The notes under the pieces: generated by a model
Seen by the model: the letters and a program-made list of their open reading frames with translations, nothing else
What the model was told of the DNA's origin: nothing
Databases searched by the model: none
Assembly: GCA_028281045.1 (NCBI GenBank)
Contig: JANQKP010000009.1
Span: 50,508 to 114,507, forward strand
Direction of reading: 5' to 3'
DNA length: 64,000 bases
Origin: Candidatus Altimarinota bacterium
GTDB lineage: Bacteria; Patescibacteriota; Gracilibacteria; UM-FILTER-43-11
In this document: piece after piece, positions 1 to 64,000 of the stretch
Layout of the letters: every line of letters starts with the position of its first letter
Position numbering within the stretch: the first letter of the stretch is position 1
Program-made: the position numbers and the translations under genes

Positions 1-1010
1 TCATCATCTTTAGCGTAAGTAAATTCTACGCGGCCTTGCTCTTTTAGGTAAGCGTGCTGTGGGCCAACACCAGAATAGTCTAGCCCTGCAGAAATACTGT
101 GAGTTCCTGCGATCTGCCCATCTTCATTTTGCAGAAAGTAAGATTTAAAGCCTTCTACAATCCCTACTTCACCGCCCTCAAAGCGCGCCGCATGTTCATT
201 GCCTTCTACGCCTTTTCCTCCAGCTTCTACAGCAATTAGTTTCACGTCTTCATCGTCTAAAAAGTCGTAATAAAGACCCATGGCATTAGAACCACCTCCT
301 ACACAAGCAGCGAGCATGTCTGGTTTTTTACCGGCTTGATCCATCATCTGCTGTCTAACCTCTTCTCCAATCACTTTCTGGAAGTAGGCATTCATAACCG
401 GATACGGATGTGGTCCACAAACGGTTCCCAGTAAATAGTGAGTATCGGTAGGATTTGCAATAAGGTCACGAATCGCTGCGTTAATGGCATCTTTTAATAC
501 TTGGCCACCATCTTCTACAGGAATAACTGTAGCGCCAAGTTGCTCCATCCAGAACACATTAGGCCTTTGGCGGTAATAATCCTTTTTACCCATGTAAACC
601 ACGCATTCAAGCCCAAGCTTGGCACAAACGGTGGCGGTGGCTAGGCCATGCTGCCCAGCACCCGTTTCAGCGATCACTCTTTTTTTACCCATGCGCTTAG
701 CCAGAAGCCCCTGTCCAATACAGTGATTGATCTTATGAGCCCCTGTATGAGTTAACCCTTCGTTCTTTAAATAGATTTTAGCTCCACCTAGTTCTTTGGT
801 CAGATTTTCGCAGTAATATAAAGGAGTAGGTCTACCCACATAGGTCTTATTCACCTCCTTAAGCTCTTCCAAAAAGCTCTCATCTTCTATGGCTTCAAAA
901 AAAGCTTCTCTAAGGTCATCCATAATTGGCACCAAAATCTCTGGCACATAGCGTCCGCCATAATCTCCAAAGTGTCCGTCCTTATTTATAATAGTATCTT
1001 TTAAGCTCAT
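1..1010 (-). CDS. trpB: Tryptophan synthase beta chain, partial (3' end beyond left edge)
   Basis: Catalyses the PLP-dependent condensation of indole with serine, the last step of tryptophan synthesis. Reading leftward from the ATG at 1010, the protein opens MSLKDTIINKDGHFGDYGG, typical of TrpB. The PLP-lysine block reads LTHTGAHKINHC (plus about 690-770) and the phosphate-binding loop reads GGGSNAMG (about 270-305). The stop codon and any trpA lie outside the window. Its ATG is one base after the stop of trpEGDCF, so the two are surely co-transcribed and probably translationally coupled. No Shine-Dalgarno sequence is seen. Confidence 0.95.
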   Translation of the reverse strand, partial: MSLKDTIINKDGHFGDYGGRYVPEILVPIMDDLREAFFEAIEDESFLEELKEVNKTYVGRPTPLYYCENLTKELGGAKIYLKNEGLTHTGAHKINHCIGQGLLAKRMGKKRVIAETGAGQHGLATATVCAKLGLECVVYMGKKDYYRQRPNVFWMEQLGATVIPVEDGGQVLKDAINAAIRDLIANPTDTHYLLGTVCGPHPYPVMNAYFQKVIGEEVRQQMMDQAGKKPDMLAACVGGGSNAMGLYYDFLDDEDVKLIAVEAGGKGVEGNEHAARFEGGEVGIVEGFKSYFLQNEDGQIAGTHSISAGLDYSGVGPQHAYLKEQGRVEFTYAKDD

Positions 1011-1011
1011 G

Positions 1012-4000
1012 TTACTTAATTAGCTGTTTAAATTTCTCAATTTTTTTAATATCCACCTTACGGTCTGTTTCAATTCCAGAAGCGCTATCAAATCCCATGT
1101 TTCCAGAAACTTGTTTTTCTATATTTTCTACATTTTCTATATTTACACCACCTGCGATTAAATAAGGTTTATTCAACTTAAGGTTGTCCAACATAGAGTA
1201 GTCATACCCTTCTCCAGAACCAGGGTCTTTACCATCAATAATGAAGCTAGAAACCACAGGTTCAAAGCTAGGAATCTGATCTAAATCACCCACCTTAATG
1301 GTTTTAATCACTGGGCGCTCTACCTCTGCACAATACTCTGGAGTTTCTTCTCCAGAAAGTTGCACAAAATCTAAATCAAGCAGGTGTGCCATTTCATTTA
1401 CCTTGTCTAAATCTTCATCTTGGAATACCCCCACCACAAGTGGAGCCTTTAAAATAGTTCTCAGTTCTTTTGCGGTTTCTAAATCAATAGATCTATGGCT
1501 CTTTGGCACAAAATTAAGTCCCACTAAAGAGACTTCATTTTGCTGACAAAACTCTGCGGCTTCTTTAGTGCGCACCCCACAAGCTTTAAAAGTCTTGTGA
1601 GGGTGCATAAATGCATCTAAAGCTGCAGAAGTATCTGGGGCTTTCATTAAACTGGTGCCCACAAGCACACCATGTGCAATTCCTTTAATAAGGTTTACAT
1701 TATTTTCTGTGTATCCACTTTCTGCAATTAAAATTTTATCTGCCGGCACTTTAGAGGCCAGCTTAAAGAACGTGCTGTTATCGATTTCAAACGTGTGCAG
1801 GTTTCTATTATTAATTCCAATGATCTCTGCCTTCGTTTGAAGCACTCTATCTAGCTCTTCTTCGGTGTGTACCTCTACAAGAGCGTCCATATTATACTCC
1901 TTAGCCACATCTATAAGATGATCTATGTGCTCATTTGAAAGAATCGCTGCAATTAAAAGAATAGCGTCAGCTCCTTTGCGTCTAGCTAAGTGCACTTGTG
2001 ACGCATTAATAAAGAAATCTTTCATTAAAAGCGGTACATCACTTGTAGCTTCTCTAGCCTTCGTTAAATTCTCTAAACTTCCTTTGAAATATTTCTCATC
2101 AGTGAGTACCGAAATCGCTGCGGCGCCTCCGGCTTCGTAAATTTTAGCCACTTCTTCTGGGGCAATGCTTTGATCTCCAATGTCTTTATCCGAAGGTGAG
2201 GCATATTTAATTTCTGCAATCACATTTAATTTATCCTTCGAGGCAAAAGCTGCCTTAAAATCACGATCAGATTTTTCAATCGGCTCCGGCTTTGTTTCTT
2301 TTATGATTTTTATCACCTCTTCTTTTTTATGCTCCGCAATTTCTTTCAAAATATCTGGCATGTTGCTTTTACGAATATAAACCTCACGGATTTCCTCTGC
2401 TTTTCCAAAGGCAATAAGCTCTTTGGCGAGCTTCACCCCTTCTTTCAGGTCTTTCACCTTGTCCATAAACTTAAGAATCAGAGCGGAGTTAGCTACCACC
2501 AGATTCAAATGCGCAGTTTTACACGATCTTGTAATAATTTCATTCGCAATTCTAAGATTGGTTTCTTTATCTCCTCCAGAAATCGCGTCAAAGTCTACAG
2601 TTTCAAATCCAAAGTCTTCTGGAGTTAAGTCATATTCTTCAATTTCTCCATCTTTAAGTTCTGCTACATGAGTTTTTCCTGTTAGGGTCACTTCATCTAG
2701 CCCATCTGAACCATTAAGCACCATGAATTTTTTCTTTCCAAGAATTTTAGCGGCCTCAATGATCAGTTTCTGATCTTCTGGCTTAGAAGTTCCCACTACT
2801 TGTACTTCCGTATGCGATGGATTTAGAAGTGGGCCTAAAATATTAAAGATGGTTTTCACTCCAAGTTCTGCGCGAACTGGTCCAAAGTGTTTCATGATTG
2901 GATGGAAAGCTCTGGCAAAAATAAACGCCAGGTTTTCTGTTTCAAAAAGAAACTCCAATTGATCTTTGCCATTCATAATATTGATTCCCATGGCCTCAAG
3001 AAGATCAAAAGAACCAAAGCGTCCACTGGCCGCCTTATTTCCATGCTTAGCAATGGGAATACCTTCTGCAGCCAGCACAAAAGCAGAAATAGTAGAAGTA
3101 TTTATTCTAGGTAAGCCACTTCCTCCAGTTCCACAAATGTCTATAGCTCCAGGTAAATCTAAAGCAACAGGCATGCGCTCATAAAGCGCCTGCACAAAGG
3201 CAGCCACTTCTTTAGCGCTGTAACCTTTTTCGTTTAAAGCGAGGAGGAATGCTTTTTGGTGCTCTAGGTCGAGTTTCTGATTCACACTTTCTTCTACGAA
3301 GAAATCAACTTGAGCGCTGTTAAGCTCGTCTCCTTTTTTAATCGCTTCAATAATAGTATCTATTGTCATCATAGGCTTCTTGTTTAAGAAGATAAAAAAT
3401 GATTTTAAAATATCGTAACCGTTTTGAGTCATCACAGACTCTGGGTGAAACTGAATTCCAATAAGACCTTCTTTTTTAAAGGCCACCACGCGACCAAGGT
3501 CATCAATGGCTATTTCTAAATCCGCTGGCACATTTTCATTCAGCGGAGAAAAAGAATTATAGAATCCAACTTTTTCTTTTTTTCCAAAGAGATCGATTTC
3601 TCTTTGAAGTCCTTGGGTAGAAATTCCTTGTCTTTCCACTTTCATTCCCATTTGTTTTGCTAGTGCTTGATGCCCTAGGCAAAGTCCAATAATGGGCTTA
3701 CTAGATTCAAGCAGTGCATCTGTAATTTCAATGACTTTTTTCATACGTGGATGAGCGCTATCGTTAATATCACCCGGTCCTGGGCCAATCACCACAATAT
3801 CGCTGTCATCTTTTTTAAGATCGTAATCAAAAGTATCCACTAAGTTAACCACGCAGCCCATATGGCCTGCCATATGGCCAATCATACGAGCAAAGTTATC
3901 TTCATTGTTAATAATGGTGACTTTTACTCCGAGTAACCCTGGTTCTTTTTGGCATTCAAACTGATCTTCAAAGTGAAACTTAGATAGGAATTCATTTCTT

Positions 4001-5172
4001 TCTTGTAAAAGCGGTTTCAGCTCCTCTGCTGGAAGCGCTTCTAAGTGATTACTATCGCCTACTTCAATCCCTTGAATGGCTTTAATGAGTCCTTCGGACT
4101 TAATCTTGGTTTCAATTGCTTCTTTTTCTGGTACAGAATCTCTTACCACTCCCGCTCCCGCTTGTACCGCAATGTTTCCATCCGCATCTAGCTCCGCCGT
4201 GCGAATTAAAATGGCGCTATCTAAATAGTGTCCATTTGAAATTACGCCAAATTCACCTCCGTAGTATCTACGAGACTCTGCCTCTCTGTTTTTAATGATT
4301 CTAAAAGCACTTTCAAGTGGGCTACCTACAAGAGTAGGCGCATGAAAAGATTCTTTAAGCGCAGGAATAGGTTCAATACCATCATGTCCCACTAAATTAT
4401 ATTCTGTATGTACTACGGCTCCGGTTTCACGAAGCAATGGGCCCTCAATTTTTCCTCCTTTAGGACAAATTTGGGCCATCATTTTAAGTTCTTCATCTAA
4501 AACCTGAGCCAGCTCATTGATCTCCTTTTTATCTCTTAGAAATTCTTGTAAGTTTTTCTTAAAGTCTTCTACATTTCCTTTTGGCATGGTTCCTGCAATA
4601 GGATTTTTAATTACATCACCACCTTTCATTTCAATCTGACGCTCTGGACTAGCCCCTACAAAGTACTGGCCTTTTCCAGAACTGAATAAATAGGTCATAT
4701 ACTGACCTTTTTGTTTTAGAAGTCTTCTAAAAAGTTCCAAAGGAACACGATGATTCATACCTTCAATCTTCCCTAGGAATTTTCTAGAAATAATAACTTG
4801 TGAGGCATTCCCTCCCCCAATTTCTTCTTGTTGTACCTCAGCGACAGCCTTAGCAAAATCTTCATCTGAAATATTAGGCGTGATCTCTTTTTCAAAAGCG
4901 ATGGGTAAATCACAAGCTTCTCCAAAGTCAGGGTCTATCGTTCTTTGCAGGCGCACCTTTATGGCTAAAATAGGTTCATCTCCTTGTGTTTCAAAGCCTT
5001 TAGACTTAGCCACACTAAAAGGAGTTACAAAAACCACAGGGCCTTTGCTTGTTTTATGAAGCTCACTAAAAGCTTCTAGGTTTTCTAGCTCTAAAAACTC
5101 ACCTTGGTAGTAAGTCAGCTTTCCGTGCTTCTCTATCAGTGCATAAGCCTGTGTTTTTTTAGGAGTTAACAT
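1012..5172 (-). CDS. trpEGDCF: Five-domain tryptophan biosynthesis fusion TrpE-TrpG-TrpD-TrpC-TrpF
   Basis: A 1386-residue protein carrying chorismate to indole-3-glycerol phosphate. Approximate domains: anthranilate synthase large subunit 1-370 (PIAGT, GSPLESAFRII), glutamine amidotransferase 415-597 (GLCLGHQA, FHPES), anthranilate phosphoribosyltransferase 602-935 (GTGGSG, KHGNKAASGRFGS), indole-glycerol-phosphate synthase about 945-1185 (IAEIKYASPS, LMKDFF, IGINNRNL), phosphoribosylanthranilate isomerase 1193-1386 (ACGVRT, GFDSASGIE). The Ala in PIAGT fits C2 amination (PabB has Lys there). The TrpEG part looks like the PhzE-type fused anthranilate synthases more than standard TrpE, and I see no obvious N-terminal Trp-binding LLES motif. 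All domains stay in frame without breaks. It follows trpR after a terminator-like hairpin and precedes trpB. Confidence 0.95.
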   Translation of the reverse strand: MLTPKKTQAYALIEKHGKLTYYQGEFLELENLEAFSELHKTSKGPVVFVTPFSVAKSKGFETQGDEPILAIKVRLQRTIDPDFGEACDLPIAFEKEITPNISDEDFAKAVAEVQQEEIGGGNASQVIISRKFLGKIEGMNHRVPLELFRRLLKQKGQYMTYLFSSGKGQYFVGASPERQIEMKGGDVIKNPIAGTMPKGNVEDFKKNLQEFLRDKKEINELAQVLDEELKMMAQICPKGGKIEGPLLRETGAVVHTEYNLVGHDGIEPIPALKESFHAPTLVGSPLESAFRIIKNREAESRRYYGGEFGVISNGHYLDSAILIRTAELDADGNIAVQAGAGVVRDSVPEKEAIETKIKSEGLIKAIQGIEVGDSNHLEALPAEELKPLLQERNEFLSKFHFEDQFECQKEPGLLGVKVTIINNEDNFARMIGHMAGHMGCVVNLVDTFDYDLKKDDSDIVVIGPGPGDINDSAHPRMKKVIEITDALLESSKPIIGLCLGHQALAKQMGMKVERQGISTQGLQREIDLFGKKEKVGFYNSFSPLNENVPADLEIAIDDLGRVVAFKKEGLIGIQFHPESVMTQNGYDILKSFFIFLNKKPMMTIDTIIEAIKKGDELNSAQVDFFVEESVNQKLDLEHQKAFLLALNEKGYSAKEVAAFVQALYERMPVALDLPGAIDICGTGGSGLPRINTSTISAFVLAAEGIPIAKHGNKAASGRFGSFDLLEAMGINIMNGKDQLEFLFETENLAFIFARAFHPIMKHFGPVRAELGVKTIFNILGPLLNPSHTEVQVVGTSKPEDQKLIIEAAKILGKKKFMVLNGSDGLDEVTLTGKTHVAELKDGEIEEYDLTPEDFGFETVDFDAISGGDKETNLRIANEIITRSCKTAHLNLVVANSALILKFMDKVKDLKEGVKLAKELIAFGKAEEIREVYIRKSNMPDILKEIAEHKKEEVIKIIKETKPEPIEKSDRDFKAAFASKDKLNVIAEIKYASPSDKDIGDQSIAPEEVAKIYEAGGAAAISVLTDEKYFKGSLENLTKAREATSDVPLLMKDFFINASQVHLARRKGADAILLIAAILSNEHIDHLIDVAKEYNMDALVEVHTEEELDRVLQTKAEIIGINNRNLHTFEIDNSTFFKLASKVPADKILIAESGYTENNVNLIKGIAHGVLVGTSLMKAPDTSAALDAFMHPHKTFKACGVRTKEAAEFCQQNEVSLVGLNFVPKSHRSIDLETAKELRTILKAPLVVGVFQDEDLDKVNEMAHLLDLDFVQLSGEETPEYCAEVERPVIKTIKVGDLDQIPSFEPVVSSFIIDGKDPGSGEGYDYSMLDNLKLNKPYLIAGGVNIENVENIEKQVSGNMGFDSASGIETDRKVDIKKIEKFKQLIK

Positions 5173-5183
5173 GTTGAGTTATT

Positions 5184-5249
5184 AAAAAAGCCGCCACTTA
5201 GGCGGACAAGAATATTAAATTAAGCCCGCCATATGAGTTTTTGCCACCA
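5184..5249 (-). promoter_or_regulatory. Candidate trp attenuator spanning the trpR 3' end and the trpR-trpE gap
   Basis: In RNA order: codons Trp-Trp (5249-5244) and Trp-Arg-Ala-stop (5231-5220) of trpR; segment GGCGGGC (5230-5224) inside those last codons; segment GUCCGCC (5207-5201); segment GGCGGC (5195-5190); then six U (5189-5184). The third segment can pair with the first for 7 bp including one G-U (antiterminator), or with the GGCGG of the last segment to make a hairpin ending in the U tract (terminator). The pairings are read directly; the regulatory logic is inferred. Confidence 0.65.
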
Positions 5250-5534
5250 ACTTGATTTTTTACCTTGTTTAATAAGCTTACCAAGGGTTAATTTTGGACT
5301 TTTCATTAGGGTTGCTCCGCGGCCCACCGTGGCAATAGCGGCACCAGACCTTTCTACAGTCGCTCTCTGAGAAAGCCCTTCGTCTAAACAATCTACAATA
5401 CGCAGGCGCTCATGGATTTTTTCAATCTCACTAGGGGTTGTAAGTTCAGAAAGCACAGAAGCAAGTTCTGCTTCTGTTTTAGCTAAGCGAAGAAACTTCG
5501 CAATGGCCTCTGTTTTCTTGTTCAAGCTTGTCAT
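5220..5534 (-). CDS. trpR: TrpR-type tryptophan repressor
   Basis: A 104-residue helix-turn-helix protein, close to the usual TrpR length. The core ERLRIVDCLDEGLSQR...GAAIATVGRG aligns with the E. coli TrpR core (RVRIVEELLRGEMSQR...GAGIATITRG), better than with the related YerC family. All three tryptophans sit in the last nine residues (SWWQKLIWRA), directly before the terminator hairpin that precedes trpEGDCF. It is first in the trp operon and its ATG is eight bases from a CTAG-rich operator inside the promoter, so autoregulation is expected. Corepressor binding is inferred from the family. Confidence 0.85.
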   Translation of the reverse strand: MTSLNKKTEAIAKFLRLAKTEAELASVLSELTTPSEIEKIHERLRIVDCLDEGLSQRATVERSGAAIATVGRGATLMKSPKLTLGKLIKQGKKSSWWQKLIWRA

Positions 5535-5541
5535 TGTGCAC

Positions 5542-5572
5542 CTAGTGTACTAGTACACTAGTACACAGTCAA
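5542..5572 (-). promoter_or_regulatory. trp operon promoter with embedded tandem TrpR operator
   Basis: On the minus strand a -35 TTGACT (5572-5567), a 17-bp spacer and a -10 TACACT (5549-5544). The spacer and -10 hold a perfect 20-bp palindrome (5542-5561, half CTAGTGTACT) within three 8-bp units, so CTAG recurs at 5542, 5550 and 5558. E. coli trp operators also have CTAG motifs 8 bp apart, the spacing used for tandem TrpR binding. The -10 ends nine bases before the trpR ATG, so the mRNA would be almost leaderless. The -35 lies just after the stop of the upstream gene. Confidence 0.8.
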
Positions 5573-5574
5573 GC

Positions 5575-6300
5575 TTAAATTTTCAGCATGAAATGGTTGT
5601 CTTTTAACCACTTTCTTTTCTCCTTGTGATCCGGAATAGTTTTAGCCACCAAATCCCAGAATTTTTGGCTATGATTCATCTGCTTTAAATGGCAAAGTTC
5701 ATGCACAATAACGTAATCTATAATTTCAATGGGGGCCATACTTAGCCTCCAATTGAAATTAAGATTTTTTAAAGCGCTACAACTTCCCCAGCGGCTCTTT
5801 TGATTACGCAAAGTCACCTTGTTGTACTTATGCTTATAGTAATCATTAAAATACTGCAGCCTATCGTGCACAATTTCAGTGGCTTTCTTTTTATAGAAAT
5901 CTTCCACTACTTTTTTGGCCTGCTTAAAGCCTTCGGCCTCTTTAACCTTTTCATAAAGGTAAACCACAAAGACATCCCCTTCTATTTTAAGCTTGGCTCT
6001 TTTAAGTTTGTGGGGCTTATACGTTAGCTTGTACTTTTCTCCTAAATAAAAGAAGGTTTCTCCTTCTTTGTATTTATGAGGCGGGTAAGCAATATGTTTA
6101 ATCTCAATTTTCTTTAGCTGCGCCTCTACCCATTTTTTATTGGTATTTAAAAAATTAGTAGCAGCAAACTGGGGCATAAGCGTAGGAAGCACAATAGTTA
6201 GCGTTTTATCTGACTCCATTTGCATACGCATACGCTTCGCTCTTTTAGAGCGGCGCATCTTGTAACCTATTTTTTCATCATTGATCTGGATGTACTTCAT
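5575..6300 (-). CDS. YgjP/DUF45-type zinc metallopeptidase
   Basis: A 241-residue cytosolic protein of the YgjP-like (DUF45) family. The active-site motif VIVHELCHLKQMNHSQKFW near residue 200 gives HExxH plus a downstream His, as in M48-related peptidases; upstream is the family block KSRWGSCSALKNLNFNWRL. Very basic N-terminal half. Substrate unknown; homologues are often linked to restriction or housekeeping proteolysis, but nothing here says which. Divergent from the methyltransferase at 6334, with a minus-strand TATAAT (6327-6322) in the 33-bp gap. Its stop abuts the trp promoter. Confidence 0.85.
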   Translation of the reverse strand: MKYIQINDEKIGYKMRRSKRAKRMRMQMESDKTLTIVLPTLMPQFAATNFLNTNKKWVEAQLKKIEIKHIAYPPHKYKEGETFFYLGEKYKLTYKPHKLKRAKLKIEGDVFVVYLYEKVKEAEGFKQAKKVVEDFYKKKATEIVHDRLQYFNDYYKHKYNKVTLRNQKSRWGSCSALKNLNFNWRLSMAPIEIIDYVIVHELCHLKQMNHSQKFWDLVAKTIPDHKEKRKWLKDNHFMLKI

Positions 6301-6333
6301 CGCTAAAGTAATTAGGTAAGTATTATAGCACTT

Positions 6334-6936
6334 ATGGCTAAAAGATTAGATCCAAAAGAAGGCTTTGCACGCTACGCTCATGAATATGATGAGCGCGAAC
6401 GCTACTGGGACAGCTTTGAAAAAGAGCATTTAAGTCCTTATTTTGCCATGGTAGATGGCAAAAAAGTCCTAGATGCTGGTGCTGGAACCGGGAGAATCTC
6501 AATGAAGCTTAAAAAAGCAGGAGCCAAAGTAACGGCTATAGATCTTTCTCCAGAAATGCTGGAAAAACTAAGAAGAAAAGATGGAGAAATTGAAATTGTA
6601 GAAGGTGATGTGGAAGAAATGCCATTCAAAGACGATACCTTCGACCTTGTTTTCTCTTCGCTTACCCTAGTACACCTTAAAAAAACCATTCCTTTTCTAG
6701 ATGAATGCTACCGCGTACTTAAAGACGATGGACTTCTTGTACTCGTAAATATCCATTACAGATCTCCAATGGTATTAGAAGACGATAAGGGTAAATACAG
6801 CATCCAATGTTATAACCATTTCCCACGTCATGTACGTGAAGATGCAGAAAGTCTAGCCTTTGGCATAGAAGATGAAATCATAGTTACCGAAGGCGATGAT
6901 GTATGGGTGAGCCAGATTCTTATTCTGAAGAAGTAA
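6334..6936 (+). CDS. Class I SAM-dependent methyltransferase
   Basis: A 200-residue Rossmann methyltransferase. The SAM motif VLDAGAGTGRISMKL is near residues 45-60, the acidic end of the second strand (AIDLSPEML) follows, then the post-I motif EIVEGDVEEMPF and the motif LKDDGLLVLVNIH. The family (methyltransferase 11/25) acts on many small molecules and the substrate cannot be read from the sequence. The last 14 codons are duplicated 1287 bp downstream, behind the next gene. No Shine-Dalgarno sequence. Confidence 0.85.
   Translation: MAKRLDPKEGFARYAHEYDERERYWDSFEKEHLSPYFAMVDGKKVLDAGAGTGRISMKLKKAGAKVTAIDLSPEMLEKLRRKDGEIEIVEGDVEEMPFKDDTFDLVFSSLTLVHLKKTIPFLDECYRVLKDDGLLVLVNIHYRSPMVLEDDKGKYSIQCYNHFPRHVREDAESLAFGIEDEIIVTEGDDVWVSQILILKK
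6895..6936 (+). repeat. Direct repeat, copy 1 (3' end of the methyltransferase gene)
   Basis: 42 bp matching 8182-8223 at 40 of 42 positions. This copy encodes the methyltransferase C-terminus DDVWVSQILILKK and the stop codon. Together the copies flank the 387-residue gene and its promoter. Confidence 0.9.
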
Positions 6937-6939
6937 TCA

Positions 6940-6968
6940 TTGACAATTTTATAAAAAAATTGTATAAT
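6940..6968 (+). promoter_or_regulatory. Perfect consensus sigma-70-type promoter
   Basis: TTGACA (6940-6945), a 17-bp spacer, TATAAT (6963-6968). Both hexamers match the consensus exactly. Transcription would start near 6975, about 28 bases before the ATG at 7003. It starts four bases after the methyltransferase stop. Confidence 0.9.
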
Positions 6969-7002
6969 AATTACATATAATAATTTTTTACCCTCCTTAA
7001 AT

Positions 7003-8166
7003 ATGAGTATTAACTCTAGTGATAAAGCTCCTATGAGCCCCGAAGAAGTTCTAGCAGGAACAGATTCTGCTGAACTGTCTTATGCCGACTTCCCTGACCA
7101 TCCAGAATGGGGTGTTGGAGGAAATTATGATAAGCCTGGTGTTGGTGCTGAATATGGTGTAGGTCATACGCCTGAACTAAACTACGCAAGAGCCCTAGAA
7201 GCTATTGAAGCTACTACAGCTAAAGATCTTCCAGTAGATCAAAAACTTGCTATTGCTGCATGTCTTGCAAACCAAAGAAGTCCTCAGCGATATGGAGGCG
7301 GAGAGGCTTTATATCTATATAAAGTAACTGTTGACCCTGCAAATGGAGACGTTTACGCAGAATATCGTCAGTGGAACGCTGCTGGTGGATCTTCTATAGG
7401 AACGGATCCTTTTGGAATGAAATTCACTGCAGAACAAATAGCTGAATATCATATCCCAACCCAAGCAAATGCAAATATGGATGAAGTAAATATGAGTAAT
7501 CCACAAGAAGCTATGTTTGATCTAGCAGCTCAGCCTGATAACAATCTAGAAATTGAGGCCTATGGATCAGCTAAAAATCTTGATAAAGAAGTGGGTCACA
7601 GATCTAGTGCATACGGACAGGAGCAAAAAGTGGATAGAGATAATCCAATTGAACAGATTCGTCTTGCCATTACAAAAAATGGTAAATACCTAGCTCGCAT
7701 TCCATTTAAAGAGCTAGAATTAACTCCGGCTGAACAATGGGTAATGGACAAAATTCAGGAAGTAATTAACAAGCTTGCTGAAGCAAGAGACTTAGAGTCT
7801 CCAGTGGCTAAACGTGATGATATAAAGCAATTCAAAACAAGAAGCCGTGTTCGCATTATTGAAGCCATCAAAAAAGGAAAAGCTTCCCTGTCTAAAGCAG
7901 GTCGCCAAACCTTGAAATCAAGAGAGATTTATAGAGATCTGCTTAATCTTGATAATGCTCTACAAAGAGGAAATGAGGTGGCTGATCTTATTACCAAATT
8001 AGAAGCGCGCATCGTAGATGCTCGTACAAGCGGAGCCAAACTAATCAAAGTTTCTGATGAAATGATGCAAGATTATAACGAGCTAACTAAAATTGCTGAT
8101 TCTATTCTTGCTAAAGCAAATGAGTTTGTTGCAAACACTGAGCCCGTAAGAGCTAAAGCTGCTTAA
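7003..8166 (+). CDS. Hypothetical protein, 387 residues
   Basis: I do not recognise this protein. The N-terminal third is acidic and Gly/Tyr/Pro-rich (HPEWGVGGNYDKPGVGAEYG); a middle segment near 95-150 contains YLYKVTVDPANGDVYAEYRQW; the C-terminal half from about residue 215 is strongly helical and charged, with runs suited to coiled coil. No signal peptide or membrane segment is visible, so a cytosolic protein is likely. It has a perfect consensus promoter, suggesting high expression, and no Shine-Dalgarno (the bases before ATG are CCCTCCTTAAAT). The gene with its promoter lies between two copies of a 42-bp repeat, so it may be an inserted unit. Confidence 0.75.
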   Translation: MSINSSDKAPMSPEEVLAGTDSAELSYADFPDHPEWGVGGNYDKPGVGAEYGVGHTPELNYARALEAIEATTAKDLPVDQKLAIAACLANQRSPQRYGGGEALYLYKVTVDPANGDVYAEYRQWNAAGGSSIGTDPFGMKFTAEQIAEYHIPTQANANMDEVNMSNPQEAMFDLAAQPDNNLEIEAYGSAKNLDKEVGHRSSAYGQEQKVDRDNPIEQIRLAITKNGKYLARIPFKELELTPAEQWVMDKIQEVINKLAEARDLESPVAKRDDIKQFKTRSRVRIIEAIKKGKASLSKAGRQTLKSREIYRDLLNLDNALQRGNEVADLITKLEARIVDARTSGAKLIKVSDEMMQDYNELTKIADSILAKANEFVANTEPVRAKAA

Positions 8167-8181
8167 ATTTTAACCAAGGGT

Positions 8182-8223
8182 GATGATGTATGGGTTAGCC
8201 AGATTTTTATTCTGAAGAAGTAA
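8182..8223 (+). repeat. Direct repeat, copy 2 (orphan methyltransferase 3' end)
   Basis: Differs from 6895-6936 at two bases; still encodes DDVWVSQIFILKK plus stop with only one amino-acid change, but no gene precedes it in frame. It overlaps the 3' end of the minus-strand gene at 8207. Likely the relic of a second methyltransferase copy or of the event that placed the 387-residue gene here. Confidence 0.85.
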
Positions 8224-8470
8224 CCTTTATAAATCTATTTGGGTTAAACTCCCCCTCATATTCATCAAATATGAGCCTCTTAATAAAGCCTCTGGTGTTG
8301 CCATTGGGGGTTATTAAGATATCAGCTATTTTTAATCTAGTTCCCTTTGGAATGATCCCCATCACAAAACGAATGGATTCCACTTCGTCTCCAACCTTAA
8401 CTATATCAGGGCCGTGAACACGAACACCCTCCTGTCTAAACTTTTCTGGATAACCACCAAATTTAGCCAT
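8207..8470 (-). CDS. Small hypothetical protein downstream of folE
   Basis: An 87-residue protein rich in beta-type sequence (VRVHGPDIVKVGDEVESIRFVMGIIPKGTRLKIADI). No family recognised; the pattern suggests a small beta-barrel. It begins five bases after the folE stop on the same strand, so it is probably the last gene of the folE end of the folate cluster. A link to pterin metabolism is possible but not shown. Its 3' end overlaps the second copy of the 42-bp repeat, so its C-terminus may be altered from the ancestral form. Confidence 0.65.
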   Translation of the reverse strand: MAKFGGYPEKFRQEGVRVHGPDIVKVGDEVESIRFVMGIIPKGTRLKIADILITPNGNTRGFIKRLIFDEYEGEFNPNRFIKVTSSE

Positions 8471-8475
8471 GATGC

Positions 8476-9030
8476 TTAAGAATTAATCAGGTTCAAGAAC
8501 TCTGTTCTTGTCGCCATGTTCTTTTTAAATCCCCCAGTAAATGAACTGGTGGTCATTGAACTGTGTTGTTTATTAACCCCACGAGCTTGCATACACATGT
8601 GCTGGGCTTCAATCACAACACCAACTCCTTTTGGCTCTAGTAATTCGGTTAATGTATCTGCCACTTGTTTGGTTAACCTCTCTTGATTTTGCAAACGTCT
8701 TGCAAAAACGTCTACAAGTCTTGGCATTTTGCTCAGGCCAATAATTTTTTCACCAGGAATATATCCCACATGAGCTCTTCCATGGAATGGAAGCATGTGA
8801 TGCTCACAGAAAGAATAAAATTCAATGTTCTTAGAAATAACCATTTCATCATAACCTTCGTTATCAAAAACAGTCACAATGTCCTTAGGATTTTCATTGT
8901 AACCTCCAAAAATTTTCCCATAGCTTTTAGCCACACGCTCTGGAGTTTCTGCAAGTCCTTCACGATTCGGATCTTCTCCGATTTCAATCAGAAGAGACTT
9001 CACTAGTTTTTGAATCTGTTCCTGGTTCAT
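8476..9030 (-). CDS. folE: GTP cyclohydrolase I
   Basis: Converts GTP to 7,8-dihydroneopterin triphosphate, the first step of folate synthesis. 184 residues, normal for bacterial FolE-I. Zinc and catalytic residues are present: FCEHHMLPF (Cys-x-x-His-His), the block YIPGEKIIGLSKMPRLVD, and QHMCMQARGV with the third zinc ligand Cys; SSFTGGF closes the domain. Follows folK by five bases. With the PTPS-like protein and folK it makes the pterin branch. Confidence 0.97.
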   Translation of the reverse strand: MNQEQIQKLVKSLLIEIGEDPNREGLAETPERVAKSYGKIFGGYNENPKDIVTVFDNEGYDEMVISKNIEFYSFCEHHMLPFHGRAHVGYIPGEKIIGLSKMPRLVDVFARRLQNQERLTKQVADTLTELLEPKGVGVVIEAQHMCMQARGVNKQHSSMTTSSFTGGFKKNMATRTEFLNLINS

Positions 9031-9035
9031 CTTAT

Positions 9036-9554
9036 TTAAAGAAAGGGTATTACTTTAGCCTTATCTTCAATATTTTCCAAGATCTTTTTATATAGATTAT
9101 GAGACTGTGGATCTTTAAGCTCTGGGGCAATTTCCACAAGCGGAACTAGCACAAATTCCCTATCGGCTAAATGTCGATGAGGAATATGCAAATGATCTGT
9201 GTCTAAAACATCTTCATTATAGAGAAGAATGTCTATATCCATAGTACGTGGGGCATAGTCTCCTTTGCTTTCTCTTCCTAGTGTTTTTTCTATGTCTTGC
9301 GTCGCTGTAAGGAGCTCATCTGGAGAAAGTGAAGTATTTACTTCTAAAACCTGGTTTAAAAACCATAAAGCTCCAGATTCTTCTTTTACTTCGTGCTCTG
9401 TATCCTCAATTCCCCAAGGCTGTGTCTCATAAATTTGAGACAGTTTCACAATCTCAATGTCTTTATGGTCTCTAAGGGCAGCCTCGGCATCTGTTAGATG
9501 CGCCAGACGATCGCCCATATTAGAGCCCAGTGATAAATAAGTCTTATTTTCCAT
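9036..9554 (-). CDS. folK: 6-hydroxymethyl-7,8-dihydropterin pyrophosphokinase
   Basis: Transfers pyrophosphate from ATP to hydroxymethyl-dihydropterin, giving the substrate of FolP. 172 residues. Motifs: SLGSNMGDR at the N-terminus, the pterin loop YETQPWG, and the metal-binding segment APRTMDIDILLYN with the HIPHRHLADREFVLVPL block. The first 11 bases overlap the end of the PTPS-like gene, which implies translational coupling. Intact. Confidence 0.97.
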   Translation of the reverse strand: MENKTYLSLGSNMGDRLAHLTDAEAALRDHKDIEIVKLSQIYETQPWGIEDTEHEVKEESGALWFLNQVLEVNTSLSPDELLTATQDIEKTLGRESKGDYAPRTMDIDILLYNEDVLDTDHLHIPHRHLADREFVLVPLVEIAPELKDPQSHNLYKKILENIEDKAKVIPFL

Positions 9555-9993
9555 TGTAAGTTACAAAAGAGGTTGGGGTTTCCCAAAGTACAATCTCAGC
9601 AAGGCGCACCTGATCGGTAAATTCAGAAGTATCTATATCAGATTCTCCGTCTTTTAAGAATTTAGTAATAGATTCTGGCAAATTAGGATCATCTAGCTCT
9701 GCTTTAATTAAAGTAGAAAGGTCTTTAAGCTGTTCCCAGATCCATACCGCTGTGTTTTCACAGCTGGCTACCTCAATAATATCGTTCACCACTTGGTGAT
9801 CTAATTTATCTAAAACCTGTTTTTTAACAATGCGTTTTAGAATCACAAAATCAATCACAAGACCATTGTCTCCAATAGGCCCATCTACGGTCACATGTAA
9901 TTTATAAGTGTGTCCGTGCATGCGTTCACATTTACCGTAATAAGACGGTAAAAAGTGAGCGCTATCGAAGGTGAATTCTTTGGTAACTTTCAT
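9544..9993 (-). CDS. 6-pyruvoyl-tetrahydropterin synthase family protein, PTPS-III-like
   Basis: A 149-residue T-fold enzyme. Zinc histidines are in SAHFL and in HGHTYKL; the catalytic stretch reads GKCERMHGH, so a Glu directly follows the catalytic Cys. In the PTPS-III group a Glu replaces or accompanies this Cys and the enzyme makes hydroxymethyl-dihydropterin from dihydroneopterin triphosphate, bypassing FolB. No folB is seen in this otherwise nearly complete cluster. QueD (queuosine) is the alternative. I start at ATG 9993 (MKVTKEFTFDSAHF); the frame is open to 10077, but that stretch overlaps the opposite promoter at 10043-10070. Confidence 0.85.
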   Translation of the reverse strand: MKVTKEFTFDSAHFLPSYYGKCERMHGHTYKLHVTVDGPIGDNGLVIDFVILKRIVKKQVLDKLDHQVVNDIIEVASCENTAVWIWEQLKDLSTLIKAELDDPNLPESITKFLKDGESDIDTSEFTDQVRLAEIVLWETPTSFVTYNGK

Positions 9994-10042
9994 ATGCTTA
10001 ATTTGGGACCTCATTATAGATAAAAACTCAGAAAAGGGAAGC

Positions 10043-10070
10043 TTGACATAAAAAGATAAATTGTTAGAAT
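10043..10070 (+). promoter_or_regulatory. Promoter of the 10099 gene
   Basis: TTGACA (10043-10048), 16-bp spacer, TAGAAT (10065-10070, five of six). Start expected near 10077, about 20 bases before ATG 10099. Confidence 0.7.
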
Positions 10071-10098
10071 ATTTCACCTTTATAAAGTTAATATCCCC

Positions 10099-10458
10099 AT
10101 GCCAGATACCCCCACTCCTTTTGTTGATGCAGGAACGCTAATCAACTCTGCCGAACAGATGTTTGGAAGCAATACTGATATCTCAGATACAAAGTTTGAT
10201 GAAGTCGTTGATAAGCTTACAAAACACCAATTAGAAATAGACAACTGTAAAGAGTCTGCAGACATGGTACTTCATATCCAATCGGTTATTAGAAGTGAAT
10301 TGCGTTGGGCCTTAAAAAAACTAGGGGTAAGAATACTTCCTGAAAGTAATGCGGATACTGGCTTTCAAGAAAGAGTATCCCATATCGCAAGAAACAACGT
10401 GCGTATTGCCATGGGACAAGAGCCTCTTCCAGAAGAAGAGTTTGTTACTTATCACTAA
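10099..10458 (+). CDS. Hypothetical protein, 119 residues
   Basis: No family recognised. Predominantly helical and soluble, with acidic N-terminal half and a conserved-looking core ELRWALKKLGVRILPESNADTGFQERV. It has its own promoter and lies alone on the plus strand inside the minus-strand folate cluster. Its last 14 bases overlap the 3' end of folP tail to tail. Codon use resembles its neighbours. Several other short orphan proteins in this window have the same style (acidic, helical, own promoter). Confidence 0.65.
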   Translation: MPDTPTPFVDAGTLINSAEQMFGSNTDISDTKFDEVVDKLTKHQLEIDNCKESADMVLHIQSVIRSELRWALKKLGVRILPESNADTGFQERVSHIARNNVRIAMGQEPLPEEEFVTYH

Positions 10459-11242
10459 GAGCTTCTTTAAGTAGAGCCACATTGTGCATACGCACAATGC
10501 TGGCGCCATTTTCTATAGCTTTAAGAGATTCCTTTACAGAAGCCGGATCTCTGTCTTTTAATTCTCCTCCTAAAAAAGATTTACGAGAAGCTCCAATTAA
10601 TATTGGATATCCCATTTCTTTTATTTCAGAGAGCCTTTCAATGATTTCAAAAGAATATTGAGGCTCCGTTGAAACAAAAGCTCCCATTCCAGGGTCTACA
10701 ATAATATTTTCCTTCGGAAAACCAGCGTCTAAAAGCATTTGTACTCTTTCTTGAAGAAAATCTTTCACGGTTTGTATCACATCATCATACTGCACTGCAT
10801 CCGCCGTGGTTCTTGCGGTGCTGTCTTTGGAATACATCAGGCAAACATGTGGCTTATATTCTAAAAGAATCTCAAGCATCTTAGGATCACCGCGAAGCGC
10901 GGTGACATCGTTCACCATATGGAAACCATGCATCAAGGCATATTCAGCAACGCTAGCTTTGTAAGTATCTATAGAAAAAGTAGCGACCTTAGAAAGCCCA
11001 TGCTCATGAATGAAGTCGATGACGGGCCTAATGCGATTTAATTCTTCCTCTTCTGTCACATCTTTACTTCCAGGGCCTGTAGATTCTCCTCCAATATCTA
11101 TAATCGTGGCCCCATCTTCAATAAGGGACATCAGTTGCTGTTCTGCTTTTTCTGGATCTAAAAACTGTCCCCCATCTGAAAAAGAATCTGGAGTTAAATT
11201 AAGCACCCCCATGATTTGAGGTGTCTCTAAATTAACCTCCAT
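10445..11242 (-). CDS. folP: Dihydropteroate synthase
   Basis: Joins hydroxymethyl-dihydropterin pyrophosphate to p-aminobenzoate. A TIM barrel of 265 residues with GVLNLTPDSFSDGG, IDIGGEST, FSIDTYK, MVNDVTAL, VDPGMGAF, LIGASRKSF and VRMHNV, all the usual pterin, pABA and phosphate loops. I place the start at ATG 11242 (MEVNLETPQIMG), overlapping pabC by 11 bases; ATG 11254 is possible, while the first in-frame ATG at 11305 would add an unusual leader inside pabC. Confidence 0.95.
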   Translation of the reverse strand: MEVNLETPQIMGVLNLTPDSFSDGGQFLDPEKAEQQLMSLIEDGATIIDIGGESTGPGSKDVTEEEELNRIRPVIDFIHEHGLSKVATFSIDTYKASVAEYALMHGFHMVNDVTALRGDPKMLEILLEYKPHVCLMYSKDSTARTTADAVQYDDVIQTVKDFLQERVQMLLDAGFPKENIIVDPGMGAFVSTEPQYSFEIIERLSEIKEMGYPILIGASRKSFLGGELKDRDPASVKESLKAIENGASIVRMHNVALLKEALSDK

Positions 11243-12011
11243 AAGCAAATTCATTGAATTTTGAAACAACTTTCTTAGATACAGGTCCTGCCTTACCCTC
11301 TCCAATCTGAGTGTCCTCTATCTGCTTAACAGGAATAGGCCCACCAGAAGTTTGGGTAATAAACACTTCATCCGCCTGTTTTAAATCTTCTAGGGAAATA
11401 TTAGTCAGTTCTGTATCTGGGAATAAGTCTATTACCGTTTGCTGAGTCACCCCATGAAGCGCCTTATTTTTAGTGGTGTAAATCACCCCATCTTTTACCC
11501 AGAAGATATTGGCGTAAGCGGCCTCTAAAACATTTCCGCCCTCATCTACAAGTATCGCATCATAAAACTTTTCTTGTTTAGCAAAAGCATTCGCATCAGC
11601 AGAAACTTTGTCTCCAAGTACTTTCGCTTCAGGAAACTCACGTTGGCCTTTGTAAGAAGTAAGAGTTACCCCATGGGTATAAAAAGGATCTGGGTTTTCA
11701 AGAAGCTCGGCACACTCAATCACAAGTTCTTTAGGGGTTAATATAATGCGCATGCGATTTCTTTCGTATTCAGAACTCGCGAGCACATCTTTAGCCGCAG
11801 ATTCTATCTGATCTTGAGTGAATAAAGGATCAATTCCCATAATCTCAGCAGATCTAAAGAGTCTTTCAATATGCTCTCTTAGTTTAAATAAACTTTTTTC
11901 ATAATTTCGAAGCGTCTCAAAAACAGCTTCGCCATATTCAAAGCGATCTGACCTCGTAAAGTCATACGTATTTTCCTTTCTTATTTTTCCGTCTTCAAGA
12001 ACAACGTGCAT
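11232..12011 (-). CDS. pabC: Aminodeoxychorismate lyase (fold-type IV PLP enzyme)
   Basis: 259 residues of the branched-chain aminotransferase/ADC lyase family: FEYGEAVFETLRNY near residue 25, NRMRIILTPKE, and AAYANIFWVKDGVIYTT with LHGVTQQTV binding the cofactor phosphate. ADC lyase and D-amino acid or branched-chain aminotransferases are hard to separate by eye; the position between pabB and folP makes release of p-aminobenzoate the likely role. It begins one base after the pabB stop. Confidence 0.85.
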   Translation of the reverse strand: MHVVLEDGKIRKENTYDFTRSDRFEYGEAVFETLRNYEKSLFKLREHIERLFRSAEIMGIDPLFTQDQIESAAKDVLASSEYERNRMRIILTPKELVIECAELLENPDPFYTHGVTLTSYKGQREFPEAKVLGDKVSADANAFAKQEKFYDAILVDEGGNVLEAAYANIFWVKDGVIYTTKNKALHGVTQQTVIDLFPDTELTNISLEDLKQADEVFITQTSGGPIPVKQIEDTQIGEGKAGPVSKKVVSKFNEFAYGG

Positions 12012-12012
12012 A

Positions 12013-13065
12013 TTATAGAAGGCTAAGTAACTTTTCTGCTTTTAGCAGGATCTCATCATACTCCTTTTCTGGATCGCTGTCATACACAATTCCTCCCCCA
12101 GCCCAAAGCTCTAGCATGCCATCTTTAATTAAAATGGTACGTATAGCGATATTAAAATCTATGTTCCCCTCTTTTACGTAGCCAATAGAGCCTGTAAAAA
12201 TATTTCGAGGAAGCTCTTCAAGCTCTCCGATGTATTTCATAGATCTTTTCTTAGGGCATCCGGTAATAGAACCCCCTGGGAACATAGCAGCAATAACTTC
12301 ACTTGGTTTTTTATCATCCACTTCGGCTTCTACCACGCTGTAGGCATGCCATAAATTAGAAAGTTCTTTAATGGCTCTGTTTTCTGTCACCTCAAGGGTT
12401 CCATATTTAGCAATTTTACCTACATCGTTTCTTTCCAGGTCTGTAATCATATCTAGCTCTGCTCTTTCTTTCTCACTATTCAGTAAAAGTTCTAGATTTT
12501 CTTTACCACCTTCTTTAGAAATCGTTCCTTTAATAGGTTCTGTCTTAATTTTCCCATTTTCTACTTTAAAAAATCGTTCTGGCGAAGCCGAAATAATCTG
12601 AAAATCTCCACAATTTAAATACGCCGCAAACTCTGTAGGGTTAATTTTCATAAGCTTTGTAAATAAAGCAAAAGGATCTCCAGAAAATTGTTTTCTAAAA
12701 CGAATGGCGTAATTAATCTGATAAATCTCTCCCTCTTCTAGGAGAGATTTTATCTTTTTCATCTTTTCTAGGTACTCTTCTTTGCTATCGCTTTGCTCTA
12801 TTTCTCCAGAGGTAGAATATTCTCCAGCATTTCCAAGTTCTAAATGATCTGTTTCTAAAATATTTTCACATTCATAGAATTTAAAATCTGGAATATCATT
12901 TTTTAATCCAGCATTTGGGTAAGCCATGTAACCCATGGCGTGCTTAGCGCTATCTAAATCTTCTACAGAATGTAAACGACGCTGCATGTTGTCGCCCAGC
13001 ATCGCATGCCCGGTGACTCCGTCGTATAAAAGCACAAACCCTTCGCTGTTTGGATTAATGTCCAT
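12013..13065 (-). CDS. pabB: Aminodeoxychorismate synthase component I
   Basis: 350 residues, a chorismate-binding enzyme lacking most of the N-terminal Trp-binding domain. The active-site Lys of PabB is present in EPIKGT, where the trpEGDCF fusion has Ala, so C4 amination fits. Others: YQINYAIRF, SASPERFF, MITDLERNDVGKI, GGSITGCPKKRSM, FTGSIGYV, GGGIVYDSDPEKEYDE. The first base overlaps the last base of the pabA stop. Provides aminodeoxychorismate to PabC. Confidence 0.95.
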   Translation of the reverse strand: MDINPNSEGFVLLYDGVTGHAMLGDNMQRRLHSVEDLDSAKHAMGYMAYPNAGLKNDIPDFKFYECENILETDHLELGNAGEYSTSGEIEQSDSKEEYLEKMKKIKSLLEEGEIYQINYAIRFRKQFSGDPFALFTKLMKINPTEFAAYLNCGDFQIISASPERFFKVENGKIKTEPIKGTISKEGGKENLELLLNSEKERAELDMITDLERNDVGKIAKYGTLEVTENRAIKELSNLWHAYSVVEAEVDDKKPSEVIAAMFPGGSITGCPKKRSMKYIGELEELPRNIFTGSIGYVKEGNIDFNIAIRTILIKDGMLELWAGGGIVYDSDPEKEYDEILLKAEKLLSLL

Positions 13066-13631
13066 TACTTATTTAAAAAATTCTTTAATATTTTCATTCC
13101 CTCTGGGGTTCCCAGAGATTCTGGATGAAATTGCACTCCGTAAATAGGTAGATCTTTGTGGGCAACCCCCATAATGATTCCATCTTTAGTATGCGCCATG
13201 GTTTCTAACTCTGTATCTTCTATCATAAGGCTGTGATAACGCATGGCTTCAAAAGGAGATTTAACGTCTTCAAAAATTCCAGTGCCTTCATGGTGAATCC
13301 AACTGCGTTTTCCGTGCATTACCTTAGGCGCCTTAGCGATTTTACCTCCAAAAGCTTTACCTAAGGCTTGGTGCCCTAAGCAAACTCCAAGCATAGGAAG
13401 CTTTTCTTTGTATTTTTCAATCACATCAAAGGTAATTCCCACATCTTCTGCCTTTTCTACGGTTCCAGGCCCAGGAGAAAGCACAAGATGTGTTGGATTT
13501 ATTTCCTCAATCTCATCTACTGTAATTTCATCGTTAAATTTAACCACAACTTCTGCCTTAAGCGCACCAAAGTATTGCTTGAGGATATAAGTAAATGAAT
13601 CGTAGTTGTCTATAATTAAGACTTTGCTCAT
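13065..13631 (-). CDS. pabA: Aminodeoxychorismate synthase glutamine amidotransferase
   Basis: 188-residue class I glutamine amidotransferase delivering ammonia to PabB. IIDNYDSFTY at the N-terminus, oxyanion loop LSPGPGT, nucleophile block GVCLGHQALG and His-Glu in VQFHPESLGTPEG. Because trpEGDCF already has its own amidotransferase domain, this one can be dedicated to folate. Its ATG overlaps the stop of the upstream 44-codon ORF (ATGA). Confidence 0.95.
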   Translation of the reverse strand: MSKVLIIDNYDSFTYILKQYFGALKAEVVVKFNDEITVDEIEEINPTHLVLSPGPGTVEKAEDVGITFDVIEKYKEKLPMLGVCLGHQALGKAFGGKIAKAPKVMHGKRSWIHHEGTGIFEDVKSPFEAMRYHSLMIEDTELETMAHTKDGIIMGVAHKDLPIYGVQFHPESLGTPEGMKILKNFLNK

Positions 13632-13762
13632 GTCACTGCGATGAAATATAAAATTCCACGCACTGAAAGGAAAATGAGGAACGCAGCAGATAAAATAGCC
13701 ACTATTTTATACCAAAGTGGATATTTTTTAGGCGGAATAGGTTCATAATCTAATTCGTTCAC
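13628..13762 (-). CDS. Small membrane protein of 44 residues between nadC and pabA
   Basis: Begins at a GTG whose last two bases are the first two of the nadC TGA stop (GTGA) and ends at a TGA overlapping the pabA ATG (ATGA). The product has a polar start (NELDYEPIPPKKYPLW) and one hydrophobic helix from about residue 18 to 44. The double stop/start overlap and the membrane segment argue for a real gene despite its size. Function unknown. Its existence ties nadC to pabA in one transcript. Confidence 0.7.
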   Translation of the reverse strand: MNELDYEPIPPKKYPLWYKIVAILSAAFLIFLSVRGILYFIAVT

Positions 13763-14658
13763 GCAAGAATTCTTAAAGATAAATCAATCGCTGGAGCCTT
13801 ATTGGTAATAGCACCGCTTGAAATAGCGGCTACCCCAGTCTTGGCATAGCTTTTGATATTTGCCTCTGTAATTCCTCCAGAAACTTCTACTAGCATTCCG
13901 CTTTTTTTAAGTCCTGGCGCTAAAGCTTTTACCTTAGCAGGTGTGAAATTATCGAGCATAATCACCACTTTGCCTTTTAACTTATATTTATCTTTATATT
14001 TTTCAAAGTAACCTTGAAGCACTTCAGCTTGAAGTGCTGTTTCTACTTCAATTTCTACAAATCTAGTTTTTTTCGCCACTTTGAAAATCTTTTTAAGAGA
14101 TTTTTCAAAGTTTGTCGTTAACGTAATATGATTTTCTTTAACCAAAATAGCATCGCCTAGATTTAATCTATGGGTTGCGCCTCCTCCAAGGGAAACCGCG
14201 CGTTTATCTAGTGGCCCCCAAAAGGTTTTACGCGTTCCAAGTAGCTTAATACCCCTAGGTAATTTCTTAGAAAGCGCGTTTGTTTTAGTGGCAATACCGC
14301 TCATGCGCTGCAATAAATTTAAAAGTGTACGTTCTACTTTTAAAATATTGTTCGCATGCCCTACCATTTTTAAAACGACGTCGCCTTTTTTAATGGCTTT
14401 TCCATCTTTGGCGGCTTTAAGCACTTTTATGCCTGCTTTTTTAAGCAGCCACTCGGCTTCTTGCATACCCGCCATAATTCCAGCTTCTTTCGCTGTAATT
14501 TCAGCCATCACTGCACGGGTCTTTTTAGGCACAAACTTATCTGTAGTAATGTCTTCACTCTTAATGTCTTCTTGGAGCATTCCTACTACATAAAACTGTA
14601 CCGCCTTTTTGTAGGCGGAATCTTTTAAGGTAAGTTTTTTAGAAGCGTCTAAAATCAT
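13759..14658 (-). CDS. nadC: Nicotinate-nucleotide pyrophosphorylase (quinolinate phosphoribosyltransferase)
   Basis: Makes nicotinate mononucleotide from quinolinate and PRPP in NAD synthesis. 299 residues: N-terminal EDITTDKFV, then NLLQRMSGIAT, the key block GTRKT...DKRAVSLGGGATHRLNLGDAILVKENH, and the C-terminal VMLDNF and VEVSGGIT. The family usually reads KTTPGLR and GGxxNHR; here TFWGPLDKR and GGGATHR, so some residues differ. First gene of the nadC-(44-codon ORF)-pabA-pabB-pabC-folP string; ends on TGA. Confidence 0.9.
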   Translation of the reverse strand: MILDASKKLTLKDSAYKKAVQFYVVGMLQEDIKSEDITTDKFVPKKTRAVMAEITAKEAGIMAGMQEAEWLLKKAGIKVLKAAKDGKAIKKGDVVLKMVGHANNILKVERTLLNLLQRMSGIATKTNALSKKLPRGIKLLGTRKTFWGPLDKRAVSLGGGATHRLNLGDAILVKENHITLTTNFEKSLKKIFKVAKKTRFVEIEVETALQAEVLQGYFEKYKDKYKLKGKVVIMLDNFTPAKVKALAPGLKKSGMLVEVSGGITEANIKSYAKTGVAAISSGAITNKAPAIDLSLRILA

Positions 14659-14666
14659 GGGGCTTC

Positions 14667-14672
14667 ATTATA
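14667..14672 (-). promoter_or_regulatory. -10 element of the nadC-pab-fol operon
   Basis: Minus-strand TATAAT eight bases before the nadC ATG; the best -35 at 17 bp is a poor TTTATA. An inverted pair TTGCG/CGCAA lies just upstream in the divergent gap (about 14683-14705). Confidence 0.5.
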
Positions 14673-14712
14673 GCTATAAATTGCGTTAATATAAATAGCG
14701 CAAATAAAGAAA

Positions 14713-15831
14713 ATGAAACAACCTAAAATTGCCATCGTCGCAGACTGGCTCACCAACTACGGTGGGGCCGAAAGTGTTATCAGCGCATTCCATGAGCTTT
14801 ATCCAGATGCGCCAATTTACACGACGATGTACAAGCCCAAAGAAATGAAGGAGCTAGGGCATCTTAAAAACGTGCAAACCACGTTTTTACAGAACATTCC
14901 TATGGCCAAGCACCAATGGCTACTTAGCCTTATGCCTACGGCCGTAGAAATGATGAACCTAGATGAGTACGACATTGTGCTTTCTAGCTGCCACAGCGTA
15001 AGTAAGGGCGTTATTACAAAACCAGAGACCCTGCACATTAGCTACTGCCATACGCCTATGCGCTATGCCTGGGAAGAATGGGATTTTGAATCTCGTCTTA
15101 AAAAGTTTCCAAAGATGTTACACCCACTTATTCGCAAGCAGATTAAAGATATAAAACAGTGGGATTATTGTGCGGCCCAACGCGTAGACGATTACATTGC
15201 CAACTCTACCCATATTGGAAAGCAGATTAAAAAGCATTACAAAAGAAAATCTAATGTGATTTATCCACCCGTGCACACAGAAAGGTTTAGGCCAGCCAGT
15301 ACGCCCACAGAAAATTACTATTTTTCTGCAGGGCGCCTTATTCCTTACAAAAAATTCGATCTCATCGTAGAAACCTTTAATAAGCTTGGACTGCCTGTGA
15401 AAATTGCAGGGACAGGGCCAGAATTAAATAAGCTTAAAAAGATGGCAGGGCCTAATGTAGAAATACTAGGCTATGTTTCTGAAAAAGAACTTCAAAAGTT
15501 ATACGCAAATTGTAAGGCCTTCTTATTCCCACAACTAGAAGATGCAGGGATTGTACCCCTAGAAGCCATGGCTTCTGGGCGCCCTGTAATTGCCCTAAAC
15601 AAAGGAGGAAGCCTAGATACCATGATAGATGGTAAAACTGGGGTGCTTTTTGAAGAACAAACCGTAGAAGATCTAGAAAAAGCGGTGAAGAAATTTGAGA
15701 AAATGAAGTTCGACCCTAAATTTATTAGAGCTCATGCTGAAAAATTCGATGTAGAAAACTTTAAAGAGAATATTAAAGTTTATATCGATAAAGAATGGGC
15801 TAAATTTAACAAGGTATACCATCCTCGGTAA
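14713..15831 (+). CDS. GT4-family glycosyltransferase
   Basis: 372 residues with two Rossmann lobes. N-lobe: IAIVADWLTNYGGAESVI, the glycine-rich acceptor loop. C-lobe: FSAGRLIPYKKFDLIVETF, then the nucleotide-sugar motif E(x)7E in EDAGIVPLEAMASGRPVIALNKGG. Typical of WbaZ/mannosyl-type transferases of cell-surface glycans; the sugar cannot be deduced. Divergent from nadC with a 54-bp gap. Stands alone on its strand; a WecG/TagA-type enzyme lies about 6 kb away. Confidence 0.9.
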   Translation: MKQPKIAIVADWLTNYGGAESVISAFHELYPDAPIYTTMYKPKEMKELGHLKNVQTTFLQNIPMAKHQWLLSLMPTAVEMMNLDEYDIVLSSCHSVSKGVITKPETLHISYCHTPMRYAWEEWDFESRLKKFPKMLHPLIRKQIKDIKQWDYCAAQRVDDYIANSTHIGKQIKKHYKRKSNVIYPPVHTERFRPASTPTENYYFSAGRLIPYKKFDLIVETFNKLGLPVKIAGTGPELNKLKKMAGPNVEILGYVSEKELQKLYANCKAFLFPQLEDAGIVPLEAMASGRPVIALNKGGSLDTMIDGKTGVLFEEQTVEDLEKAVKKFEKMKFDPKFIRAHAEKFDVENFKENIKVYIDKEWAKFNKVYHPR

Positions 15832-15858
15832 GACCACTGCTGTGAGATATATTCAAAT

Positions 15859-16152
15859 CTAACTGTTGTCCGAACATTCTTCAGGAGGATTTCCAATAAG
15901 CATGCTTATAATGTCATGTTTTTCTATGATACTCTTCAGATCTTGATAAAGATCATCGCGCATGGAATAAAGGGCATTTCTAACATCGTGAATCATGAAT
16001 ACTCTATCTGGAGAGCTTGTATTTTTTGAAGAGAGCAAATCAAAAGATTCACCAAGGTCTTGAAGGATTTGATCCACCTTTGATCTAAGGTCGATATTAC
16101 CATCAATTTCCCCTACAAATTCATTGATTGCATCATTAGTAGACTTGAACAT
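15859..16152 (-). CDS. Hypothetical protein, 97 residues
   Basis: Unrecognised soluble helical protein, acidic, with likely coiled coil (NIDLRSKVDQILQDLGESFDLL...VRNALYSMRDDLYQDLKSIIEKHD). Minus-strand TATAAT starts about ten bases upstream of the ATG, so the message would be nearly leaderless. Divergent from the DUF1653 gene. No functional clue in the context. Confidence 0.6.
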   Translation of the reverse strand: MFKSTNDAINEFVGEIDGNIDLRSKVDQILQDLGESFDLLSSKNTSSPDRVFMIHDVRNALYSMRDDLYQDLKSIIEKHDIISMLIGNPPEECSDNS

Positions 16153-16201
16153 GTTATTATAAGAGGGTTACGGAGTAAGATTATTAATAAAAATAGCTAA
16201 A

Positions 16202-16435
16202 ATGTCAAATAAAGAACTTAAACTGGGGAAATACAAGCACTACAAAGATAAAATCTATGAAGTTATTGGTATTGTCCACCATAGTGAAACCTTAGAAGAG
16301 ATGGTGCTTTATAAAGCTTTGTATGAATCTACCTTTGGAAAAGACGCCCTTTGGGTAAGGCCCAAAGAAATGTTCTTAGAAAACGTTGAAATCAACGGAG
16401 AGGAAGTTTCCCGTTTTGAATATATAGGCGATTAA
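16202..16435 (+). CDS. DUF1653 family protein
   Basis: A 77-residue single-domain protein matching DUF1653: GKYKHYKDKIYEVIGIVHHSETLEEMVLYKALY, then LWVRPKEMFLENV. These small beta proteins are widespread and of unknown function, often near genes for nucleotide or tRNA handling. Its TAA stop overlaps the tsaB stop by four bases, tail to tail. No Shine-Dalgarno. Confidence 0.85.
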   Translation: MSNKELKLGKYKHYKDKIYEVIGIVHHSETLEEMVLYKALYESTFGKDALWVRPKEMFLENVEINGEEVSRFEYIGD

Positions 16436-17094
16436 TGCTTACAAGCGCCCCCTAGAGCATGCTGACGCTTGCTTAGGGTAATGTTAGGCCCTTTACCGTA
16501 GTATGGCTCTAAAAGATCGTATTTTTTAGGATCTTTTAACTCGTCTTTAATCTCAGCTATCACATGTTTCCACGCTTCTTCTATTTCATGAATTTCTAGT
16601 AATTCTTGTAATTCTTGAATCTGCTCTTTGTGAGTATCTGTTACTTCTCCTACCCAAGGAATATCTTTTAATTCCCCTATTTTAGAAATAGGCTGAAGTG
16701 TTTCTGTAATGATTTTTCCGTAGTTACCGAAGCCTTTTATATAGGCTTCGTCTTTATTCATGCTTTGAATGTATAAAAAGCTCTCTTCATGCACGCGGAA
16801 TTTATAAAACTGATCTGTGGTTAAACCAAACAGTGGGATATTTAACTGGTGTGAGAATTGATTCGCCACAGAAATCCCTACACGTAGGCCTGTAAAGCTT
16901 CCAGGACCTACTACAGCAAGCACAGCCTTAAGGTCTTTAAGCTCTATTCCTGCTTTTTGAATAAGACTATCAATATGCTCGATGATTTTATCGGCATACT
17001 GATTCTTTTCTAGCTTTAAATAACCAACTACCTTTTCTTCATTAAGTAGTGTTATTCCAGCCTCCTGTGTTGCGGTGTCTATACATAAAAACAT
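16432..17094 (-). CDS. tsaB: tRNA threonylcarbamoyladenosine synthesis protein TsaB
   Basis: ASKHA-fold partner of TsaD in making t6A37 on ANN-decoding tRNAs. 220 residues: N-terminal FLCIDTATQEAGITLL, the signature VVGPGSFTGLRVGISVANQF, then LFGLTTDQF. The second half (about 110-220) is poorly conserved, as usual for TsaB. No tsaD or tsaE in the window. Convergent with the DUF1653 gene. Confidence 0.9.
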   Translation of the reverse strand: MFLCIDTATQEAGITLLNEEKVVGYLKLEKNQYADKIIEHIDSLIQKAGIELKDLKAVLAVVGPGSFTGLRVGISVANQFSHQLNIPLFGLTTDQFYKFRVHEESFLYIQSMNKDEAYIKGFGNYGKIITETLQPISKIGELKDIPWVGEVTDTHKEQIQELQELLEIHEIEEAWKHVIAEIKDELKDPKKYDLLEPYYGKGPNITLSKRQHALGGACKH

Positions 17095-17115
17095 GGCGCC
17101 ATTCTAGCGCATGTT

Positions 17116-20100
17116 TTATTCAAAATCTATCTCTTCTATTTCTACGCCTTGGTAGTAGTACTTGATGATTTCATCGTAACGCTTACCGTTTTCTGCGGCT
17201 TTCTGAGCTCCACAGCCAGAAAGTCCTACCCCGTGTCCTTTCATTTGTAATCCTTTACAGAAAGGATCGTCTACAGACTGTAGATACGGTGTACTCGTCC
17301 AACCCCATACTTCTTGCGCAGATCTAGTGCGCCCATCGCTTTGGCTAAAGTACGGTGTCTTAATGAGCTCTCCTTTGTAAGTCACTACCTCATCTTCAGT
17401 AATTGCTACAGCCCCAATAAAGTCTGGGCTACGTTTCTCATAACCATACCCTAAATATTTCTGGAATACGGCAGGATCATCGTTTCCATCGTAAGGCAAT
17501 CCTGGGAACTTACGGTTCTCATCTTGCATGTAGAACCTGGCATAGGTTCTTGCAAGTACTGCCATCGCTTTTTGTTTCTCAAATGGCGCACTATTACTTA
17601 CCTCGGCAATTCCTTTTAGATAATCTTCCATAGGAAGCTCATTAATATAAGCGGCTTCATTATTCACCACCCTAAGCTCAAGCGCTCCGCGGAATTGATT
17701 ATCGTTCAGCTTCGGATTCCACGCCGGTGGCCTACTCCAAGATTTAATCGTAAGGATGTTATCGCTCTTCAGCGGCACAATACGCACAATTTCGGAATTC
17801 TTCGTGGTATTTCCTACTTGCACATGGATATTATTGGCATATCTAATGATTTTAACACGGGCTCCAGGCCCCATCACAAACATGCGATCTCCACGGTCAT
17901 CTAAAATATCTGCAACCCCTGTAGTACTAATGACAGATTCATTGTCGTTGTAGCTTAAGCGCACACGCATAGGCTGCTCATCAATGGTGGCGGTATTGAC
18001 CACTTCTTCTTTCTTTTCTTGAACTTCTTTAGCCTTGGTGATTAAAGCGGCTTGGCTTTTATTATTTTTAGAATCCTCAAGCTCATCAATAACTCCATCT
18101 GGAGTGACTTTCTTCTCTTCTTTAGTTTTTACAGTGTCTCCAAAGCTACGCACATCAAAGCGCACTATGCCTGCATCAAACCAACCCACTTGCTCCATCA
18201 CAAGCTGGAAGCTTTCGCGGAACACTCCCCGATTCTCTGGCTTAATCTTGAATTTAAAGGTGGCAATTTCACCAGGGTTAACGGTGCTTTCTTCCATACT
18301 GGTTGGCCTAAACGGATTTGCCCAATCGTTTTCATAATAAAGTCTGCTTTCTCTATCTTTTGGCGAAGTGGTTCCAAGGTATACCGCGTTAATTCCCTTA
18401 TTACGCCACACGGTGTTTCCAATGTTTTTGAATTTAACGGTGAGCTCTGTTACAGACCCAGGGTTCACATTCAGAGAACGGGCGCTTTGCTCTTCAAGAC
18501 TGGCTCTTAGACTTGGATTTGGCACCTGGATATTGTATTTCACAAGACCTCCAGGGAGGCTAGCACGTCCAAAGCGTGAGCGAAGCGTCACAGAATGCGT
18601 TCCACCTTTGTATGGAGCTTGTGCAAAGAAGTTAAAGTCTCTAGATTCTCCAGACTCCATTTCTGTCAGTGGCACAATCTTTTGCTTAAAGAGTCTCATA
18701 CCCGTGGTAAATAGAGCCACGTGCATATTGTCTAGATCCCAAGTTAAGTCTCCAGCGTTTTTCAGGTTAATTTCAAAGCGTTTCATTTCTCCTGGTATCA
18801 TAGAGGTCGCTGAAGCAAGCTTGGTGATTTCTGCTTTATGCTCTGGTTTTTTAATGTTGGTTCTAAATCCAAGTTGCTGATTACGTCCAAGCCATGCCAC
18901 ACCTTCAATCACAGGGGCAAATTCTTCAAACACAGCCCCTTGTTTATCTAGTGGCACCTTGAGGTCTATTACAAAGGTTCCCACTTCACCCGGTTCCACC
19001 ACACTTTCTACTAAGTATCCAATACGGCTTGGGTTTTCTTCAATAAAGCGACTTTCTCTATCTCTCGGCCGTTCTGTTCCCAGGGTAATTGGATGTGGTC
19101 CAAAGTTTCTCCAGATCACATTCCCTGTATTTCTAAGTTTTACATGAGCAGCTATATCAGATCCTTGGAAAACAGTGTCTCCAGGGAGCTCTGTTTCAAC
19201 CACTTCATAATCTAAACGAGATTTATTTACGTGTAGCAGCACAAATACAGAGGCGCGTGAAATCTTGAAGCGACCGTTAGCAACAACAGCCAGTTCATAA
19301 GATGCATTGCCTTCAAAATAACCTCCTTCCATTTCTACCTCAAAGGTTCCAATCTCTCCTGGTTTTACAGAGTCTTCTTTAAGATGTGAGGCCACAAAGA
19401 GCTTTTCTTTAATAATTGGAACAATGCGCGTTCCGCTGTCTTTATTTAAAGCCACGTGCATCCAAGTGGTGTCGTCCCAGGCTTTTTTACCCGTATTTTT
19501 AAACTTAAGTAAGAACGTATTACGTCCTCCCGGATCGACGGAAATAAGCTCTGGCTCATCTACAATTTGCGCGTTGTAGTCATACTCTTTAACCTCTTCG
19601 TTTTGCTCCTTAAAGGTTCCAAAACGAGTAAGAAGCGAAGCTCTTTTACGAATTTCTGGAAGTAGTACTTGCAAACGTTTTCCAGGACATGCCGTGCTAC
19701 GCACGTCTTTATGTCCATAGATATTATTGAGGCTTTTACCTCTCATATCAGATTTTCCTTGGGTATCTATTTTAAACTGCTGTGCCTTTTGAGAAATAAG
19801 TCCAATCAGGGCATTTTTAGCGGGCTCTGGCACGTGATTATCTTCGTAGTTTCCAATCACGGCAATCCCCATAGAGCCATTGTTGTAACAAAGGGCATGA
19901 GCCCCTACTACTTCAGGTCCTCCGTAGCGGCCTTCGTAAATATTTCCAAGAGGATCAATAATATAGTTGTATCCAATATCCCCCCATCCGCGTGAGCGAG
20001 CATGGAAATAATAAATAGAACGAATCATTTCTCTGTAATCACGCGTATCCATACGCGCATCTCCATTTAGATCGCGAAGCTCACTATCTGTATGATGCAC

Positions 20101-20850
20101 TGTAATTTTTCGCACCTTATTACTGTAAGCCAGTGGCCAAATCAGGTCTTCCCCTCCTGGGCTTTTACTCACCACCCTTTTTAAGCCAATTTCACTTTGA
20201 TACTTTTCATAAATGCCTTCACAAGGATTTACGGCAGGCTCTCTATCTTTATAGTATTGCTCCAATTCTGGCGTCCAGTACCTTAAAGATTCATCTGCCC
20301 CCCACTTGCTTCGGCTAATAATACTAATATCTTTTTGGGCCACCAAAGTTCCTGCATACAGGTTTTCTAATCTTTCTTCGACCATCTGCTCTTCAGTGAG
20401 CTCCTGTTTATAAATAATTTCAGTAGCAATTTCTAGGGTATCACCAGCGTACGCCTCACGCTCATTAAAAATGTAGTTATGACCATGGCTATGACTGCTA
20501 AAGCCGCGGAAATTTTCGCGACTATGCCCTGTTCTGAATTGCACAGTACTTGTTGGCTCTGTAAACAGAATAAATTGAGGTCCATGACCATCATCATGTA
20601 CATCAACTTCCTCCCAACCTCTTCCGTAATTCACTTCAAGCTCATGAACATCATCGCTTAGCTTAATGTGAAGTGAGTTAAAAGGTTTCTCCGTGCGAAT
20701 CACAGGGGAAATAAGTTCCTTACCTTCTCTATGCAAAATAATGTTCGCGTTGGCAGTATCAAAAGCCAAGCTTGTTGGAGCTTGGAATGCAAACATAAGC
20801 AACATGAACGCTGCAGCAAAAATGCGGGTTGTGAGTTTTCTAATTTTCAT
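17116..20850 (-). CDS. Secreted PGRP-type amidase / SpoIID-domain peptidoglycan hydrolase with Ig-like repeats
   Basis: About 1244 residues. Signal peptide at the start (MKIRKLTTRIFAAAFML...SLA). A PGRP/N-acetylmuramoyl-L-alanine amidase domain covers about 175-405 with zinc ligands in TVHHTDS, GHKDV and TACPG. Four repeats of a beta-sandwich follow (roughly 425-930), each with FKNTGxxxW. The C-terminus from about 1075 is a SpoIID-like domain (LPMEDYLKGIAEV, QKAMAVLARTYARF, GHGVGLSGCGAQ). A calcium-loop-like stretch DLNGDARMD is inserted in the amidase domain. The frame is open to 20880, but that stretch contains the -10, so I start at ATG 20850. Role: cell-wall remodelling outside the membrane. 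Confidence 0.88.
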   Translation of the reverse strand: MKIRKLTTRIFAAAFMLLMFAFQAPTSLAFDTANANIILHREGKELISPVIRTEKPFNSLHIKLSDDVHELEVNYGRGWEEVDVHDDGHGPQFILFTEPTSTVQFRTGHSRENFRGFSSHSHGHNYIFNEREAYAGDTLEIATEIIYKQELTEEQMVEERLENLYAGTLVAQKDISIISRSKWGADESLRYWTPELEQYYKDREPAVNPCEGIYEKYQSEIGLKRVVSKSPGGEDLIWPLAYSNKVRKITVHHTDSELRDLNGDARMDTRDYREMIRSIYYFHARSRGWGDIGYNYIIDPLGNIYEGRYGGPEVVGAHALCYNNGSMGIAVIGNYEDNHVPEPAKNALIGLISQKAQQFKIDTQGKSDMRGKSLNNIYGHKDVRSTACPGKRLQVLLPEIRKRASLLTRFGTFKEQNEEVKEYDYNAQIVDEPELISVDPGGRNTFLLKFKNTGKKAWDDTTWMHVALNKDSGTRIVPIIKEKLFVASHLKEDSVKPGEIGTFEVEMEGGYFEGNASYELAVVANGRFKISRASVFVLLHVNKSRLDYEVVETELPGDTVFQGSDIAAHVKLRNTGNVIWRNFGPHPITLGTERPRDRESRFIEENPSRIGYLVESVVEPGEVGTFVIDLKVPLDKQGAVFEEFAPVIEGVAWLGRNQQLGFRTNIKKPEHKAEITKLASATSMIPGEMKRFEINLKNAGDLTWDLDNMHVALFTTGMRLFKQKIVPLTEMESGESRDFNFFAQAPYKGGTHSVTLRSRFGRASLPGGLVKYNIQVPNPSLRASLEEQSARSLNVNPGSVTELTVKFKNIGNTVWRNKGINAVYLGTTSPKDRESRLYYENDWANPFRPTSMEESTVNPGEIATFKFKIKPENRGVFRESFQLVMEQVGWFDAGIVRFDVRSFGDTVKTKEEKKVTPDGVIDELEDSKNNKSQAALITKAKEVQEKKEEVVNTATIDEQPMRVRLSYNDNESVISTTGVADILDDRGDRMFVMGPGARVKIIRYANNIHVQVGNTTKNSEIVRIVPLKSDNILTIKSWSRPPAWNPKLNDNQFRGALELRVVNNEAAYINELPMEDYLKGIAEVSNSAPFEKQKAMAVLARTYARFYMQDENRKFPGLPYDGNDDPAVFQKYLGYGYEKRSPDFIGAVAITEDEVVTYKGELIKTPYFSQSDGRTRSAQEVWGWTSTPYLQSVDDPFCKGLQMKGHGVGLSGCGAQKAAENGKRYDEIIKYYYQGVEIEEIDFE

Positions 20851-20868
20851 TTTTGTTTTTGTACCGGG

Positions 20869-20874
20869 ATTATA
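20869..20874 (-). promoter_or_regulatory. -10 (extended) of the amidase/SpoIID gene
   Basis: Minus-strand TGCTATAAT, an extended -10, with TTTAAT 17 bp further upstream. It excludes the upstream TTG start at 20880. Confidence 0.65.
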
Positions 20875-20916
20875 GCACAAAAAAGCCTGGAATTAAAGTC
20901 GTTTAAGCTACCAAAA

Positions 20917-21462
20917 CTATTGCAACGGTTCAGCGTGAACCACTCCGGTACTTTTCTTCTCTTTCACCCAGTCTAAAATCTGATGAGCCACATCATTTGG
21001 ATCTGGCACATGATCAATATCTAGTTGCGAGGCATCTCCTGCTGCCGTTTGCACGTCAATGCGTCCGTAATTTAACAGGGTTCCAAACAGTCCTTCCACA
21101 TGACCAGTGGCATCTTGTACTTGTGCCAGTGGCGTAGAAGCCACAGTGCGCTTAAGCAAGGTCACCTGCGTAATATCTACCAAGCGCTCATTAGTCACAA
21201 TAAATATGTCGTAGGCCTCATTGATCCAAGCAATAATGGTAAATAAAAGACCGTAAAGAATGTAAATAGAAATAAACACTCCCACAACGGCGTCATTAGA
21301 AGGATTTCCTGCCAAAGAACCAAACCAAACGGCCAGGAAAATAAGCACAGGAATAACAATGGTTAAAAGAAAGCCAACTAAAATACGCAAAAGTACAATG
21401 GGGTGTTTGCGCACCACTTTTAGAACCTTTTCCCCCTCTAATTGACCTGGAAATCTAAACAT
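20917..21462 (-). CDS. PH-domain membrane protein (YdbS/bPH2-like)
   Basis: 181 residues. Two close transmembrane helices (about 25-50 and 60-85: LLRILVGFLLTIVIPVLIFL, AVVGVFISIYILYGLLFTII) precede a bacterial PH domain with AYDIFIVTNERLVDITQVTLLKRTVASTPLAQVQD and GRIDVQTAAG. Such proteins sit in the cytoplasmic membrane; their function is largely unknown. Lies between the WecG/TagA-type gene and the amidase, all on the minus strand. Confidence 0.85.
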   Translation of the reverse strand: MFRFPGQLEGEKVLKVVRKHPIVLLRILVGFLLTIVIPVLIFLAVWFGSLAGNPSNDAVVGVFISIYILYGLLFTIIAWINEAYDIFIVTNERLVDITQVTLLKRTVASTPLAQVQDATGHVEGLFGTLLNYGRIDVQTAAGDASQLDIDHVPDPNDVAHQILDWVKEKKSTGVVHAEPLQ

Positions 21463-21495
21463 ATAAAAATACTAGACCTTATTCTAGCACAATTA

Positions 21496-22326
21496 CTAGC
21501 TATCTTGGTAAATTTTTTCATCTGAAATGAGCTTCACAAAACCTTGGGTCGCATTGCGAATACGATTGTGTCTTTTAGGTTGGCGCATAAGTCTCCAAAG
21601 CCACTCTAGTCCAAGCTTGCGCATGGTTTTAGGGGCTCTTCTAATTTCACCAGCAACAAAATCAAAGGCTCCACCAACACCCACAGCCACTTTTACAGAG
21701 CTTAATTTAAATAGATTTCTATGAATCCAATATTCTTGGTCTGGGCTTCCGTAGGCTACAAATAAAATATCTGGTTTAGCTTTGTTAATTTCATCTATAA
21801 TCTCCGATTCATCTTCAATGTTTGGAGTTCCCTCGTAACATCCCACCAGTTCTGCTTCTGGATGCTTTTGTCTTAGCTTTTTAATAGCTGCTTTAGCCAC
21901 CCCCGGGCCTGCGCCCAGAAGAAAAATCTTCCATTTTTTTTCTTCTGAAGTAGCCACCACTTTCTGAAAAAGATCTGTACCGGTAACGCGGCTAGGTAAA
22001 ACCCTGCGAATACTTCTTGGCCAAATAGCAATAGAAACTAGTGAAGAATAAAGTTGCCACTTACGCCCTAGGCCTGTTTTAGGCAGTGGTGTACTTAAAT
22101 AAGAAGCTGCCCATAAGATTCCAATGCCATCTGGAATCGCAAGGGTAGCCCCTTCTAATACAAGTCTAAAAGATTCATCTTCGTTTGCTCTAATCACCAT
22201 TTCTGGATTTGGCGTCGCAATATAAGACTTATTATTCCCTGCTACAAACTCTTCGATGGCCGTAAGCACATCGTCATAAGTCACGGGATCAAAGGGAACG
22301 CCGGCAATCTTTATCTTCTTATTCAC
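21496..22326 (-). CDS. WecG/TagA/CpsF family glycosyltransferase (GT26)
   Basis: 276 residues. Motifs of GT26: ATPNPEMVIRANED near 37-50, AIPDGIGILWAA, IFLLGAGPGVAKAA, FVAYGSPDQEYWIHRN, VGVGGAFDFVAGEIRRAPKTMRKLGLEWLWRL. The family adds N-acetylmannosamine(uronate) or glucose to undecaprenyl-linked intermediates for teichoic acid or exopolysaccharide, at the inner face of the membrane. Its first bases overlap the end of the upstream methyltransferase by four, so they are one operon. Confidence 0.93.
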   Translation of the reverse strand: MNKKIKIAGVPFDPVTYDDVLTAIEEFVAGNNKSYIATPNPEMVIRANEDESFRLVLEGATLAIPDGIGILWAASYLSTPLPKTGLGRKWQLYSSLVSIAIWPRSIRRVLPSRVTGTDLFQKVVATSEEKKWKIFLLGAGPGVAKAAIKKLRQKHPEAELVGCYEGTPNIEDESEIIDEINKAKPDILFVAYGSPDQEYWIHRNLFKLSSVKVAVGVGGAFDFVAGEIRRAPKTMRKLGLEWLWRLMRQPKRHNRIRNATQGFVKLISDEKIYQDS

Positions 22327-23039
22327 TTTTTACGAGCAATTAATACTATATTAAAAGACGCCCATAAGTTTACCTTGTTTCCTTTACGGGTAAAATATAA
22401 ATCTTCGATTTCCCAGAGATCGTTTTCAAAATATTTCTTAAGCTCCTTAGGTAAAAAGGCATGGTAATACCTTTTTAAGGGATTATTTCCCCACTTAATC
22501 CAAGTATCGTTCCAGGCATACTTTTGCCCAAGGGTAATAATGGAATATAAGGCCGCTTTAATCACAGAAAAAATATACTTAGGCTGAAATAAATTCCAAA
22601 CGGTAAGTATGAGCACGCCGTCTTTCTTTAAAAGCCGGTGCATTTCAAGCGCTGCAGCCACGCGGTCTTCTTTATTTGGCAAATGATGATAAGCCGCAAT
22701 ACAAAGAATATTGTCGAAGCTTTCATCGGTATCTACTTTTACCATGTCTCCCAGCATAAACTTTTCCTCTGGAAAATTCTTTTTAGCAATTTCGATAAAC
22801 TTAGAATTGTTATCTACCCCAAGGTAAGTCACGTCTTTCTGTTTCAAAAACTCAGAAAGACGACCATTGCCACAACCTAGATCTAAAACTTTTGCCCCCT
22901 TCTTTATATAAGGTAAAAAAGCTTCAAAATCTGCCCATGGGTTTTTACGTGTACGATCGAAATCTTTAGCGATCGCCGCATAAGAATCTATTACTTTTTG
23001 CCGAATGTTTTGAGCTAAATTCTTTTTCACAGAGGACAT
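22323..23039 (-). CDS. Class I SAM-dependent methyltransferase
   Basis: 238 residues. SAM-binding motif VLDLGCGNGRLSEFL, acidic LGVDNNS, and IAAYHHLPNKEDR (Phe/Tyr-rich loop), LLKKDGVLILTVWNLF. N-terminal IDSYAAIAKDFDRTRKNPW resembles tRNA wobble-uridine methyltransferases of the Trm9/AlkBH8 kind, but the substrate is not certain. Coupled with the GT26 gene. A TATAAT overlaps its annotated ATG, so either the promoter lies further up or the start is later. Confidence 0.85.
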   Translation of the reverse strand: MSSVKKNLAQNIRQKVIDSYAAIAKDFDRTRKNPWADFEAFLPYIKKGAKVLDLGCGNGRLSEFLKQKDVTYLGVDNNSKFIEIAKKNFPEEKFMLGDMVKVDTDESFDNILCIAAYHHLPNKEDRVAAALEMHRLLKKDGVLILTVWNLFQPKYIFSVIKAALYSIITLGQKYAWNDTWIKWGNNPLKRYYHAFLPKELKKYFENDLWEIEDLYFTRKGNKVNLWASFNIVLIARKK

Positions 23040-23055
23040 TATACATCAAGCCAAT

Positions 23056-23083
23056 TTGACAAAGCATTATAAAAGCGGATAAT
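23056..23083 (+). promoter_or_regulatory. Promoter upstream of the 23184 gene
   Basis: TTGACA (23056-23061), 16-bp spacer, GATAAT (23078-23083, five of six). Start expected near 23090. Confidence 0.65.
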
Positions 23084-23090
23084 TACCTTC

Positions 23091-23162
23091 TTGAAGTTTG
23101 TGATTTTAATCTTTATAGGTTTAACTTCGCTCTTCATGATCTTTCAAATGGACAACAAATAA
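23091..23162 (+). CDS. Possible 23-residue membrane micropeptide
   Basis: TTG-initiated ORF starting almost at the predicted transcription start and running LKFVILIFIGLTSLFMIFQMDNK before TAA. It is one hydrophobic helix with a polar end. It may be a small membrane peptide, a leader peptide, or chance. Confidence 0.25.
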   Translation: MKFVILIFIGLTSLFMIFQMDNK

Positions 23163-23183
23163 TTACAATCAAGGAGTAGTCAT

Positions 23184-23654
23184 ATGGCAAATTCAGCTGT
23201 AGCTGATCCGAATATTACGGTGAAGCACACAAAGCTAGCAACAGTTTTCTTTGGAACTATTGCTGGCGTTCTCGGTATTTTGATATCCGGAACTGATGCT
23301 GCAGGAATTATTATATTCTGCATCCCAGTAAGCCTATTGCTTACATTTAACATGGGAAGCGAATACGTAACTCGTGCAAAATATTTCCCACCCTGGGGAG
23401 CAACAAAGAACGGTAAAATGTATATTGCAGGCGCCTATCAACGTTGGTATCCAACGACGAGAAAAATATCGCCCGAATCATTTGAATTCGCTTATATAAT
23501 AGCCTTTGTAGCAAATGCGATAATGCCACTAGCCGTTCTAGTGCTACATCTTCAGATGGGCGAAAGCTATAAGATAGGCATAGGCACATCGTATCTGGGA
23601 CTCCTGCTTGTTTCTCGAATACTCGTGAGCCGCACGATCTACGAAGAGTACTGA
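23184..23654 (+). CDS. Hypothetical membrane protein, 156 residues
   Basis: Four hydrophobic helices (about 18-35, 40-58, 103-122, 128-147) and a basic loop between the second and third. No family recognised. Unlike most genes here it has a good Shine-Dalgarno (AAGGAG, ten bases before ATG) and ends in TGA; codon choice (more CGA/CGT, GCG) also looks different, which suggests acquisition from elsewhere. Followed by three hairpins in a row. Confidence 0.65.
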   Translation: MANSAVADPNITVKHTKLATVFFGTIAGVLGILISGTDAAGIIIFCIPVSLLLTFNMGSEYVTRAKYFPPWGATKNGKMYIAGAYQRWYPTTRKISPESFEFAYIIAFVANAIMPLAVLVLHLQMGESYKIGIGTSYLGLLLVSRILVSRTIYEEY

Positions 23655-23671
23655 GTCCACCGAAAGTAAGT

Positions 23672-23695
23672 GCGAATGGCAAAAGGGCCATTCGC
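23672..23695 (+). repeat. Inverted repeat 1 downstream of the 23184 gene
   Basis: 9-bp perfect stem (GCGAATGGC / GCCATTCGC) with a 6-nt loop; not followed by a T tract. Confidence 0.8.
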
Positions 23696-23704
23696 TGACA
23701 ATAA

Positions 23705-23731
23705 GGGGGTGCTGATTAAAAATCAGCGCCC
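23705..23731 (+). repeat. Inverted repeat 2
   Basis: GC-rich stem of about 11 bp (GGGTGCTGATT / AATCAGCGCCC, one G-T pair) with a 3-nt loop. Confidence 0.8.
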
Positions 23732-23741
23732 TTGAATCCAC

Positions 23742-23766
23742 CTTAGCTCTAACGGCTAAGCTTTTT
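23742..23766 (+). terminator. Intrinsic terminator
   Basis: Stem CTTAGC/GCTAAG, 7-nt loop, then CTTTTT. Third of three consecutive hairpins, ending the 23184 transcript. Confidence 0.7.
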
Positions 23767-23840
23767 CTCAAACCACATCGCACCCGAAGTTGCGAGTAGA
23801 AATATTGTATGGTAGATTAGTCAGCCTAACCTCCAACATT

Positions 23841-24932
23841 ATGCAATCTTATGAAAGCAGGCTTTACGGACGCCCAAATGAAATAGACGAACTCCATTTT
23901 TCCCTTTGGCAAAAGATGGATGACAGTGGCCTTTTAACTCTTGGTGACTCCAGAGTTCAATTTGATACTGGAAATAGAAATAGCAATATAGAAGCACAGG
24001 GTATATTAGAGCAATTTGCTTGGAATGTTTCAGGTCTGGGGACAAGAATTCCAGAAGGCCTTGAAGATATCTTTGTGGCCGCTGTTACACAAAGGCTAAA
24101 AGAATTTAGATCTAGCATCGAAATAACTATTGATGGTGAACCAAAAATGCCAAAAGCTGATGCCATTCGCCAATGCCTAGTCCAAGGAAAGCCTATAGCT
24201 CTTTTTGGTAGAGAGTTTGTATTTAGATTTAATAAAAAAGGGCTAAATACAGACTTAAGAGAGCATCTTGTCGAAAGGATTATGACTCTAAACTATATTT
24301 TCGATTTTGAGATTATGCCAAGAGAGGCTTACGCAGAGGAGGCCATTGCCAATTTAAATGCAAGCCTACTTGGAGAAGTGACCCTACTTGAAGATGAGGA
24401 ACCTATTCATAGCTATGCAGATAGGCGTGAGGCAATGGGTGTTCACCGAGAAAAGGCAAATGTCTTGGGAGACGCTATAGAATCAACTGGTGGTAGTCGT
24501 CATAGCGCGGACTCTTGGTACAACGCTATTCACCAACAGATAGAAAGAAGAATTAAAGGGCACAAGCATATCAGCCCCATGGATCTGCTACTAAGAAACC
24601 AATGGGATGCTCTAAGGTCTGCAAACGCCAACGATGCGAGAGACTTAGTAACCTACGTAGCCTATCCTCATGAAAGATTACCAGAAGACAGAGATGAATT
24701 GTGGGAACTTCGTGAATCTTTCGGGGATGTTGTTAGTACCTACACTTACGGAGCTAGAAATACTTGCTCAGATGTGGATAGATTAAGAGTCGAAACCAGT
24801 ATTCCAAATGAATTTGGAGCAGAGGTTCAAGAAGCACTAAAAAGAAGGCTTGATATCTTCATTATCCTAGAGGGTATGCAGAAACAAGAAATGATTGGAA
24901 GAGCTTGGGCTCCAGATGCCCCTCCTATTTAG
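23841..24932 (+). CDS. Hypothetical protein, 363 residues
   Basis: No family recognised. Soluble, helical, charged; a repeated pattern of short acidic helices and segments such as FGREFVFRFNKKGLNTDLREHLVERIM. No signal peptide. The frame is open from a TTG at 23790, but that TTG is part of a plausible -35 (TTGCGA-17-TAGATT), so I start at ATG 23841 (MQSYESRLYGRPNE). Ends convergent with pilC with a four-base overlap. Probably accessory, next to the atypical 23184 gene. Confidence 0.65.
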   Translation: MQSYESRLYGRPNEIDELHFSLWQKMDDSGLLTLGDSRVQFDTGNRNSNIEAQGILEQFAWNVSGLGTRIPEGLEDIFVAAVTQRLKEFRSSIEITIDGEPKMPKADAIRQCLVQGKPIALFGREFVFRFNKKGLNTDLREHLVERIMTLNYIFDFEIMPREAYAEEAIANLNASLLGEVTLLEDEEPIHSYADRREAMGVHREKANVLGDAIESTGGSRHSADSWYNAIHQQIERRIKGHKHISPMDLLLRNQWDALRSANANDARDLVTYVAYPHERLPEDRDELWELRESFGDVVSTYTYGARNTCSDVDRLRVETSIPNEFGAEVQEALKRRLDIFIILEGMQKQEMIGRAWAPDAPPI

Positions 24933-26353
24933 CCAATCGTAGAGCCGATATAGAAGAATGGCAGCATAACGGCCATAAGAATAGAGCCTACAAGAAGCGC
25001 TACAATAAAGATCATAAGCGGTTCTATTAAAGTAGAGATATTCTTAAGTTTGTAATCAATAGACTTGTGATAATTATCACGAGTTTTAAACATCATCTTC
25101 GCCACAGAACCTGTGGTTTCACCAATGTGAAGTAGTTGCGCCATTTGAAGTGGGAACAGTTTGTTTTCTTTTACTTTGTCATTTTTAAGGTCTTCAAGCC
25201 CCATCATTTCAGAAATAGATTTACCATTCACAATTCCTTTACGGATTTTTTCTAGTTCTCTTTTGTAATGTAAGTTTCCTACGGTTTTTTCTGTGATTTC
25301 AAAAGCTTCAGCGATAAGAACACCACTATTCATAAGCATTCCCATGTTAGAGCTAATAAGCATGATGTTTTTCTCTTTTGAGATCTTTCCAAACATTGGA
25401 ATAGATCCTACAAAAGATTCCCATACTAGTTTGCCAGGCTTGGTGTATTTAACCAGCGCCCAAAGTAGAAAGAAACCTCCAAATGTATAAAGAAGAATCT
25501 GCATGTAGTTAGCAGTAATAGCATCACTAAGATCAATCACAAATTGTGTAAGCGCTGGAAGCTCTACGCTAGATTGTGAGTACATTTCTGAAATCTTTGG
25601 AATAATGAATACCATCATTCCAGCCACAAGAAGGGTAGCAAGCACAAGAAGAATAACCGGGTAGAACATCGCTCCTTTTACCTTACGGTAAAACTCCTGT
25701 TGATTGTCCATTTCAGACACAATAGATTCAAGTACTGTGCTTAAGTTTCCAGAAGCTTCAGCGGCTTCAATAAGAGCCACTTGCATCTTTGGAAACAGAT
25801 GTGGATAAAGATACATGGCTTCAGCCAGGCTCATCCCTGTATTAACATGGTGAATGATCTCAGCATATAGCTTTTTAAGTCCTTTATTTTTAGATTGAGC
25901 TTTTACAAGAGCAATACTATCTATAAGGGTTACTCCAGAGCCCACAAGCGTTGCCATTTGATCAAAGAAGAATAGTCTTTCTTTTTTAGAAAGGCGAAGC
26001 ATCTTGATGGCAAAAGACATTTTATAAGTCTTTTGCACTTGTTTCACTTCTTCTTTTTTAAGCTTAGGTTTTTCCACTGCTCTGGTTTCTGTTTTAACCA
26101 GCGCCTCTTCCATTTCTTTTTCTGTAGGCTGCTCTTTGATCTGATATTCAATCTTAGCCTTTTCATCTGTCTTTTGATCTACCTTTGGAGCTTCTGCAGT
26201 AGTTGCAGCAGCCGGTTTTACTTCTGGCTTAGCCTCTGCTTTCTTTTCTTTTTTGTCTGATTTGAACTTATCAAAGAAGAGCTCCATATTAAGAGCAAAG
26301 TCTGAAAAGAAGTCTCTGATTTTAGCGGCAGCAGCAGACATATTAAGTTCCAA
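24929..26353 (-). CDS. pilC: Type IV pilus / type II secretion inner-membrane platform protein
   Basis: 474 residues. The last 370 form the two T2SSF domains: KKERLFFFDQMATLVGSGVTLIDSIALVKAQSK (first), and NIMLISSNMGMLMNSGVLIAEAFEITE (second), with helices near 235-260, 285-305 and at the C-terminus. The first 115 residues are unusual: a Lys/Glu/Ala-rich, disordered extension (KPEVKPAAATTAEAPKVDQK). PilC joins the assembly ATPase to pilin assembly. Overlaps the upstream pilin-like gene by 11 bases. Confidence 0.93.
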   Translation of the reverse strand: MELNMSAAAAKIRDFFSDFALNMELFFDKFKSDKKEKKAEAKPEVKPAAATTAEAPKVDQKTDEKAKIEYQIKEQPTEKEMEEALVKTETRAVEKPKLKKEEVKQVQKTYKMSFAIKMLRLSKKERLFFFDQMATLVGSGVTLIDSIALVKAQSKNKGLKKLYAEIIHHVNTGMSLAEAMYLYPHLFPKMQVALIEAAEASGNLSTVLESIVSEMDNQQEFYRKVKGAMFYPVILLVLATLLVAGMMVFIIPKISEMYSQSSVELPALTQFVIDLSDAITANYMQILLYTFGGFFLLWALVKYTKPGKLVWESFVGSIPMFGKISKEKNIMLISSNMGMLMNSGVLIAEAFEITEKTVGNLHYKRELEKIRKGIVNGKSISEMMGLEDLKNDKVKENKLFPLQMAQLLHIGETTGSVAKMMFKTRDNYHKSIDYKLKNISTLIEPLMIFIVALLVGSILMAVMLPFFYIGSTIG

Positions 26354-26999
26354 GGGTTAAATCTTTTGTGTTTTCTCCATCATCTAAAGTAATGGTGAAT
26401 CCATTTACTACAGTGCTATTTTCTGTGTAAATTTTCTTGGCATAAGGGGCCTCAATTTCAAGCGTGTAAGGTCCACCAGTTTGGTCTACAGTTAGTCTTA
26501 GGTTTTGATCTTCACGGTTGATATTAAAATGAGTCAGGCGAATCACATTCGAAGTGTCTGAACCGCTTTGAAGTGTGTATTCCCATTCTTGCTGCGCTGC
26601 AGCCTCAAAAGAAGACACATCAATAGGAAGAATTCCGTCTACAGTATCAATAGAAAGGATTTCTCCTGTGCGAGCTTTTTTAGTAAGGCTCCCTGCAGGA
26701 GTATTTAGGATATCAGGAGCATAAGACAGCGATAGAGTCGCTCCTTCTACCTCTTGATCAATCACTAGGTAATGTTCATTAAAATGAATGGTTACCTTTT
26801 CATAATCTCCACGAAGTACTTCAAGCTCTGCACGTTTCACAAGGTCTTGAATCACTCCAGCGGTTTCATTTAAAACTAAGGTTTCACGTAGGGTTCCAAA
26901 ACCCACTGTGGTCGCTACAGACATGATTCCGATGATAGCGACTACGGTGATGAGCTCTACGAATGAAAATCCCCTGTGATTTGTGAGGATATTTTTCAT
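26343..26999 (-). CDS. Type IV pilin-like minor pseudopilin (GspH/FimT-like)
   Basis: 218 residues. Class III signal: LTNHRG|FSFVELITVVAIIGIMSVATTVGF, with Glu at +5 of the mature protein. The remainder is beta-rich as in FimT/GspH. Predicted to be cleaved by the prepilin peptidase (not in this window). Sits between the ATPase and platform genes with overlapping ends on both sides. Confidence 0.9.
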   Translation of the reverse strand: MKNILTNHRGFSFVELITVVAIIGIMSVATTVGFGTLRETLVLNETAGVIQDLVKRAELEVLRGDYEKVTIHFNEHYLVIDQEVEGATLSLSYAPDILNTPAGSLTKKARTGEILSIDTVDGILPIDVSSFEAAAQQEWEYTLQSGSDTSNVIRLTHFNINREDQNLRLTVDQTGGPYTLEIEAPYAKKIYTENSTVVNGFTITLDDGENTKDLTLGT

Positions 27000-28225
27000 T
27001 AGTTAATGGCTCTTATGGCTTCTTCGATAGTAATATCTCCAGTCGCAGCTTTATAAAGTGCATCTTTACGAAGCAGAATCATTCCTTCTTCTACCGCTTG
27101 TTTTTCAATGTCAGCGCTTGAAGCTCCATTGATGATCATCTCTTCAATGGCTGGAGACATTTCAAGCACTTCAAAGAGTCCAATACGTCCTTTGTAACCC
27201 GTGTTTCCACATTGGTCACAACCTTTGGCCCTATAGAAGAATCCCATCTTAGGATCAATATTCGTTTCATCGCTCAGAAGCTTGTGATATTTCTGAGGAA
27301 TCGCATATTCTTCACGACAATAGCTACACACTTTACGTACAAGACGTTGTGAAATAACCAGTTTAATCGCTGCCGTGATTAGGAAGCGATCAATGTCCAT
27401 ATTCAGAAGACGTTGAATGGTTCCTACGGCTGTATTGGTATGCAGAGTACTGAATACCAGATGACCCGTAAGGGCAGATTCAATCGCAAGAGAAGCTGTT
27501 TTTTGGTCACGGATTTCCCCCACCATGATGATATCTGGATCCTGACGAACAAGGGTTCTAAGCCCATCTGGGAAATCGAATCCAATGTCAGTATTTACTT
27601 GGGTTTGAGTTACTCCGTGAATTTTATATTCAATCGGATCCTCAAGGGTAGAAATGTTAAATTTAGCAGGATCAAAGGTTGAAAGCATCGAGAATAGACT
27701 CGTCGATTTACCAGAACCTGTTGGTCCTACAGCAAGAATCATTCCGAAGGTATCTGCTAGATGTTTTTCTACTTTCAGAAGCGCTCCTGGAAGCATTCCA
27801 AGGTCACGTAGCTCTACCATTTTCGGATTCTTCTCAAGAAGACGAATTACGATCTTTTCTCCGTATTGGCTAGGCAGTACAGAAACACGAAGATCAACTT
27901 CCTTGTCTCCCATAGAGAATGATGATTTACCATCTTGTGGAAGACGATGTTCATCGATCTTAAGACCGGCAATGATTTTAATGCGCGCCACCACAGGGTG
28001 ATGCCATAACTTTTCAAAAGTCTTATGCTCTTGAAGAGCTCCGTCTATACGGAAGAAAACCACTAGCTTCTCTTCTACTGGTTTAAAGTGAATATCACTG
28101 GCGTGCTTCTCGATGGCAGCAGTGAAAATCTCGTCTACTACAGCAGGAACCTGATCCTCGTTAAAGGTGTTTTCAGGTGCTCCTGTCGCCGGTGTTGCTT
28201 TCTGTAGCTGATCGAGAAGTGACAT
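26999..28225 (-). CDS. pilB: Type IV pilus assembly ATPase (PilB/GspE family)
   Basis: 408 residues, shorter than usual PilB because most of the N-terminal N1 domain is missing. Walker A GPTGSGKST at 167-175, Asp box FNISTLEDPIEY, Walker B DIIMVGEIRD, His box TGHLVFSTLHTN, and the GspE/PilB zinc motif with Cys 300, 303, 336, 339 (VCSYC and CDQCGNTGYKGR). The zinc motif favours extension ATPase over PilT. First gene of the pilB-pseudopilin-pilC operon. Confidence 0.93.
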   Translation of the reverse strand: MSLLDQLQKATPATGAPENTFNEDQVPAVVDEIFTAAIEKHASDIHFKPVEEKLVVFFRIDGALQEHKTFEKLWHHPVVARIKIIAGLKIDEHRLPQDGKSSFSMGDKEVDLRVSVLPSQYGEKIVIRLLEKNPKMVELRDLGMLPGALLKVEKHLADTFGMILAVGPTGSGKSTSLFSMLSTFDPAKFNISTLEDPIEYKIHGVTQTQVNTDIGFDFPDGLRTLVRQDPDIIMVGEIRDQKTASLAIESALTGHLVFSTLHTNTAVGTIQRLLNMDIDRFLITAAIKLVISQRLVRKVCSYCREEYAIPQKYHKLLSDETNIDPKMGFFYRAKGCDQCGNTGYKGRIGLFEVLEMSPAIEEMIINGASSADIEKQAVEEGMILLRKDALYKAATGDITIEEAIRAIN

Positions 28226-28247
28226 ATATGTTTTTATTTATCTAATT

Positions 28248-28276
28248 ATTATACCAAATTTCTACTAGAAAATCAA
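28248..28276 (-). promoter_or_regulatory. Promoter of pilB-pseudopilin-pilC
   Basis: Minus-strand TTGATT (28276-28271), 17-bp spacer, TATAAT (28253-28248), about 22 bases before the pilB ATG. Confidence 0.7.
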
Positions 28277-28319
28277 TGGTTTTTATAGGTGAAAATAGAG
28301 GCGATTGAATCACCCTTAT

Positions 28320-28348
28320 TTGACATAATAAAAAATATGTACTATTTT
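28320..28348 (+). promoter_or_regulatory. Promoter of the 28371 gene
   Basis: TTGACA (28320-28325), 17-bp spacer, TATTTT (28343-28348). Divergent from the pilB promoter. Confidence 0.6.
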
Positions 28349-28370
28349 AAGCTAAATTAGCCTCGATTTC

Positions 28371-29090
28371 ATGAAGAAAAGCCCTTCTCTATCAGGATCT
28401 GAAACCGTCACCCACAGACAGCTATCTAACAGGCATGCCTTGCTTGCTATTTTACTAGTGAGCATACCCTCTATTCCTAGTGTCAGCCTAGCACAATCAG
28501 CTAACAATAATGGAGATAAGATAGTTACCGCATTTTTAGATGAAAACGACTCTCTGATAGAAAGAGAGCCTTCAATAAAGGAGCAGGTGGGAGGAGCAGC
28601 GAATTCAAGTGAAAAAAAGCGTATTTTAATGGGGGCGATAGAGAAAAGGCCTAAGGGTGTCATTAGGGCTTTTCCCAAATACGAAAATGAGCTCTTCGCA
28701 GGCGAAATTCTTGAAATACTAGTGAAAATAAGTCCGAAAAATCTCTGTAAATACCTCAGCCTTTATAGTGACCACCCAAGTGCGGAAGCAGTCATTGAAA
28801 AAGCTGCAGCGGAAAGCCCTGTAGCCTGCCTTGAAAACGGAAGAAGAATTGGAAAATTAAACAACGGAAAAAAGGTTCTAAAAGCAGCCATTACACAGGC
28901 TCCGGAAGCAGCCTTAGCGAACGCAGATGAGCTTGATGACTTTGATTACGCGGCTGAACTACTGCACAAACCAGCAATAGATCATCCAGAAGTCGCTGTA
29001 ATGCATGCATGGGATCAGCTATCGAGCACCACAAAAGACATAATAAAAGCCAAGCTTGGAGCTCGACTCATGAGGTTGCTTCCAAAATAG
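28371..29090 (+). CDS. Secreted hypothetical protein, 239 residues
   Basis: Unrecognised. Signal peptide with hydrophobic core HALLAILLVSIPSIPSVSLA and probable cleavage after SLAQS. The mature part is a chain of short helical units (IEKRPKGVIRAFPKYENELF, KAAITQAPEAALANADELDD, HKPAIDHPEVAVMHAWDQL), suggestive of a degenerate helical-repeat protein. Placed between divergent pilus operons, so a periplasmic or surface pilus partner is possible but unproven. Confidence 0.65.
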   Translation: MKKSPSLSGSETVTHRQLSNRHALLAILLVSIPSIPSVSLAQSANNNGDKIVTAFLDENDSLIEREPSIKEQVGGAANSSEKKRILMGAIEKRPKGVIRAFPKYENELFAGEILEILVKISPKNLCKYLSLYSDHPSAEAVIEKAAAESPVACLENGRRIGKLNNGKKVLKAAITQAPEAALANADELDDFDYAAELLHKPAIDHPEVAVMHAWDQLSSTTKDIIKAKLGARLMRLLPK

Positions 29091-29102
29091 AGGCAATTAT
29101 GC

Positions 29103-29108
29103 TAAAAT
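29103..29108 (+). promoter_or_regulatory. Extended -10 of the minor pilin operon
   Basis: TGCTAAAAT; TTCCAA lies 17 bp upstream. About 25 bases before ATG 29133. Confidence 0.5.
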
Positions 29109-29132
29109 ATCGGCAAAAGAAAAACAAAAACA

Positions 29133-29567
29133 ATGAATTTCAAGCTTTTGCGCCAAAATACAGGATTTAGCCTGGTAGAACTGCTGTTTGCCATCGCTTT
29201 TTTATCTGTAATTGTTTTTGGTGTTATTAGGCTCCAAGTGTCTAATTTAGGGCTTTCTAATACACAAAACCTTGAATTACAGGCTCATTTTTGGGCTTCT
29301 CAAGCTCTTGAAATCGTAGAATCCATTGGATCTGGCACTTTTACCCCAGATACCACCTATGAAATAGACCTTTCTGGGGTCACTTATTCACTGCAAGAAA
29401 CCGGGGCCGTAGACCCTATTTTAGCCACGACAAATGATTTGTTCTCGAGAACCGTAGAAATCACGCAGCCAGCAGCCATTTCACCCTGGTATAACGTAAA
29501 AGTGACCGTAAATTGGGAAGATAGTACCGGAACCCATCAAATACTTGCTAATAGAATCATAGAATAG
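29133..29567 (+). CDS. Minor type IV pilin (PilV/GspI-like)
   Basis: 144 residues. Class III signal LLRQNTG|FSLVELLFAIAFLSVIVFGVIRLQVSNL; the ASQALEIVES segment is typical of PilV/GspI. First of a run of minor pilins on the plus strand. Its TAG overlaps the presumed ATA start of the next gene by two bases. Confidence 0.88.
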   Translation: MNFKLLRQNTGFSLVELLFAIAFLSVIVFGVIRLQVSNLGLSNTQNLELQAHFWASQALEIVESIGSGTFTPDTTYEIDLSGVTYSLQETGAVDPILATTNDLFSRTVEITQPAAISPWYNVKVTVNWEDSTGTHQILANRIIE

Positions 29568-31501
29568 CTCAATATAAAGCCAAAAACAGCGGTTTTACTC
29601 TTGTTGAACTCATCATCAGTGTGGGAATCACTGGGATCATTATGATTGGCCTCAGCACGTTCTTTACCACGGCCTTTTCAAACCTGTTTATTGCGCAAGA
29701 GAAAGCGCAAAACACGCAGAATCAGTTTGTGATTAATGAGATCATTCGCGATAAATTCATGAATTTAGACTCTGTGATCGATTTAGAAACCGATAGTGTC
29801 ATTGTTTATAATGATAATTCCGAAGGAAATCTGCCTTTTACCTACATTGGAGAAAGTATTGTTAATGAAGGGCAACCCGATGAAGAAAGATACCTGGCTT
29901 TTAAAGATTTATTCGTATTTAACGGAGTTCTTGGGAATCTATACTTAAATACCGGTACGGGAACTATGGTTCACCCTGTTTCTAGTCAAAATATCACAGG
30001 CCTCAATGGGCCTTCTGGCCTTATTGATATCCCTGGAAGTCCTACTAATTATTATATTACAGAGCCTCAAACGAATCGTATTCGCGTGTGCCAACTGGCT
30101 ACAGATTGCCCCCAAACGTCATTAGCCTTAGAAGAGGGGGGTGAAACATATGAACTTGATACCCCAACCGATATTGATACAGACGATTCTTTCCTTTATG
30201 TCACCGATTCTGGCAATGGAAGAGTGCTTAAAATAGATCCAGGTGATGGAGAAACCACGATTGTGGCAGAAAACCTAGATTTCCCAACAGGAATTAGCTA
30301 CTACAGCCCAACCGCCTCACCAAGTGATGAATATCTATTTGTAAGTGAAACTTTTGCCAACCGTGTGCTTCGTTTTGATTTAAACGATTTACCGGCAGGA
30401 CCAACCGTGGTCGCGGGCATGGGAGACAGCAAAGCGTGTAATAATTCGGCCAGATATTGTCAGCTGACGCTGCCAACTGGAGTTTATGCCGACAGCGGAG
30501 ATAATGAACTTTATATCGCAGACAGTGGAAATGATCGCATTCTTCTTGTAACAGACCCCCTAAATGCCACAGGAACTTTAAATATAGCGTTCAAATTTGT
30601 AACTCCTGGGGCGCCCACTAAGATTTCTCGTATTGATTTCACCTTCCCTTCGGGAACGGTGAACGTAGTAAAAGATGCTGGCTCAGCCACACCTCTTGAA
30701 ATAGATTCAGCGAATCATAATTACACCAGCTCCCCTACCTTCTCGTATCTACTTTCAGCAGACTTCCCAGACACGGGACTTGTAAACGTTTGTGCCGGAG
30801 AAGGGTGTTACACCAGAAATAAGATCGATGTAAGTGCTAACGCTGCCATTTTTAATGTGGGAGATGCGGTGAAAATCAACGATGACGCAGGGAATTTATT
30901 TACTATTACGGCCAAAAACGGGAGTGTAATCACCGTAAGCCCCAACTTCACTGGACCAGGTGAAGGCAGCCAATATTCCGCGGGAGGAACCATAAAATTA
31001 GCTAAAACGTTTAATCCAGCAACAGAAATTATTATTCCACTAGAAGTGACTCCAAATGCCGTAACAGATCCTTTTGAAATTGTGCATATTACCGTTTATG
31101 ACGAAGATGACACCATTATGTTTGAGCAAGACTTAAGCATGAGAATTGGGGATGGGATTTTAGGAAGCGTGGAAGATACTATTATAGATGTGGAAGAAAT
31201 GACTCCCGCCATTTCGCCTAGCATAGACCCTCAGTTCACAACAGGAGTGAGTAAATCTTCTGTACTCACTTACAGCAATGGGTTCAATCAAGTCGCTCGT
31301 ATTTTTGGAGGAGATCAACCAATTGAAATCTTAAGTGAAACCGATATTTCAGATTTTGATTTCACTTCAGATTTTGAAATCAACAGCGTGGATTTCGCTT
31401 CTAGAAATAGTGGATACCTACTTGAAATGACTATAGACACCCAAGTGACTGAGGAAGATAATCAAATTTATAAACTCAATGCCAGTGTTAATCCAAACTA
31501 A
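29564..31501 (+). CDS. Pilin-like protein with NHL-type beta-propeller; ATA start inferred
   Basis: The first canonical start (GTG 29621) would cut off the prepilin signal. Upstream in the same frame is AQYKAKNSG|FTLVELIISVGITGIIMIGL, a complete class III signal, opening at ATA 29564; there is no ATG, GTG or TTG between the upstream in-frame TAG (29552) and 29621. About 645 residues. After the pilin helix, residues about 140-300 contain NHL-like repeats (DIDTDDSFLYVTDSGNGRVLKID, GVYADSGDNELYIADSGNDRILLV), then beta-rich modules. A large minor pilin, plausibly at the pilus tip. A frameshift from the preceding gene is the alternative to ATA initiation. Confidence 0.8.
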   Translation: MAQYKAKNSGFTLVELIISVGITGIIMIGLSTFFTTAFSNLFIAQEKAQNTQNQFVINEIIRDKFMNLDSVIDLETDSVIVYNDNSEGNLPFTYIGESIVNEGQPDEERYLAFKDLFVFNGVLGNLYLNTGTGTMVHPVSSQNITGLNGPSGLIDIPGSPTNYYITEPQTNRIRVCQLATDCPQTSLALEEGGETYELDTPTDIDTDDSFLYVTDSGNGRVLKIDPGDGETTIVAENLDFPTGISYYSPTASPSDEYLFVSETFANRVLRFDLNDLPAGPTVVAGMGDSKACNNSARYCQLTLPTGVYADSGDNELYIADSGNDRILLVTDPLNATGTLNIAFKFVTPGAPTKISRIDFTFPSGTVNVVKDAGSATPLEIDSANHNYTSSPTFSYLLSADFPDTGLVNVCAGEGCYTRNKIDVSANAAIFNVGDAVKINDDAGNLFTITAKNGSVITVSPNFTGPGEGSQYSAGGTIKLAKTFNPATEIIIPLEVTPNAVTDPFEIVHITVYDEDDTIMFEQDLSMRIGDGILGSVEDTIIDVEEMTPAISPSIDPQFTTGVSKSSVLTYSNGFNQVARIFGGDQPIEILSETDISDFDFTSDFEINSVDFASRNSGYLLEMTIDTQVTEEDNQIYKLNASVNPN

Positions 31502-32081
31502 CAACAAAGGCTCTATTATGATTTGGACAGTGCTCCTTGGGGTGCTGCTGACCACGGTATTCTTTTTTACCGCCACCAGGCTACAATTTAATGCTTCGGT
31601 ACAAAGGGAAACCATAGCCATTCAGAACCAAAGGGCGTATCTAGAAAGCTTTGTAGAGTACGCCAAGTCTAAAGGGCCTGGAGTTTATAACTTTGAGGGG
31701 ATGAACATCACGATCAGTGATCAAGTGGACACCATTGAAGGCTTTTTAGACATTGGAGACATTGTGCAATTCACTTTCATCGATGATGTCACTGTATGTT
31801 GGAACCAAGGTACTGAAAATGGAGACATTATCATCAATGATGATCCAAAAGGAGCTGGAGTTCCTTGTAGCAATAGTGGAAGTTATTCCAGTACGGTAGC
31901 CATTTCAGATGGCGTGCCACTTAAATTGCAAACCCTTCAGGCCCCACTGCACTATTACGTGGAATCTAACCCTGTTGGAACGCAGCTTATCGACGTTAAA
32001 AAGCACTTAACCGCAACGGCTAGTTTGGAATATGGAAAAGAAATACGAATTGAGGAAATTTTTGAACTTGAAACTCCATAG
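31479..32081 (+). CDS. PilX-like minor pilin
   Basis: 200 residues. N-terminus TNNKGSIMIWTVLLGVLLTTVFFFTATRLQFN is one hydrophobic helix of the PilX/GspK sort, lacking the usual Glu+5, followed by a beta-rich domain with two Cys (VCWNQG, VPCSNSG) that may form a disulphide. Overlaps the propeller pilin by 23 bases. Confidence 0.75.
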   Translation: MPVLIQTNNKGSIMIWTVLLGVLLTTVFFFTATRLQFNASVQRETIAIQNQRAYLESFVEYAKSKGPGVYNFEGMNITISDQVDTIEGFLDIGDIVQFTFIDDVTVCWNQGTENGDIIINDDPKGAGVPCSNSGSYSSTVAISDGVPLKLQTLQAPLHYYVESNPVGTQLIDVKKHLTATASLEYGKEIRIEEIFELETP

Positions 32082-32096
32082 AAATAAGAGTAAAAT
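32068..32096 (+). promoter_or_regulatory. Separate promoter of the major pilin-like gene
   Basis: TTGAAA (32068-32073), 17-bp spacer, TAAAAT (32091-32096); 30 bases before ATG 32127. Gives the pilin its own transcription within the cluster. Confidence 0.65.
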
Positions 32097-32126
32097 AGGG
32101 GCACTGAAAAAACTAAAAAATAAAAC

Positions 32127-32642
32127 ATGAAAATCAAAAAACATAACAAAGGTTTCTCGCTTGTGGAACTTCTCGTGGTAATCGCTATCATCGCGGTTCT
32201 TTCTGTAGTTGCCTTTACCGCCGTTGGTGGACAAACCGCTAAAGCTAGAAATGCTAGAAGAGCTCAAGATCTAAGCACAATTCAAGGTGCTCTTGAAATC
32301 TACTTCATTGAAAACAACAACACCTACCCTACTGAACTAGACGATGGTGACACTGCAAATCCAGAAACAGATCTAGTACCAAAGTACATGCCTAAGATGG
32401 CATTAGATCCTACCACTGAAGCGGTATACATCTATGCAAGAGCAGCTAACGGTAAATCTTATGATCTTGCTGCTAGTATTGAAGATGAGGATGCTCCAAA
32501 TCTATTCACAGCCACTGTGGTTGGAAACAATACTGGAGCGAGTCTACTTACCTCTGGATTCAGAATCGATGGTGGAGTAGGAGCCTGTACCGTAACAGAC
32601 GGAGACACAGACTGTATTCCATACGAAGTTGTATCCCCTTAA
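32127..32642 (+). CDS. Major type IV pilin / GspG-like pseudopilin
   Basis: 171 residues. Signal KIKKHNKG|FSLVELLVVIAIIAVLSVVAF, then ARNARRAQDLSTIQGALEIYFIENNNTYPTELDD, the standard GspG-like block, and a C-terminal disulphide pair (GACTV...TDCIP). With its own promoter it is the best candidate for the main fibre subunit. Confidence 0.92.
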   Translation: MKIKKHNKGFSLVELLVVIAIIAVLSVVAFTAVGGQTAKARNARRAQDLSTIQGALEIYFIENNNTYPTELDDGDTANPETDLVPKYMPKMALDPTTEAVYIYARAANGKSYDLAASIEDEDAPNLFTATVVGNNTGASLLTSGFRIDGGVGACTVTDGDTDCIPYEVVSP

Positions 32643-32651
32643 TCTAATACA

Positions 32652-33305
32652 ATGAAAAAACTATTTACTTTAATAGCCATATCTTTAATCGTGCTTACTG
32701 CTTGTGGAAAAAGCGAGCAAGAACAGCTGAATGACTTTTATAACGGGAGTATTCCTGAAAATAAAATTGAAACTTCTGTAAGCGTAACCAATAATAATAT
32801 GTTCGATCAAACAGCCGCTCCTGAAAAAGGAGAAAACATTGTGGTGATGGAAACCACTCTAGGAACCATGAAAATTCGCCTCTTCCCAGAAGAAGCACCT
32901 AAAACCGTGGAAAACTTTGTAGGTCTTATTCAAAAAGAATACTACGACGGTATTATTTTCCACCGTGTTATTCCAGACTTTATGATCCAAGGTGGAGACC
33001 CAACAGGAACTGGAACTGGAGGAGAATCTCTATGGGGAGCAGACTTTGAAGATGAGTTCGATGGAGAAGGTAAAAACATCCGTGGAGCCCTTTCTATGGC
33101 CAACCGTGGACCTAACACCAACTCTAGCCAATTCTTCGTTGTACAAGCGCCTTCAACACCTTGGCTAGATGGTCGCCACACTGTATTTGGACAAGTATTT
33201 GAAGGAGTCGATATCATCGACAAAATTGTAAGTGTAGATCGTGATGCTCGCGATAAACCACTAGAAGATGTGGTGATGAAAAAAGTAACGGTAGAGCAGT
33301 TCTAA
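32652..33305 (+). CDS. Cyclophilin-type peptidyl-prolyl isomerase lipoprotein
   Basis: 217 residues. Lipoprotein signal with lipobox LTAC at residues 15-18. The cyclophilin domain begins near residue 72: [41 protein letters not shown] (catalytic Arg), [26 protein letters not shown]. Likely assists folding of exported proteins at the outer face of the membrane. Ten bases after the pilin gene, ends at a strong terminator. Confidence 0.95.
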
Positions 33306-33320
33306 GTTGAATTAAAACGA

Positions 33321-33350
33321 AGCCCCGGGATATTCCACCCGGGGCTTTTT
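33321..33350 (+). terminator. Intrinsic terminator after the cyclophilin gene
   Basis: 9-bp stem AGCCCCGGG/CCCGGGGCT, 8-nt loop, five T. May also act on the opposite strand for the gene ending at 33372. Confidence 0.92.
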
Positions 33351-33371
33351 CGTTTGCCACGTTTTAACCTG

Positions 33372-34829
33372 TTATAGCTCAGGGGGGCATACTTTGTAGT
33401 AGCCTAAATCTGTGATGTTTTGGCCAGTAGCCACCCATGAGACACAACCGTTAACATCGGTTTTTCCAGGATCGTCGTCGCGGCCCCAGAATCGACGCGT
33501 TTCGAGGCTCGAGGTGTCGTCGATTTGATCAGGACCAAGGATAAAGTTTCCTTTATTGTCCATGACCCCAAGCCAATATTCATCTGTGGGATTAATGGCA
33601 TGGCGCCATCCCGCGAGATAATTACCATCGCCAAGGCGCGCCAGAAAGGAATCCCGTTCAATGCTGCCATCGGTGCCTGTGAGCCAGGTCAAGGCCGTGG
33701 GAAACCCACTAGAATCGATGGTAGCTAGCCCAATCCCAAAAGCGTCGCAGCAAGGCCGATCTACGGCATTGAAAGCAATGAGCCAACCACTTTCCGTAGA
33801 AGCAACTTGCCCTAAAACGGCAGAGATTTTGCCGCTTTCATCGGAGCCCGCTTCGTAAATGAGCGTGGAGTTATAAGAAACGACTCCAGTAGCGGGGTAT
33901 TTATCGCTCACGCAAATGGGCATGAACTGTTCCAGAAACGGATTGTAGTTAATCCCCTGACTCATGGAGTGAGAGCAACCAAAGCTCCAACCGCCGGAAG
34001 CAATAACGCCGTCTCGGCTGATGTAAGTGAGCTGATCTCCATGGTGACCACTTTTGTACGCCGTGTGATACGCCGCATAGTGATTGCCGCCAAAGGTAAG
34101 GCGACTGCCTCCTACTTCAACACCTGCTTGGTCGAAGACCGGAATGGAAGAACCTCTTCTGAGATTCACCACCTCGCTCACAGCGCCTGCGGAGTCATAA
34201 GTCTCAAGCCACATAGTGGCACAAGGCCCAGATATGGATAAGTCACAACCCAATGTCAGGACACCGAAGCTTTCGTCCTCATGAGCGTAAAGACCTTTGA
34301 TCTCCAACATGGAAAAGTCCCATGTTTGGACCACAAGTCCGTCTGCCACTTTGACAACGTGCCCATCGCCCCACATATCGGTGTAACCGATAAAAACCGT
34401 GCCATCACCAAGTGTGTGATGATAAAGCCGTGGAGACAAATAGCAGCCTTCAAAGGTGCAGAAAGCCTGGAAGCTACTTTCTGTTGGGTGCGGCAATACG
34501 ATGAACGTAGCCTCAATATGCGAAAGCATGGGGCCGGTCCAATCGCCGTACTCAACAATTTCTTCCTCAATGGAAGTTTCTTCTTCGCCTTCCTCAGGCT
34601 CCTCAGGGATCTCTTCTTCAAAGATATTCCCCTCTTCTTCGTCCTCTTCAACAAGGACAGGATCTTCCCTAGCGGGAATGTTATTTCCCGCAGGAATGTC
34701 CTGGATAATGGTTACCTCAGGAGGGGTGTAAGATTCCTCGGAAGGCACACAAGCGCCCGAGGAAATCATTACGACTGCTACAAGTAGCAGAGGTGACCTT
34801 TTAGCCACCATTTGGATGAAATCTTTCAT
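33372..34829 (-). CDS. Secreted lipoprotein of unknown function, 485 residues
   Basis: Signal peptide with lipobox SGAC (Cys27), then an acidic Glu/Pro linker of about 50 residues (VEEDEEEGNIFEEEIPEEPEEG) and a roughly 380-residue Cys-containing, Gly/Trp-rich beta domain (FIGYTDMWGDGHVVKVADG, LTFGGNHYAAYHTAYKSG), perhaps a beta-propeller. No family recognised. It has a Shine-Dalgarno AGGGAG at 34842-34837 and higher GC than the neighbourhood. Preceded by the structured leader, copy A. Confidence 0.8.
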   Translation of the reverse strand: MKDFIQMVAKRSPLLLVAVVMISSGACVPSEESYTPPEVTIIQDIPAGNNIPAREDPVLVEEDEEEGNIFEEEIPEEPEEGEEETSIEEEIVEYGDWTGPMLSHIEATFIVLPHPTESSFQAFCTFEGCYLSPRLYHHTLGDGTVFIGYTDMWGDGHVVKVADGLVVQTWDFSMLEIKGLYAHEDESFGVLTLGCDLSISGPCATMWLETYDSAGAVSEVVNLRRGSSIPVFDQAGVEVGGSRLTFGGNHYAAYHTAYKSGHHGDQLTYISRDGVIASGGWSFGCSHSMSQGINYNPFLEQFMPICVSDKYPATGVVSYNSTLIYEAGSDESGKISAVLGQVASTESGWLIAFNAVDRPCCDAFGIGLATIDSSGFPTALTWLTGTDGSIERDSFLARLGDGNYLAGWRHAINPTDEYWLGVMDNKGNFILGPDQIDDTSSLETRRFWGRDDDPGKTDVNGCVSWVATGQNITDLGYYKVCPPEL

Positions 34830-34837
34830 GGTTTATC

Positions 34838-34992
34838 TCCCTTGAAAACTTTCGATCACGTTAGTGGCCAAAAGATGATTGATTTGATGTTAAAACGTAG
34901 CAAAGATAAGCCCTACCTCTTTCTCTTTATAAGAAAAGATGAGATAGAAGCAAGACTATCTTTACTGCTCTATGTTTTCAAAGAGCAAGTGA
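34838..34992 (-). promoter_or_regulatory. Structured 5' leader RNA, copy A
   Basis: Leader of the lipoprotein gene. It is homologous to copy B (35648-35758): both contain GUAGGGCU..UCUUUGCUACGUUU and a closing helix. Here the helix pairs 34902-34908 with 34957-34963 (7 bp, plus 3 bp after a bulge). Two base pairs differ from copy B in a compensatory way. An inner hairpin (about 34916-34936) is also kept with a different sequence. Downstream of the helix are about 65 nt and a Shine-Dalgarno. Confidence 0.65.
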
Positions 34993-34998
34993 TGGGTC

Positions 34999-35028
34999 AT
35001 TATAGACGATTTTTAGATACTTCGTCAA
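34999..35028 (-). promoter_or_regulatory. Promoter A (lipoprotein gene)
   Basis: Minus-strand TTGACG (35028-35023), 18-bp spacer, TATAAT (35004-34999). The -35 overlaps the stop codon of the gene at 35025-35540. Confidence 0.75.
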
Positions 35029-35540
35029 CTGACTAAGAGCTTACAACTTTGGAAGGAGTACATAAAAAACACCCCCGGACCTTCCTTTTGGTCCGGGGGC
35101 TTGCTACGTTTTTTGGGTTTGGGGGGCTCGGGCAAAATGCCGCGCATGCAGAAGGCGATCAGCATGAACAGCGGCGCCATGCAAAAGAATCCGAAAAAGG
35201 TGTAAAACACCGCATCTGGATTATCCGGATTCGGATAAGGGATGCTGGGGCCGGCCTCGGTCCATGGATTGGCCCATACCTCGCTTGGCAAAGACAACAT
35301 CAGCAGAATGACGCTGGGCCCTATTCTGTCGCCATAGTAACGCAAAAACGATTTAAGCTTTTGCCAGCCCAGAGCAACAAGAAACAAGAGGCCTAAGAAG
35401 AGCAAGCCGACAAAAGCTCCTGCTCCCAGTCCGATTTCAAAGGGCTCTTCGGCCCCACTCGCAAACACCGGCGTGGAAACGCAAATGGCGGCAAGGCCCA
35501 GGATCCAAATGAGGACCCTTTGGAAGTCAATATTTTTCAT
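35025..35540 (-). CDS. Exported membrane protein of unknown function
   Basis: 171 residues from ATG 35540 (MKNIDFQRVLIWILGLAAICVSTPVFA). Signal-like first helix, then helices near 38-60 and 112-135, and a Pro/Lys-rich tail (PEPPKPKKRSKPP). No family recognised. The coding frame runs straight through a strong intrinsic terminator (35064-35099) before its TGA at 35025, so a terminated mRNA would have no stop codon. The ATG overlaps the TGA of the 36-codon ORF upstream. Shine-Dalgarno-like GAGG ten bases before. A longer start at 35567 is unlikely because of that coupling. Confidence 0.7.
   Translation of the reverse strand: MKNIDFQRVLIWILGLAAICVSTPVFASGAEEPFEIGLGAGAFVGLLFLGLLFLVALGWQKLKSFLRYYGDRIGPSVILLMLSLPSEVWANPWTEAGPSIPYPNPDNPDAVFYTFFGFFCMAPLFMLIAFCMRGILPEPPKPKKRSKPPDQKEGPGVFFMYSFQSCKLLVS
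35064..35099 (-). terminator. Strong intrinsic terminator inside the 3' end of the membrane-protein ORF
   Basis: 10-bp perfect stem CCCCCGGACC/GGTCCGGGGG, 8-nt loop, then TG and six T on the minus strand. It lies between transcription units B and A. Confidence 0.9.
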
Positions 35541-35647
35541 AGTATACCTCGCAGTCCCTCTAGCCAAACTAGAGGAGTGAAAATGAGTGAAATAATGGCG
35601 AAAATGATTTGAGCAAAAAGATCGATTAGAAACTTATTAGGTTTCAT
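35537..35647 (-). CDS. Small membrane protein of 36 residues
   Basis: ATG at 35647, TGA at 35537 overlapping the next ATG. Sequence starts MKPNKFLIDLFAQ and has one strong hydrophobic helix (about 9-29, IIFAIISLIFTPLVWL). AGGGG lies about ten bases before the ATG. First gene of transcription unit B and translationally coupled with the next. No family recognised. Confidence 0.7.
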   Translation of the reverse strand: MKPNKFLIDLFAQIIFAIISLIFTPLVWLEGLRGIL

Positions 35648-35758
35648 AGGATGCACCCCTAATTGATTAAACGTAGCAAAGAGTAGCCCTACTTCTTTCC
35701 AAAGGAAAAAGCAGAGGCAAGGCGCTCTTTGCTAAATAGTGATGTAAAGGAGCAACGG
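35648..35758 (-). promoter_or_regulatory. Structured 5' leader RNA, copy B
   Basis: Leader of the 36-codon ORF unit, homologous to copy A. A 9-bp perfect helix pairs 35725-35733 with 35675-35683 and encloses a small hairpin (35696-35700 with 35704-35708) and the conserved AGUAGGGCUA segment. Covariation with copy A supports the helix. No known riboswitch class is recognised. Confidence 0.65.
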
Positions 35759-35764
35759 CAGCCC

Positions 35765-35794
35765 ATTATATGCTACAATCCCTTTTGTAATCAA
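35765..35794 (-). promoter_or_regulatory. Promoter B, overlapping the gltX promoter
   Basis: Minus strand: TTGATT (35794-35789), 18-bp spacer, TATAAT (35770-35765), the same spacing as promoter A. On the plus strand an extended -10 for gltX (TGCTACAAT, 35771-35779) lies inside the same stretch, so the two promoters probably compete. Confidence 0.7.
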
Positions 35795-37261
35795 ATGAAT
35801 ATGGTTCGCGTTAGAATCCCCCCTTCTCCCACAGGTTTATTCCATATCGGTACCGCACGTACCGCACTCTATAATTATCTGTTTGCGAAAAAGAATAATG
35901 GGGTAATGGTTTATCGTATCGAAGATACCGACAAAGAGCGTTCTAAAGATGAATTTGAAGCAGATATTAGTGCAGGCCTAAATAAACTAGGGCTTACCCC
36001 AGACGAAGGTCTAAACATTGGCGGAGACTTTGGGCCATACAAGCAAAGTGAAAGAACCGATACCTATGTAAAGTATCTGCAAAAGCTTCTGGATGAAGAC
36101 AAGGCTTATTACTGCTTCTGCACCAAAGAAGAGCTAGAGGAGATGCGTGAAGAGCAGATAAAAAACAAACAGCCTGTTCGCTACGATGGTAGATATGCAA
36201 ACGCAGACCCTGCAGAAAGTAAAGCTAGAGTAGAAGCTGGAGAAAAAGCTGTGATTAGACTCCGTGTGCCGAATGACAAAGAGATAACTTGGAACGACCA
36301 TGTGCGTGGTGAAGTAACGATTCACAGTAAAGAATTAGATGACTTTGTCATCGCTAGATCTCAAGATGATCCTCTATACCATTTAACCGTGGTGGCCGAT
36401 GATCATGACATGGAAATCACGCATGTGATTCGTGGAGAAGACCATATTTCTAACACGCCAAAGCAAATGCTTCTTTTTGAAGCATTAGGGTGGGATATTC
36501 CAGAGTTTGCCCACCTGCCCCTCATTTTAAATGAAGACAAAACCAAGCTTTCTAAACGTAAAAATAGTACGTCTGTGGACGACTATTTAGACGGTGGAAT
36601 TCTCCCAGAAGGTCTGATTAATTTCCTGGCCCTACTGGGATGGAACACCTCAGATGAACAAGAGATTTTTACCATGGAAGAACTCACTGATAAGTTTGAT
36701 CTAGGTCATGTGCATAAAGCCGGAGCCGTCTTTGATTTAAAACGCCTCGATTGGATCAACAGTGAGCACATTAAGGCTCAAATTGAGGCAGATGTAGACA
36801 CCTTTTACGACAAGGCAAAACCTTTCTTAGAAGGCAAACTGCCAGATGAACCAGAAAAGATTAAAGAGCTTTTAAAGGATCCAGATTTTGCTGGAAGATT
36901 CAGTAAGCTGACCGAAATTGCAGAAGAACTTTCTGTCTTCTTTGAAGAAGATATCGATTACGATAAATCGCTTCTACTTCATGAAAAATTCAAAGTAGAT
37001 GAAGCCATTGCTCAAAAGGCTTTAGAAGGAGCGCTCGCTAAATTCGAATCTCTAGAATTTAGTTCAAGTGAAGCCATTAAAGAGGCTATGAAGCCTCTTG
37101 TAGAAGAGCTAGAGCTTAAGCCTGGGCAAATCTTTATGACGGTTCGCGCCGCGCTTTCTGGAAAAGAAAAATCTCCCAATTTTTCAACTTTAGCGCTGTA
37201 TTTAGGCAAAGAAAAAACTTTAGAAAGAATTAATTTTGCAATTTCAAAAATAGTAGAGTAG
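35795..37261 (+). CDS. gltX: Glutamyl-tRNA synthetase
   Basis: 488 residues. Class I synthetase: RIPPSPTGLFHIGTARTALYNYLF carries the HIGH motif, KLSKRK (near residue 245) the KMSKS loop; the helical anticodon-binding domain from about 320 is intact. Charges tRNA-Glu and possibly tRNA-Gln if GatCAB is present. I start at ATG 35795; an open frame to 35729 would run through the -10. A second ATG follows at 35801. Confidence 0.96.
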   Translation: MNMVRVRIPPSPTGLFHIGTARTALYNYLFAKKNNGVMVYRIEDTDKERSKDEFEADISAGLNKLGLTPDEGLNIGGDFGPYKQSERTDTYVKYLQKLLDEDKAYYCFCTKEELEEMREEQIKNKQPVRYDGRYANADPAESKARVEAGEKAVIRLRVPNDKEITWNDHVRGEVTIHSKELDDFVIARSQDDPLYHLTVVADDHDMEITHVIRGEDHISNTPKQMLLFEALGWDIPEFAHLPLILNEDKTKLSKRKNSTSVDDYLDGGILPEGLINFLALLGWNTSDEQEIFTMEELTDKFDLGHVHKAGAVFDLKRLDWINSEHIKAQIEADVDTFYDKAKPFLEGKLPDEPEKIKELLKDPDFAGRFSKLTEIAEELSVFFEEDIDYDKSLLLHEKFKVDEAIAQKALEGALAKFESLEFSSSEAIKEAMKPLVEELELKPGQIFMTVRAALSGKEKSPNFSTLALYLGKEKTLERINFAISKIVE

Positions 37262-37287
37262 AGTAAAAGATAAGATTACTGCAATCT

Positions 37288-38139
37288 ATGAAAATAGAAA
37301 TCAAACAAAATGTAGCTCTGAGTGATCTCAGTGCTTACGGGACAGGGGGACCAGCCCTCTTTCTGGGTGAAGCACACGATTGGGCCAGCATGCTAGGCCT
37401 TCGTGAATTTGCAGATATGCAAGATTTGCCTTTTGAGATCATTGGACAAGGAAGTAATACCCTTTTCCCAGATTACGGCTTTGAGGGTCTTGTTATTGTA
37501 AACCGCATGAACCATGTGCAGTTTCAAGACAATAGCATTGAAGTAGAAAGTGGGGTAAACGTGCTTCAGCTCATTTTAGCGGCAGGAGAAAACAACCTAG
37601 GTGGGCTTTCAGCCCTTGCTGCTACCCCAGGCACTATTAATGATGCTCTGAACCAAGAAGGTCCAGCGCTAGAAGCCTGGATTGGAGACTTAATGCATGA
37701 CGCTACAATTCTTTCAGAAAAAACCAATGCTCCAACTGTAGTGAGTCCAGACTATTTCAAATACAGACGTCGCAAAAAAGAAAAAGACATTATTCTTTCA
37801 GTGAAATTACGCCTGGAAGAAATGCCAAAACAGATCGTAAGAACAGAGCTCAGCGCTATGCTTAGTCGCAGAGCCCTGGGAGAACCTACCAATATCCCCG
37901 GAGGTCACTTCTTTGAGAATCCAGAAGGATTCCCTTCGGCCAAATGGCTCATTGAAAGTAGTGGCTGCAACGGGCTTCAAATTGGAGGGGCTATGGTCTC
38001 AGAAAAAAACCCAAGTTATATCGTTAATACAGGTAAAGCTTCAACGGAAGATGTGATGAAACTATCTAAAAAAGTACATCAAATTGTAAAACAAAAATAC
38101 AAAGTTAATCTTCAGCCTATTGCCAATATCGTTTCTTAA
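37288..38139 (+). CDS. MurB-like FAD protein with altered catalytic residues
   Basis: 283 residues aligned end to end with UDP-N-acetylenolpyruvoylglucosamine reductase. FAD motifs: AYGTGGPALFLGE, IIGQGSNTLFPDYGFEGLVI. But the loop normally GIPGTVGGA reads ATPGTINDA; GSFFKNP with its catalytic Ser reads GGHFFENP (His207); and the C-terminal LExE general acid reads LQPI. The Tyr-Arg of the substrate site (KYRRR) remains. Either a strongly diverged MurB or one that has lost the enoyl reduction. It lies between gltX and nnrD/pgeF in a cell-wall-leaning operon. Confidence 0.75.
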   Translation: MKIEIKQNVALSDLSAYGTGGPALFLGEAHDWASMLGLREFADMQDLPFEIIGQGSNTLFPDYGFEGLVIVNRMNHVQFQDNSIEVESGVNVLQLILAAGENNLGGLSALAATPGTINDALNQEGPALEAWIGDLMHDATILSEKTNAPTVVSPDYFKYRRRKKEKDIILSVKLRLEEMPKQIVRTELSAMLSRRALGEPTNIPGGHFFENPEGFPSAKWLIESSGCNGLQIGGAMVSEKNPSYIVNTGKASTEDVMKLSKKVHQIVKQKYKVNLQPIANIVS

Positions 38140-38144
38140 AAAAC

Positions 38145-38912
38145 ATGCAAAGAAAACAAAATACTCACAAAGGCCAAAATGGAAAGGTCATGATTATTGG
38201 CGGAAGCGAAATGTTTCATGGGGCCCCTATTTTGTGCTCCCTCGGAGCGGAATATAGTGGCGCAGACCTGGTTTTTCCGGTGGTTCCACCGAATTTAGTA
38301 CCTATTATTCGCACTTATTCTCTGAATATGATCGTTCAGTCTTTTGAAGGTCCTATTTTGACCTCAAAAGACGTGAAGAAACTGCTTTCTTTCAGCGAAA
38401 AGATGGCCGACGTAGTGGTGATTGGCCCAGGCCTTGGAGGAGACCCTAAAACCAAGGCTGCGATTAAAAAATTCTTAGCCAATGTTAAGGTGCCAACCGT
38501 GATAGACGCCAGCGCTTTAATTTATACCAGCAGCCTGCCAAAGGTGGCAGTTTTAACACCGCACGCAGGTGAATTTAAGAACTTAACGGGAGACGAAGCG
38601 ACGGAAGAAAATGTGCAAAAATGGGCCAAACAAATGAAAGCCACCATGGTGGTTAAAGGGCAGGCCGATATCATCTCTGATGGATCTCATACAGCCCTAA
38701 ATAAGACCGGAAATGCCCTGATGACCGTAGGTGGAACTGGAGACGTACTTGCAGGCCTTATTGGAGGCTTAATGGCCCAAGGCTTAAATCCAAAAGAAGC
38801 TGGAAAAGAAGGAGTTAAAATCCTTGGAAGAGCCGCAGATAAGCTCAGTAAGATTCAAGGCTCTGTGAGAGCAATAGACCTGGCTCATGCGATACCTGCT
38901 CTGCTAAAATAA
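38145..38912 (+). CDS. nnrD: ADP/ATP-dependent NAD(P)H-hydrate dehydratase
   Basis: 255 residues of the ribokinase-like YjeF C-terminal family, repairing hydrated NAD(P)H. GKVMIIGGSEMFHGAPILCSLGA at the start, VVIGPGLGG, VLTPHAGEFKNLTG, MVVKGQADIIS, and the catalytic LMTVGGTGDVLAGLIGGLMAQG. The epimerase domain found in fused YjeF proteins is absent. Five bases after the murB-like gene. Confidence 0.93.
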   Translation: MQRKQNTHKGQNGKVMIIGGSEMFHGAPILCSLGAEYSGADLVFPVVPPNLVPIIRTYSLNMIVQSFEGPILTSKDVKKLLSFSEKMADVVVIGPGLGGDPKTKAAIKKFLANVKVPTVIDASALIYTSSLPKVAVLTPHAGEFKNLTGDEATEENVQKWAKQMKATMVVKGQADIISDGSHTALNKTGNALMTVGGTGDVLAGLIGGLMAQGLNPKEAGKEGVKILGRAADKLSKIQGSVRAIDLAHAIPALLK

Positions 38913-38916
38913 GCAG

Positions 38917-39585
38917 GTGATTAAACGTTTTAAAATCTTTGAGCCCTACGCAGAACAAATAAATGCCGGTTATACCACAAGAGACATGGGCTCTTTTCAT
39001 GAAAGCGATCCAAACTTTAAAGATAATTTAAAAAAGCTTGGTTTTGATAACGCTGTTTTTGCAAATCAGATTCATACCGATGTCATTGTTCCTGTGACTG
39101 AATTTCCTAGTGAAATCCCAGACGCAGATGCCTTTATTACGCAAACAAAAGATCTGCCCCTTATGGTGAAAACCGCAGACTGCCAAGGGGTGCTCATGTA
39201 TGACCCTGTCACAAATTCTATCGCTGTCGTGCACAGTGGCTGGAAAGGCTCTATAGTAAATATCATTGGTAAAACCGTACAAAAACTAGAAAAGGAATAC
39301 GAGGTCAATTCCAGTAATCTGCTTGTAGGTATTTCTCCCTCTCTTAGCCCTAATTCTGCAGAGTTTTCAGATCCGTATAACGAACTTCCTGCTTTTTGTC
39401 ATAAACACATCCTTGGCAATGGCAAAGTAGACTTCTGGGCGCTTACCAAGGAACAACTTTTACTTGAAGGAGTGCAAGAAGACCATATAGAATTTACAGG
39501 CATCTGTTCTGTAGATGATCCTGAAAGCTTTTCTCACAGAAATGGAGACGCAGGCCGCATGGCCGTATTCATAGCCCTGAAATAA
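38917..39585 (+). CDS. pgeF: Peptidoglycan editing factor, YfiH/laccase-domain family
   Basis: 222 residues. Cys/His metal site: FANQIHTDVI, VKTADCQGVLMYDP, VVHSGWKG, and GICSVDDPESFSHRNGDAGRMAVF. YfiH removes L-Ser wrongly added to UDP-MurNAc in E. coli; purine nucleoside activity is also reported for the family. Start GTG at 38917, four bases after nnrD. One-base overlap with yggT (TAATG). Confidence 0.92.
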   Translation: MIKRFKIFEPYAEQINAGYTTRDMGSFHESDPNFKDNLKKLGFDNAVFANQIHTDVIVPVTEFPSEIPDADAFITQTKDLPLMVKTADCQGVLMYDPVTNSIAVVHSGWKGSIVNIIGKTVQKLEKEYEVNSSNLLVGISPSLSPNSAEFSDPYNELPAFCHKHILGNGKVDFWALTKEQLLLEGVQEDHIEFTGICSVDDPESFSHRNGDAGRMAVFIALK

Positions 39586-39839
39586 TGGAATTTATTACCT
39601 TTTTCATCATCAATGTGATCCGCATCTTAAAATACGCTATTTTGGTACGTATTTTAATCTCTTGGATCTCTCCTCAGGGGGGCCATGGCAAGGCATACAG
39701 AGTGATCTACGATACCACTGAACCTACCCTTAGATTCTGCCGTAAAATACTGCCAAGAACCGGGATGTTAGACTTTTCTCCACTCCTGGCTTTCTTTGCC
39801 CTAGATCTTCTGGAATATGCCATTATAAAATCCCTATAA
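39585..39839 (+). CDS. yggT: YggT family membrane protein
   Basis: 84 residues, two transmembrane helices (about 4-26, 60-82) and the family core RILISWISPQ...YRVIYDTTEPTLRFCRKILPRTGMLDFSPLLAFF. Homologues sit near cell-division genes and affect membrane organisation. Last gene of the gltX-murB-nnrD-pgeF-yggT run. Confidence 0.88.
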   Translation: MEFITFFIINVIRILKYAILVRILISWISPQGGHGKAYRVIYDTTEPTLRFCRKILPRTGMLDFSPLLAFFALDLLEYAIIKSL

Positions 39840-39847
39840 GTTTCTCC

Positions 39848-39876
39848 TTGACTTAATCCCCCGATCTACGTACAAT
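39848..39876 (+). promoter_or_regulatory. Promoter of infC-rpmI-rplT
   Basis: TTGACT (39848-39853), 17-bp spacer, TACAAT (39871-39876). Start near 39883. Confidence 0.75.
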
Positions 39877-39879
39877 TTC

Positions 39880-39908
39880 AGGGCTTTTTTAAAAGAGCCC
39901 TATTTTTT
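39880..39908 (+). terminator. Hairpin with T tract between yggT and infC
   Basis: AGGGC...GCCCT stem extended by A/U pairs (39880-39901), then ATTTTTTAA. It can terminate the yggT transcript; since it lies at the predicted 5' end of the infC mRNA it could also act in the leader, as leader attenuation is known for this operon in Firmicutes. Confidence 0.6.
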
Positions 39909-39920
39909 AACTCTTTTCCC

Positions 39921-40427
39921 ATAAGTAAGCGCCTTAGAAAGAATCAGGAAATTAAAGTACCAACGGTACTACTCGTAAACGAGGGTGAAAGTCCTCAAGA
40001 AGTTCCTACGGAAAAAGCGCTACAAATGGCAGAAGAACAGGGTCTAGACCTCATTGAGGTGTCTCCTCTTTCTAAGCCACCGGTATGTAAGATTCTAGAC
40101 TACGGAGCATACCTGTATAACCAGAAGAAAAAGGAACAGGCTCAAAAGAAGGCCTCTAAAAAAGCTGAAACCAAGACCATTCGCTTGAGTATCCGTACTG
40201 AATCGCATGATCTTGAGGTCAAAGCCAAGCAAGCGAAGAAATTCCTTGAGGGAAGACACCCTATTAAGGCCGTTGTAATCTTCAAAGGAAGAGAAATCAC
40301 TCACAAAGAACTTGGTATTGATAAACTCAATGAATTCGCTAAAATGCTCGACGACGTAGCGACGGTAGAACAACAACCGAAGCGTCAAGGATTCCAAATG
40401 ATTATGATCCTAAACCCTATTAAGTAA
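39921..40427 (+). CDS. infC: Translation initiation factor IF-3, with ATA start codon
   Basis: 168 residues when opened at ATA 39921 (I/M-SKRLRKNQEIKVPTVLLVNEGE), which restores the standard IF-3 N-domain; the first ATG, at 40026, would remove about 35 conserved residues. Core motifs: GLDLIEVSPLSKPPVCKILDYGAYLY, the lysine linker, and KQAKKFLEGRHPIKAVVIFKGREITH. Rare start codons (AUU, AUA, AUC) are typical of infC and allow IF-3 to limit its own synthesis. Confidence 0.93.
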   Translation: MSKRLRKNQEIKVPTVLLVNEGESPQEVPTEKALQMAEEQGLDLIEVSPLSKPPVCKILDYGAYLYNQKKKEQAQKKASKKAETKTIRLSIRTESHDLEVKAKQAKKFLEGRHPIKAVVIFKGREITHKELGIDKLNEFAKMLDDVATVEQQPKRQGFQMIMILNPIK

Positions 40428-40441
40428 CTAACTTTTATAAA

Positions 40442-40654
40442 ATGCCTGGAAAAGCAAGACCTGGAAAGCAAAAGACTAATAGCTCTGCTAAAAAACGTTT
40501 TAAGAAAACCGGAAAAGGAACTTTCATGAACGCTAAAGCAGGAAATAATCATCTTCTTCAACAAAAGTCGAAGAAGCAAAAGCGTAAAGCGAACAACCTT
40601 GTGGTTACATCAAGTGCTCACAAGAAACAACTTAAGAAACTTTTACCTAATTAA
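40442..40654 (+). CDS. rpmI: 50S ribosomal protein L35
   Basis: 70 residues, highly basic: PGKARPGKQKTNSSAKKRFKKTGKG at the start and NLVVTSSAHKKQLKKLLPN at the end, the L35 signature. Follows infC by 14 bases; the start context is ACTTTTATAAAATG, without Shine-Dalgarno, as at atpD. Standard infC-rpmI-rplT order. Confidence 0.96.
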   Translation: MPGKARPGKQKTNSSAKKRFKKTGKGTFMNAKAGNNHLLQQKSKKQKRKANNLVVTSSAHKKQLKKLLPN

Positions 40655-40665
40655 TCTTATATAAG

Positions 40666-41175
40666 ATGCCTAGAGTTAAGCGAGGTACTACGGTCAATCG
40701 TCGGCACAAAAAGATTCTTAGCATGGCTAAGGGTTACCGTGGTAAGCGCAAAAATGTATATAAATTAGCAGTGAATGCTGTTAAGAAAGCGGGGCAAAAT
40801 GCATACCGCGATCGCCGACTTAAAAAACGTTCTTTCCATAGACTATGGATCACGCGTATTAACGCTGCATGTCGTCTAAACGACATCAAGTACAGCCGTT
40901 TCATTTACGGTCTTGAACTTGCGCAGGTTAAAATCAACCGCAAAATGCTATCTGAAATGGCTACAAACCACCCAGATGCGTTTGCTGCTGTAGCAGAAAT
41001 TGCTAAAAAAGCACTTCCGCCTGCAGGTGAGGCTCCAGATCTTTCTAAGCTAGCTAAAGGAACTACTCCTAAGAAAGCAGCTCCTAAAGCTGAAAAAGAA
41101 GTGAAAGAAGAAAAGGCAGAGAAGAAAGCTCCAGCTAAAAAAGCCGCTAAGAAAGAAGAAAAAGCTGAAGCGTAA
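40666..41175 (+). CDS. rplT: 50S ribosomal protein L20
   Basis: 169 residues. The first 117 are canonical L20 (PRVKRGTTVNRRHKKILSMAKGYRG, RLWITRINAACR, YSRFIYGLELAQVKINRKMLSEMA). A 50-residue Ala/Lys/Glu-rich tail follows (APKAEKEVKEEKAEKKAPAKK), absent from most L20 proteins. L20 can repress its operon in other bacteria. Ends at a strong terminator. Confidence 0.96.
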   Translation: MPRVKRGTTVNRRHKKILSMAKGYRGKRKNVYKLAVNAVKKAGQNAYRDRRLKKRSFHRLWITRINAACRLNDIKYSRFIYGLELAQVKINRKMLSEMATNHPDAFAAVAEIAKKALPPAGEAPDLSKLAKGTTPKKAAPKAEKEVKEEKAEKKAPAKKAAKKEEKAEA

Positions 41176-41195
41176 ATCAATTTAGATTAAAGAAA

Positions 41196-41220
41196 ACCCC
41201 ACGTTCGCGTGGGGTTTTTT
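41196..41220 (+). terminator. Intrinsic terminator of infC-rpmI-rplT, bidirectional
   Basis: 9-bp stem AACCCCACG/CGTGGGGTT with a TTCG tetraloop and six T; on the minus strand TTTTCTTT follows, so it can also end trxB. Confidence 0.95.
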
Positions 41221-41230
41221 GTTATTTACT

Positions 41231-42151
41231 TTATTGAGCCTCAAGCCAACGCTCTGCATCTATAGCCGCTTGGCAGCCTTGTCCTGCAGCGGTAATGGCT
41301 TGGCGGTATCTGTGGTCTACACAGTCTCCCCCGGCAAATACACCAGCGGCTGAGGTCATACTATTTTCTTTTCTAAGAATGTAACCTTCATCGTCTAGTT
41401 CCACAGATCCTTCTAGGAACTTTGTACTTGGGATATGTCCAATGGCCAGGAAGAATCCTTGAGCCTCAATTTCAGATTCCTCACCAGACCCTGTGTTCTT
41501 TAGCTTAACTCCAGACACTGAGTTTTCTCCTAGAATCTCTTCTACGGCTACATTGGTAATAAATTCAATTTTTTCATTCGCTTGTGCGCGATCTAACATG
41601 ATTTTAGACGCTCTAAATTCATCTCTTCTATGTAATAGGTATACCTTCGTAGCAAATTTGGTCAGGAACATTGCCTCTTCCATGGCAGAGTCTCCTCCTC
41701 CCACTACAGCAACGACTTTGTCTTTAAAGAAGAATCCATCACAAGTGGCGCAGCTACTAACTCCTTTGGCCCAAAGGCGCTCTTCAGAGTCTAGCCCAAG
41801 CTTACGTGGCTTGGCCCCAGTAGCTACAATAATAGATTTGGCTTCATATTCTGTTTCTCCGGCGTAAACTTTCTTGTTTTCGCCTGAGAAATCTACTTTA
41901 GTAATGTCTTTAGTAATGTACTCAGCTCCAAAACGCTCTGCTTGCTTTTTCATTTCTTGCATCAACTCATTACCGTCGATTCCGTTCTCAAAACCAGGGT
42001 AGTTTTCAATGACAGTCGTGGTGGTTAATTGGCCACCAGGTTGCCAACCTTCAAATACAGTCACGCTTAGGTTCGCGCGTCCTGCATATAAGGCAGCTGT
42101 ATCTCCAGCTGGTCCAGATCCAATTATAATGACATCTTTTACGTCACTCAT
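41231..42151 (-). CDS. trxB: Thioredoxin-disulfide reductase
   Basis: 306 residues, a low-molecular-weight flavoprotein. FAD: IIGSGPAGDTAALYAGRANL. Redox pair: SCATCDG near residue 138. NADPH: VVGGGDSAMEEA with HRRDEFRAS, whose Arg residues favour NADPH. C-terminal FAD block GVFAGGDCVDHRYRQAITAAGQG. Monocistronic, convergent with rplT. Confidence 0.97.
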   Translation of the reverse strand: MSDVKDVIIIGSGPAGDTAALYAGRANLSVTVFEGWQPGGQLTTTTVIENYPGFENGIDGNELMQEMKKQAERFGAEYITKDITKVDFSGENKKVYAGETEYEAKSIIVATGAKPRKLGLDSEERLWAKGVSSCATCDGFFFKDKVVAVVGGGDSAMEEAMFLTKFATKVYLLHRRDEFRASKIMLDRAQANEKIEFITNVAVEEILGENSVSGVKLKNTGSGEESEIEAQGFFLAIGHIPSTKFLEGSVELDDEGYILRKENSMTSAAGVFAGGDCVDHRYRQAITAAGQGCQAAIDAERWLEAQ

Positions 42152-42217
42152 TTTTTAGTTGTTATTTAATAAGGAGGGCCGGCTTCACCTTTCATATATG
42201 GGCCTATTGCTAAATCC

Positions 42218-42223
42218 ATTATA
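42218..42223 (-). promoter_or_regulatory. -10 of trxB
   Basis: Minus-strand TATAAT, with only a weak -35 (TGGAAC, 16 bp upstream); would give a leader of about 60 nt. Confidence 0.4.
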
Positions 42224-42336
42224 GGCAAAACGAATCTAAGTTCCAGTGGTCTTTACTACAAACTCTGGTGAAATAATAATTTAAAAATCCTGTTTTGTTT
42301 CACCACATTTTATGCAAATTTCAACCCCTAAGAGGG

Positions 42337-42364
42337 TTGCGTTTTGAAAAAAAATATGTATTAT
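42337..42364 (+). promoter_or_regulatory. Promoter of the ATP synthase operon
   Basis: TTGCGT (42337-42342), 16-bp spacer, TATTAT (42359-42364). A 6-bp inverted repeat CAACCC/GGGTTG (42322-42339) overlaps the -35 and could be an operator. Confidence 0.6.
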
Positions 42365-42382
42365 CCGTCTAACCTATTTAAT

Positions 42383-42646
42383 ATGCCTGAAAACGAAGGA
42401 CAAACCAGCGATAAAAAGCCCGAAACGACTGAATTCCTAGAGTTCAATCATATGCAACGCCTCGCTATTGTGTCAGGTGTAACGGTTGGAACAATCATCG
42501 CGGCGGGGGCCATTGGATACTACCTAGACACTGTCTTTGGGACCAAGCCTTGGCTGCTCGTAGTATTCGTTCTTCTATCCTTCCCTCTTACTCAATACCT
42601 TCTTATAAGGAAGATGAAAAAATTCGCAGACAAAGAATATAAATAA
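42383..42646 (+). CDS. atpZ: AtpZ/AtpI-like ATP synthase accessory protein
   Basis: 87 residues from ATG 42383 (MPENEGQTSDKK); the frame opens earlier at a TTG within the promoter, so I exclude it. Two transmembrane helices (about 30-52 and 57-76) with GAIGYYLDTVFGTKPWLLVVFVLLSFP, as in AtpZ/AtpI proteins that help c-ring assembly or Mg2+/Ca2+ supply. First gene of the atp operon. Confidence 0.82.
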   Translation: MPENEGQTSDKKPETTEFLEFNHMQRLAIVSGVTVGTIIAAGAIGYYLDTVFGTKPWLLVVFVLLSFPLTQYLLIRKMKKFADKEYK

Positions 42647-42654
42647 CCTCCTCA

Positions 42655-43428
42655 ATGGATCTATCTGTAACTCCCAACATCGTCTTTGCTCTAGGGCCAA
42701 TCAATGTGACCTCAGGTCACCTTGGTCTAATGTTCCTGAGCACTGTGCTTCTTATTTGGGCGTTTTACACGCGTGCTAAAGCAGATCTTGTGCCAACCCG
42801 TAGCCAAGTGTTCTTTGAAGCGGTATTTGAGTGGTTTGATGAAAAAGTAATCATGTCTACTCCAGAAAGATACCGCAAATTCAACTTTGCGATGGCCGTG
42901 ACATTATTCCTAATGATTCTTCTGTGCAACTTCCACTCGTTCTACCCATTCCTAGACTACATTACTTACAACGGTGAACGTGTATTTAGTACTCCAACGG
43001 CTCACATGAGCATGCCTCTAGCCCTTGGACTATTTGTGGTACTGCTTTCTCAAGCGATTGCTATCATCACTCACCCACTTAAGCACATTGCTAACTACAT
43101 TCAGTTCCACAAATTCCTAAAAGTACGTTCTGTACCTCAATTCTTCAATACTTTAATTGAAGTATTCCTAGGTCTTCTGGATATCATCGGTGAAATCGCT
43201 AAGATTGTTTCAATCTCAGCTCGTCTCTTTGGAAACATGGTATCTGGAGCCCTGATGTCTGCGGTAATCATTGGGCTATCGGCTTACACTCAGTTCATCG
43301 CTCCAATTCCTTTCTATGCACTAGGCTTTTTAGCAGCGCTAATTCAAGCAGTTGTATTCGCGCTTCTAGCAAGTCTTTACTTCGGTGGCACACTTGCTGC
43401 TGTCGATGCAGAGTTCTCTGCTGAATAA
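42655..43428 (+). CDS. atpB: F1Fo ATP synthase subunit a
   Basis: 257 residues, five or six membrane helices. The essential Arg is in ISARLFGNMVSGALM (near residue 193), followed by the polar last helix ALGFLAALIQAVVFALLASLYFGG. Forms the ion half-channels facing the c ring. Begins eight bases after atpZ. Confidence 0.96.
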   Translation: MDLSVTPNIVFALGPINVTSGHLGLMFLSTVLLIWAFYTRAKADLVPTRSQVFFEAVFEWFDEKVIMSTPERYRKFNFAMAVTLFLMILLCNFHSFYPFLDYITYNGERVFSTPTAHMSMPLALGLFVVLLSQAIAIITHPLKHIANYIQFHKFLKVRSVPQFFNTLIEVFLGLLDIIGEIAKIVSISARLFGNMVSGALMSAVIIGLSAYTQFIAPIPFYALGFLAALIQAVVFALLASLYFGGTLAAVDAEFSAE

Positions 43429-43460
43429 TTTTAAATTTAATTTATTAATCAATTTATATT

Positions 43461-43706
43461 ATGGAAAATGCAATGATTGACCCAGTAGCTATTAAAGCTC
43501 TTGCAGCTGGTCTATGTATGGGTCTTGGTGCGATCGGAGCCGGTATCGGTGAAGGAATCGTATCTGCGAAAGCCCTAGAAGGGACTGCTCGCAACCCAGA
43601 GCTAGGTGGAAAACTATTCACCAACGCGATCATCTTCATGGCGATCTGTGAATCTACTGCGATTTACTCTCTAGTAGTAGCTCTTATTATTCTTTTCGCT
43701 CTTTAA
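43461..43706 (+). CDS. atpE: F1Fo ATP synthase subunit c with two carboxylates
   Basis: 81 residues, a helical hairpin. Helix 1 holds AGIGEGIVSA with Glu31 where Na+ enzymes usually have Gln; helix 2 holds CESTAIY with Glu64, Ser65, Thr66, Tyr69. The two Glu are 33 residues apart, matching Glu32/Glu65 of the Fusobacterium nucleatum c subunit, whose two-carboxylate ring was reported as Na+ specific. The loop is EGTARNPE. Na+ coupling is therefore likely; proton use is not excluded. Confidence 0.96.
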   Translation: MENAMIDPVAIKALAAGLCMGLGAIGAGIGEGIVSAKALEGTARNPELGGKLFTNAIIFMAICESTAIYSLVVALIILFAL

Positions 43707-43731
43707 GAAGCGTTAACTAACCTTAATTATT

Positions 43732-44232
43732 ATGGACGGTCTATCCGCAATCGGGATTGATCTATGGGGAATGTTCCTATATCTCGTGAACTACGGGATC
43801 TTACTCGGAATATTGGGATACTATTTCTACCCAATGATCATCAAAACCATCGACAAGCGTCGTGAAACGATTAAACAGAACATCGAGGAAACTCAACGTC
43901 TTCAAGAAGAACTTGAAAAGAAACTTCAAGCTCAAGTGGGGCAAGCTGACAAAATGAAAGCTGAATACAAAGCTGAAGCTGCTGCCATGAAAAAAGAACT
44001 TGCAGACAAACGTACCGAGATGATTGCTGAAATGGAAGAAGAACGCGCAAAAATGATGGATGAAGCTAAAGAGCTTCTGAAACAAAAGCGTGACGCCATT
44101 GTGGCAGATGCAGAAAAACAAGTGCTTTCTACTATGAAAAAAGTACTTCTATCTGTAATGCAAAACCGCGTTCCTGAGGACGCTGTTGAAAGCTCTGTTT
44201 CAGATGCTTGGAATAAGTATAAAAAAATGTAA
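43732..44232 (+). CDS. atpF: F1Fo ATP synthase subunit b
   Basis: 166 residues: one N-terminal membrane helix (LWGMFLYLVNYGILLGILGYYFYPMI) and a long charged coiled coil (about 38-150), the peripheral stator stalk. Only one b gene is present, so a homodimer is expected. Its TAA shares its last base with the atpH ATG. Confidence 0.93.
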   Translation: MDGLSAIGIDLWGMFLYLVNYGILLGILGYYFYPMIIKTIDKRRETIKQNIEETQRLQEELEKKLQAQVGQADKMKAEYKAEAAAMKKELADKRTEMIAEMEEERAKMMDEAKELLKQKRDAIVADAEKQVLSTMKKVLLSVMQNRVPEDAVESSVSDAWNKYKKM

Positions 44233-44888
44233 TGACTGATAAAGTATTCTTGTACATCACCGGTCACATCATGCAGGTGCTCCTAAAGCACAAAGATTTC
44301 TTTGAAAAGTCTCAAAAAGACCGCAAAGAACTGCTGAAAAAGTTTGAACCTAAGGTTCAAGACTACCTGGTGCATGTAAAAGAAGCTGAGTTCATGCAAG
44401 ATCTGCAAGATACCTACGCTATGGCAAAAGGTAATACAAGACACCGCATAGAAAACGGACTTGCTGATGCCATGCTTGAATTCATTACAAATACTATGGG
44501 AGGAATCCTAGATATGATCCCACTAGATCTTTATGTGAAATCTCTGGACGAACGTAAAGCGTGGCTCATTGAAAAAGGAACCCCAGAAGCCCTGGCAACT
44601 CCTCTTGCGGAAAAGAATTACCAAGAAGTGATGTCTGATCTCTTTGAATTCGTTAAATTCTACAAACCAGACACCCCAACAATCATTGTACAATCGGCTC
44701 GCGATACAGATGCAAAGAACAAGAAAGAACTACGTGAGCATTTCACTAAACAATATAAGAATGCCTTTCCACAGTTCCAAGTAGCCAAGTACCTCTACGG
44801 AGGACTTCGCGTATTCGTTGACGGAAACGTTACCGATGAATCTTGGCTAGGAAAAGTCCAAAAATTTACTACGAACTTATCTAACTAA
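44232..44888 (+). CDS. atpH: F1Fo ATP synthase subunit delta (diverged)
   Basis: 218 residues, somewhat longer than usual. Sequence similarity is weak, but position between b and alpha, helical N-terminal half and C-terminal FQVAKYLYGGLRVFVDGNVTDESWLGKVQKFTTNL (compare the delta motif GGxxxxxGxxxxDxSxxxxL) identify it. Connects the stator stalk to F1. Confidence 0.85.
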   Translation: MTDKVFLYITGHIMQVLLKHKDFFEKSQKDRKELLKKFEPKVQDYLVHVKEAEFMQDLQDTYAMAKGNTRHRIENGLADAMLEFITNTMGGILDMIPLDLYVKSLDERKAWLIEKGTPEALATPLAEKNYQEVMSDLFEFVKFYKPDTPTIIVQSARDTDAKNKKELREHFTKQYKNAFPQFQVAKYLYGGLRVFVDGNVTDESWLGKVQKFTTNLSN

Positions 44889-44894
44889 CAAATC

Positions 44895-46403
44895 ATGTCT
44901 AAAGATAATCTTAATAATCTCCTATCGAGCTTAGAAAAGTCTCTAGCAACCCTAGATGACAGCTCAAGCGACAAAGGAAAACAGTACGGTGTTATTGAAG
45001 CCTACAAAGATGGTGTTATTACCATTAAAGGTCTTTCTGGCCTTAAAATGGGTGACGTGGTTCAAGTTCAAAACACAAGCATTCAAGCGCTTGTGATGAA
45101 CCTTGAATCAGACGCTTCATTCGCACTTGTACTAGAAAACTCTACCGAAGTTAAAGAAGGTCTTATGGTAGAAGCTCTTAACCGCCAACTTTCTATTGGT
45201 GTATCTGATGATATCATCGGACGCGTTGTAGATCCTCTAGGGAATCCTACAGACGGTCTTGGTGAAATTAAAGAAGACAAACGTATGCCTCACGAGAAAA
45301 TTGCTCCAGGAGTAATGACTCGTAAGTCAGTACATGAACCGGTACAAACGGGTATTTCTTCTATCGATGCGCTTATTCCAGTAGGACGCGGACAACGTGA
45401 GCTTATTATTGGAGATCGCCAAACCGGTAAAACCACTGTAGCGCTTGATACGATCATCGCTCAAAAAGGACAAGACATGATTTGTGTTTACGTTGCCATT
45501 GGACAACGTGAATCTAAAGTAGCTCGTGTACACAACTTCCTGAAAGAAAACGGAGCTATGGATTACACCGTAATCGTTAATGCACCAGCTTCTGGTGCTG
45601 CTGCACTTCAATTCCTAGCGCCTTACGCTGGATGTGCTATTTCTGAATACTTCCTAGAAAAAGGAAAAGACGTACTGGTTGTTTACGATGATCTTTCTAA
45701 ACACGCCGTTTCATACCGTGAAATGTCGCTTCTACTTCGTCGCCCACCAGGTCGCGAAGCGTACCCAGGGGACGTATTCTACGTTCACTCAAGACTTCTT
45801 GAGCGTGCGGTTAAACTAAACGAAGCCAACGGTGGTGGATCTATCACAGCGCTTCCTATTATTGAAACGCTTGCTGGTGATGTATCCGCTTACATTCCTA
45901 CGAATGTAATCTCTATTACTGACGGACAAATCTTCCTAGATTCTAAGCTCTTCAACAAAGGGATTCGCCCTGCGATTGATGTAGGTATCTCAGTATCTCG
46001 TGTAGGAGGATCTGCGCAAACGAAAGTGATGAAGAAAGTAGCCGGTACGGTAAAACTTGAACTAGCTCAATACTACGAACTAGAAGCCTTCTCTCAATTC
46101 GCTTCAGAACTAGATGACGCTACTAAAGCTCAGCTAACTCGTGGAGTACGTATTGTAGAAGTACTTAAACAGAAAAATGGTGAGCCACGTACGCTTTGGC
46201 AACAAATTGCTGCGCTTTACGCGGTAACCAACGGTTACTTCGATGCTAAAGAGCCTAAGACCGTAGTAGATGAAGTAACCACTCTATTCACGAAACTAGA
46301 AAGCGGTAACAAGGATCTAATTGAATCGATTGAAAAGGAAAAGAACCTTACCGACGATATTAAAGCCGGACTTGAGAAAGCCGTTAAAAAGATTCTCGCT
46401 TAA
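44895..46403 (+). CDS. atpA: F1Fo ATP synthase subunit alpha
   Basis: 502 residues. P-loop GDRQTGKT at 173-180, RPGREAYPGDVFYVHSRLLERAVKL with the ADP/VISIT region TNVISITDGQIFLDSKLFN and the arginine-finger segment PAIDVGISVSRVGGSAQ. Complete catalytic-head subunit. Follows atpH by six bases. Confidence 0.98.
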   Translation: MSKDNLNNLLSSLEKSLATLDDSSSDKGKQYGVIEAYKDGVITIKGLSGLKMGDVVQVQNTSIQALVMNLESDASFALVLENSTEVKEGLMVEALNRQLSIGVSDDIIGRVVDPLGNPTDGLGEIKEDKRMPHEKIAPGVMTRKSVHEPVQTGISSIDALIPVGRGQRELIIGDRQTGKTTVALDTIIAQKGQDMICVYVAIGQRESKVARVHNFLKENGAMDYTVIVNAPASGAAALQFLAPYAGCAISEYFLEKGKDVLVVYDDLSKHAVSYREMSLLLRRPPGREAYPGDVFYVHSRLLERAVKLNEANGGGSITALPIIETLAGDVSAYIPTNVISITDGQIFLDSKLFNKGIRPAIDVGISVSRVGGSAQTKVMKKVAGTVKLELAQYYELEAFSQFASELDDATKAQLTRGVRIVEVLKQKNGEPRTLWQQIAALYAVTNGYFDAKEPKTVVDEVTTLFTKLESGNKDLIESIEKEKNLTDDIKAGLEKAVKKILA

Positions 46404-46427
46404 TTTATAAACCCTAAATAAGACTGT

Positions 46428-47339
46428 ATGTCTGGACTTCTCATAGAAACAAAGAAGAAGATTGGTAGCTTCAAGAATACGAAGAAGATTACCAAAGCCA
46501 TGGAACTCGTTGCGGCGAGTAAAATGCGCTATTTCCAGAAAAAAGCCGTGGCTTCACGTGCTTTTGCATGGGATCTTATCGATATTCTCAAAAGAAATGG
46601 AGAAATCGATAATTCTTCAATCTACATGGAAGAACGCAAAGAAGGAAAAACAGTCTTTGTTCTATTCACTTCAGACAAAGGACTTTGTGGAGCGCTTAAT
46701 TCTAAGCTCACAAAAGCTCTATTCAACTCTAAAGAGTGGAACGATACTCCAGAGAAAGACAGACTGCTTTTAACCATCGGTAAAAAGTCTTACGACTTTG
46801 CTAAATTCAACGGTATTCCTGTTGAAGCGAAGTTTGTAGGCCTAAAAGAAAAGATGACGCCAATCGATGCGCTAGAAGTGATTGAGCCAATTCTAAAATA
46901 CTGGACCGAAGAAAACGTGAAAAACATCATTATGGTGGCACCTCACTATAAGAATGCCTTCACGTACTACCCTATCGTGAAATCATTCTTACCTCTGACA
47001 CCTAAAAACCTGACAGAACACATTGGTAAAGAAAAAGAACTGGCAGAAGTTAAAGAAGATATTACGACCAGATCTAAGAATGATTACATGATTTACGAAC
47101 CAGGGCATGAAGCTGTGATTGAGCAGCTAACAGAGAACCTGGTAGAAACCTTATTTATCCAAGCTTTCTTCGAGCTTAAAGCGGCAGAATACTCTAGCCG
47201 TATGATTGCGATGAAGAACGCGACGGATAACACTGACAAGATTATTGAAGAGCTTACGCTCGACCTTAATAAAGCGCGTCAGCAAGTGATTACTTCAGAG
47301 CTTGCTGATCTCGTAAATGCTGCAGAAGCAGTACAATAA
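46428..47339 (+). CDS. atpG: F1Fo ATP synthase subunit gamma
   Basis: 303 residues: N-terminal rotor helix KKKIGSFKNTKKITKAMELVAASKMR, the Rossmann-like middle with FTSDKGLCGALN, and the C-terminal helix with FFELKAAEYSSRMIAMKNATDNTDKIIEELTLDLNKARQQVIT. The central rotor shaft. Confidence 0.97.
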   Translation: MSGLLIETKKKIGSFKNTKKITKAMELVAASKMRYFQKKAVASRAFAWDLIDILKRNGEIDNSSIYMEERKEGKTVFVLFTSDKGLCGALNSKLTKALFNSKEWNDTPEKDRLLLTIGKKSYDFAKFNGIPVEAKFVGLKEKMTPIDALEVIEPILKYWTEENVKNIIMVAPHYKNAFTYYPIVKSFLPLTPKNLTEHIGKEKELAEVKEDITTRSKNDYMIYEPGHEAVIEQLTENLVETLFIQAFFELKAAEYSSRMIAMKNATDNTDKIIEELTLDLNKARQQVITSELADLVNAAEAVQ

Positions 47340-47349
47340 CCCTTAATAA

Positions 47350-48771
<1,422 letters not shown>

Positions 48772-48778
48772 TTAGACT

Positions 48779-49195
48779 ATGAAAACTTTCTCACTTTCAA
48801 TTCGGACCCCAGAAAAAGAACTTTTCGACGGAAAAGACATTGAATCTGTCTCTGTATTTACAGAAGGTGGACCCATTAAAGTCCTAGCAGATCATGCAGA
48901 CCTTACTGGAAACATTCAATTCTCTACTCTTACCGCGCACAGCGCTAAAGGGGAAGAAAAGTTCATGGTACGCCGTGGAAACATCTTCGTAGACAACGCC
49001 AAAAAGCACGTGACCGTGCTGGCTATTCACGGAGACGCTCTAGAGCATGTTTCATTTGAAGACGTAGAAGATTATCTTAAGCACGTAGACGAGAAGATTA
49101 AAGCTGGAGGTGCTGGTCTAAGCGACATGCAACTGAAATACCTTGAAGAGGAGAAGCTTGCTGTGAGCCAGCAAATGGCTGAAATGAAGAAATAA
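48779..49195 (+). CDS. atpC: F1Fo ATP synthase subunit epsilon
   Basis: 138 residues: beta-sandwich 1-88 (SIRTPEKELFDGKDIESVSVFTEGGPIKVLADHADLTG) and a C-terminal helical hairpin (about 90-138), the part that can inhibit hydrolysis. Last gene of the operon; convergent with the 49197 gene one base away. Confidence 0.93.
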   Translation: MKTFSLSIRTPEKELFDGKDIESVSVFTEGGPIKVLADHADLTGNIQFSTLTAHSAKGEEKFMVRRGNIFVDNAKKHVTVLAIHGDALEHVSFEDVEDYLKHVDEKIKAGGAGLSDMQLKYLEEEKLAVSQQMAEMKK

Positions 49196-49196
49196 A

Positions 49197-49427
49197 TTAG
49201 TTATTTCTCACTTTGTTAATCAATTGCGTTTGAGAAGAAACTCCAAACTCCTTCATTAGAGTTTTGAGATGCTTATCGCTACGACCAGGTAGGCTAATAC
49301 CATATTGCTCTTCAATATGCTTAGCCTCCTTATCACTACGAACTCTTCGCATTTGACCATTGTCATTTCGGGCACGCTGACCTTTCATTTTAGGATCATC
49401 ATTTTTAGACTTAGTTTTGTGTGACAT
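49197..49427 (-). CDS. Small basic hypothetical protein, 76 residues
   Basis: Lys/Arg-rich N-terminus (SHKTKSKNDDPKMKGQRARN) followed by a compact helical module KHIEEQYGISLPGRSDKHLKTLMKEFGVSSQTQLI that could bind nucleic acid. No family recognised. Starts 56 bases from the left arm of the higBA operator, divergent from higBA. Confidence 0.65.
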   Translation of the reverse strand: MSHKTKSKNDDPKMKGQRARNDNGQMRRVRSDKEAKHIEEQYGISLPGRSDKHLKTLMKEFGVSSQTQLINKVRNN

Positions 49428-49482
49428 AATGTAGAGGGTTAGTTGACACTATACATTTTAAAGCACGTAAAAAGCACTTGTC

Positions 49483-49525
49483 CAATAATAACGCTTGACA
49501 TTAATAATGTATTGCGTTATTATTG
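49483..49525 (+). promoter_or_regulatory. higBA promoter and nested palindromic operator
   Basis: Promoter TTGACA (49495-49500), 17-bp spacer, TATTAT (49518-49523). Around it a perfect 12-bp inverted repeat (CAATAATAACGC 49483-49494 / GCGTTATTATTG 49514-49525), with a second palindrome ACATTA-A-TAATGT (49498-49510) sharing the same centre at 49504. The arms cover the -10, as expected for antitoxin repression. Confidence 0.82.
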
Positions 49526-49558
49526 CGCTACGTTAATATATAAACAAAAACTCTGTAA

Positions 49559-49840
49559 ATGATCAGGAGCTTTAAATCTAAAGAAACACAGAAGTTATTT
49601 TACAGGGAAAGGTGCCCAAAACTTCCCCCAAGACTCCAAAGAACTGCTAGACGCAAGCTTTTAATGGTTGATGCAGCAAAGGATTTAAATGATCTTAAAA
49701 TACCTCCTGGAAACCAGCTAGAGAAAATGAAGGGTAATAGAAGGGGTATGTATAGCATAAGGATTAATGATCAATGGAGAATTTGCTTTGAATGGAAAAG
49801 TGGCGATGCATACAATGTAGAAATAACAGATTATCATTAG
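49559..49840 (+). CDS. higB: HigB-type (RelE/ParE family) toxin
   Basis: 93 residues of the HigB/GraT group: FKSKETQKLFYRE at the start, LNDLKIPPGNQLEKMKGNRRGMYSIRINDQWRICFEW, and the C-terminal VEITDYH. The family degrades mRNA at the ribosome. Toxin gene first, antitoxin second is the normal HigBA order. Confidence 0.93.
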   Translation: MIRSFKSKETQKLFYRERCPKLPPRLQRTARRKLLMVDAAKDLNDLKIPPGNQLEKMKGNRRGMYSIRINDQWRICFEWKSGDAYNVEITDYH

Positions 49841-49913
49841 GCTATTTTATTAACCAAAGAATTAATATAGTATATAGCCAAGAAAATAAAAAAATTAATA
49901 ATGAAAATCCCAT

Positions 49914-50216
49914 ATGACTAAAAAAATGACCCCACTACACCCTGGTGAAATTCTACTAGAAGAATTTTTAAGCCCTCTAAGCATTAGTCAATATAGACTA
50001 GCAAAAGATATTAACGTGCCGCCAAGACGCATTAATGAGATAGTACATGGCATTAGATCAATCAGTGCAGACACTGCCCTTAGATTTGCAAAATTTTTCA
50101 GCAATTCTCCACAATTTTGGCTTAATTTACAAACAAAATATGACCTAGAGGTCCAGGAGGACATTCTTTCTAAAGAGTTGGAAAATGAAGTGCGTTCATT
50201 TCAGTTTGCCTCTTAA
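49914..50216 (+). CDS. higA: HigA-type antitoxin with HTH domain
   Basis: 100 residues: PLHPGEILLEEFLSPLSISQYRLAKDINVPPRRINEIVHGIRSISADTALRFAKFFSNSPQFWLNLQTKYDLE, the HigA/VapI XRE-type helix-turn-helix. Neutralises HigB and presumably represses from the 49483-49525 operator. 73 bases after higB. Confidence 0.95.
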   Translation: MTKKMTPLHPGEILLEEFLSPLSISQYRLAKDINVPPRRINEIVHGIRSISADTALRFAKFFSNSPQFWLNLQTKYDLEVQEDILSKELENEVRSFQFAS

Positions 50217-50228
50217 AACAAAAGACCT

Positions 50229-50510
50229 ATGAAAGCCATTTGGAACGGTGAAATCATCGCAGAATCAGATAATACCGTGGTTGTTGAAAGCAATCACTAC
50301 TTTCCTGCAGAATCAGTTAAAACAGAGCTTCTAGAAAAAAGTGGAAACGATTACCAATGTCCTTGGAAAGGTCATTGCGATTACTACAACCTCACGGTAA
50401 ACGGAGAAACCTTAAATGACGCCGGATGGATGTATCCAGAGCCTAGCGATGCCGCTAAAGAGATCACAGGACACTATGCGTTCTGGAACGGCGTAGAAAT
50501 CACAGAATAA
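50229..50510 (+). CDS. DUF427 family protein
   Basis: 93 residues matching DUF427 throughout: VWNG-type start KAIWNGEIIAESDNTVVVESNHYFP, CPWKGHCDYYNL, DAGWMYPEPSDAAKEITGHYAFWNGVEI. A small beta protein of unknown biochemical role, widespread. Twelve bases after higA on the same strand; whether co-transcribed is unclear. Confidence 0.9.
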   Translation: MKAIWNGEIIAESDNTVVVESNHYFPAESVKTELLEKSGNDYQCPWKGHCDYYNLTVNGETLNDAGWMYPEPSDAAKEITGHYAFWNGVEITE

Positions 50511-50523
50511 AAGATCACAAAAC

Positions 50524-50552
50524 TTGTATTTTAATCCATTTGGGCAGATAAT
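50524..50552 (+). promoter_or_regulatory. Promoter of rarA
   Basis: TTGTAT (50524-50529), 17-bp spacer, GATAAT (50547-50552); ten bases before ATG 50562, so nearly leaderless. Confidence 0.6.
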
Positions 50553-50561
50553 AGTGAGCCC

Positions 50562-51761
50562 ATGGATTTAAACAATGCTGCACCACTGGCAGACCGCATG
50601 CGGCCTAAAACCCTTCAAGACTTCTTTGGACAAGAGGAGCTTATTGGTGAAGGAAAATTCCTGAGAAAAGCCATAGAAACTGGTAGCGTGCCCAGTATGA
50701 TTTTCTGGGGACCTCCAGGAAGTGGTAAAACCACACTCGCTTCTATTATCGCAGAGAAAACTGAAAGCGATTTCATTAAACTCAGCGCTGTAGGCAGTGG
50801 AGTTAAGGAGCTACGTGAAGTTATAGACCGCGCAGGAGAAAACAAGCGCCTAGGCACTAAGACTATTCTATTTATAGATGAAATCCATCGTTGGAATAAA
50901 AGCCAACAAGATGGATTACTGCCTCATGTAGAAAGCGGACTTATTAGGCTCATTGGAGCCACCACAGAAAACCCAAGCTTTGAGGTAAATAGCGCCCTGG
51001 TTTCTCGCTCTAGAGTCTTTGTACTTCAAAGACACACTGAAGAAAGCCTTATAAATATTCTTAAAAGAGCCATTAAAGATAAAGAAAATGGACTGGGGCA
51101 ATTTAAAGTTAAAATTGGAGACAGTGAGCTGAGTCTCATTGCCCACCTAAGCAATGGAGACGCCCGCGCTGCTTTAAATACCTTAGAAATCTGCACAGAA
51201 AGTAGCAAGATTGTAAATGAAGAAATTGTTAAAGATGCACTTCAAAAGAGTCATCTTATGTATGACAAAGATGGTGAAGAGCATTACAACATTATATCTG
51301 CGCTCCATAAAAGTCTCCGTGGAGGAGACGGGCATGCAGGCCTATACTGGCTCGCTCGCATGTTAGAAGGCGGTGAAGACCCTACTTATATTGCCAGAAG
51401 ATTGCTTAGATTCGCTGCAGAAGATGTGGGTGTGGCAGATAACTTTGCCACCGTACTGGCCAACAGCGTATTTGAATCTTGCCAAAAGATTGGCATGCCA
51501 GAATGTGAAGTACATTTAGCACAGCTTGTGATTTACTTAGCGCATGCCAAGAAAAGTATTGCCGCCTACAAAGGTTATAAAGCCGCTAAGATAGATGTAA
51601 AAACTCATGGAAACCTAGGAGTGCCACTGCATATTAGAAATGCTCCAACTCAGCTTATGAAAGACCTGGGCTATGGGAAAGGATACAAATACACCCCTGT
51701 GGAAGATTCTAGCGACCAAGAATATTTCCCAGATGAGCTTAAAGGAAAGAAATACTATTAA
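50562..51761 (+). CDS. rarA: Replication-associated recombination protein A (AAA+ ATPase)
   Basis: 399 residues. PLADRMRPKTLQDFFGQEEL, Walker A GPPGSGKTT at 50-58, Walker B FIDEIHRWNKSQQDGLLPHVE, IGATTENPSFEVNSALVSRS, sensor 2 and the tetramerisation domain ending in LGYGKGYKYTP. Works with stalled replication forks. Stop overlaps the dinG stop by four bases. Confidence 0.96.
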   Translation: MDLNNAAPLADRMRPKTLQDFFGQEELIGEGKFLRKAIETGSVPSMIFWGPPGSGKTTLASIIAEKTESDFIKLSAVGSGVKELREVIDRAGENKRLGTKTILFIDEIHRWNKSQQDGLLPHVESGLIRLIGATTENPSFEVNSALVSRSRVFVLQRHTEESLINILKRAIKDKENGLGQFKVKIGDSELSLIAHLSNGDARAALNTLEICTESSKIVNEEIVKDALQKSHLMYDKDGEEHYNIISALHKSLRGGDGHAGLYWLARMLEGGEDPTYIARRLLRFAAEDVGVADNFATVLANSVFESCQKIGMPECEVHLAQLVIYLAHAKKSIAAYKGYKAAKIDVKTHGNLGVPLHIRNAPTQLMKDLGYGKGYKYTPVEDSSDQEYFPDELKGKKYY

Positions 51762-54550
51762 TTTTCTTTAGCAAACTGGAGCCACTCGTACGTTTTCTCT
51801 GGAATATCCATAAGAGGAGCTTCTTCTATAGTTACATTTGGCAAGGCTTTTAAGAATAGTTTTCCATATTCTTTGGTAAGACAGCGGTTATCTAGCACCA
51901 CCATCACTCCGTAGTCTTTTTGACTACGTATTAGGCGTCCAAAGCCTTGTCTAAAGCGAAGTACCGCGCGTGGCACAGAGTATTCGAAGAAAGCATTTCC
52001 AAAGAGCTCTGAGCGAGCTTTAACTATAGGGTCATTTGGCATATCAAATGGCAGCTTGTGAATCACAAGCGTAGAAAGCGCATCGCCTTTAATGTCCACC
52101 CCTTCCCAGAAAGAAGACGTTCCAAATAAGGCAGATCGATGTGCTGCACCTAAGAAGGCTTTTAGTATTTTATTACGTCCTCCAGAAATCCCTTGAGCCA
52201 GAAGTGTAGTACCTGTACTTTGCAGCGGCTCCATAAGCGCTAAGTACAAGGTTTCTATAGCTCTATACGAAGTAAAAAGGCCAAGCATATTCCCCTTCAC
52301 GGCTTCAATAAGCTGGGCAAAGAAAGGGGTGAGCTCTTCCATGCTCTTAGGTGATGTCACTGGCATAGTGTCATTCGGTAGCATCACATACGTTTGCGTT
52401 TCAAAATCATATGGAGAACTTAAAATAAGTTCTTCAAATTTAGTATCTAGTGAAAGCATGCGACGCATGTAAGTGAACGGATGTTGCTCTGCCTCATTGA
52501 ATCCTTCTTGTTGTAATTTAATCGCTAGCGTTGCTGAGGTTAACACAATAGAGGTCTTCTGATCATAAAGCTCTGTTTTAAGGATTTCTCCAGCCAGTAT
52601 AGGCGCCACGTGAATCGCTACACGCCCTTGGTAATCTGAAGTCATCCAACGGATCCATTTACCCCCATCTTCTTCACCAGAGAAGAAGTGTTTTAAGTGA
52701 GAAAGCTGCTCTGCGAGCTGTTCTATTTCTTGCATGAGTTCATCCACGAACTCATCTTGCTCTGGAAACTCTTGTTCTTCAGCCAGTAGCAGAGCAGAGC
52801 TGAAATCTTTTAGTTTTTTCAGCCATGCATTTAGTTTTTTAGAAAACGTTTCTGAAGTTTCTGTTAAATTCATCCATTCTTCTGTGCCCAGAATAATACG
52901 ATCTACCAATAGATTTTCTACGTAGCCAGAATCTGGAACGTTGCGGTTTACGAACATGGCAATCACGCTGAACACGTTTTCTACTAGGCCTTTCATACCT
53001 TCAATATCCTCTAAAAGAGGATCTATATGCTCAAAAGCAGATTGATTCACAAAAAGAGTGCCTTCAAAGCGACGCGTAAGATCTTCTAAGTGATTTTTAA
53101 TGACTTTGAGCGGCAATAAGATATTATCTTCTCTCATTTCGATGCCGTAGGCCTTGGTGGCCACTTCTTCGAAATGATGTGCCTCATCTACAACCAAGTA
53201 TTGATAATCTGGAAGCAGTGCATTGCCAGATTGTAAATCAGCACAAAGCAGTGCGTGATTTACAATAATAATATCTGCATCTTCTGCTTTTTGTCTGGCT
53301 CTGTGCAAGTAACAATCTCCGTAAGCCTTACATTTTTGTGGGCTACAGTGATTTTTATCGCTACAAAGTTCAAAATTCCAAAGCGGCAGTTCATGCCGAG
53401 CCAAATGAATCTCTGTGCTGTCTCCGGTATTCGTTTTTTGCACCCAAATTAAAATCTTAGCCAGAAGAATCGCTTCATCTACAGTGAAGCGAGGGCGTCT
53501 TTTAAACTCAGCGAGCCTACGTAGACATAAATAATGACTACGTCCTTTTAAAAGCGCTACGCTTACGCCTTTGTGGTTCGTGCCGTTCTTATAAATCTGA
53601 TGAAGTAGTGGAATGTCTTTTTCAAAGAGTTGCTGTTGCAGATTCACCGTGTTTGTAGAAATCACCACTTTGCTTTTATTGGCTATAGCGCGCTCTGCCG
53701 CAGGGATTAAGTAAGCCAGGGACTTTCCTACTCCTGTGGGAGCTTCACAAATCAGGTGATAGCCTTCTTGAAAAGCACTCGCCACGGCTTGTGACATTTC
53801 TACTTGTTGATGACGTTGTTCATAATCTTCCCAGAATTTAGAAAGCACTCCATCATCTCCAAAAACTTCCATTACTTCTAGAGATTTTTTAACTCCAAAA
53901 GACTCTGTCATATTCAGCGCCTCTTCTTTGGAAACATGCTTAGAAGTGCTGCTACCCCCGGTGGCTTCTTTGAATAAAGCTAGGCCATCCCATGGGGATT
54001 TTTCCAGTTGTTCTTCAATTTCTGTCACCACGCGTTTTGGAAGCTTATTTATAGCTTTCCAAATATGTTCAAAAACCTGCACGGTAGCTTCTACATCAGC
54101 CATAGCCCTATGGGCATTGGCGTGTTTAATTTTAAAATCGTCTGAAAGCGATTCTAAGCTATAGCTCGCAAGATCTGGGAACATCATTTGCGCCAGCGGA
54201 ATGGTGTCTAAAACTCCAAGGGTGGTGCTTAGATTAAATCCTTTTTCTTTAATAAAGCCCACATCAAAAGGGGCATTATGTGCCACTAAATAAGCACCTT
54301 TAATCAGTTCATTCGCCTCTGTGAACACCTCTCTTTGGTCTCGCCCTTCTTCTTGAAGCATTTTGTCTGTGATTCCTGTGATCACCTGGATGATTTTCTC
54401 CAGTGGTTCATCTCGTTTAATGAGCGCATCTAAGCGTTTCACTTCTTCCCCTTCTTCATAGCGAATCATTGCAATCTCAATGATATCGCTTTTTTTAGGA
54501 TCTAGGCCGCTGGTTTCCAAGTCGAAAACGACAAAAGGCTTCTTAAACAT
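51758..54550 (-). CDS. dinG: DinG-family helicase with N-terminal DnaQ-like exonuclease
   Basis: 930 residues. Exonuclease domain 5-165: FDLETSGLDP, VAHNAPFDVGF, HRAMADVEAT (DEDDh set complete). XPD-like helicase from about 245: Walker A APTGVGKS (270-277), four-Cys iron-sulphur set C343, C397 or C403, C408, C414 (GRSHYLC, CKAYGDC), DEAH 456-459, and motif VI VLRFRQGFGRLIR. A 5'-3' helicase unwinding R-loops or forks; the exonuclease fusion occurs in Firmicutes DinG too. Confidence 0.94.
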   Translation of the reverse strand: MFKKPFVVFDLETSGLDPKKSDIIEIAMIRYEEGEEVKRLDALIKRDEPLEKIIQVITGITDKMLQEEGRDQREVFTEANELIKGAYLVAHNAPFDVGFIKEKGFNLSTTLGVLDTIPLAQMMFPDLASYSLESLSDDFKIKHANAHRAMADVEATVQVFEHIWKAINKLPKRVVTEIEEQLEKSPWDGLALFKEATGGSSTSKHVSKEEALNMTESFGVKKSLEVMEVFGDDGVLSKFWEDYEQRHQQVEMSQAVASAFQEGYHLICEAPTGVGKSLAYLIPAAERAIANKSKVVISTNTVNLQQQLFEKDIPLLHQIYKNGTNHKGVSVALLKGRSHYLCLRRLAEFKRRPRFTVDEAILLAKILIWVQKTNTGDSTEIHLARHELPLWNFELCSDKNHCSPQKCKAYGDCYLHRARQKAEDADIIIVNHALLCADLQSGNALLPDYQYLVVDEAHHFEEVATKAYGIEMREDNILLPLKVIKNHLEDLTRRFEGTLFVNQSAFEHIDPLLEDIEGMKGLVENVFSVIAMFVNRNVPDSGYVENLLVDRIILGTEEWMNLTETSETFSKKLNAWLKKLKDFSSALLLAEEQEFPEQDEFVDELMQEIEQLAEQLSHLKHFFSGEEDGGKWIRWMTSDYQGRVAIHVAPILAGEILKTELYDQKTSIVLTSATLAIKLQQEGFNEAEQHPFTYMRRMLSLDTKFEELILSSPYDFETQTYVMLPNDTMPVTSPKSMEELTPFFAQLIEAVKGNMLGLFTSYRAIETLYLALMEPLQSTGTTLLAQGISGGRNKILKAFLGAAHRSALFGTSSFWEGVDIKGDALSTLVIHKLPFDMPNDPIVKARSELFGNAFFEYSVPRAVLRFRQGFGRLIRSQKDYGVMVVLDNRCLTKEYGKLFLKALPNVTIEEAPLMDIPEKTYEWLQFAKEN

Positions 54551-54586
54551 AGTAGGTACTATTGTAAGGAACTTATTTGAATTCTT

Positions 54587-55516
54587 CTAGAGAACTTTAT
54601 CTAAAATATCTTTTAATTTATCGGCTGAGGCTTGTAGCTTTTTTTCTTCTTCAGCCGTTAAATCTACCTTCCACACTTTTTCTACTCCAGAGCGCCCAAT
54701 AACAGCAGGCACCCCTAGGCTAATACCGGTAATGCCATAGTCTTTTCCAGGTTCTGTAGAAATAGGAAGAATACGCTGTTCATCTTGCATAATGGCTTCC
54801 ACAATTTCAGTGGCTACTACTCCAATACCGTAATACGTAGCCTTTTTACGCTTTATGATTTCATAGGCTTTTTCACGGGTGCTTTTTTCAATGGCATCCA
54901 TCTGTTTTTTAGAAAGTAATTCACTTGCTGGCACTGTAGAAACATTCACCGTGCTCCAAGCGGTGAATTCAGTGTCTCCATGTTCTCCAAGCACGTAACC
55001 ATGTACATTGTGCAGGTTTACATCGAGTTCTTCACTAATACTGTGGCGTAATCTTGAGGTGTCTAAACTGGTTCCACTTCCAAGCACTTGGCCACTTGGT
55101 AAATCTATTTCTTTAGAGCCAATGTAAGTAAGAATATCTACAGGATTAGAAATAATAAGCACCACCGTATCTTGTCGTAATTTACCCATACCTTTAATAA
55201 GGCTTCTTAAAATACCCACGTTAGTATTTACAAGGTCTAGCCTGGTTTGCCCAGGTTTTTGGGCTGCTCCTGCAGTAATTACAATAATATCTACATCACC
55301 GCAGTCTTTTAGGGTTCCTTGGCTTACATGTCCGGTTTCGGTTCCAATTAAGGCGTCTGTTAAATCCATTACCTCACCTTCTTCACGTTCTTCACTGGCG
55401 TCTATCATAATAAGTTCTGCAGCAAGGCCTTTAATCATAGCCGCATATGCGAAAGAAGAACCGACCATTCCGGTTCCAACGACAGCGATGCGTGTTCTTT
55501 TAGTTTCTCTTTTCAT
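54587..55516 (-). CDS. ldh: L-lactate dehydrogenase
   Basis: 309 residues. NAD site AVVGTGMVGSSFAYA with Asp in MIDASEE; substrate loop GAAQKPGQTRLDL with Gln where malate dehydrogenases have Arg; ISNPVDILTYI, LDTSRLRHSISEEL and catalytic His in YVLGEHGDTEF. So pyruvate is reduced to lactate, regenerating NAD+ in a fermentative life style. No clear promoter of its own in the 22 bases before the hairpin; it lies directly downstream of the structured RNA region. Confidence 0.95.
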   Translation of the reverse strand: MKRETKRTRIAVVGTGMVGSSFAYAAMIKGLAAELIMIDASEEREEGEVMDLTDALIGTETGHVSQGTLKDCGDVDIIVITAGAAQKPGQTRLDLVNTNVGILRSLIKGMGKLRQDTVVLIISNPVDILTYIGSKEIDLPSGQVLGSGTSLDTSRLRHSISEELDVNLHNVHGYVLGEHGDTEFTAWSTVNVSTVPASELLSKKQMDAIEKSTREKAYEIIKRKKATYYGIGVVATEIVEAIMQDEQRILPISTEPGKDYGITGISLGVPAVIGRSGVEKVWKVDLTAEEEKKLQASADKLKDILDKVL

Positions 55517-55538
55517 GTCTTTAGTTTAACAAAGAAAT

Positions 55539-56133
55539 GGCGGGGGATCTATACGTGTAACGATGCTAATTGTGTCACACAGATCCCCCGCCGGGTTGAA
55601 CGGACAGATAACACGCAGCAAGCTGATGCTATCTGAAACCTGAATGCGGATGAAAATAGGGCGGGACCCTGTTTTATCTTTATCAAGGAGGAGTGGGTCG
55701 CGCAAACCCTATCCCCATCCGCAAAAAATAGGTAGGTCCGAGCGGAACGCATTTGGCAGCCCCCTGCCACGTTAAAATGCTCGAACCTACAAAGAATATG
55801 GCAGGAATGATCGGTTGGCCTCGTACGCGCCAACGAGTTGAAGACCAACTAAGGGATGATCACCCCTGCCAAAAGAAGCAGGCGATGTGAAAGCGGTGGG
55901 GAGTGATACGAAGGGTCGTAAGTAGCCTTCACACCGCCTGCGAAATATTTAGTATGACCGGGGTGGGGATGTAACCCACCAAACTATGTCTCAAGTACGC
56001 TCCATGAAAAACTCAAGAACTTTGGCTAGCCAGTTGGGGAAGGAGGGGGATACTTACCCAAACAACCAAACCCTTTGTGCACTGCAACGTTGGGATAGAC
56101 CGGTCAAAAAAAGACATGTGTAAAAGAACATGG
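55539..56133 (-). ncRNA. Large highly structured RNA, unassigned, about 600 nt
   Basis: No believable protein gene. The region is a chain of strong stems (plus coordinates): 55539-55550 with 55581-55592 (12 bp); 55605-55610 with 55630-55635; 55646-55652 with 55716-55722, containing 55656-55661/55707-55712; 55732-55743 with 55779-55790 (11 of 12), containing 55755-55759/55764-55768; 55800-55805 with 55865-55870; 55878-55884 with 55935-55941, containing 55886-55891/55928-55933; 55962-55967 with 55975-55980; and a long-range 55956-55961 with 56100-56105. Strand is inferred from the minus promoter at 56140-56167. The last stem is followed by ATTTCTTTG and may terminate. No match to RNase P, tmRNA, 6S or SRP motifs that I can see. 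Confidence 0.7.
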
Positions 56134-56139
56134 GTGTTT

Positions 56140-56167
56140 ATTGTAACAAATTTTTTAAATTCGTCAA
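56140..56167 (-). promoter_or_regulatory. Promoter of the structured RNA
   Basis: Minus strand: TTGACG (56167-56162), 16-bp spacer, TACAAT (56145-56140), directly after the proB-like stop. Start near 56133. Confidence 0.75.
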
Positions 56168-57061
56168 CTAACCCGCTTGTCTTGGAAGAATAACAGTTCC
56201 TCGACTGAAGTCTCCATTTGCTGCATCTATAATAGCGCCAGCTTCTTTTTCACTTGTAATAAAGGTGGTAATACCATGATCGCCTGCCAGTCTTGCTGCT
56301 CTTGCCTTACTTCCCAGGCCTCCATTACTGTCGTCACCAGCCTCACTGTAATCGTGCTCTTTAATCCAGCTTTCATCAAGTTCATCGTGACTTAAGCGAT
56401 CAATACGCTCTGCCTTTTCAGCTTCTCTTACCGGGTGTCCCCCCTCAAAGAAGCCTCCTACTTCTGTAATGAATATAAGTAGGTCTGCTCGAGTCTCCAT
56501 GGCCACTTGCACGCTCATCCCATCGTTATCACCATGAGTAGTTTCACTAATTTCCTGACGAGCCTGGGTATCATCTTCATTTCCAATGAATACTTGCCCT
56601 GCTCTCAGGGTGTTATCCATATAAGCATTCGCGTCCTTTCTGGTCATCTCGTCTGAAAAACTACGAGGGGTAATAAGTTTTTGCCCCACCAAAATTCTAG
56701 GAATTAAGTTCGGTTGAGAAAATCCATTTTTCCAAACTTGCATAAGATCTGCTTGTCCGAAACCTGCTGCAAATTGTTTTTTTCTTATGCTATCAAGAGA
56801 ATTCCAAACCTCTTCCAATCTGGAGTGTCCATCGTTATGAGCTTTTTCTTCAGCAATCTGATTCATAATTGCTAGCTCTCCAAGGGGTACTGCCCCAGAA
56901 CTAATAATGCCCATTTCTCTTCTCATTCTGGTAACAAGGGTATGAGCCTCGTATCCCAAGCGATTTACTACGTTCGTATTAATCACCTTAGGACTATCTG
57001 GTCCATTAAGAGTGTGGGTAATAGAGTTACTTCCAATTTTAGGAATAATTCTTTTAAACAT
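56168..57061 (-). CDS. proB: Glutamate 5-kinase-like amino acid kinase
   Basis: 297 residues without a PUA domain. Amino acid kinase motifs: IPKIGSNSITH, GIISSGAVPLGE, IGNEDDTQARQE, THGDNDGMSVQVAMETRADLLIFITEVGGFFEGGHP, GGLGSKARAARLAGDHGI. Closest to ProB, which phosphorylates glutamate on the way to proline. The attenuator with Pro codons just upstream supports this. I start at ATG 57061; an ATG at 57088 lies inside the attenuator stem. No proA in the window. Confidence 0.82.
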   Translation of the reverse strand: MFKRIIPKIGSNSITHTLNGPDSPKVINTNVVNRLGYEAHTLVTRMRREMGIISSGAVPLGELAIMNQIAEEKAHNDGHSRLEEVWNSLDSIRKKQFAAGFGQADLMQVWKNGFSQPNLIPRILVGQKLITPRSFSDEMTRKDANAYMDNTLRAGQVFIGNEDDTQARQEISETTHGDNDGMSVQVAMETRADLLIFITEVGGFFEGGHPVREAEKAERIDRLSHDELDESWIKEHDYSEAGDDSNGGLGSKARAARLAGDHGITTFITSEKEAGAIIDAANGDFSRGTVILPRQAG

Positions 57062-57074
57062 TAGGGAGGCAGTT

Positions 57075-57107
57075 AAAAAATAAGCCACCGGCTGTATCAG
57101 CGGGTGG
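57075..57107 (-). terminator. Attenuator terminator (segments 3:4) before proB
   Basis: On the minus strand CCACCCGCTG (57107-57098) pairs with CAGCCGGTGG (57094-57085), 9 of 10 bp, loop of 3, followed by CTTATTTTTT (to 57075). It ends 14 bases before the proB ATG. Confidence 0.85.
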
Positions 57108-57130
57108 TTTTAAATGTTTACACAAAGAGG

Positions 57131-57151
57131 CCACCCGCGTTAGCGAGGTGG
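57131..57151 (-). promoter_or_regulatory. Attenuator segments 1:2
   Basis: Segment 1 (57151-57143, CCACCTCGC) pairs with segment 2 (57138-57131, GCGGGTGG), 8 bp with one bulge. Segment 2 is also perfectly complementary for 8 bp to segment 3 (57107-57100), giving the competing antiterminator. Confidence 0.8.
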
Positions 57152-57190
57152 AGTTGGAGCAGTAGATGCTTTAAAACTTGTGTAAGTCAT
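57140..57190 (-). CDS. Proline-rich leader peptide (16 residues)
   Basis: ATG 57190 to TAA 57140: MTYTSFKASTAPTPPR. Three of the last five codons are Pro, and they lie in attenuator segment 1, with the stop in the loop before segment 2. This is the classical arrangement for ribosome-mediated attenuation by the cognate amino acid. Confidence 0.75.
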   Translation of the reverse strand: MTYTSFKASTAPTPPR

Positions 57191-57199
57191 AGTACCCCT

Positions 57200-57227
57200 A
57201 TTTTAGCGTAAAATATGGGTTTGTCAA
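57200..57227 (-). promoter_or_regulatory. Promoter of the leader peptide-proB transcript
   Basis: Minus strand: TTGACA (57227-57222), 16-bp spacer, TAAAAT (57205-57200). Start expected a few bases before the leader ATG. Confidence 0.8.
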
Positions 57228-57254
57228 GAGCTGGTAATTGCAGGGCTTTTGAGC

Positions 57255-57260
57255 TATAAT
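57255..57260 (+). promoter_or_regulatory. -10 of the DUF4012 operon
   Basis: TATAAT 20 bases before ATG 57281; only a weak -35 (TGGTAA at 17 bp). Divergent from the proB promoter. Confidence 0.5.
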
Positions 57261-57280
57261 CCATGAGCTAAATAAAACCT

Positions 57281-59044
57281 ATGGTTGGATACAGTCCATA
57301 CAAACACAGAAGCAAGCCAAAAAAGAAAATCGGCTTTAAGCTCCCTAGAATTAAGTTAGGAGGCGGAGCCAAAAAATGGCTCTCTATTATAATAGGAGTG
57401 CTTATTGCCCTATTTATAATAGTGTATTTGTCACTGGGACAACTTCGCTTTTTTGCGAATCACTACTTTGGACTCACTTTCTTTAGCAAAGACTATCTTA
57501 TTCTGCTCCAAAACGATTATGAACTTAGACCAACCGGTGGATTTATTACTGGATTTGGAAAAGTAAGCACTTTCCTTGGAAACGTAGGAGATATCAGCTT
57601 CCAGAATTCTTACGATATCGATACCGATCAATATGTAGAACCTCCGTATCCACACGAAGAGCTTCTTAAAAATGAATGGTATGCGGGTTACACCTTCCGG
57701 GATGCTAACTGGGATCCAGATTTTCCAAGATCTGCAAATACCCTACTCAATTTCTATAACGCGAAGCTTGAAGATGAAGATGTAGACGGAATTGTGGTGA
57801 TTAATTTCAGCATGATGGAAGATCTTGTAGATGCACTTGGAGGCATTGAGATTAAAGGAGAAAAAGTAACCAGTGACAGACTATTCTCTGAACTTGAATT
57901 TGAAGTAAACAATATAGATAGGCACAGTGAAGAAGCGCTAGCCAATAGAAAAAATATTCTTGGAGAACTGGCTCCAAAGCTGATTTCTAAGATGAAACGA
58001 AATCCATTCACTTCAAGAGATGTGATTGTAAAAAGCCTGAACAATAAAAACATGTACCTGTGGTTTAAAAGCCCAGGACTGCAAAACGATATTGTAGACA
58101 AAGGTTGGGCAAATCAATTCATCGTGCCAGAAAAATCAGATTTCTTGCACGTGAATTTGGCCAATCTTGGAGCTAAAAAAGCAGACCGCTACATTGAAAC
58201 GTCTACTCACTATTTTGTAAACATTCGTAAAGAGATCCCGGAGATTACAGCGGAGGTAACTATTCGTTACCCTGGAGAAAAGAACATTCACAGCGATGAT
58301 TACAAAGGGTATCTAAGACTATATGTACCAGCAAAAGCAGACATTACCGGAGTGCCAATTGACACTCGTGAAATTGAAGAAGCAGGCCTTAAAGTGCTTG
58401 GAACCCAAGTGATTCTTCCTGCAGGAAGTAAAACCACTTTAACTTACAATTACACGCTTCCGCGTACATTACTACCAGTGAATCAGTATCTGATGCAGCT
58501 GATTAAGCAATCGGGAAGCAATATGGAATTCACGGTGCACGTAGAGACTCCAGAAGGAACCTTAGCCCGTGGAGACCTTTTCGGTTCTCGTGAAAATAGA
58601 GCCTTATTTAAAGGAAAACTGGTATCGGATACCTTCCTGGAGCTCTCTATTCTTCCAGATGAACTGCCACCTTACCCAATTGAGCAAGTCTTCGACAATA
58701 TAAACACCATCCGCATCCTTTGGAGTGAACCTATTGATGTAAGCTCTGGATCTAATCCAGACAACTACACAGTAAAAGACACAAATAGAATCAATGAAGC
58801 TAATGATGAGGTAGGCGTGATTGGAGCTAAAGTAGAACACGCTTCTCACACGGTATTAACCTTAGACGGAGTAACCGATCAACCCCTAGAACGCTACCAA
58901 ATTGAAATTAAAAATCTATTAGATCAATCTGGGAATAGAACCAGTCCAGATCCAAAATTCATCACAGCAGTTCAACGCTTTGGTCAAAAAACACAAGAGG
59001 AACCTCTGGAAGCTCAAGATATTACTGAAATCCCTGCCGAATAA
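57281..59044 (+). CDS. DUF4012 membrane-anchored protein
   Basis: 587 residues. Basic N-terminus, one membrane helix (about 34-54, WLSIIIGVLIALFIIVYLSL), then the DUF4012 domain: DYLILLQNDYELRPTGGFITGFG, NWDPDFPRSANTLLNFY, VDGIVVINFSMMEDLVDALGGIE. The last 120 residues look like a beta domain (IEQVFDNINTIRILWSEPIDV). DUF4012 proteins are common in CPR and Actinobacteria; their extracellular role is unknown. One-base overlap with the next gene. Confidence 0.9.
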   Translation: MVGYSPYKHRSKPKKKIGFKLPRIKLGGGAKKWLSIIIGVLIALFIIVYLSLGQLRFFANHYFGLTFFSKDYLILLQNDYELRPTGGFITGFGKVSTFLGNVGDISFQNSYDIDTDQYVEPPYPHEELLKNEWYAGYTFRDANWDPDFPRSANTLLNFYNAKLEDEDVDGIVVINFSMMEDLVDALGGIEIKGEKVTSDRLFSELEFEVNNIDRHSEEALANRKNILGELAPKLISKMKRNPFTSRDVIVKSLNNKNMYLWFKSPGLQNDIVDKGWANQFIVPEKSDFLHVNLANLGAKKADRYIETSTHYFVNIRKEIPEITAEVTIRYPGEKNIHSDDYKGYLRLYVPAKADITGVPIDTREIEEAGLKVLGTQVILPAGSKTTLTYNYTLPRTLLPVNQYLMQLIKQSGSNMEFTVHVETPEGTLARGDLFGSRENRALFKGKLVSDTFLELSILPDELPPYPIEQVFDNINTIRILWSEPIDVSSGSNPDNYTVKDTNRINEANDEVGVIGAKVEHASHTVLTLDGVTDQPLERYQIEIKNLLDQSGNRTSPDPKFITAVQRFGQKTQEEPLEAQDITEIPAE

Positions 59045-60228
59045 TGAAAAAAACATTTAAATTCAGAGGCGTATCTGCCCTAGTCGCCCTTGTTGTGGCA
59101 GTTACGGTGGTTACTAATACTTCTCCTGAGCAAGTAGAAGCGAAAAGCTTTTTAGAGCAAACGTTGGAAAAGATCACAGGTATTTTTACCCCTGAGTTTC
59201 CAAAGCCAGAAACCATTAAAGGAATTTATATGACGGTGAGCACTTACGCCAATGAAGAAAGGCGTAATGCGCTTTTAGATCAAATGATCGCCTCTGGAGG
59301 AAACGCCTTAACTATAGATATTGAACATAGTGGTGGGCAGCTGGCCTTTATTCCTAAAAACGAGCAGCTTTTAGAATTAAACCCAGGAAAAGACACCATA
59401 GATTTAAAAGAAATGGTGGAAACTCTTCACGACAAAGGTATTTATGTTATTGCACGTGATGTCGTTTTCAACGACCCTTACATGAACCGCAGAAAACCAG
59501 AATGGCGCATTAAAGATCGCTGGGGAGGCCTTTGGGGTGGCGAAGGGAACCTGTGGTTAGACCCAAGTAAACCAGGAGCTCAAAATTATAATCTTATGGT
59601 GATTCAAGAGCTTGTTGAAGCCGGAGTCGATGAAATCCAATTAGATTACATCCGTTTCCCTTCTACTGTACTGCATTACTTAGATTTTCACTTCGATGAA
59701 GAAAACTTCAATCGTGGGGACATCATCACAGACTTCCTCAAAAAAGCATACGCCATTACGCAAGAAGCCAATGTGGAACTTGGCGTGGATGTCTTTGGAG
59801 CCGCTATTTGGGGTAACGTAGACTGGAAAATTGTAGGACAAAACATAGAACAACTTTCCCCTTACGTAGACGTGATTTACCCAATGACGTATCCAAGTCA
59901 TGTAAGCCCTGGGTACTATGGTTTTTACGATGTGTACTACGAACCCTATAACTTCGTTCACGAGAGCACTAAAAAATTCTTTGAAGCCTCTAACAAAGAG
60001 GCCGATCCAGAGATTGAAGCGAGTGAGGACGTAAGCACAGAGATTAGGCCATGGGTGCAAGGCTTTGCTTGGAGAGTCGTGTTCAACGAGGATTATGTAA
60101 ACCGCCAAGTCGAAGCCGGATACGATGGTGGAGCTAATGGTTATATGATCTGGAATGCTCAAAATAATTACCATGTTTCTTGGCCAAGTTTTGGAATAAA
60201 TCGAGTGACCGAAACCGGAGCAAAATAA
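59044..60228 (+). CDS. Secreted DUF4015 (putative glycoside hydrolase) protein
   Basis: 394 residues. Signal peptide (FRGVSALVALVVAVTVVTN). TIM-barrel DUF4015 domain: KGIYMTVSTYANEERRN, ALTIDIEHSGGQLAF, KGIYVIARDVVFND, WLDPSKPGAQNYNLMVIQELVEAGVDEIQLDYIRFPST, VDVFGAAIWGN, VIYPMTYPSHV, GYMIWNAQNNY. Related to glycosidase-like barrels; substrate unknown. Always close to DUF4012 here, so a shared surface-glycan function is plausible. Confidence 0.9.
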   Translation: MKKTFKFRGVSALVALVVAVTVVTNTSPEQVEAKSFLEQTLEKITGIFTPEFPKPETIKGIYMTVSTYANEERRNALLDQMIASGGNALTIDIEHSGGQLAFIPKNEQLLELNPGKDTIDLKEMVETLHDKGIYVIARDVVFNDPYMNRRKPEWRIKDRWGGLWGGEGNLWLDPSKPGAQNYNLMVIQELVEAGVDEIQLDYIRFPSTVLHYLDFHFDEENFNRGDIITDFLKKAYAITQEANVELGVDVFGAAIWGNVDWKIVGQNIEQLSPYVDVIYPMTYPSHVSPGYYGFYDVYYEPYNFVHESTKKFFEASNKEADPEIEASEDVSTEIRPWVQGFAWRVVFNEDYVNRQVEAGYDGGANGYMIWNAQNNYHVSWPSFGINRVTETGAK

Positions 60229-60241
60229 GAGGGCCAAAGCC

Positions 60242-60270
60242 TTTACATTTACCCCTATTTTAAGTACAAT
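60242..60270 (+). promoter_or_regulatory. Promoter of dnaJ
   Basis: TTTACA (60242-60247), 17-bp spacer, TACAAT (60265-60270); 23 bases before ATG 60294. No CIRCE or sigma-32-like element seen. Confidence 0.65.
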
Positions 60271-60293
60271 TCATTGGCTTTATTTAAACGAAA

Positions 60294-61406
60294 ATGGACG
60301 ATTTATACGAAATCCTCGGCGTTAAAAAAGATGCCTCAGATGATGAGATCAAAAAGGCCTATCGCAAGATCGCTTTAAAGCATCATCCAGACAAAGGTGG
60401 ATCCAAAGAAGATGAAGAAACCTTTAAGAAGGCAACGGCAGCTTACGAAGTGCTTGGAGACAAGCAAAAGCGTCAGCAATATGACCAATTCGGCTCTGCT
60501 GGATTTGGTGGACAAGGCGCAGGCCCAGGAGGATTCGATTTCTCTAATATGAATTTCAACTTTGGCGGACAAGCCGGAGGTTTTGGAGATATTTTTGATT
60601 CTTTCTTTGGTGGACAAGCTGGTGCTAGAGCCAAAAAAGGTCCACAACGTGGAAACGACATTGAAATCGTTCTTTCGGTGAACTTTGAAGAAGCTGTATT
60701 TGGAACCAGTAAAGATGTAGAGGTTTCTCGCTATGAAACTTGTAGCCACTGCAGCGGCAACGGAGCAGAACCAGGTTCTGAAATCAAAGAATGTACCGAT
60801 TGTTCTGGAACCGGACAACAAGTGAAGATGCAGCAAACTATTCTTGGTGCAATTCAAACCGCTGTCACCTGTAAAACTTGCTCTGGACGTGGTAAAAAAG
60901 CCGAAAAAGATTGTAAAACTTGTTCTGGAGAAGGTCGTGAAGTGAAACCAAATAAGATTAAAGTTAAAGTTCCAGAAGGAATTAACGACAAAGCCGTACT
61001 TCGCCTGAAAGATCAGGGGGAAGCAGGGTCTCAAGGAGGGCCTTACGGAGACTTATTTGTGCACATTAGTGTAGAACCAAGTAAAGAATTCGAACGTGTT
61101 GGAGACGACATCTACACCAAGCAAACAATTCATGTGCTTCAAGCCATTTTAGGAGATGAAATTGAGGTAAAAACCATTCACGGAAACGTGAAGCTGAAAA
61201 TCCCTGCAGGAACCGAAAGCCACAAGGTGTTTAAAATCACAGGCAAAGGCGTGCAAAAAGTAGGAGGAAGTGGAAAAGGAGATCACAAAGTAAAAATTGT
61301 ATTAGAAATGCCTAAGAAACTCAGCAAAGCTGAGAAAAAACACTATGCCGAGCTGGCTAAAGAAGCCAAGCTCGATATTGATTTACCTAAAGGACTATTT
61401 GGATAA
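60294..61406 (+). CDS. dnaJ: Molecular chaperone DnaJ
   Basis: 370 residues with the complete class A layout: J domain with HPD at 31-33, Gly/Phe region (about 65-115, [13 protein letters not shown]), four CxxCxGxG zinc repeats ([32 protein letters not shown]), and the C-terminal substrate domains. Co-chaperone of DnaK, which is not in the window. One-base overlap with ymdB. Confidence 0.97.
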
Positions 61407-62188
61407 TGAAAGTACTTGTTATTGGAGACATCTTCGGGAGACCTGGTCGTGAAACGACTAAAAAAGCCATTGAGGCCCTGAAAGATCAGCATGATATTGA
61501 TCTTATTATTGCCAACGGTGAAAACCTGGCTCACGGAGCAGGGATGACCAAAAAAACCTACCGTGAAATGCTAGATGCTGGAGTAGATTATTTCACTACA
61601 GGGAATCATATTTATGATAACCCTGATATCTTCGAGGAACTGGATAAAAAATCAACTAAGATCTTAGCCCCTGCTAATTATCCCCCAGGGAATATTGGTA
61701 AAGGCTACGATATTATTACTGTAAATAAGAAAAAGGTGCTTCTTATAAACCTTATGGGTCGCGTCTTTATTGATAAAGACTTCGATTGTCCTTTCCGTAA
61801 AATCGATGAAATTCTTGAGGAAACCAAGAAAGAAAAACTGGAAGCGATTCTTATCGATTTACATGCCGAAGCCACCAGTGAAAAGATTGCCTTCATGCAC
61901 TACGTAAATGGTCGCGCAAGCGTGCTTTGGGGAACTCATACACATGTGCCTACGGCAGATGCAGATATTTCTGAAGAAGGCCTGGCCTACATCACCGACG
62001 TTGGCTTTACAGGGCCAACTGCTGGAGTAATTGGTGTAAAAAAAGAAAATATTATTAATAGCTTTCTTAAGCAAGGTAAGTTTAAAATGGATGTGGCCGA
62101 AGGACCCACTGTTTTCAATGCTGTACTTGTAGAAATAGAAGGCATGAAAGCAAAATCTATAGAACAAATCTCTCTTAAATACGATTAA
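61406..62188 (+). CDS. ymdB: YmdB family metallophosphoesterase
   Basis: 260 residues. VLVIGDIFGRPGRETTKKAIEAL, IIANGENLAHGAGMT, YFTTGNHIYDNPDI, LLINLMGRVF, LIDLHAEATSEKIAFMHYVNGRASVLWGTHTHVPTAD: the full set of metal ligands. YmdB enzymes hydrolyse 2',3'-cAMP and in Bacillus influence motility and biofilm choice. Overlaps dnaJ and ctpA by one base each. Confidence 0.93.
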   Translation: MKVLVIGDIFGRPGRETTKKAIEALKDQHDIDLIIANGENLAHGAGMTKKTYREMLDAGVDYFTTGNHIYDNPDIFEELDKKSTKILAPANYPPGNIGKGYDIITVNKKKVLLINLMGRVFIDKDFDCPFRKIDEILEETKKEKLEAILIDLHAEATSEKIAFMHYVNGRASVLWGTHTHVPTADADISEEGLAYITDVGFTGPTAGVIGVKKENIINSFLKQGKFKMDVAEGPTVFNAVLVEIEGMKAKSIEQISLKYD

Positions 62189-63408
62189 TGAAAAAAGACT
62201 ACTTAGGAAATCAACAATCTCAAATGCCCAAGTACCTTGGGCTTATTGTTTTAATTTTCTTTGTATTCGCTTTAGGTTGGAACACCGGACTAAATCACTC
62301 TACGAGACTAGATGATAATAGCTCGAGTGATCTTATTAACCGTGGAGCCAGAAAATCGGTAGATATGCAGCTGTATTGGGACACATGGGACCTACTAAAT
62401 ACTAAATATGTAGACCCAAGTCTTTTAGATTATCAAGAAATGGTATACGGAGCGATCCGTGGCATGGTCGCCTCTACAGGAGACCCTTACACAGCCTTTA
62501 TGACTCCAAAAGAGAATAAAGAATTCCAAGATAGCCTGAATGGAGACCTAGAAGGTATTGGAGCAGAGCTTACGCTTAGAAATGGACTCCTTACTGTAGT
62601 TTCTCCTCTAAAAAATTCTCCTGCGCAAAAAGCAGGACTGCGCCCAGAAGATATTATTTATCAAATCGATGGTGAAATCGCTGAAGATTACACATTGGAA
62701 CAAGCGGTGATGCTGATCCGTGGACCAAAAGGATCTAGAGTCACTCTAACGGTACTCAGAGAAGGAGCAGATGAACCGATCGATATCATCATTAGACGTG
62801 CCAAGATCAACATCGAAAGTGTAGAGCTTTCATTCGATGGTGATATTGCCATTCTAGAGCTCAATCAGTTTGGAACCAACACCATGGATGAGTTCAATAT
62901 CGCGGTAAACGATATCCTCACTTCTGGAGCCGAAGGTCTTGTACTTGATATGCGCTACAACGGCGGAGGATTCTTAGACGGAGCCATTGATATTGTTTCT
63001 GAATTTGTTCAAGCTGGACACGTTGTGACGGTGAAACAACGTAATCCACAGGATAACGAAGTGATCTTTGTAAATGGTAAGGCACGCATGCAAAATATTC
63101 CAATTGTAGCCATTATTAACCGTGGTAGCGCTTCTGCTTCTGAGATTGTAGCTGGAGCACTTCAAGACCATAATAGAGCCATTGTAGTAGGTGAAACGAG
63201 CTTTGGAAAAGGAACCGTACAAGAAGTGGTGAACCTAGTAGGTGGAGCGAGCCTAAGAGTAACCATTGCTAAGTGGTTTACACCAGACAACAGAGACATA
63301 GATCAGATTGGAGTAGAGCCAGATGTATATGTAGAAAGAACTCCGGAAGACTTTGAAACAGACAATGACCCTCAGCTAGAAAAAGCCCTTGAGATTCTAA
63401 GACAGTAA
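62188..63408 (+). CDS. ctpA: C-terminal processing peptidase (S41A)
   Basis: 406 residues. N-terminal membrane anchor (YLGLIVLIFFVFALGW), PDZ domain about 115-200 (GLRPEDIIYQIDGEIAEDYTLEQAVMLIRGPKGS), then the S41 domain with catalytic Ser in NRGSASASEIVAGAL and Lys in GETSFGKGTVQ. Acts on the outer face of the membrane to trim exported proteins. Confidence 0.96.
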   Translation: MKKDYLGNQQSQMPKYLGLIVLIFFVFALGWNTGLNHSTRLDDNSSSDLINRGARKSVDMQLYWDTWDLLNTKYVDPSLLDYQEMVYGAIRGMVASTGDPYTAFMTPKENKEFQDSLNGDLEGIGAELTLRNGLLTVVSPLKNSPAQKAGLRPEDIIYQIDGEIAEDYTLEQAVMLIRGPKGSRVTLTVLREGADEPIDIIIRRAKINIESVELSFDGDIAILELNQFGTNTMDEFNIAVNDILTSGAEGLVLDMRYNGGGFLDGAIDIVSEFVQAGHVVTVKQRNPQDNEVIFVNGKARMQNIPIVAIINRGSASASEIVAGALQDHNRAIVVGETSFGKGTVQEVVNLVGGASLRVTIAKWFTPDNRDIDQIGVEPDVYVERTPEDFETDNDPQLEKALEILRQ

Positions 63409-63425
63409 GTTAACTGCCCCCTCCC

Positions 63426-63803
63426 ATGACACAGCAACCTTCGTTATACAAAGACCTTGGCCTAGGTGAGCTAGAAAAAACAACCTCCTTAGCAGATGCA
63501 TATAGAATCATGCATATTTTTGAAAGCACTACAGGAATAAAAATAGATCCAAAAAATATCTCTTATTTACAGGCTCAGTTTTTAGAAGAGGGCTCAGAGG
63601 ATAAAGACCGCAGAATACTTAAGTCACAACTTATAAGAAGGCTGGTTGAAGGCGCCCTAATAAAGCTGATGCAAGAACCAGGTTTTCAGCCAGTGAATCA
63701 GTTTTTAGACGACGTGAGCCATCTAATAGAAAAAACACCGATGCAGGCTGTAGTTAAAAGCATCAGAAGCAGAGTAAAAAGCACTCAATCTATTTCTGTA
63801 TAA
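63426..63803 (+). CDS. Hypothetical protein, 125 residues
   Basis: Unrecognised all-helical soluble protein (SLADAYRIMHIFESTTGIKIDPKNISYLQAQFLEEG...LIRRLVEGALIKLMQEPGF). 17 bases after ctpA on the same strand, so perhaps the last gene of dnaJ-ymdB-ctpA. Its 3' end overlaps the DUF192 gene by 14 bases tail to tail. Confidence 0.65.
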   Translation: MTQQPSLYKDLGLGELEKTTSLADAYRIMHIFESTTGIKIDPKNISYLQAQFLEEGSEDKDRRILKSQLIRRLVEGALIKLMQEPGFQPVNQFLDDVSHLIEKTPMQAVVKSIRSRVKSTQSISV

Positions 63804-64000
63804 CGTAATCCCCTACCTGCACATCATGCCTTCTAGAGAATCCACTCTGAAGCTCTAGAACGTATTGAACGGGCTGCAAACTACCATAAGAATTACAAAT
63901 TTCTGTTCTACACGGTGGAACAGAGTGTTCTATTTGAGTGATTTTCATGTCGGTATCTAGATATAAAATATCTAGAGGAATACGCATGTTCTTCATCCAA
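63790..64000 (-). CDS. DUF192 family protein, partial (5' end beyond right edge)
   Basis: The C-terminal 69 residues are visible: the family signature WMKNMRIPLDILYLDTDMKI followed by the conserved CRTEICNSYGSLQPVQYVLELQSG and VGDYV. DUF192 proteins are small, often exported beta proteins of unknown function. The reading frame continues past the window. Confidence 0.88.
   Translation of the reverse strand, partial: WMKNMRIPLDILYLDTDMKITQIEHSVPPCRTEICNSYGSLQPVQYVLELQSGFSRRHDVQVGDYVIQK

Follow-up and report, generated by a model that had tools for sequence, protein, structure and literature searches.

Large structured RNAs and the gap upstream of ldh

To our knowledge, few bacterial RNAs of at least 500 nt with complex folds have been described; OLE, GOLLD and ROOL have each given rise to a new strand of research. 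Staphylococcal RNAIII-type RNAs, about 500–600 nt long and built of many stem-loops, use C-rich loops to capture Shine-Dalgarno sequences. OLE has many helices in about 600 nt, and its precise biochemical role is unknown (PMC9723947, PMC12054373). GOLLD genes lie in phages and prophages, in many cases close to tRNA islands. For both GOLLD and ROOL, whose function is unknown, covariation supports conserved inter-chain contacts (PMC12286853).

The array of hairpins described here fills the gap between a proB-like gene and ldh in the window, a 64,000-nt stretch (G000:C4:50508-114507) of a 1.2-Mb genome, G000 (Table 1). Among the closest outside relatives of its LDH are those of Candidatus Peregrinibacteria, and our literature search found no report of a large complex-fold RNA from Peregrinibacteria. 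The array is comparable in size to OLE, GOLLD and ROOL (PMC12286853, PMC9723947) but, by the tests available, is a member of none of them. It shares with OLE a length of about 600 nt and many helices, but OLE is well conserved, mostly in Bacillota, and the array has no OLE match at E 10. It likewise shares size class and multi-hairpin build with GOLLD and ROOL, but has no Rfam match, and no phage genes were seen beside it. The preliminary description had taken the stretch to be free of genes, which agrees with our analysis: the 99-aa and 59-aa mechanical ORFs inside 55517-56167 have no Pfam match, and the region holds no credible gene.

Throughout the family a DUF4012 gene neighbours ldh, at short distance and in divergent orientation in most relatives; in G000 the two are separated by the proB-like gene and the array. 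The best relative of the proB-like kinase in the class is 34% identical, and no such kinase was found beside ldh in the other family loci examined. This gene itself probably carries a proline-type transcription attenuator (57075-57227, minus strand), the candidate parts of which are included in Table 1.

Table 1. Features of the array and its neighbours (window coordinates), in the order in which the minus strand is read
Feature	Position	Strand	Details
Candidate attenuator of proB-like gene, promoter	57227-57200	minus	TTGACA-16-TAAAAT
Candidate attenuator, leader	ATG at 57190	minus	16 codons, MTYTSFKASTAPTPPR-stop, Pro codons at the end
Candidate attenuator, hairpin		minus	CCACCTCGC..GCGGGTGG, overlapped by the leader's Pro codons
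Candidate attenuator, competing terminator hairpin		minus	ACCACCCGCTGATACAGCCGGTGG-CTTATTTTTT, 3' of hairpin CCACCTCGC..GCGGGTGG
proB-like amino-acid kinase gene, divergent	56168-57088	minus	NCBIfam proB 106.7 bits, below the cut-off of 186
Putative promoter of the RNA	56140-56167	minus	-35 TTGACG (56167-56162), 16-nt spacer, extended -10 TGtTACAAT (TGTTACAAT)
Weak leader hairpin	56115-56132	minus	5 bp, then UCUUUUUUU
Possible leaderless 25-aa ORF	56054-56131	minus	MFFYTCLFLTGLSQRCSAQRVWLFG; AUG at about +2 of the expected transcript
5' domain	55955-56106	minus	closed by a long-range 7-bp stem, 56100-56106 with 55955-55961
5'-domain hairpin	56021-56070	minus	C-rich apical loop UAUCCCCCUC
5'-domain hairpin	55963-55981	minus	
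H2	55878-55941	minus	17-bp stem, 2 G-U pairs, nested 5-bp stem, then UUCUUUU
H2 arms	55878-55894/55925-55941	minus	17 nt
H3	55799-55871	minus	14-bp stem, tandem G-U pairs, nested helix, then UAUUCUUUG
H3 arms	55799-55812/55858-55871	minus	14 nt
H4	55732-55790	minus	12-bp stem, nested GGCAG-GGGG-CUGCC, then CUAUUUUUU (terminator-like)
H5	55645-55723	minus	16-17-bp stem, GGG/UUU wobble run, nested helix
H5 arms	55645-55661/55707-55723	minus	17 nt
H6	55605-55635	minus	
H7	55539-55592	minus	12-bp GC-rich stem, extended inside, then AUUUCUUUGUU
H7 arms	55539-55550/55581-55592	minus	12 nt, 100% complementary
Extended -10 of ldh	55523-55531	minus	TGTTAAACT; follows the H7 tail, 6 nt before the ldh ATG
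ldh	54587-55516	minus	

Strand-specific fold of the array

Folded as minus-strand RNA, the region 55517-56167 reaches -245.9 kcal/mol (z -8.3, with 0 of 20 shuffles as good), the lowest minus-strand z among the 37 large gene-free stretches scored in the genome. The plus strand also folds better than its shuffles (-223.6 kcal/mol, z -5.4). In a whole-genome scan of hairpin density the array ranks fifth, and the four regions ahead of it all overlap called ORFs. That the minus-strand RNA has a real, strand-specific fold is also seen in the mismatches of its helices. With wobble pairs forbidden and the cells inside the remaining helices tallied, G-T mismatches on this strand numbered 10 against a single A-C (p 0.017 given composition); every one of the ten G-T cells falls within H2-H7 (10 to 0), and the lone A-C lies in the weak 5' domain. 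A minus-strand RNA would tolerate G-T cells as G-U pairs and a plus-strand RNA would not, so that the excess is as expected from selection on the minus-strand RNA through G-U wobble, although strand-biased mutation is an alternative cause.

All elements of the architecture proposed earlier were recovered on the minus strand. Its seven or more minus-strand hairpins correspond to H2-H7 plus those of the 5' domain, the 12-bp stem said to end the element is H7, with perfectly complementary arms, and the long-range pairing was found as a 7-bp stem. The latter is the least certain helix, present in the centroid structure and closing a domain that is weakly predicted. Among the unpaired bases of the array, U and C are abundant and A is scarce. 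Open UCCC or CUCC motifs number eight, where 15 shuffles average 2.5; the motif was picked after looking at the array, and the overall loop excess of C over G is the same as in shuffles. Several other intergenic stretches of G000 likewise fold better than shuffles.

Search for known families and relatives

The preliminary description recognised no known family, and none emerged from our searches either. In the window nothing matched Rfam at the gathering score, and for the array region nothing convincing appeared at E values up to 10, including OLE, GOLLD, ROOL and group I and group II introns. Nor is the array RNase P (RF00010) or tmRNA (RF00023), both of which lie elsewhere in G000 (C2:111493-111873 and C1:4906-5350, respectively). 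Integron attC sites were set aside for want of cassette genes, type III antitoxin repeats for want of tandem sequence repeats, and a CsrB-type sponge for want of a GGA-in-loop pattern.

At the DNA level, neither the 353 genomes of the class nor the 380 of the phylum contained a homologue beyond G000 itself; weak matches in G048 and G159 were rejected as chance, in AT-rich or coding DNA. As a yardstick, the same kind of DNA search found the G000 tmRNA in 12 of 17 family genomes. Covariance models of the 5' domain (R1) and of H2-H3 (R2) gave no further match in 353 class genomes and 39 relatives, respectively; both are single-sequence models of limited reach, by which very diverged relatives may be missed. 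A second R2 match in G000 was discounted, as it overlaps the same site on the opposite strand. No homologue was found in plasmids, phages or viral contigs, and no internal copies exist in G000. The array RNA is thus either restricted to its lineage, a recent acquisition, or changing faster than these searches can follow. The absence of homologues from all sets searched, with no sign of long-term conservation, counts against a stand-alone RNA.

Most relatives examined have no hairpin array upstream of ldh. Such an array was found in G008, of a different genus in the same family, where it stands with a tRNA-Ser at the equivalent place. It is structured on the ldh strand (z -6.45 vs -2.46), cannot be aligned with the array of G000, and has neither an Rfam match nor a homologue in the family. 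The test with wobble pairs forbidden gave no counts of G-T or A-C in this case, which neither supports nor opposes selection on an RNA. Since other intergenic stretches of G000 also fold well, the position of both arrays upstream of ldh could be a coincidence. In the G008 locus (L029:2658-2945), the UGA-anticodon tRNA is called Ser yet has no long variable arm. Three strand-specific ornate hairpins come immediately after it, then a T run, and ldh lies directly downstream.

A candidate transcription unit and its alternatives

The preliminary description had placed a minus-strand promoter at the start of the element. A promoter-like site, with TG before the -10, begins right after the stop codon of the proB-like gene, and from its position transcription would be expected to start at about 56131-56133. 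We infer that the array is its own transcription unit and not mainly a cis-leader of ldh, with a minus-strand transcript that would span approximately positions 56132 to 55530. An extended -10 promoter of its own would start the RNA, and H7 with its U-rich tail is the proposed 3' end. In this transcript the 5' domain, shut by the long-range stem, would be followed by six rigid GC-rich hairpins in series, connected through short linkers, most of them U-rich. The whole could act as a folded scaffold, in the manner of the large ornate RNAs, in which stems would position pyrimidine-rich loops and linkers for loop-loop pairing or protein docking. The region is probably an orphan large structured ncRNA; that it is a stand-alone, lineage-restricted noncoding RNA of about 590-600 nt is the reading we favour, with somewhat more belief than doubt. 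Its transcription, termination at H7 and function are deduced from sequence. Counted against it are also the U/C-rich, A-poor unpaired bases, unlike those of RNAs built on A-minor contacts. A 600-nt folded RNA kept in a genome of only 1.2 Mb would suggest that the RNA pays its way, and the evidence at hand defines a specific transcript, and its strand, that can be sought.

The hairpins could instead serve to halt transcription between the proB-like gene and ldh, as intrinsic terminators in tandem or as small terminated RNAs, their complex folds having no other role. A tract with six or more U in 8 nt follows each of five hairpins out of eight (the leader hairpin, H2, H3, H4 and H7), while 8-mers with at least five U make up only 9.5% of the region. 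These tracts could stop transcription of a stand-alone RNA early and were counted against it. H7 and H4 resemble strong terminators. However, many terminators elsewhere in G000 are a short compact hairpin with a T run, of which one would suffice, and the promoter just upstream would make a specific transcript. Nested helices and the 5' domain are also left unexplained, and we hold such a terminator series to be unlikely. Less probable still is a decaying inserted element, or a set of inverted repeats, brought in with the proB-like gene between the DUF4012 gene and ldh. The family-wide adjacency of these two genes, with the proB-like gene and the array present there in G000 only, and the absence of homologues of the array would fit such an insertion, as would a 17-nt direct repeat flanking the array (56134-56150 and 55517-55533, 82% identical). 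Yet this repeat coincides with the two promoter-like sites, covering the -10 of the RNA and that of ldh; no other copies of the element exist in G000, and the strand bias of the G-T mismatches argues for selection at the RNA level.

A leader role for ldh, which the preliminary description had allowed, did not hold up well. Such a leader would attenuate ldh by switching between alternative folds, and translation of the 25-aa 5' ORF might drive the switch. The array does lie directly upstream of ldh on the same strand, the neighbouring proB-like gene seems to use an attenuator of this kind, and G008 also has a strand-specific array 5' of ldh. With amino-acid attenuator leaders the array shares a promoter, a short 5' ORF, alternative helices and terminator-like hairpins, but it is several times longer. 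The 5' arm of H5 is 91% complementary over 11 nt to the C-rich loop of the 5' domain, so that the two can pair. Either this pairing or the 25-aa ORF might belong to a switch, or be fortuitous; the ORF, which may itself be a chance occurrence, has no amino-acid codon run. Against a leader stand the absence of the array 5' of ldh in most relatives and the promoter-like extended -10 that ldh has of its own after H7. The 80 nt preceding ldh contain an extended -10 in 6 of 15 relatives too, which makes a stand-alone RNA likelier than a leader. Read-through from the promoter of the RNA into ldh may occur, but that the array serves mainly as a leader seems to us improbable. Regarding the stand-alone RNA we favour, a further step would be to see in it the first member of a new class of large ornate ncRNA in Patescibacteria (Peregrinibacteria), fast-evolving and with unalignable counterparts such as the tRNA-linked array of G008; this we put forward tentatively, as a rather doubtful extension.

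Genome-wide, a -10-like motif lies no more than 20 nt upstream of 41% of the start codons of G000, against 15% of control positions, so that an immediately adjacent promoter, as at ldh, is normal in this genome. Near-leaderless transcription thus looks normal in G000, and widespread leaderless mRNAs are indicated. G is depleted upstream of start codons, and Shine-Dalgarno-like 4-mers precede 9% of starts vs 17% of controls. The array resembles RNAIII in size, stem-loops and open UCCC/CUCC motifs, but an RNAIII-like capture of Shine-Dalgarno sequences is unlikely because G000 shows no Shine-Dalgarno signal.

Elsewhere in G000, the gene-free stretch C3:2100-2644 has a z of about -11 on both strands (8 shuffles) and includes an ornate hairpin of about 100 nt; a scan of the locus that holds it (L116) gave no Rfam match. 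Despite the absent Shine-Dalgarno signal, the 3' end of the 16S rRNA of G000 still reads CACCTCCTTT.

Follow-up and report, generated by a model that had tools for sequence, protein, structure and literature searches.

In the trp and his attenuators, a leader ORF carrying control codons precedes alternative 1:2, 2:3 and 3:4 pairings and a terminator ahead of the structural gene; the leader described here shares this layout and differs in the amino acid (proline), in a predicted leaderless start, and in a target that often lacks its pathway partners. Bacillus-type T-boxes upstream of proB or proBA are sensors of uncharged tRNA-Pro controlling proline genes, but they bind the tRNA directly and have no leader peptide. 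Within the phylum, one genome of another class has a canonical proB preceded by a T-box-like leader (RF00230; G389, L158, 1285-1454), which scores 59 bits, below the gathering score of 93, with an E-value of 2e-12. In the peTrpL attenuator of Sinorhizobium meliloti, translation of the leader ORF takes place on a leaderless mRNA; this attenuator differs from the present leader in being proteobacterial and concerned with tryptophan.

Proline codons are used by mgtP/mgtL of Salmonella (mgtCBR, mgtA), where a 17-codon ORF containing them senses Pro-tRNA and controls downstream transcription, and replacement of the Pro codons of mgtP was proven by mutation to abolish the proline response (PMC3641672). 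Those leaders differ from the present one in their targets (Mg2+ transporter and virulence genes), in having a Shine-Dalgarno sequence, and in responding to additional signals, and there is no sign of common ancestry. A 2010 survey, which itself added Firmicutes, stated that until then Proteobacteria and Actinobacteria were the only groups in which amino-acid leader peptides had been demonstrated (PMC2965389). Searches of the open literature, with subscription journals mostly uncovered, found Pro-codon attenuators only at mgtCBR and mgtA, and no report of a proline attenuator at a proline gene or of a leader-peptide attenuator in the phylum. The class of mechanism is already known (trp/his; Pro-codon mgtP). 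To our knowledge, no earlier leader-peptide attenuator for proline has been described at a proline gene, and no leader-peptide attenuator at all from the candidate phyla radiation; the leader analysed here, with its leaderless design, would be the first in both respects, and priority is not established.

Anatomy and folding of the window leader

All leader elements lie on the minus strand, and coordinates refer to the whole 64,000-nt stretch of DNA that was analysed (the window). A promoter, TTGACA-16-TAAAAT (57200-57227; 11 of 12 consensus matches, equally good in 1 of 200 shuffles), ends 9 nt before the ATG of a 16-codon, probably leaderless ORF, MTYTSFKASTAPTPPR plus stop (57190-57140; codons ATG ACT TAC ACA AGT TTT AAA GCA TCT ACT GCT CCA ACT CCA CCT CGC TAA), and Pro-rich leaders occupy the same place in relatives. 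The Pro control codons, CCA-ACT-CCA-CCT (57146-57157), are read directly from the sequence and are matched in relatives by Pro-Pro with varying synonymous codons. Segment 1, CCACC-T-CGC (57143-57151), pairs with segment 2, GCGGGTGG (57131-57138), in hairpin 1:2 (CCACC-T-CGC / GCG-GGTGG, 57151-57131), within whose loop the leader stop lies (57142-57140). Segment 2 can instead pair with segment 3, CCACCCGC (57100-57107), its exact reverse complement, in a perfect 8-bp helix, and segment 3 doubles as the terminator's 5' arm, where its partner is segment 4, GCCGGTGG (57085-57092). The 3:4 intrinsic terminator with its U-tract spans 57075-57107 (hairpin alone 57107-57085), the U-tract, TTTTTT (57075-57080), beginning 4 nt past the stem and 14 nt ahead of the proB-like ATG at 57061. 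A preliminary description of this DNA had named the same promoter, a 16-codon leader ending Pro-Thr-Pro-Pro-Arg-stop, the 1:2, 2:3 and 3:4 pairings, and a terminator with six U before a proB-like ATG, and all of these were found to be present.

No Shine-Dalgarno sequence occurs within the predicted transcript, either for the leader ORF or for proB, and the AGGGG beside the leader ATG coincides with the predicted start site or precedes it. Because the opposite-strand gene (from 57281) is divergent to the leader, the leader was assigned to proB. Two features of the window copy are weak: a gap of 4 nt separates the stem from the U-tract, and the Pro codons are few, just three, two of them within the stem.

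The whole leader RNA is more stable than its dinucleotide shuffles (z -3.7, 0 of 200), and the long stable fold includes a 9-bp basal helix, UUACACAAG/CUUUGUGUAA, enclosing hairpin 1:2. Folded from the stall point, the antiterminator has a stability of -18.1 kcal/mol, against -12.6 kcal/mol for the terminator, and when the sequence beyond the stall point was shuffled 300 times, no shuffle was as stable. An Rfam search of the window, with the T-box covariance model included, gave no match, and a T-box leader was rejected for the window.

Pro-rich leaders upstream of proB across the class

Searches by blastn with the window leader DNA returned chance matches only, and the element therefore had to be sought by its anatomy; no close relative of the window ProB was present in the searched genome contigs, the best match in the class being 34% identical. 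ProB loci were gathered from 353 genomes of the class, of which 126 gave a match, and 127 upstream regions were read. Leader ORFs with at least three Pro in six codons precede 17 of these 127 loci, where 40 dinucleotide-shuffled sets gave a mean of 2.5 (sd 2.1, max 7) and the reverse strand gave 2; one of the 17 (G253, MPLFGL...) is probably a chance match. Examples of the Pro-clustered leaders are MQMQTTVLVSTPQPPLS, MNLQQTVILPQPPLHQE, MRNISLVPTPRRPLN, MISTLINNTPLPPFFPSR, MTHVVTLPGSSFTPPRAGEVLPA, MIQLSPVPTRIPTPPQARVGVQVVS, MQCDTFKSQVNLITPPPGARLRM and MQRTLSSFVPCPPPPRGRR. Further leaders, AT-rich, carry two clustered prolines (IIPPYF, IFPPFF, FPVPI) and come from lineages in which TGA apparently encodes glycine; with two-proline leaders counted in, 25 loci were labelled leader-bearing, and about 100 of the 127 proB genes are without such a leader. 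In the phylum's other classes, 18 upstream regions, a small sample, showed no Pro leader.

Leader, antiterminator and terminator were all located at 22 loci. At 18 of them, the best promoter has its end 7-10 nt ahead of the leader ATG, which places the start site at the AUG or within a few bases of it, and from sequence alone the leader mRNA is probably leaderless; longer gaps (27-47 nt) occur in G338, G227 and G197, and G238 is ambiguous. At 14 of the 22 loci, no more than 4 of 300 shuffles matched the antiterminator, and at most of the 22 a ribosome placed at the first clustered Pro favours 2:3, while with a ribosome at the stop the terminator is the exposed structure.

Proline itself is conserved in the predicted leader peptides: its codons vary across leaders (CCG 39, CCC 18, CCA 13, CCT 11), and adjacent prolines are kept in AT-rich leaders that have no GC stem demanding CCN. 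For the comparison of 2:3 helices only, leaders were lined up by their Pro-Pro codons. The helix lies at similar distances from Pro-Pro with many pair types and with base-pair changes on both sides at many positions, and differs between loci (GCGGGTGG:CCACCCGC, AGCGAGTGA:TCACTCGCT, GCGAGGTTG:CAACCTC.CGC, GGGAAGG:CCTTCCC, ACAAGGAG:CTCCTTGT). The compared pairs were taken from minimum-energy folds, which biases the count towards pairing, and the actual test is the comparison with 300 shuffles. MAFFT with RNAalifold misaligned the diverged leaders and gave no consensus structure; because the leaders do not align, no column-based covariation figure could be obtained.

Conservation of the leader ORF and its Pro codons, on which the preliminary description had proposed that its reading be checked, is borne out, since Pro-rich leaders precede proB in many relatives, including proB-proC-proA operons. 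Mutual exclusion of the stems in homologues holds up as well, with three exceptions: 2:3 and 3:4 compete in many, but in G128, G270 and G272 the 2:3 helix, though strong, lies outside the terminator arm, and there mutual exclusion is unproven. The reading of the preliminary description thus passed the check that it had set for itself. On a tree of 122 ProBs, the leader label changes about 10 times, at least 8 of these forced by well-supported branches, and the switch was therefore gained or lost several times. Nearly all leader-bearing proteins on the tree (24 of 25) are short and PUA-less; the window protein forms a long branch whose exact place is unsure.

Proposed switch and competing explanations

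The leader is very probably a transcription attenuator in which a ribosome acts as the sensor of charged tRNA-Pro. Its anatomy, the conservation of that anatomy and the pairing alternatives are observed, and the transcription start, leader translation, stalling, termination and proline response are all inferred, with no expression, transcript or ribosome-profiling data. Transcription would begin at the leader AUG or a few bases ahead of it, and the ribosome would load at the 5' end. With proline present, the ribosome would continue to the UAA, located in the hairpin 1:2 loop, and would cover segment 2, leaving 3:4 to pair and RNA polymerase to terminate ahead of proB. With Pro-tRNA scarce, it would stall at CCA-ACT-CCA-CCT and mask segment 1, and the freed segment 2 would pair with segment 3, block the terminator and allow proB to be transcribed. 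Without any translation, 1:2 would form and termination would be the default.

The same RNA switch could also be driven by slow Pro-Pro bond formation, the leader sensing EF-P activity or nascent-chain arrest at T-P-P-x and not the charging of tRNA-Pro. Many leaders do have adjacent prolines in a conserved TPP context (TPPRAG, TPPxAR, PTPPR), but this TPP-x-A-G/R context is also imposed by segments 1 and 2, and the prolines of some leaders are interrupted (PLPLP, PVP, PTPRRP). EF-P genes, whose presence such sensing would fit, were found in 18 of the 19 genomes tested, the window genome included, and because of this constitutive Pro-Pro stalling is not expected; the genes downstream of the leaders, however, are proline genes and not EF-P genes. 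This explanation is considered unlikely.

Less likely still, and improbable on the evidence at hand, is a riboswitch or antiterminator that binds a ligand or protein, with the ORF and its Pro codons as by-products of GC-rich stems. The long stable fold with its 9-bp basal helix around hairpin 1:2 would suit such an element, and pairing with GGTGG does force CCACC; yet Rfam gave no match, the spacing between the -10 box and the ORF is constant, Pro is retained in AT-rich leaders without a GC stem, and leaders in other families, with the ORF, the Pro cluster and the 2:3/3:4 logic in common, differ in sequence and in basal fold. That the locus merely holds two unregulated tandem hairpins, similar terminator-like stems with accidental cross-complementarity, can hardly be entertained: sharing of CCACC/GGTGG by 1:2 and 3:4 does make the 2:3 complementarity automatic, but the arrangement recurs at about 20 loci with unrelated stem sequences, always between a Pro leader and proB, and chance is rejected by the shuffles. 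Attenuation by a ribosome reading Pro codons remains the preferred reading.

The proB-like gene and its pathway partners

The gene behind the window leader (56168-57061, minus strand) encodes an orphan ProB-like protein, a glutamate 5-kinase homologue of 297 aa without the C-terminal PUA domain. It scores 106.9 bits against TIGR01027, where the cut-off is 186, and so does not meet the curated equivalog criterion; judged by its predicted protein, the gene is divergent. The closest solved structure in a PDB match is a glutamate 5-kinase, 2ako (E 3e-14). In an 11-member alignment, the K of KxGS, SSGA, NxxD, DND and the K of GGxxxK are invariant, the catalytic roles of these columns being assigned by analogy with E. 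coli ProB.

Between proB and ldh, a noncoding stretch of about 600 nt (55545-56140, minus strand) has its own promoter-like TTGACG-16-TACAAT (56167-56140) and folds into a chain of long hairpins with a strong last hairpin (z -6.1, 0 of 100 shuffles). It had no Rfam match and no real blastn relative in 140 genomes of the class, and is a candidate for a large structured RNA or a hairpin array.

Neither proA nor proC was detected in the window genome (1.2 Mb in 9 contigs, 96% complete) with curated models that were positive in 14 of 14 control genomes, and because both are absent the metabolic logic of the window locus is incomplete. The preliminary description had placed a proline attenuator at proB; the switch anatomy supports this, but, as the genome lacks the proA and proC partners, it is not established that what is controlled at the window gene is proline biosynthesis. 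The pathway logic is plain in five other genomes: the order is leader, proB, proC, proA in G114 and G124, the leader of G067 precedes a canonical PUA ProB with proA and proC downstream, and proC follows proB in G227 and G197. In G227 (L148), whose lineage reads TGA as a sense codon, the Pro-rich leader is followed by proB, proC and a gene that by eye is apparently a prolyl-tRNA synthetase.

Most leader-bearing genomes have proB alone, with proA absent genome-wide and proC absent or represented by a weak partial match. Many genomes without proA or proC carry an orphan glutamate-kinase homologue that lacks the PUA domain but keeps its catalytic residues (L144, L124, L134, L139, L121 and others). 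A tentative interpretation, possible though somewhat short of being favoured, is that several families have kept the attenuator on a glutamate-kinase homologue after losing the remainder of proline synthesis, and that the kinase does something else when proline runs out. If so, the orphan kinase might, for instance, supply some other partner with gamma-glutamyl phosphate, or have a part in proline stress or scavenging.

If the switch works as proposed, its leaderless design would mean that the control ORF begins at the very 5' end of the transcript, and these reduced bacteria would have retained sensing at the codon level for an amino acid whose synthesis seems to be beyond most of them. The regulation would also give a functional handle on the widespread orphan proB family, as a gene that matters when Pro-tRNA is scarce.
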